In this document: piece by piece, positions 1 through 30,811 of the stretch
Position numbering within the stretch: position 1 is the stretch's first letter
Layout of the letters: each line of letters starts with the position of its first letter
IMG/VR virus record: IMGVR_UViG_3300013132_000169
Location: 1-30,811 of that record
Direction: 5' to 3' (one strand)
From: a virus
DNA: 30,811 nucleotides
The notes under the pieces: model-generated
What the model was told of the DNA's origin: nothing
What the model saw: only the letters and a program-made list of their open reading frames with translations
Databases searched by the model: none
Made by a program: the position numbers and the translations under genes

Positions 1-127
1 CGACAATACCGCTTAAAGACGCTTCTACAACTTGAGCAAACTCAATAAGAGCTGGTGCCCAGTTAGGAGACTGAGCAGACGAAGGAAACTCAATTATTGT
101 GCCGCCGATATTAATTTGAACTGACAT
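1..127 (-). CDS. Conserved phage protein, N-terminal part only (runs off left edge)
   Basis: The minus strand opens at ATG 127-125 after a weak Shine-Dalgarno (CTAAGG) and reads 42 codons without a stop to the window edge. The peptide begins MSVQINIGGTIIEFPSSAQS and continues with an NWAPALIEF segment. That style of start occurs on small uncharacterised proteins encoded near phage structural genes, but I cannot name a function. It follows the capsid gene and an HNH gene in the transcription direction and has a copy of the TTAACAACT-type promoter motif about 25-40 nt upstream, so it probably starts its own transcript. The C-terminal part lies outside the window. Confidence 0.7.
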   Translation of the reverse strand, partial: MSVQINIGGTIIEFPSSAQSPNWAPALIEFAQVVEASLSGIV

Positions 128-150
128 AATTGCCTTAGAAATAAAGCCCT

Positions 151-167
151 TATATAGAGTTGTTAAA
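151..167 (-). promoter_or_regulatory. Phage promoter motif, copy A (TTTAACAACTCTATATA)
   Basis: On the minus strand this reads TTTAACAACTCTATATA followed by AGGG, between the HNH gene and the gene starting at 127. It matches the recurrent TTAACAACTATATA motif found upstream of other minus-strand genes, with one extra C. Its place after an inserted homing endonuclease and before a structural-region gene fits a promoter that restarts transcription. Confidence 0.6.
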
Positions 168-190
168 TATAGATATGTATTAATAATACA

Positions 191-814
191 CTAGAAATTT
201 TTATTTAACAATTTGTCACCTTTAGATAAATTTTCTTCTGCCCAAAGCGGTTGTAAGTTAGTGTAATGAAACAGTTTTATTAATTCTTCTTCAGTATTTG
301 CTGAAGCAAGGGGTATAATGTGATCTACATGCCAATCGCCGTAATTATCCCAATTCATTCCGTTTTTAAATTGTAATTCAAGGTGCTGTTTTAAAGTGTG
401 AATGTTACAACCTAAGTAATGAAAAATGCTTCCTCTTTTTGGGTATTTATAACGGGTTAAAACTTCATATAAACGAACGCGTGCGGTTACTCTTAGTTTA
501 AATAGCGTGTCCGTTTTGTAGCGTTTTTTGATACGAATATTTTCTAAATAAGATCGTCGAGCTTTAACTTCTGGACGCTGTGCGTATTCTTTTTCTTTTT
601 GTTTTTGTTCTTCGGTTAACCGAAAAGCTTTTTTTGTGTGCTTATACTTTTCGGTTTTGCGATATTTTTGCACGTACTTTTTTCCCGTTGTTTTTTGAAG
701 CTGTCGATTACATTTAATGCATTCTCCGCGATGATACACTTTGTTTTTATATGTTCCACAAACATGAAATTCATTTAGCGGTTTAGTTACGTGACAAATT
801 TTACAAGGCTTCAT
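191..814 (-). CDS. HNH homing endonuclease (free-standing)
   Basis: The reading frame is open from 892, but the ATG at 814 is preferred: the protein then starts MKPCKICHVTKPLNEFH, and the extra upstream residues would come from the capsid terminator. N-terminal CKIC and CIKC pairs form a probable zinc ribbon. A very basic Lys/Arg/Tyr-rich middle probably contacts DNA. The C-terminus carries the HNH core WHVDHIIPL, an acidic EEEL stretch, then NLQPLWAEENLSKGDK, a typical HNH nuclease ending. It lies directly behind the capsid gene terminator, so it is likely a selfish insertion between two structural-region genes and not part of an intron. The ribosome binding site is weak. Confidence 0.85.
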   Translation of the reverse strand: MKPCKICHVTKPLNEFHVCGTYKNKVYHRGECIKCNRQLQKTTGKKYVQKYRKTEKYKHTKKAFRLTEEQKQKEKEYAQRPEVKARRSYLENIRIKKRYKTDTLFKLRVTARVRLYEVLTRYKYPKRGSIFHYLGCNIHTLKQHLELQFKNGMNWDNYGDWHVDHIIPLASANTEEELIKLFHYTNLQPLWAEENLSKGDKLLNKNF

Positions 815-850
815 GTAATTAAAATAACAGGTGTCATGCAAAAAAGCAAT

Positions 851-885
851 AAAAAAAGAGGGCGACGAACTTAATCGCCGCCCTC
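851..885 (-). terminator. Intrinsic terminator after the major capsid gene
   Basis: On the minus strand an 11-position stem pairs 885-875 with 868-858 (GAGGGCGGCGA against TCGTCGCCCTC, one mismatch), with a 6-nt loop, followed by seven T at 857-851. It begins 16 nt after the capsid stop codon. Confidence 0.9.
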
Positions 886-900
886 CAGTCAACGTGCCTA

Positions 901-1983
901 TTAGGTCGCGTTAACGATATTGTTAATTAATACATTCTTAGCGGGCGCCATACAGAATACAGCCTGATCCGAATAAAGACGAAGCTCGTAAGCTGCGCTG
1001 TTTTCGAGATCGCGGAAGAATTCTTCTCCCTGTCCAGGACGCTTGAAGGTCATGTCGGTTGAACCAACACGGAACCAGTCGTCGGTGCTGAGCATGTATG
1101 CATATCCTTCCTTCACGTAAATCGAAGGTTCGATTTCGATCAGGCCGTTCTGAGAGTGGAACATCAGCTTCTCAGAGCCGTTTTCCATCTTAGAAGCGCT
1201 GTAAGAACCGTCATAACGACGGAGTGCAGCTTGGTCGGAGAGCATGTTTGCCCATGCGCGTGGATTAACCATCGCGAGTAGCGGTCCTTCGAGGCCCTTT
1301 TCAACTGCACGAGCTGCAGCAAGGTTTAGCTTAGTGAAGCTAAGAGCTGCGCCGCCAGCGGAGAAAATGTTACCACGGAAGAGGTTGTAGGTTCCAACGT
1401 CGATGTTGAACAGGGTTCCAGAGCTGATGCTCAGGATCTTGTGAATGCCTGGGAATTCGTTCCCATAAGCACCCTTGTGCCAAATCACGTCAGTTGCAAC
1501 AACGTTAGCAGCAGCGGCGTCAGCATTGAGGGTGATAACACGGGTGTCCATGTTGACAGAAACAACCTTGAATTCGCCACGGCTGGTGGAACCAGCGGCG
1601 TCACGAATTTCGATTGGCATTCCTTCTGCACCGGCCCAGATTCCCGGAGCCCATTCAGCTGTTGCAATGGTGACAGCGGTGGTTGCTACAGAAGCAACTG
1701 CGCCATATCCCATCTGACCATAAAGAAGTTCGATTTCGAGCTTCTTAGCCATCGAGCGAAGCATGTTCGCAACGAGGAACTTGGTTGCATCCATGAAAGC
1801 CTTCTGACCGCCAAGGGCGGCACGGCTTGCAGCGACGTAGCCAAGGAGCGAGCGGAGAACCACTGGGGAACCCTTAACTTGAGCGTCCTTGACCTGTCCT
1901 GCTACTGGAGCATTGAGGTTGAAAGCGTCTTCATCGCTACCAGCGAAGGTGACACCGTGTTCGAGGCCAAGAATGACCGGTTG
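901..1983 (-). CDS. Major capsid protein, exon 2 (residues 58-417 of the spliced protein)
   Basis: This is the main part of the major capsid protein. Unspliced it could start only at a GTG (1986) with no ribosome binding site, and an in-frame TAA lies two codons further up, so it is not an independent gene. Joined to the exon at 2789-2959 by removing the group I intron, the junction reads GNLYH-QPVILGLEHGVTF and gives 417 residues, a normal capsid length. The exon encodes a helix-rich segment (SLLGYVAASRAALGGQKAF), a beta-rich middle with DMDTRVITLN-like strands, and a C-terminus with SAAYELRLYSDQAVF. Position after the scaffold gene in the order terminase, portal, scaffold, capsid supports the call. 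Codon use is more GC-rich than in the inserted nuclease genes. Confidence 0.9.
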   Translation of the reverse strand, partial: QPVILGLEHGVTFAGSDEDAFNLNAPVAGQVKDAQVKGSPVVLRSLLGYVAASRAALGGQKAFMDATKFLVANMLRSMAKKLEIELLYGQMGYGAVASVATTAVTIATAEWAPGIWAGAEGMPIEIRDAAGSTSRGEFKVVSVNMDTRVITLNADAAAANVVATDVIWHKGAYGNEFPGIHKILSISSGTLFNIDVGTYNLFRGNIFSAGGAALSFTKLNLAAARAVEKGLEGPLLAMVNPRAWANMLSDQAALRRYDGSYSASKMENGSEKLMFHSQNGLIEIEPSIYVKEGYAYMLSTDDWFRVGSTDMTFKRPGQGEEFFRDLENSAAYELRLYSDQAVFCMAPAKNVLINNIVNAT

Positions 1984-2788
1984 CACCGGTTGTTACTCTC
2001 TTTATTCAAGAGGGAGAAGTCATTTCTGCTTCTCTCTACCGTTTCTTGTAAAATTCAAAGTGTAATCCACCAGTCATAGATCGCTTACCATTACAAACTA
2101 GACTAATCTTGCTGTATTGTAGTCCTAGCTCTTTGGCCGCGTGTCTTGCGCTGGGATATACCTTTCCGGTTTCTAAACAAATAACGGGTTTAGCGTGGCT
2201 TTCAAATTGAGCCTGTCGCCATTTTTCCCCGTTAGTTTTACCAAGCCGTGCCGTTCTATTTTTTGCAGCATGCTCAGGATTAACCGGTTTTCCTTTTCGC
2301 TCTAAAGACCACTTCCGCTTTTGTTCTTCGGAATGTTCTTGAGAATACCCATTTATTGAGCCGGGACTTTTATTCAATCCTTTTTTCAAAAGATCGTATT
2401 GAGCAATTAATTTTCGCTCTAAAATCGCAGCTTCTTCTCGTGTTAAAAAATCAACAACGAGTTCAATTGTATAAGTATCATCAAGCTTTTTTGTCCAGCG
2501 ATGTTCGTTCAATCTTTTTTCAATAGACTGACCGGTTAAACCGCAGTAGACAACTTCTTTTTCCTTATTGCGAATAAGGTATACTTTGTAATTTTGCATC
2601 GCGTTGTTCCTCGAAAGGATTCCGCTACTTTTATTTCGGTAGATCGGACTATCGCATCAACAGTAACATTATTAACTTACTGTTGTCAACTCGTTTAGTC
2701 TCTCACGGTGCCTTTCGGCTTCCGCCTTGTTGTCCTGTTTTCAGGAGTTTCAAGTCAATTAGAGTCGATTTTACTACCACCAACATTA
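1984..2788 (-). ncRNA. Group I self-splicing intron in the capsid gene
   Basis: An 805-nt insert splits the capsid frame. P1 pairs the 5' exon end CTACCAT (2795-2789) with guide GTGGTAG (2780-2774), with the expected U-G wobble at the splice site. P10 pairs GTTG (2784-2781) with the 3' exon start CAAC. P3 is AACTC/GAGTT. P7 is GACTA (2700-2696) with TAGTC (2651-2647). P8 is a perfect 9-bp stem, 2685-2677 with 2666-2658. The P9 region has hairpins GAGAAG/CTTCTC and CTCTT/AAGAG just before the 3' end. The intron ends in G (1984). The endonuclease gene lies between P7 and P9. An unspliced message would stop one codon into the intron at TAA. Confidence 0.92.
2036..2599 (-). CDS. GIY-YIG homing endonuclease, intron-encoded
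   Basis: A 187-residue protein inside the capsid intron. The N-terminus has the GIY-YIG core in variant form (KVYLIRNK then VYCGLTGQSIEKRLNEHR), where Y, the R of RLNEH and a later acidic residue (E of LERKLIAQYD) are the usual catalytic positions. A basic middle (SEEQKRKWSLERKGKPVNPEHA) resembles NUMOD-type DNA-binding repeats. The C-terminal part (SARHAAKELGLQYSKISLVCNGK) is a helix-turn-helix-like NUMOD segment. The start has a GAGGA ribosome binding site. It would cut intronless capsid alleles and spread the intron. Confidence 0.9.
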   Translation of the reverse strand: MQNYKVYLIRNKEKEVVYCGLTGQSIEKRLNEHRWTKKLDDTYTIELVVDFLTREEAAILERKLIAQYDLLKKGLNKSPGSINGYSQEHSEEQKRKWSLERKGKPVNPEHAAKNRTARLGKTNGEKWRQAQFESHAKPVICLETGKVYPSARHAAKELGLQYSKISLVCNGKRSMTGGLHFEFYKKR

Positions 2789-2959
2789 ATGGTAGAGGTT
2801 GCCCGGCTGCTTATCCTTAGACATGAATTTGATTTTGTTAAGAAGCTTAACGCCATCTGGGATTAGTTCACCGAGCTTCTCGGCGTAAGTTTCCTTAAAG
2901 AAACCGTTTAGAGTACCAACCGTATTATTCGGAGTACCATAAGTATTTGCTGATGCCAT
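2789..2959 (-). CDS. Major capsid protein, exon 1 (residues 1-57)
   Basis: The true start of the capsid gene is ATG 2959-2957, behind an AGGAAGGAA-type ribosome binding site. The exon reads MASANTYGTPNNTVGTLNGF and on through KETYAEKL, GELIPDGVKL and KQPGNLYH, ending at CAT (2789). The next base starts the intron and an in-frame TAA. An N-terminus with SANTY, FKETYAEKL and LIPDGVKL looks like a capsid N-arm and continues smoothly into QPVILGLEHGV of exon 2. An annotator who misses the intron would leave this as a false 57-residue protein and give the capsid an artificial GTG start. Confidence 0.88.
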
Positions 2960-2978
2960 ATACTATTATTCCTTCCTA

Positions 2979-3281
2979 TTATTCAGCAACCACGTACTTG
3001 ACGATGATTGAATCTGCATCGGCAATTGCGTCACTGAGGGTGAGGGTGATTTGTGAACCGGAGATAGCAATCCCGGCTTGGGCGATAAGATAAACGCCAA
3101 CAGAATCGTCACAGTGTAGTGCTGCGCGAACTTTCTTAACGGATTCCTTAACGTCGATGGTTACGTCAGTTCCTGCTCCAACGGAGAGAACACTAACATC
3201 TGATTTCTTGACGCAAAGCTCTTGAACCTTCAGTTGAAGACCAAGGACTGCATCATCTTTTGACTGATATGAAATACTCAT
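2979..3281 (-). CDS. Small protein between scaffold and capsid genes, possible head protein
   Basis: A 100-residue protein, MSISYQSKDDAVLGLQLKVQ onward, with alternating hydrophobic beta-strand patterns in its C-terminal half (VGVYLIAQAGIAISGSQITL) and no motif I can name. It stands immediately upstream of the capsid gene (20-nt gap) and downstream of promoter copy B, so it is probably co-transcribed with the capsid. Position suggests a head decoration or stabilising protein, but this is inference from location only. Confidence 0.75.
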   Translation of the reverse strand: MSISYQSKDDAVLGLQLKVQELCVKKSDVSVLSVGAGTDVTIDVKESVKKVRAALHCDDSVGVYLIAQAGIAISGSQITLTLSDAIADADSIIVKYVVAE

Positions 3282-3390
3282 ATTATTTTAGTCCTTTATT
3301 AGTTAGATTAATTATAGAACGCAAAGCGTTCCGTTCGTCTTACAACGTGCCCAATCACCTTACCCAATATCTATACTCAGTGTTCCCGGT

Positions 3391-3441
3391 TATATAGAGT
3401 CGAATAATAGCAGACACTTAAAACTCTTGTATATAGTTGTT
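3391..3441 (-). promoter_or_regulatory. Phage promoter motif, copy B, with a weaker second copy
   Basis: At 3441-3427 the minus strand reads TTTTAACAACTATATACAA, an excellent match to the recurrent motif. About 35 nt nearer the gene (3404-3391) TCGACTCTATATAACC resembles the right half of copy A. They lie 110-150 nt before the start at 3281 and directly behind the HNH-AP2 gene, so the 179-nt gap is mostly leader and promoter. Confidence 0.6.
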
Positions 3442-3459
3442 AAAATAAATAGAAAAAAA

Positions 3460-4026
3460 TTAAGGGTTTGGTTTTATTAGCTTTTTTATTCTTTTTAAAA
3501 ACGATTCATTAATTTTAACGTTAACAGAAACGTTTTGATTTAAATGAGCAAATTCACCATGTAATATTACAGCGGCTTTATTATAAGCAGCGGCAGCCTC
3601 TTCAGCTGTTGTAAAAAATCCCAAATGAATCGAAGAATGATTTAAAGTTATATAAGCTCGCCATTTACCATTTAATTTGGTCACGCCCTTAAACTTAGAA
3701 TGTTTTACTCGGTTACGTAATGTAGTAATTTTTCGGTTGGCCGCGTTTTCAGCAACCGAACAAATTCGTAAATTTTCTTTTCTGTTATCTAATCCACTTC
3801 CGTTTTTATGGTCAACCACTTTTTTAGGATCAGTTGCTTTCATTATAATACGATGCATTTTTACTATCGGCGGGTCAAATGGATAAATGCCCCTTGCTTG
3901 CACATATTGTTTAGTTTGTCTTCCTCGATATTTTACGGAAGCGACATACCAACGATATTTGCTCACAAGAGGCACGTCTTCATCATCAACTAAAACAGAA
4001 ACGTTTTTAATTTGAATAACGGCCAT
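3460..4026 (-). CDS. HNH homing endonuclease with AP2 DNA-binding domain
   Basis: A 188-residue protein. Residues about 1-50 form an N-terminal domain (VLVDDEDVPLVSKYRWYV) typical of HNH_3-type phage endonucleases. The nuclease core is MHRIIM, VVDHKNGSGLDNRKENLRIC, with H and N in the expected order. A C-terminal AP2 domain (SKFKGVTKLNGKWRAYITLN through TAEEAAAAYNKAA) gives DNA recognition. It sits between the scaffold gene and the 100-residue gene, outside any visible intron, so it is a free-standing endonuclease. An inverted repeat, AATTAC...GTAATT, lies just before the start codon and may restrain its expression. Confidence 0.93.
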   Translation of the reverse strand: MAVIQIKNVSVLVDDEDVPLVSKYRWYVASVKYRGRQTKQYVQARGIYPFDPPIVKMHRIIMKATDPKKVVDHKNGSGLDNRKENLRICSVAENAANRKITTLRNRVKHSKFKGVTKLNGKWRAYITLNHSSIHLGFFTTAEEAAAAYNKAAVILHGEFAHLNQNVSVNVKINESFLKRIKKLIKPNP

Positions 4027-4086
4027 ATGTATAATTACGAATTATGATTTGTAATTATTTAAAAATACGCCTTTAATATCAATTAC

Positions 4087-5055
4087 TTACACGCCAAAGA
4101 AATCGCGGAAGCTCTTCTTTTCAGCGGAATTAGCGTTTGTGGCACCCTTAGTGGATGCGCCAGTGTCCTTAATGGCGGACTTTACTGGGGTAGGAGCAGC
4201 TTTAGCTTTTGCAACGTTCTTCTTACGAACGCGGCTAAACACTTCCTTACCAACAATCTTTTCAATAACTTCATCTGGCATTACGGCAAACATTTCACGA
4301 AGATCGTTTTGAATTTCTTCACGAACAAGCGGAAGAACGTCTTCTGGCGAAACGTCAATACCTTCATTAAGACCGAGCAGCATGTAATCTGCCATCTTCT
4401 TAACGACATATGGAGACTTAGGAAGATCGCTGGTTTCAAGCGCTTTGGACATGAGATTGTCGTAACGCTCGTATTCAATCTCTTGCAGACGAGAAAATTC
4501 CTTCTGACGAAGCTCTTCACGCTCTTGTTCGCGTTCTTCCTGAAGTGAACGAAGCTCAGCTTCAAGACGCTCTTTTTCAAGCTGTTCTGGCGACTTTTGT
4601 GAGTTAGCAATTTCTTCTTCAATGATTTGAGCAGCAAGTTGCTTAACATCAATACCGATAGTAGGGTCAGAAAGAATCTTGCGAGGATTCTTACGAAGCT
4701 CGTCAAGGAAATACTTGACTTCTTTCTGGAGCTGTGCGTGTTCTCCCATGCGCTTCTGAGCGGCTTTTGACATCTGAAGCTGGCGAGTCATATACTCAAC
4801 TGCTTCAGGATTATCGTCAATTTCAAACGGGAGTTCTTCTTCAAGCTCTTGGCCGTCAACCTTGAGCCTAAGCTTCTTAATACGCGCTGCTTCTTTCTTA
4901 GCAGCAGTAGATTCAGCGGCTTGGGCTTCGGCGGCTTCGCCTTCGGCGGCAGCGCTTTCAAGACCTTCAGCGGCTTGTGTAGATTCTAGAGAGTCAGAGG
5001 ATTCAGAAGCGGATGCTTCAGTTGCAGCGGACGCTGCGGCATTGGATTCAGACAT
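4087..5055 (-). CDS. Capsid scaffolding protein
   Basis: 322 residues, strongly biased. An Ala/Ser/Glu-rich disordered N-terminus (about 1-55) leads to a basic-acidic segment (RIKKLRLKVDGQELEEELPF) often seen in podovirus scaffolds. A long charged coiled coil follows (EEEIANSQKSPEQLEKERLE onward to about residue 200), then a helical C-terminus ending KKSFRDFFGV after a flexible Lys/Ala stretch. Small basic C-terminal tails of scaffolds usually bind the capsid protein. Gene order, just before the capsid, agrees. It has its own promoter motif about 65 nt upstream and a GAAAGG ribosome binding site. Confidence 0.85.
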   Translation of the reverse strand: MSESNAAASAATEASASESSDSLESTQAAEGLESAAAEGEAAEAQAAESTAAKKEAARIKKLRLKVDGQELEEELPFEIDDNPEAVEYMTRQLQMSKAAQKRMGEHAQLQKEVKYFLDELRKNPRKILSDPTIGIDVKQLAAQIIEEEIANSQKSPEQLEKERLEAELRSLQEEREQEREELRQKEFSRLQEIEYERYDNLMSKALETSDLPKSPYVVKKMADYMLLGLNEGIDVSPEDVLPLVREEIQNDLREMFAVMPDEVIEKIVGKEVFSRVRKKNVAKAKAAPTPVKSAIKDTGASTKGATNANSAEKKSFRDFFGV

Positions 5056-5120
5056 ATATTACCTTTCATAGCCCTATTAAGGGTATATTATTTGGATACC
5101 TCGTCCGTTGTGGATGGAGG

Positions 5121-5140
5121 CTTATATATAGTTGTTAAAA
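5121..5140 (-). promoter_or_regulatory. Phage promoter motif, copy C (before scaffold)
   Basis: The minus strand reads TTTTAACAACTATATATAAG, the best-conserved copy in the window. It lies 66 nt upstream of the scaffold ATG. The leader contains a small CCCTtaatAGGG hairpin 15-30 nt before the start. Confidence 0.65.
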
Positions 5141-5149
5141 TATAGAAAT

Positions 5150-5338
5150 TTATTTACGATTAAGAATGTCTTTAATTTTTAAAAATCTTTGAACATCTTC
5201 TTCGGTAGGATTAGAAGAATGCCAATTACCTTCTATTATTTCTTTTGGTAATAAACCGGCTTTTTGATCGGCATATATTGTTTGTGCCGGATTTTTTCTG
5301 TTGGCTTCGCCGTGCGGACCAAAATTCACCCAGCTATT
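5150..5338 (-). pseudogene. In-frame C-terminal remainder of the gene at 5339-5878, beyond a TAA
   Basis: Directly after the TAA at 5341-5339 the same frame continues for 62 codons to TAA 5152-5150: NSWVNFGPHGEANRKNPAQT, then IYADQKAGLLPKEIIEGNW. With the stop read as Gln the segment becomes TETMGQNSWVNFGPHGEANR, which matches the pattern I know from related phage proteins (TETRGQNSWVNYGPHGE). No start codon or ribosome binding site supports independent expression. Confidence 0.75.
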
Positions 5339-5878
5339 TTAACCCATAGTTTCAGTAGCCAATGCTTCTTGTGCGGTTGGGCTAAAATCTTGTTTGTGTT
5401 GTAAATAAGCACGATGTTCGCCTTTAGGACCAAATCCGCTTTTATCGCCTAAATAATGCCCCCTATAATCATGCACAATTCTAAATAAATCATTAGCTAA
5501 AAGAGGTTCGCCTTCTTGAGTAAAATCTGTTTTTCTAAGAAGAGGGTGATCACTAAATTTATTTGCTTCCGTCCCAAATCCCTGAGCGGTTGGAAAATAA
5601 TATAAATGTTTATTAGCTTCAAGGTCAGCGTGTACGTCCTTAGACGATAAATACGGATTGGGCTGTTCGGGTTTTATTTTAGAAAATTTAAACCCAGATT
5701 TAAGCATGTCTTCATACTGATTTCCGGTTTCTTTTATAAGAGCATCATATGCAGCTTTTACTTTAGGATCAGTTGGGTTATGAGTCATTTGTTCGTAAGC
5801 TTTTGCAATCATCTTTCCGTGTTCTGGATTAAGATCAACAAGCTTAGCGAGCTGTTTTAATGCTTTAAGACTAGGCAT
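5339..5878 (-). CDS. Virion-interior or ejection-region protein, cut short by an in-frame TAA
   Basis: Starts MPSLKALKQLAKLVDLNP, a Lys/Leu amphipathic start related to those at 7425 and 8064. The body has FRIVHDYRGHYLGDKSGFGP, KGEHRAYLQHKQDFSPTAQE and ALATETMG, a His-rich conserved block found in phage-encoded multidomain virion proteins. Translation stops at TAA where relatives have Gln, and 62 more codons of conserved sequence follow in frame. It may be a nonsense mutant, a readthrough product or an assembly error. Its start overlaps the stop of the gene before it (TAATATG), so it is translated as part of the ejection block. Enzymatic activity unknown. Confidence 0.75.
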   Translation of the reverse strand: MPSLKALKQLAKLVDLNPEHGKMIAKAYEQMTHNPTDPKVKAAYDALIKETGNQYEDMLKSGFKFSKIKPEQPNPYLSSKDVHADLEANKHLYYFPTAQGFGTEANKFSDHPLLRKTDFTQEGEPLLANDLFRIVHDYRGHYLGDKSGFGPKGEHRAYLQHKQDFSPTAQEALATETMG

Positions 5879-5879
5879 A

Positions 5880-6869
5880 TTATTTCATAACACCGCGAAG
5901 TTTTGAAAACCCTTTGCGAGCCTTTGTCCCTAATCCAACGCCCATAAGATTCGTAGGATCGAGAATCATATCGGACGCAAACCCAATTGGCGCTTCTGCA
6001 GGAAATTCATTTGAAGGGAGATATTCCTCTGGTTTTTTTCCTTCGATTTCAACACCTAGTTCTCTAAGTTGCTCTAGTCTAGGATCAACAGGCGCACGAA
6101 GTCGCATTCCGCCTAATTCTTCTGTATTTTTAAGAAATTGACGAGCGACTTGGCGACCTTCTACATCTTGATCTTTTGAAAGAGATTCAATTGCACCGGT
6201 CAAAGGATTTTTACCTTGTAATGCTGATAAAGCAGCAGCACGAACCGGACGGCCCGTGTATTTATCAATTCCTTCAAGTGTTTTTTGAACACCTTCGGCA
6301 ATGTCGTAATTACCGTATTTTGATTCGGCTTCAGATACCGCGTCTTTTACAACCTTAGAAGTTGTACTAGAACCGTGTTCCGGACTTGATCGAGACACAG
6401 TTGGACCTTCGTCGGCGCGAGCTGAAGGGGAGGCAAGCATACCCGCGCCAATTGCTCCGCCAATTCCCGCTGTTTTTTTATAGAGTTGATCTTTTGCCCG
6501 TTTTTCCTGCATCTGTTCTTTTGTTAATACGCGAGGTTTATTTGATTTAGCAAAAGATTCAAGACGCTGCGTTGCCGCAGCTTCTTCTGCAGATTGGCGA
6601 CGAGGCGCAGATTCTAATATTCCGACTAAATCACGGTCAATATCTTCAAGTCTTCTAATGTTTTCAGGCGAAGGATCTTTTTTAACTATTTCTTGCCATT
6701 CTTTTAAGTGATTTAAAGCAAAAGAAGGATCAACATTTTGTACTCTAGGCGGTTCAATCATTCGAGTTAATTGACCGGGTTTCCAGTTTTTTTGTACCAC
6801 TTCTTGTGCAAACTGCTCAGCATATTTGCCAGGACGAAGAAGCTCCATAACTTTTTTTAAATTAGCCAT
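5880..6869 (-). CDS. Probable ejection (pilot) protein with a glycine-rich membrane segment
   Basis: 329 residues. N-terminal short amphipathic helix MANLKKVMELLRPGK, helical charged region to about 130, then KTAGIGGAIGAGMLASPSAR, a glycine-zipper hydrophobic stretch of the type seen in phage proteins that enter the host envelope during DNA injection. The C-terminal half is helical and ends with GFASDMILDPTNLMGVGLGT, a pattern seen in podovirus internal proteins. The start codon overlaps the stop of the 41-residue gene upstream (TAATGG). Function is inferred from composition and position next to the transglycosylase-like protein; no enzyme motif is visible. Confidence 0.7.
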   Translation of the reverse strand: MANLKKVMELLRPGKYAEQFAQEVVQKNWKPGQLTRMIEPPRVQNVDPSFALNHLKEWQEIVKKDPSPENIRRLEDIDRDLVGILESAPRRQSAEEAAATQRLESFAKSNKPRVLTKEQMQEKRAKDQLYKKTAGIGGAIGAGMLASPSARADEGPTVSRSSPEHGSSTTSKVVKDAVSEAESKYGNYDIAEGVQKTLEGIDKYTGRPVRAAALSALQGKNPLTGAIESLSKDQDVEGRQVARQFLKNTEELGGMRLRAPVDPRLEQLRELGVEIEGKKPEEYLPSNEFPAEAPIGFASDMILDPTNLMGVGLGTKARKGFSKLRGVMK

Positions 6870-6994
6870 TACTTTTTATCCTTTTTATCTTTACACTTAC
6901 ACATTTCCTTGACCTTTTTGAAACGTTCTTTAGACCCGTATGACTCTTTGTATATGGATTTGAGGGTAGTGTATGTGTTGGCGGAGGAAGACAT
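6869..6994 (-). CDS. 41-residue protein with a capsid-like N-terminus
   Basis: Reads MSSSANTYTTLKSIYKESYG and then SKERFKKVKEMCKCKDKKDKK. Both ends are coupled to neighbours: its ATG overlaps an upstream TAA (TAATG at 6996-6992) and its own TAA overlaps the next ATG, so it is surely translated. The first 20 residues follow the SANTY-T...-K.-Y pattern of the capsid N-arm (MASANTYGT...GFFKETYAEKL), while the tail is a Cys-X-Cys, Lys-rich stretch. It may be a truncated copy of a capsid N-arm or a small scaffold-interacting peptide. Confidence 0.7.
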   Translation of the reverse strand: MSSSANTYTTLKSIYKESYGSKERFKKVKEMCKCKDKKDKK

Positions 6995-7128
6995 TATTCA
7001 AGATCGTTTTCGGGTTTATTTTTTAAAGCGTCAATTAAAGCTTTTTTTGTTTTTCTAAACTTTAATTCGTCTTCTAATATTTGCTGCTCTCCTTCAAATG
7101 GCGCTCGTCTTAGTTCTGATAGTTCTTT
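6994..7128 (-). pseudogene. In-frame continuation of the gene at 7129-7425 beyond a TAG
   Basis: After the TAG at 7131-7129 the frame stays open for 44 codons: KELSELRRAPFEGEQQILED, then ELKFRKTKKALIDALKNKPE and NDLE, ending at a TAA that overlaps the next ATG as TAATG. This neat coupling shows that the natural gene end is here and not at the TAG. Glutamine at the TAG gives a smooth helix (IRYGQKELSELRR). Confidence 0.75.
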
Positions 7129-7425
7129 CTATCCATACCGAATATTTGGTATGTTTTCTTTTAAAAAATCAGTTCGTGCCGCAATATCCGCAGTTGGTCG
7201 ATCTTCAAGGGGACCAGTTGTGCCAATTCCCTCATAAAAAGGTTTCCAAAAAGCAGCACGTTTTGCTTCTGCTTCTTCTTTTTTGTCCTGTCCCAATTTA
7301 TGTAAATAACCCAAGCCCCCTACACCACCAGCACCAGCACCTAGAATAATGCCTTCTTCTTTATCAAGTTGCTTTAGCCCCTGCATCAATTTTTTTAAAG
7401 CTTTTAACGATTTTACATTAGACAT
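7129..7425 (-). CDS. Probable virion-interior protein with KSLKALKKLMQ leader, cut by TAG
   Basis: 98 residues to the TAG, 143 if the stop is passed. N-terminus MSNVKSLKALKKLMQGLKQL is nearly identical to that of the gene at 8064. A glycine-zipper stretch, GIILGAGAGGVGGLGYL, follows at about residues 25-41, similar in kind to that of the 329-residue protein downstream. The rest is hydrophilic. The arrangement suggests a small ejection protein: amphipathic leader, membrane-active glycine segment, soluble tail. Start is supported by AAGGATTAAATAATT upstream, which is part of a 61-bp repeat shared with the next gene. Confidence 0.7.
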   Translation of the reverse strand: MSNVKSLKALKKLMQGLKQLDKEEGIILGAGAGGVGGLGYLHKLGQDKKEEAEAKRAAFWKPFYEGIGTTGPLEDRPTADIAARTDFLKENIPNIRYG

Positions 7426-7440
7426 AATTATTTAATCCTT
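7380..7440. repeat. 61-bp direct repeat, copy 1 (gene-junction repeat)
   Basis: Differs from 8019-8079 at one base only (7422 A, 8061 G). On the minus strand each copy spans the last codons of one gene (AGG ATT AAA TAA) and the first 15-16 codons of the next (M-S/P-N-V-KSLKALKKLMQ). Identity ends sharply at both sides. Confidence 0.95.
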
Positions 7441-7494
7441 AACACCGGCGAAACTACAGAAGGAGCTATTGGCTCTTTTTGTTCATCTGCAAAA
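7428..7494 (-). pseudogene. +1-frame C-terminal remainder of the gene at 7495-8064
   Basis: A run of seven A (minus strand, 7516-7510) precedes the end of the upstream frame. Moving one frame forward, equivalent to one A fewer, gives LKNIGKYNFADEQKEPIAPS then VVSPVLRIK and a TAA two bases before the next ATG. The restored ending RIK-stop matches that of the gene at 8067 and forms the gene junction repeated twice in this block, so the restored frame is likely the ancestral one. Confidence 0.65.
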
Positions 7495-8064
7495 TTATAT
7501 TTCCCAATATTTTTTTAGCGCGTTAGTTGGTTTTTTTCTAATCTTTTTTTCCGAGTCTTCAAGAATTGATTTAATTTGATCAAACCTTCTTTGTTGAGCA
7601 GCGTTTTCAATAAATTCATCTATTGCCACTTCTTCATAAGGAAACTCTTTTAATTCGGATTTCCATTCAAATGGAGCATCGCCCTGCTTTTGTTTGTTTG
7701 GAATCCCCCCATAAGTTTCAGTCGCTCCCAAAGAACGCTCTCCTTTAACCCCTCCCGCCCGTCTCCAGCGATCTTCGTTGCCGATTGCATTAATCCGATC
7801 GGTTAAATCGGATTTAAGCACGTCTTCGTCTTGCAACGCATTGATGGTGTCTTGTCTAATACCATCTCTTCGAGCTTCTCTTAATTCTCTAATAGAACGC
7901 GGGGAATCTAATCCTTTTTTTTGTGCAAAATTAAGAGCTTCAATCGCTTGACCGCTAATTATTCCGTGTTTATCGGGAACGGTTGACATTTGCTGAATTT
8001 GGCGCAAAAGTCCCTCATCCTGCATCAATTTTTTTAAAGCTTTTAACGATTTTACATTAGGCAT
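7495..8064 (-). CDS. Probable virion-interior protein with KSLKALKKLMQ leader, 3' end frameshifted
   Basis: 189 residues: MPNVKSLKALKKLMQDEGLL, then a charged helical body (IEALNFAQKKGLDSPRSIRE, LREARRDGIRQD) and a short segment ERSLGATETYGGIPNKQKQG. No glycine zipper or enzyme motif is visible. The leader equals that of the gene at 7425. A homopolymer frameshift near the end replaces about 25 restored residues with WEI. It lies between the Dps-like gene and the 98-residue gene with spacing of a few bases, so it belongs to the same transcript. Function unknown beyond the block it sits in. Confidence 0.7.
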   Translation of the reverse strand: MPNVKSLKALKKLMQDEGLLRQIQQMSTVPDKHGIISGQAIEALNFAQKKGLDSPRSIRELREARRDGIRQDTINALQDEDVLKSDLTDRINAIGNEDRWRRAGGVKGERSLGATETYGGIPNKQKQGDAPFEWKSELKEFPYEEVAIDEFIENAAQQRRFDQIKSILEDSEKKIRKKPTNALKKYWEI

Positions 8065-8079
8065 AATTATTTAATCCTT
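8019..8079. repeat. 61-bp direct repeat, copy 2 (gene-junction repeat)
   Basis: Second copy, 639 bp from the first. It covers the end of the Dps-like gene (QRIK-stop) and the start of the 189-residue gene. Deletion between the copies would remove one leader gene cleanly and stay in frame. Confidence 0.95.
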
Positions 8080-8483
8080 TGTTTAATTTTATATTGACGA
8101 ATTTCAGAATTATCGCAAAGATTTCCAAGAAGCTGTTCGGTGCCCGGTGAAACACCTGCGGCAATTACCGTTGCAATTTTCTTACAAAGTTCTTGTTTCA
8201 TCATCTGCTGATATTGATAAAATACTTTATTTTCTTTAACACCCGTTGAAGGTGCCATTTTAATCTTCTCATTAGCTTCAAGAAGAAGTGTCTGCGGTTT
8301 GAGCGCTTCTTCGCCCATGATCCCAATAATACGCTCAGCAACAGAGTCGTAAGCATCTGACATAGCCTCGTATGTTTCGCCAAAAAATGCGTGATCGCTG
8401 TGAAACGGACCACGCGCCACTAGATGATGGGCATTTTGTGCAAATAAATGCATCGCCCGAAGATGCACTAAAACGTCTCTCAT
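8067..8483 (-). CDS. Dps/ferritin-like protein
   Basis: 138 residues, all-helical. The segment AHHLVARGPFHSDHAFFGET, YEAMSDAYDSVAERI matches the Dps ferroxidase block H-x(4)-G-x(2)-F-x(2)-D/L-H-x(2)-F-x(3)-Y-x(7)-D-x(2)-AER, with the two His and the Asp/Glu pairs in place. It is slightly shorter than cellular Dps (about 155-170) and its later helices are less typical. Host Dps binds DNA and detoxifies iron and peroxide. A copy inside a virion-protein block may be packaged or injected, or act in infected cells. It follows the transglycosylase-like gene with an AAGGTGA ribosome binding site. Confidence 0.7.
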   Translation of the reverse strand: MRDVLVHLRAMHLFAQNAHHLVARGPFHSDHAFFGETYEAMSDAYDSVAERIIGIMGEEALKPQTLLLEANEKIKMAPSTGVKENKVFYQYQQMMKQELCKKIATVIAAGVSPGTEQLLGNLCDNSEIRQYKIKQRIK

Positions 8484-8493
8484 AAATCACCTT

Positions 8494-9204
8494 TTATTTT
8501 CCATAAAATTGAGCTTGTTCATCGTGAAGCTTTTCGGCCTCTTTTACAGCCTCATCGACTGATTTGTAAATACCTAAATGTTCTCCGGTTTTTCGATAGT
8601 GATCAATCGCTTCTTTTTCTGAAACAACCTTACCGTTTACAACTGTAGGTATATTTACAGCACCTTGATCTGTTGTAATAGTCATTGTTCTTACCGTTGA
8701 ATAAGAGCCGTCTTCGTTTTGTACTTTTGGTCTTTTGGTTAGATCAATGTTCCCCGGGATTGTTTTTTGACTTAAAGTGTTTTTAAGTTTACGAAATTTT
8801 TTGACGTAATTGGATTGATTTAACTTTTGATCGTCAATAGAAGACGCTGCTTTGTTGTGTCCCATATTCCACATATAAGCAGCTTTATCTTCGTCGCCCT
8901 TAGAGCGACGAAGAACTCTGTCCGCGATATCACCTGCTAAATTTTGTTCAACACGATCTTGATCTGCTAAAAATTGTTTTAATTGACCCGGTTTCATTTG
9001 AGCCATTAGCGCTTCATCGGGTCCAAACTGTCCGCGCATTTTGCGACGATTAACAAATTCTTGAGCAGTTTTAGGCATAATGCCATATTCGCCCATAGCG
9101 GATTGTCCTTTGTGAAGACCAGATGCCATTGTGCGATGCTCAACGTTTTTTCCACCAGAAGACTTAATTTGGCGAATTAATTCTAAAAACTTTTGTTTAT
9201 CCAT
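8494..9204 (-). CDS. Virion lysozyme-like (transglycosylase-type) ejection protein
   Basis: 236 residues. Residues 20-45, NVEHRTMASGLHKGQSAMGE through YGIMPKTAQEFV, and residues 105-120, AAYMWNMGHNKA, form the pattern of podovirus lytic transglycosylase-like domains that open the peptidoglycan during DNA injection. The C-terminus (TITTDQGAVNIPTVVNGKVV, EKEAIDHYRKTGEHLGIYKS, AEKLHDEQAQFYGK) is a separate small domain that recurs at the end of many phage internal virion proteins. The start overlaps the preceding gene by 8 nt. I see no obvious catalytic Glu in a classic context, so the reaction is inferred from the family pattern. Confidence 0.75.
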   Translation of the reverse strand: MDKQKFLELIRQIKSSGGKNVEHRTMASGLHKGQSAMGEYGIMPKTAQEFVNRRKMRGQFGPDEALMAQMKPGQLKQFLADQDRVEQNLAGDIADRVLRRSKGDEDKAAYMWNMGHNKAASSIDDQKLNQSNYVKKFRKLKNTLSQKTIPGNIDLTKRPKVQNEDGSYSTVRTMTITTDQGAVNIPTVVNGKVVSEKEAIDHYRKTGEHLGIYKSVDEAVKEAEKLHDEQAQFYGK

Positions 9205-9442
9205 CTTTCATTGCTTTCTTTAAACGAGAAAATCGCACTTTACTTGTCCGATGTCCTGCTTTCTGCTTATCAGCAATGGCTCGTTTCTTTTGAGAATCTG
9301 AAAGCTCGCCCCATGTTTTAGGAGTACCAGAAGATACTCGCTTAGACGGGCGACACTTTGGCATACCTTTTGTGGTTCCTGATCCGCACTCGTCGCCTTT
9401 TTGATTCGTCCATTTTTCGGCAAACCAGCGTTTTAAACTCAC
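9197..9442 (-). CDS. Small basic protein, DUF5872-like
   Basis: 81 residues, very rich in Lys/Arg: MSLKRWFAEKWTNQKGDECG, then PKCRPSKRVSSGTPKTWGEL and SQKKRAIADKQKAGH. The PKCRPSKRVS..TPKTWGELS motif is typical of a small phage/bacterial family that I associate with DUF5872. Two cysteines might bind a metal. It is the third of three adjacent basic genes that overlap or nearly touch, so they are co-expressed. A nucleic-acid binding role is likely from charge, not shown. Confidence 0.7.
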   Translation of the reverse strand: MSLKRWFAEKWTNQKGDECGSGTTKGMPKCRPSKRVSSGTPKTWGELSDSQKKRAIADKQKAGHRTSKVRFSRLKKAMKDG

Positions 9443-9627
9443 GAGCGATATCCTCCGCCGCGAGCTTTATAGGTCCGAACTACCCAAGCCGAGGCATAAG
9501 CCGATGGCCATCTGTCGAACTTTTGTTTAGCTTCCGATTTAACGCGAGCGTACAATTCCGGATTAGTAGGCTTTGCACCTTCGGTTTTGCGCATTGCTTT
9601 ACGGGTTTTGGAAAAACGCTCGGCCAT
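9439..9627 (-). CDS. Small basic protein, related to DUF5872-type proteins
   Basis: 62 residues: MAERFSKTRKAMRKTEGAKP, then TNPELYARVKSEAKQKFDRW and PSAYASAWVVRTYKARGGGY. The P.LYARVK.EAK.KFD.WPSAYASAW...YK.RGG pattern recurs beside the PKCRPSKRVS family in other phages, sometimes fused to it. Here the two are separate genes overlapping by four bases (ATGA-type), consistent with a split or an ancestral two-domain protein. Confidence 0.7.
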   Translation of the reverse strand: MAERFSKTRKAMRKTEGAKPTNPELYARVKSEAKQKFDRWPSAYASAWVVRTYKARGGGYRS

Positions 9628-9629
9628 AA

Positions 9630-9884
9630 TTAACGCCTAGATTTATTGCCAATACATTTCCACTTGCGGCGGGAAAGGTTATTAGGCGAATTTGGGTCAC
9701 TACGCCAATCGCCTTTAATCTTATTGGATCTAGCGCAATAGGCGTCACCCTTAGAGGTACCGGGGCGGATGCGATCGCCCCCTCCCTTGGCTTGCCCGGA
9801 CTGTCCATACGACACTTTACGCGTGCGACCGCTTACGGTTTTAACAATCTTAACAAAGCGTTTGCCTTTTGCAGGAGTAGCCAT
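9630..9884 (-). CDS. Small basic Cys-containing protein at the head of the basic cluster
   Basis: 84 residues: MATPAKGKRFVKIVKTVSGR, TRKVSYGQSGQAKGGGDRIR, PGTSKGDAYCARSNKIKGDW and SPNNLSRRKWKCIGNKSRR. The RPGT.KGDAYCARS...DPNSPN.LSR.KWKC pattern is known from phage proteins of unknown function (I associate it with DUF6321). It is the first gene after promoter copy D, which ends only one to four bases before the ATG, so its message may have almost no leader. Confidence 0.7.
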   Translation of the reverse strand: MATPAKGKRFVKIVKTVSGRTRKVSYGQSGQAKGGGDRIRPGTSKGDAYCARSNKIKGDWRSDPNSPNNLSRRKWKCIGNKSRR

Positions 9885-9900
9885 GTTTATAGTTGTTAAT
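9884..9900 (-). promoter_or_regulatory. Phage promoter motif, copy D, abutting a start codon
   Basis: The minus strand reads AAATTAACAACTATAAACATGG, where ATG is the start of the 84-residue gene. If transcription begins right after TATA, as in T7-like promoters, the message is leaderless or nearly so. No Shine-Dalgarno is present. Confidence 0.55.
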
Positions 9901-9915
9901 TTACATTAACATTAA

Positions 9916-10974
9916 TTAAACACTTGATGTTAAAGAGGTAGAATGAGGTAAAACGACCAACACAGACTTATGTTTATTATTGCTACCATATGCAAAACTG
10001 TTACTAGCGTGAGTGACAACGCCACCTGCAGAACCGTTAATTGCATAACCATTTCCAGCACTTACGTTATAAAAGTTTTGAATAGACGTAAAAGTGCCGC
10101 CTGCGGCAACGGAAACACCGCTTGCATTGGCACCACTAGCAGTAATACTAGAAGTGGCTAAAGTAAGCGTTGTTGCCCCTAAGTCAATAGCTAATACACC
10201 AGAGGTTTCAATTAGCATAAAACCGCATAAAGCAGAAGCACTAGCTGCTAGTTTTAAAGAAGTTGCTGTTCCAGAATAGATAGTGAGATTTTTTAATTGA
10301 GCGACACAATTTGATAAATCAAAATTAGTAGCTGAACTTAATATATTATTTGAAAGAAGTTCGTTAACGTACAATCTGGGTTTAGTTGCTGAATTATTGG
10401 TGACAGAAAGACACTTTTGACCAGCGTTACTTGTAAAAATGTAAGAATTTCGAATATGAAGCGAATATTCAACGCTTCCTGCCATTGTTACAACAGACGA
10501 TGTTGAAGAATGTCCGCTTAAAATAAGATTTTCTAAGCTAAAAGAGCTGTTGTACACGCCGCCGTCTACTGAATTTGGTGCAAATGTTACAGACGAAATG
10601 TTTGTTACAACGGTAGTAGTTGATTGTGATCCAATTAAATACGTTCTAGGTCTAGTGATTGTAATAGCTTCGCTATAAGACCCTGGATGAATGTGAATAA
10701 CAATCGGTTCTCCGTTTGTAAACGTTGTCTGTACATAAGAAACAGCCGCTGCTAATGTTAAAAACGGTTGATAAGGTTTACCGGATGATCCGGTGTCATT
10801 CCCATTCTTTGAAACGTGAACTTCATACGCAAATCCAAACGTTTTATCAGCTTTTTTGTCTAATTCGCTATTAATTGCAACGTCTGCACTTTGTCTTTCT
10901 TGTGACTCCTGCGCTAATTCAGCGTCAGTAGTCATTTCAGGATCAATAAACCTAGAATCTAGTTTTTTGCTCAT
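9916..10974 (-). CDS. Tail spike or fibre protein with right-handed beta-helix
   Basis: 352 residues. The N-terminus (MSKKLDSRFIDPEMTTDAEL, QESQERQSADVAINSELDKK) is an attachment-type helix. From about residue 50, FAYEVHVSKNGNDTGSSGKP, YQPFLTLAAAVSYVQ and PIVIHIHPGSYSEAITITRP form the start of a pectate-lyase-like parallel beta-helix, followed by repeating short strands rich in Ser, Thr, Asn and Val. Such spikes bind and sometimes cleave surface polysaccharide. No catalytic triad can be assigned. It starts four bases inside the upstream membrane-protein gene (ATGA overlap). Confidence 0.8.
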   Translation of the reverse strand: MSKKLDSRFIDPEMTTDAELAQESQERQSADVAINSELDKKADKTFGFAYEVHVSKNGNDTGSSGKPYQPFLTLAAAVSYVQTTFTNGEPIVIHIHPGSYSEAITITRPRTYLIGSQSTTTVVTNISSVTFAPNSVDGGVYNSSFSLENLILSGHSSTSSVVTMAGSVEYSLHIRNSYIFTSNAGQKCLSVTNNSATKPRLYVNELLSNNILSSATNFDLSNCVAQLKNLTIYSGTATSLKLAASASALCGFMLIETSGVLAIDLGATTLTLATSSITASGANASGVSVAAGGTFTSIQNFYNVSAGNGYAINGSAGGVVTHASNSFAYGSNNKHKSVLVVLPHSTSLTSSV

Positions 10975-11180
10975 AAAATATTATGCTTCTTTGTAATATT
11001 TGACAGTTTTAGAAATAATACATCAATTGAGTGCTTATTTTCTTTATAAATAAACGCCGATGCCAACAAAATGTTAAGAATTATTGATATTCTTAAATAT
11101 CGTTTATATATATCAGCTCTTGATTTTTGTTGTTTTTTAAGAGACGGACGATTTGGATCTTTAAGAACTATTCGAGCCAT
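10971..11180 (-). CDS. Small membrane protein
   Basis: 69 residues. A basic N-terminus (MARIVLKDPNRPSLKKQQKS) is followed by one membrane span (LRISIILNILLASAFIY, about residues 29-45) and a short hydrophilic tail. Positive charge before the span predicts an N-in topology. The gene sits between the fibre terminator and the spike gene. It could be a holin-like or spanin-like lysis protein, but single-span size and place alone do not decide. Confidence 0.6.
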   Translation of the reverse strand: MARIVLKDPNRPSLKKQQKSRADIYKRYLRISIILNILLASAFIYKENKHSIDVLFLKLSNITKKHNIL

Positions 11181-11289
11181 CGGAATTTCCCTTATGTTCT
11201 AATTGCTTAGCCTTTTCACCCTGAAATTGTTCAAGTTGCAGCATTTAATCGTTAGAAAAACCTGCAGGTGGATTTGTATTATTAGACAC
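11161..11289 (-). pseudogene. Small interrupted reading frame after the fibre terminator
   Basis: From GTG 11289, behind a good AGGGGTA ribosome binding site, the frame reads MSNNTNPPAGFSND, then TAA (11247-11245), then directly in frame MLQLEQFQGEKAKQLEHKGN and SDGSNSS to TAA 11161. It may be one 42-residue gene with a Gln-to-stop change (GFSND-Q-MLQLEQ reads smoothly) or two tiny genes with stop-start coupling. The tail overlaps the start of the membrane-protein gene. Confidence 0.4.
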
Positions 11290-11306
11290 ATCTACCCCTA
11301 TAAATA

Positions 11307-11338
11307 AAAAAGGGCAAGAGGTTGCCCCCTCGCCCTTA
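11307..11338 (-). terminator. Intrinsic terminator behind the fibre gene
   Basis: The minus strand has AAGGGCGAGG pairing with CCTCTTGCCCTT (one bulge) around a short loop, then six T and an AT-rich tract. It lies about 75 nt after the 989-residue fibre gene and ends that transcript. Confidence 0.85.
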
Positions 11339-11367
11339 ATTATGACATTGTTATGTCGTTATGTCAA
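11339..11367 (-). promoter_or_regulatory. Sigma-70-type promoter overlapping the fibre terminator
   Basis: TTGACA (11367-11362), exactly 17 bases, then CATAAT (11344-11339) on the minus strand. Predicted initiation near 11332 lies inside the 5' arm of the terminator hairpin, so messages that begin here would lack that arm and escape termination, while messages from upstream would be stopped. It could supply the small frame, membrane protein and spike genes. Confidence 0.5.
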
Positions 11368-11414
11368 ACTAGTCTTCGAAGCTGAGCCGTTCTTAGACTT
11401 ACCGTTACTTTATA

Positions 11415-14384
11415 TTAAATTTGAACAACCGGAATATTAGTTAAAGTCACTTGGATTTTCAATCTTTGGAAAGTAATACTTCCAAATGATCTATCAACTA
11501 GTAAGTTTCCTACTGTAGGCAGATTCATCAAAATGGATTTAGATGCAGAGTGCGCTACGAATTCTGTTGAATACTGCCCATGTATAGAGTTCGCGTAAAC
11601 GCCGGTTCCTAAAACAGGTAAAATACCAAAAGAGCCTGCGCCAGAGACGCGAACGTCTTTCGTTGAAAAAGATGTTAGATCGCCAAAAGTCCAGCCTTGT
11701 GGCATCGGAATTCCATAAGGCGTATTTCCAACTGGTGCAATTTCTTGATTTCCAGCTGTCGTGTTCATGTTCAAATCGTATGTTAACGACATCAATCCGT
11801 TTTCAATAGAGTAACTAAACGAATCAATAGTTGTTGCAGCTCCTAAAACTGGAACCTCTCCATTTGTTCCTTTTAATCCCCATTCTGTAGCTAAGCCAGT
11901 AAAAGCGCTTGAAGGGCTGCCACCACCACCACCACCTTCACCGCCACCTTCACCGCTACCACCACCGCCACCACCGCCAGAGACGCGAACGTCTTTGAGG
12001 TAAGCAACGCGGATTTTGTCACCAGAAGCAAGCGCTTGTTCACCAGCTGGGAGCATAGCTCCAGCGAATGACATGCGAGTTACACCGCCAACAACGCTGA
12101 CAGTATAATCTTCATCTTGGTGCATTACGAGACGGTTAACAGAAACCACCATTGACGGAGCAAATGCTTTGTTGCTAAGGTCAATATAACCAGCAGCAAT
12201 CATTGCAGAGTCAACTTCGTACGCAGTTTCACGAACGTAGTTTTCACCGAACGCTTCAAGAGCAGCGGCACGAGCAGCTGCTTCAGCAGAAACAGCGGCT
12301 GCGCGAGCAGCTTCTTCAGCGTCAAGTTCAGATTGAAGAGCAGAAACAGCCGCAGCACGTGCGGATTCTTCAGCATCAATCTCAGCCTGTAAAGCAGCAT
12401 CAGCCGCTTGACGAGCCGCAGTTTCAGCAGCAAGTGCAGAACTGGAACCGGTTCCGAGAGAGCTAATAGCGTTGTTTAGATTGCTATCAGCAGCTTCGAA
12501 AGCAGCAACGATTTCGGTAAGCGAATCAAGAGCAGCTGGATCAACATTCGAAAGAATGTTGTTAATCTGCGATTGAAGATTTGCATCACCAGAAGCACGA
12601 GCGGTTGCTTCAGCAGAAACAGCTTCGCTTCTGTCGAAGATTTCTTGATCAATTTTTGCATCAAGAGCTTCTTCAGCAGCTTCAGCGCGTGCGGTTTCAT
12701 CAGAAATATCGCCAGCAAGAGCAGTGTCAGCAGCAGCACGAGCAGCAGCTTCATCTGCAATTTCTTCTGCACGAGCATCCGATTCAGCAGCAAGAGCAGC
12801 ACTAAGAGCAGTATCAGCGGCTGCGCGAGCAACGGCTTCTGCATCAATAGCGTCTTGAAGATCTTCATCAGCAGCTGCGCGAGCAGCAGCTTCTGCAGTT
12901 ACGGCAGCAGCACGAGCGACTTCTTCAGCGTCAATCTCAGCCTGAAGAGCAGCATCAGCAGCTGCACGGGCAGCAGCTTCAGCAGCATCGTCAGCAGCGC
13001 GAGTTGAAGCTTCAGCGGCAATTGCGTTAACACGAGCGGTTTGTTCAGCAGAAATAGCAGCTTCGCGAGCAGCTTCTTCAGCGTCAATTGCTTCTTGAAG
13101 ATCAGCATCCCCTGCAATACGAAGAGTTGCTTCAGCATCATCGGCAGCAGCGCGTGCAGCAGCTTCAGCAGCTACAGCAGCGGTACGAGCAGACGCTTCA
13201 GCAATATCGGCAGCTTCGCGAGCAGCTTCTTCTGCATCAAGTGCAGATTGAAGATCAGCATCGCCAGCAGCACGAGCGGTTGCTTCAGCAGCATCAGCAG
13301 CTGCACGAGCAGCAGCTTCTGCGGAAACAGCGGCAGCACGAGCGACTTCTTCAGCGTCAATTTCAGCTTGAAGAGCAGCTTCTGCTGCTTCAGCACGAGC
13401 AATTTCATCCGCGAGAGCTGAGCTTGAGCCAGTTCCAAGAGCGCTGATAGCATTATTTAGATTGCTATCAGCAGCTTGAAATGCAGCAACAACTTCAGTA
13501 AGAGAATCAAGAGCAGCTGGGTCGGTGTTGGAAAGAACGTTGTCAATCCGAACGCCAAGCGCCAGTTCAGCAGCGGTTGCACGAGCAACTTCGTCAGCAA
13601 GATCTGATTCAAGAACGTCGTCTGCAGCTTCACGAGCAGCAGCTTCTGCCGAGACAGCGGCAGCGCGAGCTGCAGCTTCAGCGGAAACAGCGGCAATACG
13701 AGCAGCTTCTTCTGCATCAATTGCGGATTCAAGAGCGGTGTCAGCAGCAGCGCGAGCTACTTCTTCAGCATCGATTTCGAGTTGAAGAGCAGCGTCTGCG
13801 GCTTCACGAGCAGTTTGTTCAGCAGAAACAGCAGCAGCACGTGCGGCTGCTTCAGCGGAAACAGCAGCTGCGCGAGCAGCTTCTTCTGCATCAATCTCAG
13901 CTTGTAAAGCGGCGTCTGCTGCTTCACGAGCGGAAGCTTCAGCAGAAACGGCAGCTGCACGAGCTGCTTCTTCTGCATCAAGTTCACCCTGAAGCGCTGT
14001 ATCAGCAGCTGCACGAGCAGCGGCTTCAGCAGCGAGATCAGCTTCAAGATCAGCAATAGCACCTTGGAGGTTATCGCCGACTTGATCTTCAAGAGCAGAA
14101 ATACTTGCTTCAAGGCTGCTTACAGCAGCTGCACGAGCAGCGGCTTCAGCGGCATCGCCTGAATCAACATATTGCTTGTTAGCAAGATCTGAACTTTCTG
14201 CAGGAGCTGCAGAAGATTTTGGACTTACAAGAAACTGCAGTTTATCGGCAGAATCAAGCTTAAAAAGCTCAACAGCTGCTCCTCCTGCATCTTTTGCGCG
14301 GACGGCTTGATTGTTGAGCACCAAAATCTTGGCACCATCAACCTCGCCATCCCCTATAAATTTCTTTTTAATAAAAATACTCAT
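11415..14384 (-). CDS. Long Ala-rich coiled-coil tail fibre or adhesin
   Basis: 989 residues. N-terminal about 75 residues form a small attachment domain ending DLANKQYVDSGDAAE, a common fibre motif. A very long rod (about 80-740) consists of 11-residue repeats such as AEAAARAAAVS and of ALQAEIDAEEAARAAA units, a hendecad coiled coil, probably trimeric. It is interrupted twice by a near-identical globular block (NVLSNTDPAALDSLTEVVAA, FQAADSNLNNAISALGTGSS), at residues about 282-322 and about 610-650. Next is a beta segment, a Gly/Ser/Glu-rich hinge (SGGGGGGGSGEGGGEGGG) and a beta-rich C-terminal head of about 165 residues, the likely receptor-binding part. Confidence 0.88.
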   Translation of the reverse strand: MSIFIKKKFIGDGEVDGAKILVLNNQAVRAKDAGGAAVELFKLDSADKLQFLVSPKSSAAPAESSDLANKQYVDSGDAAEAAARAAAVSSLEASISALEDQVGDNLQGAIADLEADLAAEAAARAAADTALQGELDAEEAARAAAVSAEASAREAADAALQAEIDAEEAARAAAVSAEAAARAAAVSAEQTAREAADAALQLEIDAEEVARAAADTALESAIDAEEAARIAAVSAEAAARAAAVSAEAAAREAADDVLESDLADEVARATAAELALGVRIDNVLSNTDPAALDSLTEVVAAFQAADSNLNNAISALGTGSSSALADEIARAEAAEAALQAEIDAEEVARAAAVSAEAAARAAADAAEATARAAGDADLQSALDAEEAAREAADIAEASARTAAVAAEAAARAAADDAEATLRIAGDADLQEAIDAEEAAREAAISAEQTARVNAIAAEASTRAADDAAEAAARAAADAALQAEIDAEEVARAAAVTAEAAARAAADEDLQDAIDAEAVARAAADTALSAALAAESDARAEEIADEAAARAAADTALAGDISDETARAEAAEEALDAKIDQEIFDRSEAVSAEATARASGDANLQSQINNILSNVDPAALDSLTEIVAAFEAADSNLNNAISSLGTGSSSALAAETAARQAADAALQAEIDAEESARAAAVSALQSELDAEEAARAAAVSAEAAARAAALEAFGENYVRETAYEVDSAMIAAGYIDLSNKAFAPSMVVSVNRLVMHQDEDYTVSVVGGVTRMSFAGAMLPAGEQALASGDKIRVAYLKDVRVSGGGGGGGSGEGGGEGGGGGGSPSSAFTGLATEWGLKGTNGEVPVLGAATTIDSFSYSIENGLMSLTYDLNMNTTAGNQEIAPVGNTPYGIPMPQGWTFGDLTSFSTKDVRVSGAGSFGILPVLGTGVYANSIHGQYSTEFVAHSASKSILMNLPTVGNLLVDRSFGSITFQRLKIQVTLTNIPVVQI

Positions 14385-14423
14385 TAAAAGTACCTTTCTA
14401 AATTGTTGTTATTATTGTTAATA

Positions 14424-14813
14424 TTAAACGATCGTTAAATAATGGAGAATGAAAACATCCCCCTCTTCAATAAATCCGTCCAAATCTTTTCCGTTCCAAT
14501 ATAGAACAGTTGAATCTGAATTAGAAATATCAAAACCTAAACCTTTAATTTGAGGTCCACCCCCGTGGCCTATAATCAATGAGATATTGTTGGGTTCTAA
14601 TGGTGCTTCTTGTAAAATAAGCTGTTTATTAGCGGCTTCTTGAGTCGTTATAACACGAGCTTCTATTTTCATAGATGCTCTTCCTGTTACACGCTCTTCT
14701 TCACCACTTTCACGCTTAATATAAAGTTCACCGTCAGTTTTTGCATAAACGGTAATTTTATTAGTAGTGGGTGCAGCGGGCGATGCTCTTTTGTTAAAAA
14801 TTAACTGAGACAT
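14424..14813 (-). CDS. Fibre-associated virion protein
   Basis: 129 residues, beginning MSQLIFNKRASPAAPTTNKI and TVYAKTDGELYIKRESGEEE, a pattern common at the N-termini of phage tail or fibre-linked proteins (short beta-hairpin with KTDG.LY.K). The C-terminal half is beta-rich. It starts by overlapping the stop of the previous gene and is followed 40 nt later by the long fibre gene, so it may be a connector or accessory of the fibre. No enzyme motif. Confidence 0.7.
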   Translation of the reverse strand: MSQLIFNKRASPAAPTTNKITVYAKTDGELYIKRESGEEERVTGRASMKIEARVITTQEAANKQLILQEAPLEPNNISLIIGHGGGPQIKGLGFDISNSDSTVLYWNGKDLDGFIEEGDVFILHYLTIV

Positions 14814-15037
14814 TATCGAACCTCTACCGCACTATTGGAATAAACAGAAAGCGAACCGTTTTCTGTAATTTCAACAAAATCGATAATTTTTAAATTATTA
14901 ACTTGCAATTCTAAAGGAGTAGTTACAAGCAACGCACTAAGGGTTGCCGTATTCCCTTCGCCGCCAGAACTAGCGACTTTTTTCTTTTTACCAACCACTA
15001 ACTCAGTAGTGACTGGATCAAAATGCAAATTAAACAT
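14813..15037 (-). CDS. Small protein in the adhesion module
   Basis: 74 residues: MFNLHFDPVTTELVVGKKKK, then a Gly/Ser/Thr linker and beta-strand pattern LEVNNLKIIDFVEITENGSL. No known motif. It overlaps the next gene by one base and follows the previous one by two bases, so it is part of a coupled three-gene set (15416-14424) under promoter copy E. Probably structural by context. Confidence 0.65.
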   Translation of the reverse strand: MFNLHFDPVTTELVVGKKKKVASSGGEGNTATLSALLVTTPLELQVNNLKIIDFVEITENGSLSVYSNSAVEVR

Positions 15038-15038
15038 T

Positions 15039-15416
15039 TTAAATTACCGTTAAGCTTAGTATCTCATCTTTATCAGCGTTAGTATAGACAATATTTACTG
15101 TCGCTACTGTAACGCCGCTTTGTCCCCCTCTTTTGTACACGTAAGTGCTGGTTGTATCAGTATGACTACCACTAAAGTAGTCAAAACTCTGCTTTACTAA
15201 CCCAGAGCTTACTTTAAGTGAACCATCCGGATTCACCTGTGTTAAGTTTGTCCCATCCCCTAGTCTAATCGAATCGTCTTGATCTGAAATAACCACTTCC
15301 ATCGCGTTAGCGACTACCACAGCTTCAGTTTGAACCCTGAGCGCATCCGAGCTTTCATCAAACGCTCGTTGCATTATTTGGTTTTGGTCTAATGAACTGT
15401 AGTTACGAATAGGCAT
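15039..15416 (-). CDS. Conserved virion protein next to the portal
   Basis: 125 residues. It begins MPIRNYSSLDQNQIMQRAFD and SSDALRVQTEAVVVANAMEV, a start seen on small structural proteins in many phages. The rest is beta-rich (DYFSGSHTDTTSTYVYKRGG, VATVNIVYTNADKDEILSLT). It is the first gene after promoter copy E, where the motif runs almost into an AGGTGAG ribosome binding site. Exact role unknown. Confidence 0.7.
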   Translation of the reverse strand: MPIRNYSSLDQNQIMQRAFDESSDALRVQTEAVVVANAMEVVISDQDDSIRLGDGTNLTQVNPDGSLKVSSGLVKQSFDYFSGSHTDTTSTYVYKRGGQSGVTVATVNIVYTNADKDEILSLTVI

Positions 15417-15425
15417 TTCTTCTCA

Positions 15426-15440
15426 CCTAAAGTTGTTAAA
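15426..15440 (-). promoter_or_regulatory. Phage promoter motif, copy E, fused to a ribosome binding site
   Basis: The minus strand reads TTTAACAACTTTAGGTGAG. The Shine-Dalgarno AGGTGAG begins directly after CTTT, leaving no space for a bacterial -10-to-start distance. This is one of the sites that argue for initiation immediately after the motif. Confidence 0.6.
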
Positions 15441-15478
15441 TTTGATTTAAAAAAATGTATTATTTTTTAAAGTCAATA

Positions 15479-17545
15479 TTATTGCGGAGTTAGCTCTTGA
15501 GGGCTGACTGGCGCATTTTCAAATGGTGCCGGTGGTCTTGGCATACTTGGGAGTTGTTGATTTTCAACTCCCGGACCAGACACGGACGCTGCTTGTTGTT
15601 GTCCCATTATATCATTCATTGGACTTCTTTCCAAGGTTCTATCTGGAATATTTTGTCCTTGAATTGGAATGCTCTGTCCAGTAGGCATTGGAGGAGCGGG
15701 CGGTTGAAGCGGCGGAAGAGGTTGTTCGCCTACTAATGCAAGAAGATCTGGATCGGTATTACGAAGAAGTTCGATGTGTTCAAGAATATGATTAAACACT
15801 TTTTCAGTTAGAACTGGATCACGACGAAGATCTGGATCAGCTAACACTGATTTGTGTTCCATAATGTGAAGACGATGAGCATCAATAGCAGTGGCTTGAA
15901 CATCTTCGCCTTCTGCCATTCTTTCGTTTTCAGATTTAATCAACATCAGCTCGCTTAATTCGCCTTCAAACATTGAATCAAGTCTTCCAGTATTCATTAC
16001 TTGAAAATACTGTTGTGGAGACTTAATTAAATTCATCTGAAGCATTTGCTCAGCCATTTGAACGCGGCCAGCAATAGTACGAGACAGAGGGTTGCCAACA
16101 TCGACAACCACACGATTGATAGAACTAATCTGCTCACCAGTAAACTCTTTAAGTTCCGTCCGATTATTTTTTCCAACAAGCGCAATCACCTTTGGTGTTT
16201 TAGCAAAATCTTTTAAAATATTAATTAATGCAGTTCCAACGTCTTCAATGAGCTTAACGTATGATTGTTGAAGTCCTGAAACGAATTGAAGTGACATACT
16301 TTGAACAAGAGCAAGCGCTGCTCCTGATTTTAGAGATGCTTCTGGATTTCCGCGAGAAACACTGTTAACTCCGGAGATGGTTTCAGCAGCTTGAATCAAA
16401 GTATCTAAGAACTTAAAGATTTCAGCGGGCGTTTGTGTGAAATTAATCGGTTCTGGCTTACTGTTTCCTTCAATAATATTCATTCCAGACTGTAAAGAAG
16501 CAAAAGAAACGTCAGCATCACGTGGAACGAACAAATTTTGAACACCAAAGGCGTTCTGGTTGGTCATAATCGTGCTATAAAGCGCGTTAATGCCTTCCTG
16601 AATGGGGAAAATGTCAAACATAGGGGTATAGCCATAAGGTGTTCCCATGATGTTTGAAGGCGCAATACGGAAGACTGGCATAGTGCGATAAGGCATTGGT
16701 GTATCAAGAAGCACGGCGTCAAAATCCACGAAAAGAAGATAGCGACCATCCGGCATTGACTCAGTGCGGCGATGAAAAAACTCATAAACAGGAATATCAT
16801 CAGTGTCGTCATTAGAAAACACTGCAAGACGATACACCGAACTTTGATTTTTAGGAGGAATTGACCGAATCTTGTCAGCAAGTTCAGGATATTTTGCAAT
16901 TAAGTCATACCTATTCTTAAAGGTACGACACATAATCCAATCATTATCCCAAGATTCTTTGGTTCCATCAACAACAACGTCAAATGGTGACAAATTTGAG
17001 AATTCAATCTCACCTTCGTAATTAAATTCACCGGTTTCTGGATCAACATCATATGCTTCTCCAGAAGTTGCGTTCCATTCTAACTTAATAAAGCCAGAAC
17101 CAAGCACAATTGCCATTTCGGTAGCAATTTTTAAATGATCTTCCAGGCGCTTTTCGCGCATGTAATAATCAAGGACACCGTTTGCTACATGTGTTTGAGC
17201 AAGAGATTTATAATCAGTGTTTACAGCACGAGCTTCCATCGTAGGACGATTGGAAGTAATCATCACGTAGATGTGTTGTGCAATATTTCTAAAATGATTT
17301 ACAGCAAGCTGAGTATATTCGCCTTGTTCACCCGTGAAATTAATACGATGACCAAACCCAAGGTCATTATCATATGCGCCATGATAAGCTCTCCACATGC
17401 GTTGAAGCTTTTCAAGATAAGCATTTGCTCGAAGAAGATTAAAAAACGATGCTGACTTCTCAAGAAGATTAGATGCGACCTGATCCGCAGGTTTTGCAGC
17501 AAAATAAACTTCATCAGCCGATTGATATTTGCTTTGACCGTCCAT
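15479..17545 (-). CDS. Portal protein, P22-like podovirus type
   Basis: 688 residues, the size of P22-type portals (about 700). N-terminal helical part ends with NHFRNIAQHIYVMITSNRPT. The clip/stem region has AVFSNDDTDDIPVYEFFHRR and MPDGRYLLFVDFDAVLL, and the wing has PFDVVVDGTKESWDNDW. SGVNSVSRGNPEASLKSGAA, LALVQSMSLQFVSGLQQSYV is the characteristic conserved helix. A Pro/Gln-rich C-terminal tail (about 640-688) is disordered or forms part of a barrel. Twelve copies form the DNA channel and bind TerL, whose gene lies immediately upstream (1-base gap). Confidence 0.92.
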   Translation of the reverse strand: MDGQSKYQSADEVYFAAKPADQVASNLLEKSASFFNLLRANAYLEKLQRMWRAYHGAYDNDLGFGHRINFTGEQGEYTQLAVNHFRNIAQHIYVMITSNRPTMEARAVNTDYKSLAQTHVANGVLDYYMREKRLEDHLKIATEMAIVLGSGFIKLEWNATSGEAYDVDPETGEFNYEGEIEFSNLSPFDVVVDGTKESWDNDWIMCRTFKNRYDLIAKYPELADKIRSIPPKNQSSVYRLAVFSNDDTDDIPVYEFFHRRTESMPDGRYLLFVDFDAVLLDTPMPYRTMPVFRIAPSNIMGTPYGYTPMFDIFPIQEGINALYSTIMTNQNAFGVQNLFVPRDADVSFASLQSGMNIIEGNSKPEPINFTQTPAEIFKFLDTLIQAAETISGVNSVSRGNPEASLKSGAALALVQSMSLQFVSGLQQSYVKLIEDVGTALINILKDFAKTPKVIALVGKNNRTELKEFTGEQISSINRVVVDVGNPLSRTIAGRVQMAEQMLQMNLIKSPQQYFQVMNTGRLDSMFEGELSELMLIKSENERMAEGEDVQATAIDAHRLHIMEHKSVLADPDLRRDPVLTEKVFNHILEHIELLRNTDPDLLALVGEQPLPPLQPPAPPMPTGQSIPIQGQNIPDRTLERSPMNDIMGQQQAASVSGPGVENQQLPSMPRPPAPFENAPVSPQELTPQ

Positions 17546-17546
17546 T

Positions 17547-19007
17547 TTATTTCTTCCTCACTCCAAATATTGCTTTATAGATGCTCATCTTGTCTTCTTT
17601 TAAAGGGGTAGCAGAATTAAATCCAGGTGCGTTTCTAACTTCAGGCGCGTAATACTGATAAAGCTCAGGAGTATGATGAGCGGGATATGGATTTTTATTG
17701 TAATTTATTGAGCGCACAAAGTATTTCAAAGCATCCACCGCATCATAATGTCCGTCATCAGGAGAACGAGCAAATCTATCCTTATTGATCGAGCTTTTCC
17801 ATTTTACATTCTTTAAATGCCGAAGTAAAGTTTTACATCTCGGATGAATAATAATTTGTTTCTTTGCCAAAAGAACGCGAAGTGTATTAATAGCAGCTTC
17901 GTTATTATCTTTTTTAGTGGCTTCAAATTTTATTTCGTTGTTACTAATGCGGCGAATTTCATTCAGTACAATATAATCAATATCGCTTACTCTTTTTGTT
18001 GGCGATTTTACTTCGTTAGTTAATGGATTTAACCAAAGTTCGCCTTCTTTTTTACGAATAGTGTCCACCAATCGAGGCAAATGAAGCTCTTGTCCATTGA
18101 TGACATACTCGTCTTCAATAATAATCTTAGCCGCTCTAAAATCGTAATAACCAAAAAGGATGACCGTTAAATCATTAAAGCCTAAGTCCATTGCTTCATA
18201 TGCGTCGTAAAACGGAGGCTTAGGCCATTCCTTTACAATCTCAGCATAAAGCTCATCTGTTGCTTCAGGAATAACAGACGTGTTGCTGTCTTTAACGATT
18301 TCACACAAAAGCTCACGTCTTGCTGCGTCTGTTGTTAACCCACCAAGCTCCTGGATTAACTCTTCGAGCTGATCTTTGGTGATACGAGGGTTATCAAACA
18401 CTGTTTTCTTAACAAGAGATCCTTTGTGATCAGCTTCTTCGATAAAGTTAATAAAATCGTGTTCAGATTCTTGAGGAGGCGTACTAGCAAGCACAAGCTT
18501 TCCGCGAGTAATAAGAGTTGTAGGAAGAAGAATGCTTTTTACAACGGTATCCAAATGATCGCAACTACCTGCTTCATCCACAATACAAATATGCGAGTCG
18601 CCACCGCGAAGTTTTTCAGCGTGACCGGAATCGGTTCCCGCTAATTGAATTTCCGATCCGTTTGGAAAATAATAAATATAATCTTTTGTGCGGAATTCCG
18701 GCTTAACGTCTTCAGGACAATCCTCTAAAAGCTTTTTAAAAAGAGGACGAACGTTATTATTGACTTGTAGTTTAGTTGGAGAAACGAATTTAACAATGCT
18801 GTTTGGAGTTTTGATGCATTGTTCAAGCGCAAGAACACAGAGAAGAAACGTTTTGCCGCTACGACGAGCAAGAAGCCAAGTGTGAATTTTAAACGGCGCG
18901 CTGTAATAAGACGAGTGCATTTGTTTTTGCACCGCATCTAGTTTCCATGAAAGCTCCCCCCGCCTCCACAGCTCTTTAATTGCATCGGATCTTGATATTT
19001 TACTCAT
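17547..19007 (-). CDS. terL: Terminase large subunit
   Basis: 486 residues. ATPase: Walker A LLARRSGKT (residues 45-53), Walker B HICIVDEAGS (139-148, D144 and E145), coupling motif LVLASTPP (171-178). Nuclease (RNase H-like): first acidic residue in YEAMDLGFNDLTVILFGYYD, a second acidic patch in RVSDIDYIVLNEIR, and a third in PDDGHYDAVDALKYF. The start overlaps the upstream gene's stop (ATGA). It cuts and pumps DNA into the prohead through the portal. The N-terminus is shorter than in some family members, but all motor and nuclease motifs are present. Confidence 0.95.
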   Translation of the reverse strand: MSKISRSDAIKELWRRGELSWKLDAVQKQMHSSYYSAPFKIHTWLLARRSGKTFLLCVLALEQCIKTPNSIVKFVSPTKLQVNNNVRPLFKKLLEDCPEDVKPEFRTKDYIYYFPNGSEIQLAGTDSGHAEKLRGGDSHICIVDEAGSCDHLDTVVKSILLPTTLITRGKLVLASTPPQESEHDFINFIEEADHKGSLVKKTVFDNPRITKDQLEELIQELGGLTTDAARRELLCEIVKDSNTSVIPEATDELYAEIVKEWPKPPFYDAYEAMDLGFNDLTVILFGYYDFRAAKIIIEDEYVINGQELHLPRLVDTIRKKEGELWLNPLTNEVKSPTKRVSDIDYIVLNEIRRISNNEIKFEATKKDNNEAAINTLRVLLAKKQIIIHPRCKTLLRHLKNVKWKSSINKDRFARSPDDGHYDAVDALKYFVRSINYNKNPYPAHHTPELYQYYAPEVRNAPGFNSATPLKEDKMSIYKAIFGVRKK

Positions 19008-19423
19008 GAGGGATCTTGTTCAAGAAGGCTCAATAATTCCTTGTTATCTAAATTCTTAGTTTCAACTTTAATTGTTTTAGGACTATTCTCTAAAACATTT
19101 AAAATCTTTGAAAAAATCTCAACGCGCTTTGCTTCTTCAAGCGTAAGTTCACGCTCATAAGAAACTTCTTTTAGCTTGTTAAGTTGCATTCTGCAAATAG
19201 CTTCTTGGTCGGTTGTTAAAAACTTATCAGCTTGAAATGCTGGTGTATTATCTACAGCAATAACTGGAGTCGTAGATTCAAGAAGTTTTTTAAGATGAGC
19301 AATTTCTTCTTCAAGCTCTTTATTTTTCTTAGAAAGCTTAACGATTGTTTTTTGTTGTGCTTCAGAAAATGCACGAAGTTCAGCAAAATCTTTCGCTTCA
19401 TTGAGCATTAAATCTAAAGACAT
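19004..19423 (-). CDS. Candidate terminase small subunit / packaging accessory protein
   Basis: 139 residues, helical. Residues 18-50 form a coiled coil (LRAFSEAQQKTIVKLSKKNK, ELEEEIAHLKKLL). The C-terminal part, LTTDQEAICRMQLNKLKEVS, YERELTLEEAKRVEIFSKIL, follows the pattern of small phage proteins encoded right before the large terminase. No clear N-terminal helix-turn-helix is seen, so DNA recognition is not shown. The four-base overlap with terL supports a shared role. The name is inferred mainly from position and helical make-up. Confidence 0.5.
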   Translation of the reverse strand: MSLDLMLNEAKDFAELRAFSEAQQKTIVKLSKKNKELEEEIAHLKKLLESTTPVIAVDNTPAFQADKFLTTDQEAICRMQLNKLKEVSYERELTLEEAKRVEIFSKILNVLENSPKTIKVETKNLDNKELLSLLEQDPS

Positions 19424-19425
19424 GG

Positions 19426-19716
19426 TTAAATCCTATTTTGAGTGCTTCTTAGCTGTTGACCAAGTTTAATGCCACCAACCAAAGCTCGAACGTCTTCAAT
19501 TTCTTTTGCTTTTTCTTGCATAAGAACGTTCTGTTCTTTTAATTGAACTTCAAACTGCTTAATTCTATTATCAACAGACTTAAATTCGTGATAAGCAGAA
19601 TACCCTGCTAATACCAAAAGCACAAGAGAATCAGTTAGTTGCGCTCCTAAAATCATAAGTTTTAGAGAAAAAGCGCAAAAAAGACCTAGTGGCAAAAATT
19701 TAGTTAATTTTTCCAT
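19426..19716 (-). CDS. Small membrane protein with coiled coil
   Basis: 96 residues. Two adjacent hydrophobic spans (FLPLGLFCAFSLKLMILGA and SLVLLVLAGYSAYHEF) precede a charged coiled coil (DNRIKQFEVQLKEQNVLMQE, AKEIEDVRALVGG). Such a layout (short hairpin in the membrane plus a soluble helix) occurs in holins and in accessory membrane proteins encoded near terminases. The endolysin starts 140 nt away on the other strand, so a lysis role is possible but not shown. Confidence 0.55.
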   Translation of the reverse strand: MEKLTKFLPLGLFCAFSLKLMILGAQLTDSLVLLVLAGYSAYHEFKSVDNRIKQFEVQLKEQNVLMQEKAKEIEDVRALVGGIKLGQQLRSTQNRI

Positions 19717-19810
19717 ACTTTCCTAACTGGTTGTTTTATAAGCATTTTTTGCGTAAACCACTTTTTTGTTAATTACCGTGAAAACGGCGGTTGGTGTTGC
19801 TATAAAATAC

Positions 19811-19850
19811 TTATAAATAAAGTTGTTAAATTAAACAACTATATTAGAGG
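19811..19850. promoter_or_regulatory. Divergent phage promoters, copies F (minus) and G (plus)
   Basis: Minus strand: TTTAACAACTTTATTTATAAG, about 105 nt before the gene at 19716. Plus strand: TTAAACAACTATATTAGAGGG, with the AGAGGG ribosome binding site right after the motif and ATG 19856. The two copies overlap as the inverted repeat TTGTTAAATTAAACAA. Confidence 0.65.
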
Positions 19851-19855
19851 GTTAC

Positions 19856-20377
19856 ATGAAACTAAATTACAAAGTCTGTCGTATGTGTTCATCGTTTATG
19901 CAAGCTCATCCTCAAAACCAGGGATGGATAAAGTGTCCATCTTGCGGATTTTGTAAGGTAGAAAAACAGATTATTACACCTGAATCCTATCTCATGGGTA
20001 GAGATACACAGTTTCCTCAAGAATTAACTGAAGAAGTTAGAAACAATATTATCATATTGCTTGAAAAAGTAAACGCTCTTCTTTGGGAATTAAAAATATC
20101 TCAAGCAAAAGTTTCATCCGGTTGGCGTCCTGCTGCAATTAATGCAAACGTCGCTAATGCCGCTAAAAAAAGTCACCACATGATGGGTAAAGCTGTCGAT
20201 ATATTAGACGATAAAAACCAGTCATTGGCTGCTAAAATACTAGCACAACCTGATCTTCTTAAAAAATATGATCTTTGGTTAGAAGATCCTGCTCACACTA
20301 AAGGCAAAAACACAAACTGGGTACATTTAGACATTGGGACTAGAACAGACCGTCCATTGCGAATGTTTAAGCCATAA
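19856..20377 (+). CDS. Endolysin: M15-type peptidase with N-terminal zinc ribbon
   Basis: 173 residues. The C-terminal domain has the M15 signature SHHMMGKAVDI (S106, H108, G111, D115) and WVHLDIG (H157), the usual two His and one Asp zinc ligands of D-Ala-D-Ala or L-Ala-D-Glu peptidases, plus SSGWRPAAIN before them. Residues 8-30 hold CRMC and CPSC, a zinc ribbon where endolysins usually carry a cell-wall domain. There is no signal peptide, so a holin would be needed. It is the only plus-strand gene in the left arm and is divergent from the packaging genes. Confidence 0.82.
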   Translation: MKLNYKVCRMCSSFMQAHPQNQGWIKCPSCGFCKVEKQIITPESYLMGRDTQFPQELTEEVRNNIIILLEKVNALLWELKISQAKVSSGWRPAAINANVANAAKKSHHMMGKAVDILDDKNQSLAAKILAQPDLLKKYDLWLEDPAHTKGKNTNWVHLDIGTRTDRPLRMFKP

Positions 20378-20379
20378 CA

Positions 20380-21312
20380 TCAAATGATAGTATCGGTTAA
20401 TTTTTCAGTTGAAAACAGATTATAAAACGCAATAAAGTTTTCGCTAGAACACCCAATATTAAGCCTAAACGTACCTTCTGGTCCACACAAAGATCTACCA
20501 TCAAGTCCAACAATCTTTTTTGGACATTCGCCTTCTGCCCAAAGAAACATCCCTGACATATTCAAAATTTTAAACGGTAGTTTGTGTCTAATATTATTTA
20601 TTAGATCATGACGATCTTGTAGCGTTCTTCTTCCGTCTTCAAATACGGTGTGATTGGCGTTCAATTGGCTATTTAAAATTACATCTGCGGCAATTTGAGC
20701 ATCAACAGAAAGACCGCTTGTGCTGTATTCAATCTGTTGTTCTAGTGCTCGTGCAATCATCTCGTCCTTAATTATCGCCCACCCAATCCGGGTACTAGCG
20801 TGTCCCGTCGCTTTGCTTAACGAAAACACCATGATTGGAAAATCATATTGCTTTACTTTTTTAACATATTGAGGCCAATTATACGTTAAATCCAATATGT
20901 CTGTTTTTTTATGCAAAATAGATGAGCCATCGGGATTATTAGGGATAGTGGTAATCAGAATTGAATTCTGTTTCTTTTCCCAGTTTAATCCAGCGTAATC
21001 TGCTAATTTAGGAAATCGAGAGAAATGCGGAGGAGTTGCCCAAGCACATCCCGCTCCTGTTTCTTTCTTTAATACGTGCAATAAACCAAGGATAAGCTGA
21101 GTAGCGCCAGCGCCAATAACAATATGTTTTCCATCTACCACCGCATTTTTTTCTTGGTTATGAATTGCATGAATTGTGTTTTTCAAAAACAACTTAGACC
21201 CAAAATGATAAGACATGTCTTTATCAATAGAACGAGTTGATTTAAGGCGCACGCTTTCCCAATAAGGAATTAAAAACGCGGGAGAACCCCAGGACATATC
21301 AATCTTGTTCAT
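20380..21312 (-). CDS. PLP-dependent aminotransferase, alliinase / Trp-aminotransferase-like
   Basis: 310 residues, fold type I. TTIPNNPDGS (N125, P127, G129) and LDLTYNWP (D141, Y144) bind the cofactor. FSLSKATGHASTRIGWA carries the Schiff-base lysine K167 and phosphate-contacting R175. GTFRLNIGCS carries R283 for the substrate carboxylate. The SKATGHA-TRIGWA form is typical of alliinase_C and tryptophan aminotransferase-related enzymes, not of aspartate aminotransferases. It is shorter than those (about 350-390), lacking N-terminal extensions, but all key residues are there. It overlaps the gene at 21299-21934 by 14 nt, suggesting joint function. Substrate unknown. Confidence 0.82.
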   Translation of the reverse strand: MNKIDMSWGSPAFLIPYWESVRLKSTRSIDKDMSYHFGSKLFLKNTIHAIHNQEKNAVVDGKHIVIGAGATQLILGLLHVLKKETGAGCAWATPPHFSRFPKLADYAGLNWEKKQNSILITTIPNNPDGSSILHKKTDILDLTYNWPQYVKKVKQYDFPIMVFSLSKATGHASTRIGWAIIKDEMIARALEQQIEYSTSGLSVDAQIAADVILNSQLNANHTVFEDGRRTLQDRHDLINNIRHKLPFKILNMSGMFLWAEGECPKKIVGLDGRSLCGPEGTFRLNIGCSSENFIAFYNLFSTEKLTDTII

Positions 21313-21934
21313 TGCGATTTACTCCATACATATAACTAGAATCATGCCCAACGGTCCATTTGTTACCGTCTTCACAGCCCCATTCTACAGTGTTTACTTT
21401 GTATCCTATCTTAACAGATTCATCCGGTTTTGTTAACGAAGCGTCTTTAAAAATAATTCGATTTTGAGGATAAATAGCAAAACATCCGTTTTTCATCTTT
21501 AAAAAGTGAAAACACTTCCATTCGTTTGGACTTTCAGCAATCCCAATATAACTGGTTTGATTTGAAAAATCTACTGAAAAAAGATATTCAGCGTCATATG
21601 TTTTTTTATTACGAAGAAGTATATTACAAGCCATTCCCTTTAAAAAATCAATTTGGAAAACAGAATGGTCATAAGAAAGAGAGTCCCACATTTCAAGATC
21701 GCCCAATTCAAACTTAGGGGCATCGATTTTATGGCACAAAGAATGAATTGGCAGTCCGGTAAACAATACCCCATTTTCTAATAATACATAAAAAGTTACA
21801 GCTAATCCTTTAACCGTTCTAATCGCTACAATCCACCCTTTTGTAAATTCTCCAAATCCCTCTTCTTGATTGTGTAAAAATTCATTTCTTACAAGAACAG
21901 GAATAGACGGACATGAGCTGGATATATTAGCCAT
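21299..21934 (-). CDS. Uncharacterised protein paired with the aminotransferase
   Basis: 211 residues, MANISSSCPSIPVLVRNEFL onward, rich in aromatic residues and beta-strand patterns: GWIVAIRTVKGLAVTFYVLL, ENGVLFTGLPIHSLCH, SYIGIAESPNEWKCFHFLKM, CFAIYPQNRIIF. The distinct pattern of conserved-looking Cys, His, Trp and Pro suggests a real, folded family. I cannot name it. It is translationally coupled to the aminotransferase (14-nt overlap) and follows the metallopeptidase by one base, so all three are one transcript. Confidence 0.7.
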   Translation of the reverse strand: MANISSSCPSIPVLVRNEFLHNQEEGFGEFTKGWIVAIRTVKGLAVTFYVLLENGVLFTGLPIHSLCHKIDAPKFELGDLEMWDSLSYDHSVFQIDFLKGMACNILLRNKKTYDAEYLFSVDFSNQTSYIGIAESPNEWKCFHFLKMKNGCFAIYPQNRIIFKDASLTKPDESVKIGYKVNTVEWGCEDGNKWTVGHDSSYMYGVNRNEQD

Positions 21935-21935
21935 A

Positions 21936-22385
21936 TTAACTACATTTGTTTTTCAAGTATTCATTGGTTTGTTTTTTAAATTCTTTTTCCGAAATGGGTT
22001 CAAAAAACTCGGCCATAAAATGTTTTGTATCAGGTAAATGTCTCTGATCAAACATACAATGCACCATTTCGTGCATCATCACTTGTTTTCTGTCTTCTTT
22101 AGTTAAAACCTTATCCCAATAGACTTGATCAAACACAATAACAAATCCGTTAACTTTTCTTTGGCAATAAGCAATCTCTTCCAAAAGAGGCGCGAATTTA
22201 ATCACAACAAACGGTTTTGGATAATAATACTCACCTTTGTCACAAGCTGTTTCTATACTAACAAGATTCTCATTAAATACTTGATTCAGCTCTTTGTTTC
22301 TATAAGGAATCAAAACAAACAAAACATTTAAGTTATACAAAATACAAGAAATCAGAACGAGCCTAATAACATTAATTGCTTTCAT
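21936..22385 (-). CDS. Membrane-anchored zinc metallopeptidase
   Basis: 149 residues. An N-terminal membrane span or signal anchor (INVIRLVLISCILYNLNVLFVLI) is followed by a soluble domain with MMHEMVHCMFDQRH, an HExxHxxxxxxH zinc site (H105, E106, H109, H116), and KHFMAEFF, a possible Met-turn. This resembles small metzincin-like proteases. Cys residues at 48, 74, 110 and 148 fit an exported domain with disulfides. It might trim envelope proteins during infection or exclude other phages; substrate unknown. It overlaps the zinc-finger gene by 14 nt. Confidence 0.7.
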   Translation of the reverse strand: MKAINVIRLVLISCILYNLNVLFVLIPYRNKELNQVFNENLVSIETACDKGEYYYPKPFVVIKFAPLLEEIAYCQRKVNGFVIVFDQVYWDKVLTKEDRKQVMMHEMVHCMFDQRHLPDTKHFMAEFFEPISEKEFKKQTNEYLKNKCS

Positions 22386-22599
22386 TTTTCAAAGCTCGTT
22401 TTGCTCTTTGTCTTTCAGCACAACGTTTACGATGACATTCTGGACAGACGTGTCCGTTCCAATATCCGTCACCGTTTACGCCTTTCCACTTCTTGTCCTT
22501 TTTATTAAACTTACCCTTTAATACACGATATTTTAATACACCGCATACCTTACATATTTTAGCCTGTTTTTCATTTAAAACAAGTGGTTTATTTGACAT
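22372..22599 (-). CDS. Small zinc-finger protein
   Basis: 75 residues with two Cys pairs, CKVC (16-19) and CPEC (52-55), enclosing a Lys/Trp/Gly-rich loop, then a basic helix (RKRCAERQRAKRALKNE). This is like the DNA-binding part of HNH proteins without the nuclease core. It could be a stand-alone zinc ribbon that binds nucleic acid or a remnant of a homing endonuclease. Confidence 0.65.
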   Translation of the reverse strand: MSNKPLVLNEKQAKICKVCGVLKYRVLKGKFNKKDKKWKGVNGDGYWNGHVCPECHRKRCAERQRAKRALKNESN

Positions 22600-22601
22600 T
22601 T

Positions 22602-22829
22602 CTATAACCTGCGCCTTTTAAAAGGTTTAAAGCAAATCTTATCCAAAACAGCATCATCTGACTCCCCATCAGAAAAAAACCCAGACCTACTACCATGCAA
22701 TCGTTTCAATTCCAGTAAAAAAATTTTTGAAACATCAGCAGCAAATCCAGGGTCTGTTAACTTATCTTCCCTCTTTGATAGGTGATAATCGTCATCATTC
22801 AACCAAAATAATCGATTGTTAAGAGACAT
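22602..22829 (-). CDS. Hypothetical protein
   Basis: 75 residues: MSLNNRLFWLNDDDYHLSKR, an acidic middle SGFFSDGESDDAVLDK and a basic end KPFKRRRL. No recognised motif. Its start overlaps the neighbour's stop by one base and the gap to the next gene is two bases, which supports translation within the run 23038-20380. Confidence 0.55.
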   Translation of the reverse strand: MSLNNRLFWLNDDDYHLSKREDKLTDPGFAADVSKIFLLELKRLHGSRSGFFSDGESDDAVLDKICFKPFKRRRL

Positions 22830-23038
22830 TAATAATTCTCCTCATCCGCCCGTTCACCGGCTATTGCGTAACATGTACGACATTCAAGCTCGTTTTTAGC
22901 ATTATACACCCATTCATGAGCCTCTTCCAGGTCCGTACAAGAGATTAATTTACCCCTACGAATTTTTTTTTCATCAATTTCTTTTGTTGCAAGCCCAATT
23001 ACAACCAAAAATAATCCTAATATCAAAAGCAAATCCAT
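22829..23038 (-). CDS. Small membrane protein with CxxC
   Basis: 69 residues. An N-terminal span MDLLLILGLFLVVIGLA is followed by KEIDEKKIRRGK and a soluble tail with three cysteines (CTDLEEAHEWV, CRTC). No Shine-Dalgarno of strength is seen. It is the first gene of the accessory operon that runs to 20380. Confidence 0.6.
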   Translation of the reverse strand: MDLLLILGLFLVVIGLATKEIDEKKIRRGKLISCTDLEEAHEWVYNAKNELECRTCYAIAGERADEENY

Positions 23039-23040
23039 AA

Positions 23041-23254
23041 CTTACCCTACTTATCCACACAATTGTTAAGAAATCTACCCCGTTAACAACTATTGTTATC
23101 AACGTATTTCCCTGATAGCAGACAATAAGTCTGCGGGGTATGAGAGAGATAACCCGTGGGACACGTGTATCCGGTTCCCTGCCCCGAAAAAACCATACCG
23201 TAATCCCCATACGTTGTATGTATGGTGATACGTTGTATCATACAGACGTATACG
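23041..23254. promoter_or_regulatory. Regulatory gap with paired 13-bp palindromes and a hairpin
   Basis: This 214-bp space holds CATACGTTGTATG (23208-23220) and GATACGTTGTATC (23227-23239), two 13-bp palindromes 19 bp apart centre to centre, which look like repressor operators. A 6-bp hairpin GCAGAC/GTCTGC lies at 23118-23134. TTAACAACTATTGTTATC at 23082-23099 is a degraded plus-strand copy of the phage promoter motif. I see no convincing gene here. Confidence 0.5.
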
Positions 23255-23794
23255 CTATGTATAGCTTCCAAGTCTTTGTATTTCATATTGTTCCAAATAG
23301 GACTTGGTAAGCTCATTATTTGCGTATTGCGGTATAATGTATTCTTTATCCTTAAACGTATTCTCAATCCACTGATTGGCTAGACCTAGATTACGGAATA
23401 CGCCAATCACGTATCCTTTATTCCTCGTATTTACAGCCTTGACGATCACTCTAGCGTAATCGTCGTATTCGACCCGTAAACGGTATTTAACCGCATTCGG
23501 TTTAGAGTATAGGCCATACCCCTTAGCCACATATTGATCTACCCAATAGCGTGTCCTTACGCCAAGGGCATCGGATTTCTGTACAACCTCTAGCACTTCG
23601 AACCTGAGCTTATCCCGGTCGATTATAAGATTGAGACAGTTATGAGTCTTATCTTGTAACTGACGTATTAGCTTTCCTAATGACTCAACGACACAAGACG
23701 AATGGGTGACATAGACGCATCTGTCTTGGTCGTTTATAAGGGCAATTACAGCCTTCTGAGGTAGCTTTAGGAGCTGAGATAAATCGAGTTCCAT
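23255..23794 (-). CDS. GIY-YIG-like phage protein (degenerate)
   Basis: 179 residues. The N-terminus, MELDLSQLLKLPQKAVIALI, RCVYVTHSSCVVESLGKLIR, LNLIIDRDKLRFEVLEVV, follows the layout of a GIY-YIG fold (strand, strand, helix, strand), but the usual GIY, YIG and catalytic Arg are not preserved, so nuclease activity is doubtful. The C-terminal half (KYRLRVEYDDYARVIVKAVN, GYVIGVFRNLGLANQWIE) is a separate alpha/beta segment. It is the first minus-strand gene left of the control region. The promoter motif TTTTAACAACTATATAC touches the ATG, so translation is probably leaderless. Its job may be regulatory. Confidence 0.6.
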   Translation of the reverse strand: MELDLSQLLKLPQKAVIALINDQDRCVYVTHSSCVVESLGKLIRQLQDKTHNCLNLIIDRDKLRFEVLEVVQKSDALGVRTRYWVDQYVAKGYGLYSKPNAVKYRLRVEYDDYARVIVKAVNTRNKGYVIGVFRNLGLANQWIENTFKDKEYIIPQYANNELTKSYLEQYEIQRLGSYT

Positions 23795-23832
23795 GTATAT
23801 AGTTGTTAAAAGTTTCTATATATAGTTAACAG
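23792..23832 (-). promoter_or_regulatory. Phage promoter motif, copy H, directly at the ATG, with a second partial copy
   Basis: The minus strand reads TTTTAACAACTATATACATG, ATG being the start of the 179-residue gene. About 20 bp upstream TGTTAACTATATATAG (23832-23817) is a second, shortened version. There is no room for a Shine-Dalgarno. Confidence 0.6.
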
Positions 23833-24011
23833 TGTATTAAATTGTTAAGGTGGGTTAACCACAGGTCGTGAAATCGCATATATAGCTTATCACAGAATAC
23901 TGTGTTTCTATAGTTTAATACCCTAAGAATTTGCGTGTTGGCTAAGCCATAGCTCTCGATCGCTGCGAAGCTGCCCCCCCCCCTACCTTTATATGTCAGC
24001 AATCTCCCCCT
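23833..24011. other. Leftward leader region, no gene seen
   Basis: Stretch between the leftward -24/-12 element and the 23794 start. It contains the hairpin CACAG-TATT-CTGTG (minus strand), a run of ten C at 23973-23983 and several TTAAC words. Reading frames here show no codon or start support. Confidence 0.4.
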
Positions 24012-24179
24012 TGCAAGAATCATGCCACTCGGAACTTGGCACACATCTTGCAGGGCACACATCTTGCAGGGCACGGATCTTGCTATTGCAATATCTATGC
24101 CAGGGCTTGGCACCGATGTCGTTACATTATAGCGTGTTACTGGCTGGCACGGAGTTTGCATGTTGGCATGGACCTTGCA
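24012..24179. promoter_or_regulatory. Array of sigma-54-like (-24/-12) promoter elements on both strands
   Basis: Sixteen-mers with GG and GC exactly 12 apart. Plus strand: TGGCACACATCTTGCA (24037), GGGCACACATCTTGCA (24053), GGGCACGGATCTTGCT (24069), TGGCACGGAGTTTGCA (24145), TGGCATGGACCTTGCA (24164), and weaker TGGCACCGATGTCGTT (24108). Minus strand: TGGCATGATTCTTGCA (24027-24012) and TGGCATAGATATTGCA (24102-24087). The first three lie at 16-bp steps. Minus and plus elements form two back-to-back pairs. Consensus known for sigma-54: TGGCACG-N4-TTGCW. Confidence 0.6.
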
Positions 24180-24347
24180 TTATTTTCCATCATTACACTA
24201 GGCACAAGGCTGTTAACATTTTCAAACATTGCTAAATGCCTGTTAAGATTATTAAATACCTGTTAAACCTGTCGAACTTTTTGACAGTTGTCAAGTTCTT
24301 AGACACCTCTCAATGGGTCTGGGCCTTGATTTTATTGGGTTTTTCGT
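24180..24347. promoter_or_regulatory. AT-rich spacer with CTGTTAA repeats and a TTGACA palindrome
   Basis: CTGTTAA occurs at 24210, 24240 and 24260. The palindrome TTGACA-GT-TGTCAA lies at 24281-24294, and with flanking GAAC/GTTC (24274-24298) it can form a longer arm with a T bulge. The block may hold operator, activator or origin-type sites between the two groups of -24/-12 elements. No gene is supported. Confidence 0.4.
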
Positions 24348-24363
24348 TGGCACGGCGCTGGCA
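24348..24363 (+). promoter_or_regulatory. Sigma-54-like element before the structured RNA
   Basis: TGGCACGGCGCTGGCA keeps the invariant GG and GC at 12-bp spacing, with one change in the -12 box (TGGC for TTGC). Initiation about 12 nt after the GC would fall near 24374, just before the folded region. Confidence 0.45.
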
Positions 24364-24373
24364 ATTACCTCCC

Positions 24374-24903
24374 TCGACGGCGGCAAAAAGGACCGCTAGG
24401 ATTGCAGGATTCTACATAACTGGCACTCGCGTCATTAAAACTATGGCGCGAGGGTACGAGTAACCCACACGATTCTTCCTCAGTATGAGGTTTGAGCGCG
24501 GCGATTCTCCTAAGTTATCAGGGGATAGCCATAGGCGCGAATTACTGCCCACGTATGGGTGGGGATGGTTGTGACAGGGCTCGCTAAGCAAGCGCGACTC
24601 GCAAGAGAACCGCTTTGACGCCACGCCAGTGGTATTCCGGCAACCTATGGGAGCATAGGTTGAAGCTACAGGAACCGAGTAGCAGGAATACGTGTGCCAA
24701 AGGTAAGACGGTAAATCCGCCTCGCAAGGGGATCTATCCGCGCCAGTAGGGTAGGTGTAGCTGCTAGAAACACGTAAAGCGTGTAGAGCAACGCGCAGCC
24801 TACCGAAAACGCGGTGTGATAAGGGGAGAAGTCCGATTTATTACCTTGGGGAATTTTGTTTGAAATTGGGAGCGCTGGCTAAATGTCGGCGCTCCCCTTT
24901 TTT
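24374..24903 (+). ncRNA. Large structured non-coding RNA candidate (about 530 nt)
   Basis: No frame of quality exists here, base composition is more GC-rich than around it, and many helices can be written. They include CTCGCG/CGCGAG (24426/24447), CCTC/GAGG (24478/24487), CCCAC/GTGGG (24548/24559), CCAC-GCCA-GTGG (24621-24632), a perfect 9-bp stem with GGAG loop (24641-24662), and a three-part arm GGTAG/CTACC, GCTGC/GCAGC, ACACG/CGTGT (24750-24804). It ends at an intrinsic terminator. It does not look like tmRNA, RNase P RNA or a group I intron core. Size and complexity recall phage-associated ornate RNAs such as GOLLD or ROOL, without a match I can claim. Its 5' end is inferred. Confidence 0.6.
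24868..24903 (+). terminator. Intrinsic terminator of the structured RNA
   Basis: GGGAGCGC (24868-24875) pairs perfectly with GCGCTCCC (24889-24896) around a 13-nt loop, followed by a C and six T. It defines plus-strand direction for the RNA upstream and separates it from the gene at 24981. Confidence 0.92.
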
Positions 24904-24980
24904 ATTCCAAAAGCCGCGCCATTAAAGTTTGCTGTGTGTCATATCGGCGCACGGTAATGTCCCAAACAAAAGGAGATACC

Positions 24981-25232
24981 ATGTCTAAGTCTGTTACCGA
25001 ATTGCAAGCAGAACTCGCAGCGGCATTGGAAGCAGTCAAGGCTCTAAAAGCCGAGATCGGTCGCCCACTCACGTTCAAGAAAACTGACAAGGGCGGAGTG
25101 TCAATCTATGGACTTCAGCGTTTTCCTGTCACGCTTTACCCTAATCAATGGAAGCGCGTCATGGATAACGCGCAAGCTCTGTCAGACTTCATTGCCAAGA
25201 ATTGCCCCGAGTCTGAAGACAAAGCGGCGTAA
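24981..25232 (+). CDS. Small conserved phage protein
   Basis: 83 residues. The ATG at 24981 follows AGGAGATACC, so it is preferred to the in-frame ATGs at 24936 and 24957. A short N-terminal coiled coil (ELQAELAAALEAVKALKAEI) leads to LTFKKTDKGGVSIYGLQRFP then VTLYPNQWKRVM. The KGGVS.YGL.RFPVTLY..QW motif recurs in small proteins of phages and proteobacteria whose function is unknown. It is the first gene of the right arm, 78 nt after the RNA terminator. Confidence 0.75.
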   Translation: MSKSVTELQAELAAALEAVKALKAEIGRPLTFKKTDKGGVSIYGLQRFPVTLYPNQWKRVMDNAQALSDFIAKNCPESEDKAA

Positions 25233-25269
25233 CGCAAGCCAAATGCGTCCCGCGCGCGCAATCCAAAAA

Positions 25270-25305
25270 TTGGGGGGGAGTGTGTTTTATGCACGCTCTC
25301 CCCAA
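25270..25305 (+). promoter_or_regulatory. Long hairpin in the gap before 25337
   Basis: TTGGGG with GGAGTGTG pairs with CACGCTC and CCCCAA around TTTTATG. It is followed by CTCTATTTTG, not a clean T run, so it may be a weak terminator, an attenuator or an mRNA-stabilising hairpin. The 104-bp gap holds no other feature apart from the ribosome binding site of the next gene. Confidence 0.5.
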
Positions 25306-25336
25306 CTCTATTTTGCCTCTCAGGAGAAGGCGTCTT

Positions 25337-25576
25337 ATGAAAAACTATCGCATCCGTACCAAGGCAGGAGTGTACGCTGGTAATAACTTCAAAATGAACC
25401 GCTACGGAGAACTCCGTCCTGCGGGTTTTGCCCCGACCACAAGCAAAATGTTTGCCAGAGTGTATTCGGAAACCGATCACTTCCAAATTCGAGCCGATGT
25501 CATCCGGCTGGCACAATTTGTGCAGGAATCCGTGGAAGGATTCTCGCTGGAAGAAGTGTCGGAAGAAGTAGCATAA
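25337..25576 (+). CDS. Hypothetical protein
   Basis: 79 residues from ATG 25337, chosen for its CAGGAGAAGG ribosome binding site; a longer frame from 25280 has none. It reads MKNYRIRTKAGVYAGNNFKM, SKMFARVYSETDHFQIRADV and ends acidic (SLEEVSEEVA). A small alpha/beta protein of about this size; no family recognised. Confidence 0.65.
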   Translation: MKNYRIRTKAGVYAGNNFKMNRYGELRPAGFAPTTSKMFARVYSETDHFQIRADVIRLAQFVQESVEGFSLEEVSEEVA

Positions 25577-25660
25577 GCACCAGCGCGTAACCCGCGCACC
25601 GTGTGAGAGCCGAGCGAGGAAGTGTCGGCCTAAAATTTTAACCCAGCCAAGGAGAGCCCC

Positions 25661-25771
25661 ATGAATACTCAACCCGTCCCGTCTATCCACGAGTGTGAAG
25701 TTATTCTAGTCTGTTTCAAAACCAAGCGAGTGATCGCACGCCGCAAGGTTGTAACCGAGAAGGCGGTGTGA
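25661..25771 (+). CDS. Hypothetical 36-residue protein
   Basis: ATG 25661 follows AAGGAGAGCCCC, a strong ribosome binding site. It reads MNTQPVPSIHECEVILVCFK and TKRVIARRKVVTEKAV, then TGA one base before the next ATG (TGATATG). The tight spacing and ribosome site support a real gene. No function can be given. Confidence 0.55.
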   Translation: MNTQPVPSIHECEVILVCFKTKRVIARRKVVTEKAV

Positions 25772-25772
25772 T

Positions 25773-25961
25773 ATGAGTAAAAAAGTCATCCGTTATTTAG
25801 AATCAGAAGCAGCTCGACTATTTGAGGGAGAGGAGTTTGACGAAGCGGCGAGGGGTTATTACGCTCATCTAAATGATGTGATCTTGGATCTCGAAGCTGG
25901 CAGGATAACTGTGAAACAAGCATCCGAAAGTCTAGGCATTAACCTACAGGAGGCAACATGA
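25773..25961 (+). CDS. Hypothetical protein, 62 residues
   Basis: MSKKVIRYLESEAARLFEGE, EFDEAARGYYAHLNDVILDL, AGRITVKQASESLGINLQ. It is helical and acidic. ITVKQASESLGI resembles a short helix-turn-helix, so an Xis-like or transcription-related role is possible but weakly supported. It overlaps the amidoligase start by four bases. Confidence 0.65.
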   Translation: MSKKVIRYLESEAARLFEGEEFDEAARGYYAHLNDVILDLEAGRITVKQASESLGINLQEAT

Positions 25962-27190
25962 AATTCAAGTTGTTTAATTCTTTCAGGAAAGTTATTATAC
26001 TTTCTGAATCCGGGTATACTCTGGAGCCTTGCTCACGCCAATCGTTTAAAATGTATCAGCGAGCGCGGCGTGCGCTGAGTGTTGTATATGCCGATTTGAA
26101 GCATAAAGAAAGGTCGTTGTTTGCTTATAGCGATATGAACTATGCAAGACAGCGGGTTTCTGAATTTAGAAAACAACACCTTCAGGGCGGTACCGTTACT
26201 GTTATATATGAGGCGACCGTTGTTCCGTTCCCTGGTTATGCAGCGCAGCGGATTACGGCATACGATTTGCGTAGCCTTTGTCGTAAGCGACGAGAAGTTA
26301 TTGCAAACGCACGCCAAGTGCGCCGACAATTACGCGAACGACGCCCTGTTAGGCGAAGCCGTGCGTATGGTAATGGGTTTCATCATGAGATTGTCATCCC
26401 ACTTGTGGGAGGGGTACACACCTCGCCGGGATTCTTTCTTCAGCTGAGACAATCCCGGTTGAGTAGGCTTGTGTATGAAAACAAATACCCGAAGACTAAC
26501 GAACATCACCTTGGTTTAGAACTTGAATTCACTGCCAAAGCCGATCAGACTCGCCTTGGCACCGCGTTGTTTGAAGCCGACGTTGCTGAGTTTGTAACAC
26601 TCAAGAGTGACGGTTCGATTCGCGTCGAAAAAGAAGGACACTATGCACATGAGCTTGTAATCTGCGTCGCACAATCAATGGTTGAATCTGTAACTAAGAA
26701 AGTGACGGAGGTCTTGTCGAAGTTTGAAGCATCAGTCAATAAGTCAACGGGTTTTCATGTTCATATCGACGTAAGAAGCCGCGACCGACGTAAGGTATTC
26801 GGTAGGCTTGTTGCGGCGCAAAGTTTGCTGTATGCTATGCAACCAGCGTCACGTCGCAACAACACCTACGCAAAGCGTACCTCATCCCGCGATATGTACG
26901 TGGCAGGAAGTGCTGGTAGGTATCAAGGAATCAATCCCAAATCTTATGACAAACACACCACAGTGGAAGTGAGGCTCCACGCTGGTACTGTATCGTTTGA
27001 GAAGATCGTTAATTGGTGTAGGCTACTTGTTGCTATTACCGAAGGGGAAAGCGTGCTCCCGCCACGTGCCCCAAGAAAGCTTGACTCTTTCTGCAAGACG
27101 TTTGGTATCGGTGGCGAGCTGCGCGACTATATCAAAGCAAGGCTTGACAAGTTTGCCAACGTATCCGATGATCAAACTGAAACTGCTTAA
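25958..27190 (+). CDS. Amidoligase family enzyme (COOH-NH2 ligase type)
   Basis: 410 residues. Residues 1-180 are a basic, helix-rich N-terminal region with no name. The domain from about 183 has HHLGLELEF (metal/ATP-binding E188, E190), SDGSIRVEKEGHYAHELV, STGFHVHIDV (H267, H269, D271) and, after a gap, RYQGINPKSY with TVEVRLHAGT (E337, R339). These are the signature motifs of the amidoligase_2 group, which joins carboxyl and amino groups using ATP. Ribosome site AGGAGG. The next gene encodes a glutamine amidotransferase, the partner that typically supplies ammonia. Confidence 0.85.
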   Translation: MKFKLFNSFRKVIILSESGYTLEPCSRQSFKMYQRARRALSVVYADLKHKERSLFAYSDMNYARQRVSEFRKQHLQGGTVTVIYEATVVPFPGYAAQRITAYDLRSLCRKRREVIANARQVRRQLRERRPVRRSRAYGNGFHHEIVIPLVGGVHTSPGFFLQLRQSRLSRLVYENKYPKTNEHHLGLELEFTAKADQTRLGTALFEADVAEFVTLKSDGSIRVEKEGHYAHELVICVAQSMVESVTKKVTEVLSKFEASVNKSTGFHVHIDVRSRDRRKVFGRLVAAQSLLYAMQPASRRNNTYAKRTSSRDMYVAGSAGRYQGINPKSYDKHTTVEVRLHAGTVSFEKIVNWCRLLVAITEGESVLPPRAPRKLDSFCKTFGIGGELRDYIKARLDKFANVSDDQTETA

Positions 27191-27212
27191 CTAAACGAAA
27201 GGACTATACAAT

Positions 27213-28184
27213 ATGTGTAAAGTAATGATGATGGCTGGTATTACTAACGAAACCCGTGACGCCGCATGGCGATTTATTAAGGAGATGGCAAAGGAGATTA
27301 GCCCTGGTAATATGGACGGATGCGGTTACTCTGCTATGTCTGCCGATGGTAGCATCTTTGGTGAGCGCTGGCACATTAACTCAGAAGCGTTTGTCAATCG
27401 TGACCTTGCCCCACCTATCTCTGACTTCGAGGGTAGCTTGCTTGAAACTTTCCGTGGTGCAATCAAACGCAAAGAAGCTCCCGTAAAGTATTCTAAGTTC
27501 GGCTCCCTACAGTTTGACTCGATGACAGCCATCACTCTGCACACTCGGTTTGCTACAAGCGGTAAGGAGTTTATGAACACGCATCCGTTTGTCGTGGGTA
27601 ACACTTCGCTTATTCACAACGGCGTAATTAGTAACGCAAAAACTCTTGAAATGAAACAATCGACTTGCGACTCTGAAACTATCCTTAATCTGTATGTCAA
27701 GCATCAGGTTGCTAATAAGCCTGAGGCAATCCAGCGCGTGGCCGACAAGCTGCAAGGTTACTACGCTTGCGGTGTGCTCACTAAGTCTAAGTCTAACGGT
27801 CTTGTGCTCGACGTATTCAAGTGTGACTCTGCTAACTTAACAGCTGCATATGTCAAGGAGCTTGGCACAATGGTATTCTCAACCAGCGTCAACGATATCA
27901 AGTCGGTCTGCACTAAGCTTGGGTTTACTGTGGTACACGATTTTCTCTTTGACAAAGACACGCTGCTCCGGCTTGATGCTATTGACGGTAGTGTGATTGA
28001 CTGTATTAAGTTTGTGTCAAGCGCTCCAATTGATGTTCGGTCGTTTCGTTCTAGCAAAAAGAAAAACAGGTTGCCCAGCGAACCTATCAGTGCTAAGAGT
28101 CCTGTGATGCGAAGCTGGACGGAGGAGGTTAACGTTGATCAAGATTGGTTGTATCAAGGTAATTGGTGGGAAAGAAAAGAATAG
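27213..28184 (+). CDS. Class II glutamine amidotransferase
   Basis: 323 residues. The nucleophile Cys2 follows the initiator Met (MCKVMMMAGI). LHTRFATSG (109-117), NTHPF (122-126), LIHNGVISN (134-141) and CDSETIL (152-158) are the class II glutaminase motifs for glutamine binding and the oxyanion hole. There is no asparagine synthase or phosphoribosyltransferase domain; the C-terminal 120 residues (DIKSVCTKLGFTVVHDFLFD, IKFVSS, basic end) are not recognised. Paired with the amidoligase 23 bp upstream. It would release ammonia or act as a transferase for amide formation on a small molecule, peptide or wall component. Confidence 0.88.
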   Translation: MCKVMMMAGITNETRDAAWRFIKEMAKEISPGNMDGCGYSAMSADGSIFGERWHINSEAFVNRDLAPPISDFEGSLLETFRGAIKRKEAPVKYSKFGSLQFDSMTAITLHTRFATSGKEFMNTHPFVVGNTSLIHNGVISNAKTLEMKQSTCDSETILNLYVKHQVANKPEAIQRVADKLQGYYACGVLTKSKSNGLVLDVFKCDSANLTAAYVKELGTMVFSTSVNDIKSVCTKLGFTVVHDFLFDKDTLLRLDAIDGSVIDCIKFVSSAPIDVRSFRSSKKKNRLPSEPISAKSPVMRSWTEEVNVDQDWLYQGNWWERKE

Positions 28185-28244
28185 AACTTTATAATAACCA
28201 AAAGAAAACAGTGTGAACAAATAAATCATTTTAAAGAGGCTATA

Positions 28245-28544
28245 ATGCAGATTATTCGTAATGGTCCCCTACAGGACCTAGTAGACAAGATCCTGGACCA
28301 ACATGGCGAGAAGGATAGGGTAACAGAAGATTTGATAGGAATACTTGAGACCCATGCTTGGCTGTCTGATCCCGACCGACCCGTCCATGACGTTTTTGAA
28401 TCAGGACTGATGGCGGGAAAGGAAGCGGGCGCGGTTGTACATTGGCTACAGATATATGACTTCCGTTTCTATTACACGGATAGGAAGCCCGAGAGCATAC
28501 AAAAAGACCTTCAGCGATTCATTGAACTACTCGATCGAGATTGA
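28245..28544 (+). CDS. Hypothetical protein, 99 residues
   Basis: MQIIRNGPLQDLVDKILDQH, GEKDRVTEDLIGILETHAWL, acidic and helical, ending ESIQKDLQRFIELLDRD. AGAG-type ribosome site before ATG 28245. No family recognised. The 60-bp gap before it is AT-rich with a TATAATAA word but no good -35. Confidence 0.65.
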   Translation: MQIIRNGPLQDLVDKILDQHGEKDRVTEDLIGILETHAWLSDPDRPVHDVFESGLMAGKEAGAVVHWLQIYDFRFYYTDRKPESIQKDLQRFIELLDRD

Positions 28545-28612
28545 AGACCAGGAATGGTCCCAAAGTTTTTGAAAAAAAATTGTCGGAGTCGGAATTTGAT
28601 AAAGCCTTTCGA

Positions 28613-28641
28613 TTGACGCTTGTTGCGTTGTTTGGAAAATA
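28613..28641 (+). promoter_or_regulatory. Possible sigma-70 promoter
   Basis: TTGACG (28613), 17 bases, AAAATA (28636) just ahead of the gene at 28656. One mismatch in the -35 box, two in the -10. It lies in the only sizeable gap (111 bp) in this part of the right arm. Confidence 0.35.
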
Positions 28642-28655
28642 AGAGGGAGAAAAAG

Positions 28656-28901
28656 ATGCGTAAGGAAATAACTGTAACCATAAACAATAGAGAAGTAACT
28701 CTAGACGTTTACGCTAAAACTTATTACGATCCGTGCTATGGCGCGGATGCTGACGGCAATCGTGGGATTGGGTGTTGGTTCATTGACGATATAACTTGGG
28801 ACACCCCAGAAGCAGACGACAACGGTAATCTTTTAAACGAAGAGGAAAAAAAGAAATTAAACGAATTGATTAACGCAAAGACTGATGATATTGATTTCTA
28901 A
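28656..28901 (+). CDS. Hypothetical acidic protein, 81 residues
   Basis: ATG 28656 after AGAGGGAGAAAA. It reads MRKEITVTINNREVTLDVYA, YGADADGNRGIGCWFIDD and a strongly acidic, Lys-spaced tail. The first 20 residues look like a small beta-hairpin. Very acidic small phage proteins often mimic DNA or bind host enzymes, but nothing specific can be shown here. Confidence 0.6.
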   Translation: MRKEITVTINNREVTLDVYAKTYYDPCYGADADGNRGIGCWFIDDITWDTPEADDNGNLLNEEEKKKLNELINAKTDDIDF

Positions 28902-28912
28902 AGGAGATCACA

Positions 28913-29302
28913 ATGCACAACGTAACTGAACGGGTTTATATTTTTAGTGTGTTTAATTCGCAGCGCAACGCAGCAGCTAACGCCGTCGAGCATAGTGAAA
29001 CAATCGGCAGCCTAAAGGCAAAGCACTATGCCCCGACTGAAGTGGAAGGACGATACAACGGAATTGAAGAAAAGTCGATCATGCTTTACGGTACTAACCT
29101 GACCGAGCCCATGATTGACGAACTTGCAAAGCGTAACTTTCAGGAGAGTTACTTAGTTATCTATCATGACGGAGTAGCAGAATTGGTTTACAGTAACGGC
29201 AATCGTAAAATCTTAGGAGATTTTGTTTCAGTAAGTGAAGAAAAAGCAAAGTCAAAAGATGCATACAGCAAAATCGGCAATCAATGGTTTGTAATTGAAT
29301 AA
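28913..29302 (+). CDS. Hypothetical protein, 129 residues
   Basis: MHNVTERVYIFSVFNSQRNA, SLKAKHYAPTEVEGRYNGIE, EKSIMLYGTNLTEPMIDELA, QESYLVIYHDGVAELVYSNG. A mixed alpha/beta sequence with a clear AAAGGAG ribosome site. No family recognised. It lies 11 bp before the DUF932 gene and shares its transcript. Confidence 0.65.
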   Translation: MHNVTERVYIFSVFNSQRNAAANAVEHSETIGSLKAKHYAPTEVEGRYNGIEEKSIMLYGTNLTEPMIDELAKRNFQESYLVIYHDGVAELVYSNGNRKILGDFVSVSEEKAKSKDAYSKIGNQWFVIE

Positions 29303-29313
29303 AGGAGAATAAC

Positions 29314-30036
29314 ATGAACATCACTACACTTGACACTAAGCACACATCACGAAGCGAACGTTATAAAGTTGTTCCGACTAAAGAGATTGCTGCAAAGTTT
29401 AAGGAGCTGGGATTTGTTGTTGATAATTATCAGGAAGCAAGGGTGCGTAAGGATCTTACGAGACTCGGACACCAGAAGCATCTTGTGCGCCTCTCGCATC
29501 CCGAGCTTCTTGCCACCGATCACAGTGACGTTAAGCTTCAGCTTCTTGTCACTAATTCGCACGATGGATCTAGTTCATTTAAAATGCAGCTCGGGTTCTT
29601 TCGGTTTGTTTGCTCTAACGGATTGATTGTTGGAGAAACTTTTGAAACTATCAGGTTGAGACATAGCGGCACTATCCTTGAAGAAATCGATGGAGCAATT
29701 GAGCGGATGGTGGCTCAAACTAAAAAGCTTGATGCTTCAATCACTTCTCTCAAACAAAAGAAACTCGATGAATCTAGTGTGAGATCTTTTATTGAAGAAG
29801 CAGTAAAGCTGCGCGGTGTGTCTCATGTTAACATCACGCCGCGTCGTGAGGAAGATGCAGATTTTAGCAATCTCTTCCAGCTTTACAACGCGGTACAGGA
29901 AACACTGGTAAATGGCGGAAGCGAATACACTAACGCATTGGGTCGCCGTAGAGTAATGCGTAGCGTTAGTAATATTAACAAGCTAACCGAGATCAATGAA
30001 CAACTCTTTGATCTTGCAATGAGGTATGCAGCATGA
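29314..30036 (+). CDS. DUF932-type phage/plasmid protein
   Basis: 240 residues. The central pattern LQLLVTNSHDGSSSFKMQLG, FFRFVCSNGLIVGETFETIR, LRHSG is characteristic of the DUF932 (phage/plasmid-like) family, and a helical region follows (GAIERMVAQTKKLDASITSL, KQKKLDESSVRSFIEEAVKL). Members of this family are usually about 250-350 residues, so this is near the short end. Function is unknown; these genes tend to sit in early or accessory regions of phages and plasmids. Overlaps the next start (ATGA). Confidence 0.82.
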   Translation: MNITTLDTKHTSRSERYKVVPTKEIAAKFKELGFVVDNYQEARVRKDLTRLGHQKHLVRLSHPELLATDHSDVKLQLLVTNSHDGSSSFKMQLGFFRFVCSNGLIVGETFETIRLRHSGTILEEIDGAIERMVAQTKKLDASITSLKQKKLDESSVRSFIEEAVKLRGVSHVNITPRREEDADFSNLFQLYNAVQETLVNGGSEYTNALGRRRVMRSVSNINKLTEINEQLFDLAMRYAA

Positions 30037-30176
30037 ACAGGTATGCAGTTAGTAACGAAGAAGGTAGTGTAACAATCCACGTGTGGGCACTTGATAAGGA
30101 CGATGCTGTCAATAAAGTTGAAAAACTAACGGACTCTGGTGAATTTAAAAAGGTGAAGTATGATGGTATTAAGTAG
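30033..30176 (+). CDS. Hypothetical protein, 47 residues
   Basis: MNRYAVSNEEGSVTIHVWAL, DKDDAVNKVEKLTDSGEFKK, VKYDGIK. It overlaps the DUF932 stop (ATGA) and its own 3' end overlaps the next gene by 17 bases. The layout (strand, strand, A-V-NKVEKL helix) resembles small phage proteins with one beta-beta-alpha unit. Confidence 0.55.
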   Translation: MNRYAVSNEEGSVTIHVWALDKDDAVNKVEKLTDSGEFKKVKYDGIK

Positions 30177-30333
30177 TTTAATCGTGTTAACTTTATGGTC
30201 CTTTGCGTTCTCAACGCACGTCGGTAAAACTTTGGTTGTTTTTCTGATTGATTTCTTTGGTGTGCTTGCGCTTGGAGGGCTTGCATTTCTTTCAATTGGA
30301 TGGAGTTTAACTAATTTAGTTAGGAGTCTATAA
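30160..30333 (+). CDS. Small membrane protein, two spans
   Basis: 57 residues from ATG 30160 (or the adjacent ATG 30163), with AAGGTG upstream. Two hydrophobic stretches, VLSSLIVLTLWSFAFST and FLIDFFGVLALGGLAFLSIG, are linked by a short polar turn. Its stop overlaps the next start (TAATG). Similar small membrane proteins are often early phage products that act on the host envelope; no direct evidence here. Confidence 0.6.
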   Translation: MMVLSSLIVLTLWSFAFSTHVGKTLVVFLIDFFGVLALGGLAFLSIGWSLTNLVRSL

Positions 30334-30584
30334 TGACACGACGAAATTTGACAGTCACACTTGAAGACTTGACTCAGTATTCTGTCACTGTAACTTATCA
30401 GGTCATTTTTGAGAATGACGCTTTCGGTTGTTGGGTGGATGTTCATGCTGTAAAACCGTTGTCTAAATCGGATGTTGCTTTAAATGATAGTCGTATGGAG
30501 GAGATCGAATCGGCAGCAGCTTATATGCTGGTAGATGAAGCTCAAGACCTTTCAACGTATGAAGAAACGAGGTATGAGTGTTAA
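30333..30584 (+). CDS. Hypothetical protein, 83 residues
   Basis: MTRRNLTVTLEDLTQYSVTV, TYQVIFENDAFGCWVDVHAV, then an acidic helix (MEEIESAAAYMLVDEAQDLS). Beta-strands at the start, helix at the end. No family recognised. Stop-start overlaps on both sides show it is translated within a chain of coupled genes. Confidence 0.6.
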   Translation: MTRRNLTVTLEDLTQYSVTVTYQVIFENDAFGCWVDVHAVKPLSKSDVALNDSRMEEIESAAAYMLVDEAQDLSTYEETRYEC

Positions 30585-30730
30585 CCGTTGCGGGAATTAT
30601 TGCCGTGGGCGGCTTATTTTTTACACCAATTGGTAGGCTTATTTTGTTTTTTTCAATTTCAGTTTTAATGAATCCAATTGTTCTTTTTATTATTACGGTA
30701 TTAGGTTTAACAATTTTGAGGAGCAAATGA
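30578..30730 (+). CDS. Small membrane protein, 50 residues (GTG start)
   Basis: From GTG 30578, inside the end of the previous gene and behind GAGGT, the frame reads MLTVAGIIAVGGLFFTPIGR, LILFFSISVLMNPIVLFIIT, VLGLTILRSK. It has two or three hydrophobic spans and a basic end. Its TGA overlaps the next ATG (ATGA). An ATG at 30574 is in a different frame and stops after 17 codons. Confidence 0.5.
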   Translation: MLTVAGIIAVGGLFFTPIGRLILFFSISVLMNPIVLFIITVLGLTILRSK

Positions 30731-30811
30731 TTAGAGTTAAATTCAAGCACGTATTGTATGGACAAGAGTTTTCAGTTGTGGCATCAGCAAAAGACGTTGA
30801 CTCTTACGGAG
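30727..30811 (+). CDS. Partial gene at the right edge
   Basis: ATG 30727 overlaps the upstream stop and follows a GAGGAG ribosome site. It reads MIRVKFKHVLYGQEFSVVAS and AKDVDSYG to the window end. The VVASAKDVD element resembles the small beta-beta-alpha protein at 30033. The rest lies outside. Confidence 0.5.
   Translation, partial: MIRVKFKHVLYGQEFSVVASAKDVDSYG

Follow-up and report, generated by a model that had tools for sequence, protein, structure and literature searches.

The mycobacteriophage LittleE carries an 819 bp intron in its major capsid gene, the splicing of which was proven by RT-PCR and by the N-terminus of the protein (PMC3706429), and the same paper cites a capsid intron in the lactococcal phage Tuc2009. 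Multiple group I introns within a single phage gene are also on record, namely two or three per gene in the Bastillevirinae (PMC11878797) and three per gene in Twort (Landthaler and Shub 1999, as cited in PMC11878797). Moreover, the Jug huge phages are heavily loaded with small group I introns (~206 nt), which interrupt essential genes, and metatranscriptomes support splicing of 37 of 76 (PMC12363816). As regards the reverse-splicing route to new sites, a 2014 review found no direct experimental evidence (PMC3984707).

The intron described here, found in a 30,811-nucleotide stretch of DNA from an uncultured phage (the window), is another case of the capsid group I introns known from LittleE and Tuc2009. 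We put the probability that it is a mobile group I intron, equipped with a homing endonuclease of the GIY-YIG family and inserted behind codon 57 of the gene for the major capsid protein, at about 95%. The features are listed in Table 1.

Table 1. Features of the interrupted capsid gene in the window.
Feature	Position	Strand	Details
Exon 1 of the major capsid gene	2959-2789	(-)	ATG at 2959, 57 codons, end CTACCAT
Group I intron, 805 nt	2788-1984	(-)	starts TAATGTTGGTGGTAG, last letters GTAACAACCGGTG
Internal guide sequence	2774-2788	(-)	GUUG (P10 with exon 2 CAAC), then GUGGUAG (P1 with exon 1 CUACCAU)
Catalytic core (P3, P4, P5, P6, P7, P8, P9)	2620-2773	(-)	covariance model match 2620-2788, 156 bits (score not independent, the window intron being part of the training set)
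GIY-YIG homing endonuclease ORF, 187 aa	2599-2036	(-)	3' periphery of the intron, downstream of P9
Near-duplicate CAACCGGTG / CAACCGGTC spanning the 3' splice site	1975-1992	(-)	CAACCGG copies at 1992 and 1983
Exon 2 of the major capsid gene	1983-901	(-)	first letters CAACCGG
Predicted junction-spanning peptide of the joined capsid protein			GNLYHQPVILGLEHGV

Joining exon 1 to exon 2 (CTACCAT/CAACCGG) is in frame and gives 417 aa. All splice coordinates of the original prediction hold, as does the 417-residue capsid protein that it derived by splicing GNLYH to QPVILGLEHGV. Reading from the ATG at 2959 without splicing ends at the TAA that opens the intron. The false GTG start that had been foreseen for annotators does occur in a mechanical ORF list, which contains a truncated, GTG-started ORF of 361 aa (1986-901) and a separate ORF of 187 aa (2599-2036). 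The product of exon 2 resembles the phrog_14242 major head protein (E 8e-15), and a structure model of the capsid homologue in the closest uninterrupted relative (L001) has an HK97-type fold, aligning to phage capsids with Z up to 12.1; the model has a pLDDT of 63, which is moderate confidence, and served for the fold class only. The capsid product is thus predicted to be an HK97-fold major capsid protein. Further along this strand are the genes for the portal protein and the large subunit of the terminase.

Three other genes in the window are of note, all on the (-) strand. A free-standing HNH_3 endonuclease gene (3460-4026) lies two genes upstream of the capsid gene and was found, among the fetched loci, only in phages that have the codon-57 GIY-YIG intron (L002, L003 and L010) and not in L001. 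An endonuclease VII-like gene (191-892) just downstream of the capsid gene is an ordinary neighbour, having relatives in numerous phages of the family, some with introns and some lacking them. Finally, positions 11415-14384 encode a protein of 989 aa, perhaps a tail fibre, that has extended repeats rich in alanine (AARAAA/EAAAR) and a linker rich in glycine.

Scans of IMG/VR (three) and of GTDB genomes (one) yielded 92 distinct capsid loci, including the window. The GTDB genomes contributed two loci only, both in MAG bins of doubtful assignment, and the public phage records held a single distant relative of the capsid protein (30% identity) and no DNA match to the window intron. Among the first 80 loci 56 are uninterrupted, with a junction that reads GNLYHQPV..LG or a close variant. 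The check whether related capsids begin at QPVILG therefore has a negative outcome: all 56 carry the N-terminal part, which supports the claim that the 57 N-terminal residues belong to the capsid protein. Removing the intron restores the uninterrupted gene seen in these relatives. The capsid protein of L001 is 93% identical over 400 residues, and its empty junction reads CTTTATCAC/CAGCCAGTT. Introns of the window type, absent in L001, are present in L002, L003, L010, L039 and others. L002 and L003, which come from two other samples, have an 805-nt insert with the same junctions as in the window and a 100% identical endonuclease, and in L010 707 of 805 intron positions (88%) are identical and the pairings are kept.

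Introns were mapped with a profile-guided spliced aligner written for this study, in which exons have to end in T, introns in G, and introns have to be at least 150 nt long. On the window it returned the sites of the original prediction, and on 68 full-length uninterrupted loci it placed no intron in codons 13-160. Apparent introns upstream of codon 13 or in codons 412-415 were due to divergent termini and were discarded.

Both guide pairings that had been proposed for the window form. P1 at the 5' splice site (CUACCAU/GUGGUAG, with U·G at the splice site) scores 15.8, which is matched or exceeded by 0.22% of random positions that follow a T, and P10 is CAAC/GUUG. For the 47 introns in codons 21-92 the median P1 score is 14.8, compared to 4.8 by chance (p 1e-26). 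Moreover, the guide tracks the exon: at codon 57 the pairs are CUACCAU/GUGGUAG, AUACCAU/GUGGUAU, UUACCAU/GUGGUAA and UUCCAU/GUGGAA, so that divergent independent copies keep P1 by changes that compensate for synonymous exon changes. At site 77 P1 is GCCU/GGGC in one case and GCGU/GCGC in another, and P10 varies likewise between UCAACUU/GAGUUGA and UUAACUU/AAGUUAA. Codon 57 is CAT in seven of seven occupied alleles and CAC in 50 of 75 empty ones, a bias that is partly owed to the T rule of the aligner. The window intron ends in GGTG and thus has the terminal G, which in the introns of the relatives is a mapping constraint.

The hairpins P3, P7, P8 and P9, named in the original prediction, are all found in the core. 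In the window P3 is UCGACUC/GAGUUGA, P7 GACUA/UAGUC and P9 CUAC/GUAG; covariation supports P3, P4, P5, P6, P7 and P8, and P9 is seen in the sequence. An unguided RNAalifold analysis of 15 related cores recovered P3, P4, P5, P6 and P8, with double compensatory changes in 19 of 26 pairs. When the P7 pseudoknot is included, the 15 introns have 31 core pairs with 98.7% of the cells paired and double changes in 20 of the 31; the last P7 pair, for example, is A-U, G-C or U-A. In all, 66 double-change cells were observed, compared to 17.3 in shuffles (0 of 500 shuffles reached this number), and pairing partners slid by 1-3 columns were only 32-43% paired. The evidential weight lies in these pair counts and in the matches of the covariance model to introns outside its training set (L203, 149 bits; L181, 96 bits; L081, 52 bits). 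When loci totalling 1.05 Mb and 40 whole virus records were scanned, the model found matches in capsid introns only. A scan of the window with Rfam at the gathering cut-off gave no match, because the model is insensitive to this branch of introns: Intron_gpI (RF00028) gives the window intron 25.2 bits (E 4e-4; curated cut-off 50 bits), and only an intron of a relative, at codon 67 of L040, scores above the cut-off with 52.8 bits. The covariation-supported core of the intron family thus backs the weak Rfam match and the assignment of the insert to group I.

The GIY-YIG endonuclease reported inside the intron is confirmed by a PF01541 match of 34.0 bits (cut-off 22.6, E 3.6e-8), which is accompanied by a match to the I-HmuI NUMOD-like domain PF22083 (36.2 bits, cut-off 27) and by similarity to phrog_314 (E 7e-23). 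Its GIY and YIG motifs are degenerate (KVY and YCG), and Y7, Y18, G20, R29 and E61 are invariant in three homologues. Compared to the L010 endonuclease, 14 first, 8 second and 59 third codon positions differ, with dN 0.043, dS 0.926 and dN/dS ~0.05; the ORF is under purifying selection. A homing cycle of gain, decay and loss predicts mixed endonuclease states, as are present at site 57: the window, L010 and L039 have an intact ORF and L109 a truncated one, L036, L057 and L060 (introns of 204-256 nt) have none, and the site is empty in most relatives.

Judged from the sequence, the intron would work as follows. In the capsid mRNA the guide GUGGUAG would pair with the end of exon 1, CUACCAU, and set the U·G at the 5' splice site, which a guanosine held in P7 would attack. 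The released exon 1 would then attack after the last G of the intron, with exon 2 held by P10 (GUUG/CAAC), and the joined mRNA would encode the 417-residue HK97-fold capsid protein. The TAA at the start of the intron would halt ribosomes ahead of the ribozyme. In mixed infections, capsid alleles that lack the intron are presumably cleaved by the endonuclease in the vicinity of codon 57, and repair would copy the intron into them.

Were there no splicing, the capsid protein would start at the GTG at 1986 and exon 1 would encode a separate 57-aa peptide. The mechanical ORF list reports exactly these ORFs, but the N-terminal part is fused to QPV..LG in every one of the 56 uninterrupted relatives, and the GTG, being the final triplet of the intron, does not exist in intronless alleles, which makes this reading extremely unlikely. 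The insert might also be dead in the sampled phage, a group I intron that was once active but has lost the ability to splice and has left the capsid gene a pseudogene. Such an insert would fit with the low Rfam score and the metagenomic origin of the record; however, the exons remain free of stops, selection on the endonuclease is purifying, the inserts of L002 and L003 agree with that of the window in length, junctions and endonuclease, and the divergent copy of L010 keeps the pairings. We therefore regard a dead insert as very unlikely. Finally, there is next to no chance that the insert is of another type, for which no supporting observation was found. The in-frame stop at its first codon rules out an intein, the lack of an Rfam group II match speaks against a group II intron, the same insert in separate assemblies against an assembly artefact, and the covarying P3, P6 and P7 against all of these.

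Splicing at the upstream copy of CAACCGG (1992), which would add QPV in frame, has an equally negligible probability. The P10 tetramer CAAC is available at both copies, but the upstream one is unusable for splicing, since it would give an intron with a final A, where G is required, and no uninterrupted relative has the extra QPV. The duplicate, which the original prediction had noted as a possible mark of the insertion history, does exist; the historical reading, however, did not stand. Other introns at site 57 (L036, L039, L057 and L060) end in AACAATGGG, AACAAATG, AACAAATTG and AACAATTG, respectively, without the duplicate, and only L010 shares it in part. This absence speaks against an insertion footprint, and the duplicate is best read as a late local change in the introns of the window and L010.

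The capsid gene family contains many more group I introns. Of the 92 loci 23 are interrupted, a quarter that is descriptive only, since the loci are finds of pattern scans and no random sample. They have 48 introns at 19 sites. As many as 47 introns are found at 18 sites within codons 21-92 (given as codon/phase: 21/0, 24/1, 34/0, 49/0, 53/0, 54/2, 55/1, 57/0, 59/0, 59/2, 61/2, 63/0, 67/0, 67/2, 77/1, 79/2, 86/0 and 92/2), and one more is at 407/2 in L078. The latter was kept, as it has a P1 and a class B end and was matched by a model that had not been trained on it. In each of the 47 introns of codons 21-92 an in-frame stop occurs at most 20 nt from the 5' splice site. The capsid gene of L078 (3175-6191) has five group I introns (54/2, 59/0, 79/2, 92/2 and 407/2), and its exon between 54/2 and 59/0 measures 13 nt. 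The introns at 54/2 and 79/2 of L078 have TAGGGTCCT in common in their guides, and both target AACCT in the exon. This likeness is what intragenic transposition by reverse splicing would leave; it could also be due to chance.

The introns fall into three core types. Class A, which is window-like, occupies seven sites in codons 24, 55, 57, 59 (two phases), 61 and 63 with wholly different guide sequences, class B, defined by model R2, eleven sites, and class C, which comes with LAGLIDADG and scores 37 bits with Rfam in L036, site 21. The endonucleases encoded in capsid introns are of the GIY-YIG, LAGLIDADG or HNH/NUMOD3 type. The GIY-YIG lineage of the window (57/0) also occurs at 55/1, in L181, whose intron of 1459 nt has two endonuclease ORFs, a GIY-YIG one near the 5' end that is 49% identical to that of the window and a LAGLIDADG-like one further 3'. 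In some class B introns, including L041 (4160-5006) and L045 (1473-2377), the endonuclease ORF seems to run into the ribozyme core, and the C-terminal motif of these ORFs, NQSGS...HAQRLE, resembles translated conserved core sequence.

The two intron models match the capsid gene almost exclusively. Their single match outside it is to the 5' part of a portal gene (L229, ~1501-1604), where a class B intron lies with an endonuclease-like ORF nearby (1903-2589); the gene belongs to the phage of L001 (G023), the nearest intronless relative of the window. On the capsid tree, 16 changes are required to explain where introns of any kind are present, and 7 to explain the 7 carriers at site 57 alone; introns of the capsid gene therefore come and go. 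In the intron tree 2 of 14 branches are starred, and it cannot tell whether each site was invaded once. The mean majority identity is 0.80 in codons 21-92 and 0.72 in the rest of the gene, a higher conservation that may aid the endonucleases and hardly explains the clustering by itself. A tentative explanation, to which we give about one chance in three, is that codons 1-92 are a landing zone in which related introns of group I have been redirected to numerous sites close to one another in the gene. If true, the landing zone would be a natural experiment on how introns reach new sites, be it by loose endonuclease cutting or by reverse splicing.

With 19 sites, three ribozyme lineages, three endonuclease families and both occupied and empty alleles, the family constitutes a data set on the movement of group I introns. 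Capsid genes are normally among the most highly expressed late genes. This one tolerates up to five introns that are predicted to be self-splicing, and splicing must therefore be efficient. For annotation it means that, in about one in four of the relatives sampled, the protein that is most abundant in the virion would come out truncated or in pieces, and that mini-exons of 13-24 nt would be missed altogether. In the searched literature, to which most subscription papers do not belong, we found no report of the intron load of this capsid family, nor of a phage gene with five group I introns or of any gene with as many sites.

The LittleE intron resembles that of the window in its size, in the U that ends exon 1, in the G that ends the intron and in having a putative homing endonuclease. 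However, LittleE belongs to another phage group, its endonuclease is LAGLIDADG-like and encoded on the opposite strand, and there is one intron only. The endonuclease of the window is like the phrog_314/SegB type, in which the GIY-YIG domain is followed by a NUMOD-like DNA-binding domain; compared to the records listed from the phage collection, it is at best ~33% identical over most of the protein. Twort and the Bastillevirinae share with the capsid family that several group I introns, some with homing endonucleases, interrupt one gene, but their hosts are DNA polymerase, terminase and other genes with up to three introns, whereas here it is the capsid gene, with up to five introns and 19 sites. 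The Jug phages, finally, have their introns spread over many genes, ~18.5 per genome, whereas those described here are confined nearly to the capsid gene.

Follow-up and report, generated by a model that had tools for sequence, protein, structure and literature searches.

An array of sigma-54-type sites between the late and early genes of a freshwater phage, with comparable arrays in unrelated phages

Organization of the divergent control region

The window, by which we mean the whole stretch of viral DNA that was analyzed (30,811 nucleotides), comes from a record that is a 30.8-kb fragment, with relatives as long as 82-89 kb. The features of its control region, from which a leftward (late) and a rightward block of genes run apart, are collected in Table 1. 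The product of the first late gene was modeled by AlphaFold2 with a pLDDT of 83, and Foldseek matched it to the catalytic domain of I-TevI (E 7e-4). This gene adjoins a poly-C tract, a run of 7-12 C that is found in the same place in nearly all relatives, even those without sigma-54 sites. The tract is a conserved element independent of the array; several contigs terminate near it, and it possibly marks a site of packaging or a DNA end. Positions 20380-30036 of the window also carry auxiliary genes, which include an alliinase-type aminotransferase, an amidoligase, a class II glutamine amidotransferase, an S-adenosylmethionine lyase and a DUF932 gene.

Table 1. Features of the control region of the window and of its flanks. 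Scores are those of the matrix derived from E. coli sites.
Feature	Position	Strand	Matrix score	Remarks
First leftward (late) gene, 179 aa	23255-23794	-		GIY-YIG-like N-terminal fold
Poly-C tract, consensus TACCCCCCCCCT	23974-23987			Late-side border of the array
Leftward sigma-54-type site TGGCATGATTCTTGCA	24012-24027	-	20.4	Exceeds the 95th percentile of the E. coli sites
Rightward sigma-54-type site TGGCACACATCTTGCA	24037-24052	+	20.2	First of three at 16-bp steps
Rightward sigma-54-type site GGGCACACATCTTGCA	24053-24068	+	14.4	Moderate
Rightward sigma-54-type site GGGCACGGATCTTGCT	24069-24084	+	13.6	Moderate; face-to-face with 24087(-)
Leftward sigma-54-type site TGGCATAGATATTGCA	24087-24102	-	19.4
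Rightward sigma-54-type site TGGCACGGAGTTTGCA	24145-24160	+	18.4	Full consensus
Rightward sigma-54-type site TGGCATGGACCTTGCA	24164-24179	+	17.7
Right-hand site TGGCACGGCGCTGGCA	24348-24363	+	10.8	Weak by score; predicted start near 24373-24374
Structured non-coding RNA, ~530 nt	24374-24905	+		Fold z -4.35
Intrinsic terminator of the ~530-nt RNA	24868-24905	+		Strong; stem kept with compensatory changes in L092
First rightward open frame	24981-25232	+		Ribosome site AAGGAG

No gene lies between the site at 24348 and position 24981, and this interval holds the structured RNA of about 530 nt. A homologue of the RNA is found in a related contig (L092 3640-4250, minus strand; z -8.96), and compensatory changes distinguish the two RNAs in their hairpins as well as in the terminator. 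No Rfam family matches the RNA, and a search for further carriers among 22 contigs with its core yielded only L092, which was already known. The RNA is probably the first rightward transcript of the window phage, for which there are no transcript data.

The initial annotation of this DNA had described eight 16-mers, six on the plus strand and two on the minus strand, as clustered sigma-54-like promoters. All eight are present where they were placed, with GG and GC 12 apart in each, and they fit TGGCAYR-N4-TTGCW at this spacing; only the one at 24145 matches the full consensus. We scored the window with a first sigma-54 matrix written from general knowledge and with a second one built from 42 intergenic, sense-oriented E. 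coli sigma-54 sites reported in a ChIP-seq study (PMC4591121). The first matrix placed 8 of its 12 hits inside the 24012-24363 cluster, and the reversed motif formed no cluster. With the second matrix, under which the 42 E. coli sites themselves score 12.5, 14.7, 16.0, 18.1 and 18.9 at their 5, 25, 50, 75 and 95% quantiles, five cluster sites exceed the E. coli median, two are moderate and one, that at 24348, is low. The weight-matrix scoring that the annotation had proposed thus upholds the count of eight, but not its grading as seven strong sites and one weaker one.

When up to two mismatches are allowed, the window contains 13 matches compared with 4.5 ± 1.9 expected, 8 of the 13 are concentrated in 352 bp, and none of 100 shuffles reached 13. 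The cluster is denser than the rest of the window, but the sites are not confined to it. The remaining 30.4 kb hold 3-4 comparable hits, and by the E. coli-derived matrix good sites are found at 25442(-), 25508(+) and 1614(+), with scores of 17.5, 18.1 and 15.5, the first two as a pair within an open reading frame. Three tandem sites do follow one another at 16-bp steps, but they abut rather than overlap. Likewise, only one of two pairs that had been described as back-to-back is so arranged, 24012(-)/24037(+); in the other, 24069(+)/24087(-), the elements face each other, their -12 ends separated by 2 bp. The site at 24012(-) is the closest to the late block, its predicted start lies near 24001, and it has a counterpart at the same place in the relative L091 and in others. 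No strong outward sigma-70 promoter (TTGACA-16/18-TATAAT) is present in the control region of the window.

Resemblance to bacterial sigma-54 promoters

Column frequencies of the sites in the phage family correlate with those of the E. coli sites at r=0.956 overall and at 0.86 on the columns that were not used for site selection, and none of 10,000 column permutations matched E. coli as well as the observed columns did. The spacing is strict, with GGCA-N7-TGC occurring 53 times and the N6 and N8 variants not at all. The two halves of the element also differ from one another. Sixteen control regions from the family contain 64 GCA-N7-TGC sites. In 60 of these, one half is preceded by G and the other by A or T; no site has G ahead of both halves, where exchangeable halves would give, by our own arithmetic, about 14 such sites. 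An ordinary operator for a dimer is excluded because of this strict spacing and these asymmetric halves. An unsupervised motif search with the poly-C tract masked recovered the same element. Judged by these comparisons, the array elements are very likely sigma-54 sites, with the binding of RpoN itself remaining an inference from sequence.

The narK RNA family (RF03032) was considered as a candidate at 24070-24122 and rejected, with a score of 18.9 bits against a gathering score of 43.2. The weak hit arises because the family starts with a -24/-12-like element: its consensus begins GGCaCAgcucUUGCU. The RF03032 family may itself contain a sigma-54 promoter.

In most members of the family a further single site immediately precedes the early block, some 350-430 bp rightward of the poly-C tract. 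In the window, the member of this conserved class of single right-hand promoters is 24348(+), which deviates from the consensus at -13. The right-hand site precedes early genes in the relatives and the structured RNA in the window phage. In several genomes it is followed by a ribosome site and an ATG, or an ATG lies at the predicted start. In four cases (31179, 31747 and the right-hand site of G023 contig C22, and the right-hand site of G019), the predicted +1 lies 1-2 nt before a frame-opening ATG, and these sites possibly give leaderless phage mRNAs.

We also computed the mean folding energy of 14 leaders that follow such sites in 26-nt windows, which has its minimum exactly at the predicted +1 (-5.6 compared with about -1.5 downstream). 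A predicted 5' stem-loop at this position argues that transcripts start there, indirectly and without 5'-end data. Of 93 hits that lie elsewhere than in the hotspots, 11 fall between genes and a short distance ahead of a gene on the same strand, compared with 0 of 30 for the reversed-motif control. Right-hand and isolated sites thus lie at promoter distance before a gene or RNA, which is not shown for each site of the array. It is quite likely that at least the right-hand type of site is a working promoter, its transcription being inferred.

Distribution among related and unrelated phages

A search with the portal protein found 104 related stretches in IMG/VR, and we retained 80 of them. A hotspot at the point where late and early genes diverge is retained in relatives down to about 55-60% portal identity, with 3-8 sites in most of the sampled records, and it lies between the late and early blocks wherever both flanks are visible. 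L091 has an identical order of sites with altered spacer bases. In an 86-kb relative (G003), two blocks of about 43 kb both begin at the hotspot, the rightward one extending to 43.5 kb and the leftward one from 85.8 down to 43.5 kb, and in another (G007) six sites alternate between the plus and minus strands about every 20 bp. By our count, 45 of the 60 oriented sites in the control regions point toward the early side and 15 toward the late side.

No hotspot was found in the relatives G004, G005, G008, G010 and G011. The last of these (seen as L092) has late genes that are 97% identical to those of L091, and its control region diverges from that of L091 starting 49 nt beyond the leftward site, with TGTGTC/GACACA palindromes in place of the array (L092 3900-4860). 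It follows that either the switch is modular and G011 presents a natural promoter swap, or the contig is recombinant or chimeric. A search at the DNA level for relatives of the phage returned nothing. The closest isolate is a Silvanigrella phage with about 30% identity, in whose sequenced part no array was found.

The array finding is real, and it is larger than the initial annotation had recognized. We searched viral contigs more widely for two consensus sites within 30 bp and obtained matches in at least 120 stretches, where we estimate fewer than one by chance; many of these are arrays of 5-11 sites. At least eight unrelated groups of uncultured phages carry comparable arrays (4 to 22 sites), and whole-record protein comparison finds only 0-4 proteins in common between groups. 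One record of 147,530 bases (G039) contains 59 sites compared with 5 for the control, with 22 of them within 600 bp, and its locus L199 has 46 sigma-54-type sites in 6.5 kb where the control has none. The gaps between sites are not random, being mostly 10-13 bp for tandem sites, 1-6 bp for face-to-face sites and mostly 6-10 bp for back-to-back sites. In a marine group (L190, L200, L212, L225, L270 and others), the arrays are flanked by outward sigma-70 promoters (43 observed, 14.6 expected) and adjoin an AT-hook, terS-like gene; flanking promoters of this kind were not found in the window's family. A match in the T1-like coliphage ADB-2 proved on inspection to contain no sigma-54 sites and was discarded as chance, and MW202554 (Manatee Spring) has no array.

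Since the array-bearing groups share almost no proteins, the reader of the sites should be a host protein that is common to many bacteria, and on this comparative evidence it is most likely host RpoN. The annotation had suggested looking for an enhancer-binding AAA+ activator or an RpoN homologue encoded by the phage. That search came back empty in the relatives and in 36 other array phages, many of them fragments: no Sigma54_activat domain was detected in 20-21 family records or in the 36 others, and the RpoN DNA-binding domain (Sigma54_DBD) was found in 0 of 21 and 0 of 36, respectively. No activator site common to the whole family was seen. A T7-type polymerase was not found either, but the positive control also went undetected, so its absence is not shown.

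RpoN is encoded in all five genome bins that contain related phage contigs, compared with 4 of 14 control genomes at the same threshold, with the caveat that bin assignment can be wrong. Portal homology was detected in 2 of 369 Bdellovibrionota and 1 of 399 Pseudomonadota genomes, counts that include the centre genome and are too few to decide the host. One portal relative in a Bdellovibrionota bin (L308, G270:C4:33229-35112) has seven in-frame TAG codons, which suggests stop-codon reassignment in that phage.

A proposed sigma-54 switch, its alternatives and known systems

The sigma-54 reading of the initial annotation is supported by the match to mapped sites, the spacing, the asymmetry, the conserved place, the promoter geometry and the 5' stem-loop, while binding and transcription are inferred. 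We consider it probable that the array is the main sigma-54-driven divergent switch of this freshwater phage. On this reading, the binding of RpoN, the transcription itself, the involvement of a host activator and the part played by each direction are all inferred. Host E-sigma-54 (RpoN) would form closed complexes at the sites after infection, and their opening would fall to an AAA+ activator of the host (the phages themselves yielded none). Rightward sites, chiefly the right-hand one at 24348, would start the early block, whose first product in the window phage would be the non-coding RNA, and leftward sites would drive the late block, in which the GIY-YIG-like gene comes first. Additional copies may raise local occupancy and allow firing in either direction.

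Several points speak against such a switch. There are no transcript data for the region, the phages yielded no activator, the DNA that should melt beyond the leftmost leftward site contains a G-rich tract, the site at 24348 deviates from the consensus at -13, the array is absent from some relatives, and the marine group has its flanking sigma-70 promoters. In addition, sigma-54 closed complexes have a footprint of about 30 bp, from which we infer that a polymerase on one site would keep others from being bound at the same time where tandem sites lie 16-19 bp apart or -12 ends are face-to-face. The copies might instead mainly park or withdraw host sigma-54 polymerase, thereby suppressing the sigma-54 responses of the host or keeping polymerase close to other promoters, with only the isolated right-hand site acting as a working promoter. 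Promoter function would not require arrays this dense (22 sites within 600 bp in G039, 46 over 6.5 kb in L199), and both their non-random packing, with tandem gaps of 10-13 bp and face-to-face gaps of 1-6 bp, and the excess of outward sigma-70 promoters beside the marine arrays would suit this role. We nevertheless think it unlikely, although it stays in contention: the window's family lacks those flanking promoters, its isolated sites resemble working promoters, and with three to eight sites in each copy of the phage genome the sink would be modest. The remark in the annotation that tandem copies may titrate the factor cannot be excluded, and it gains weight from other phages, which reach up to 22 sites within 600 bp.

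The arrays also resemble operator or packaging-site arrays, and a phage-encoded repressor, terminase subunit or replication protein could read them, the likeness to sigma-54 sites being convergence or mimicry. The terS-like gene with an AT-hook next to the marine arrays and the conserved poly-C tract bordering the array in the window's family are compatible with such a reader. We regard it as improbable, given that the same 16-bp motif recurs in unrelated groups with almost no common proteins, that no RpoN-type DNA-binding domain was found in 57 records, and that the agreement with E. coli extends to weakly conserved columns. A palindromic operator for a dimeric repressor would account for the symmetric GCA-N7-TGC core that the unsupervised search recovered, but it is contradicted by the asymmetry of 60 of the 64 sites and by the lack of any G..G site where about 14 are expected, and we give it next to no credence. 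Chance or a functionless expansion of a simple repeat is just as hard to sustain; three copies at exact 16-bp steps could reflect tandem duplication, but the shuffles (0 of 100), the unclustered reversed motif and above all conservation across diverged genomes with changed spacers contradict it.

The common view is that lytic phages transcribe their first genes with sigma-70 or with a polymerase of their own. If the array is a sigma-54-driven switch, infection would require RpoN together with an activator signal, which would couple phage growth to host physiology. It would also account for an arrangement seen repeatedly in uncultured phages and give it a searchable sequence signature, and natural arrays of such density would serve the study of sigma-54 binding and closed-complex poising. 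Many phages probably tie gene expression to host sigma-54 in this way. Only tentatively, and with somewhat more doubt than belief, do we extend this to a widespread and repeatedly evolved device by which unrelated aquatic phages would put early/late switching under the control of host sigma-54 polymerase that waits in poised closed complexes, with a host activator that senses nutrients, envelope state or motility gating the infection.

The sites share with the RpoN -24/-12 promoters of E. coli the same 16-bp element and its strict spacing, as well as Y then R after GGCA, T before TGC, and A or T at the end (PMC4591121). Bacterial sigma-54 sites are as a rule single and have a known activator, whereas the phage arrays comprise from three to more than 20 sites on both strands with no activator encoded. 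A putative sigma-54-like protein has been described in Pectobacterium phage Q19 on the basis of weak structural likeness (HHpred 94%, E 0.67; PMC7693777). That report also suggests phage engagement of sigma-54, through a protein, whereas the window phage has DNA sites and no RpoN-like protein. In the open-licence literature, which leaves most subscription journals outside, we found no description of a phage whose main switch depends on sigma-54. Lambda-like and other divergent phage control regions likewise have two blocks that run apart from one intergenic region. To our knowledge, transcription from those known regions relies on sigma-70 promoters or on sigma factors or polymerases of the phage, and not on sigma-54 arrays. 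The iteron, cosB and operator arrays of phages and plasmids are likewise repeated short sites in one region. Such arrays are recognized by a protein that the element itself encodes and vary from one unrelated element to another; unlike them, the sigma-54-type motif is common to unrelated phages.
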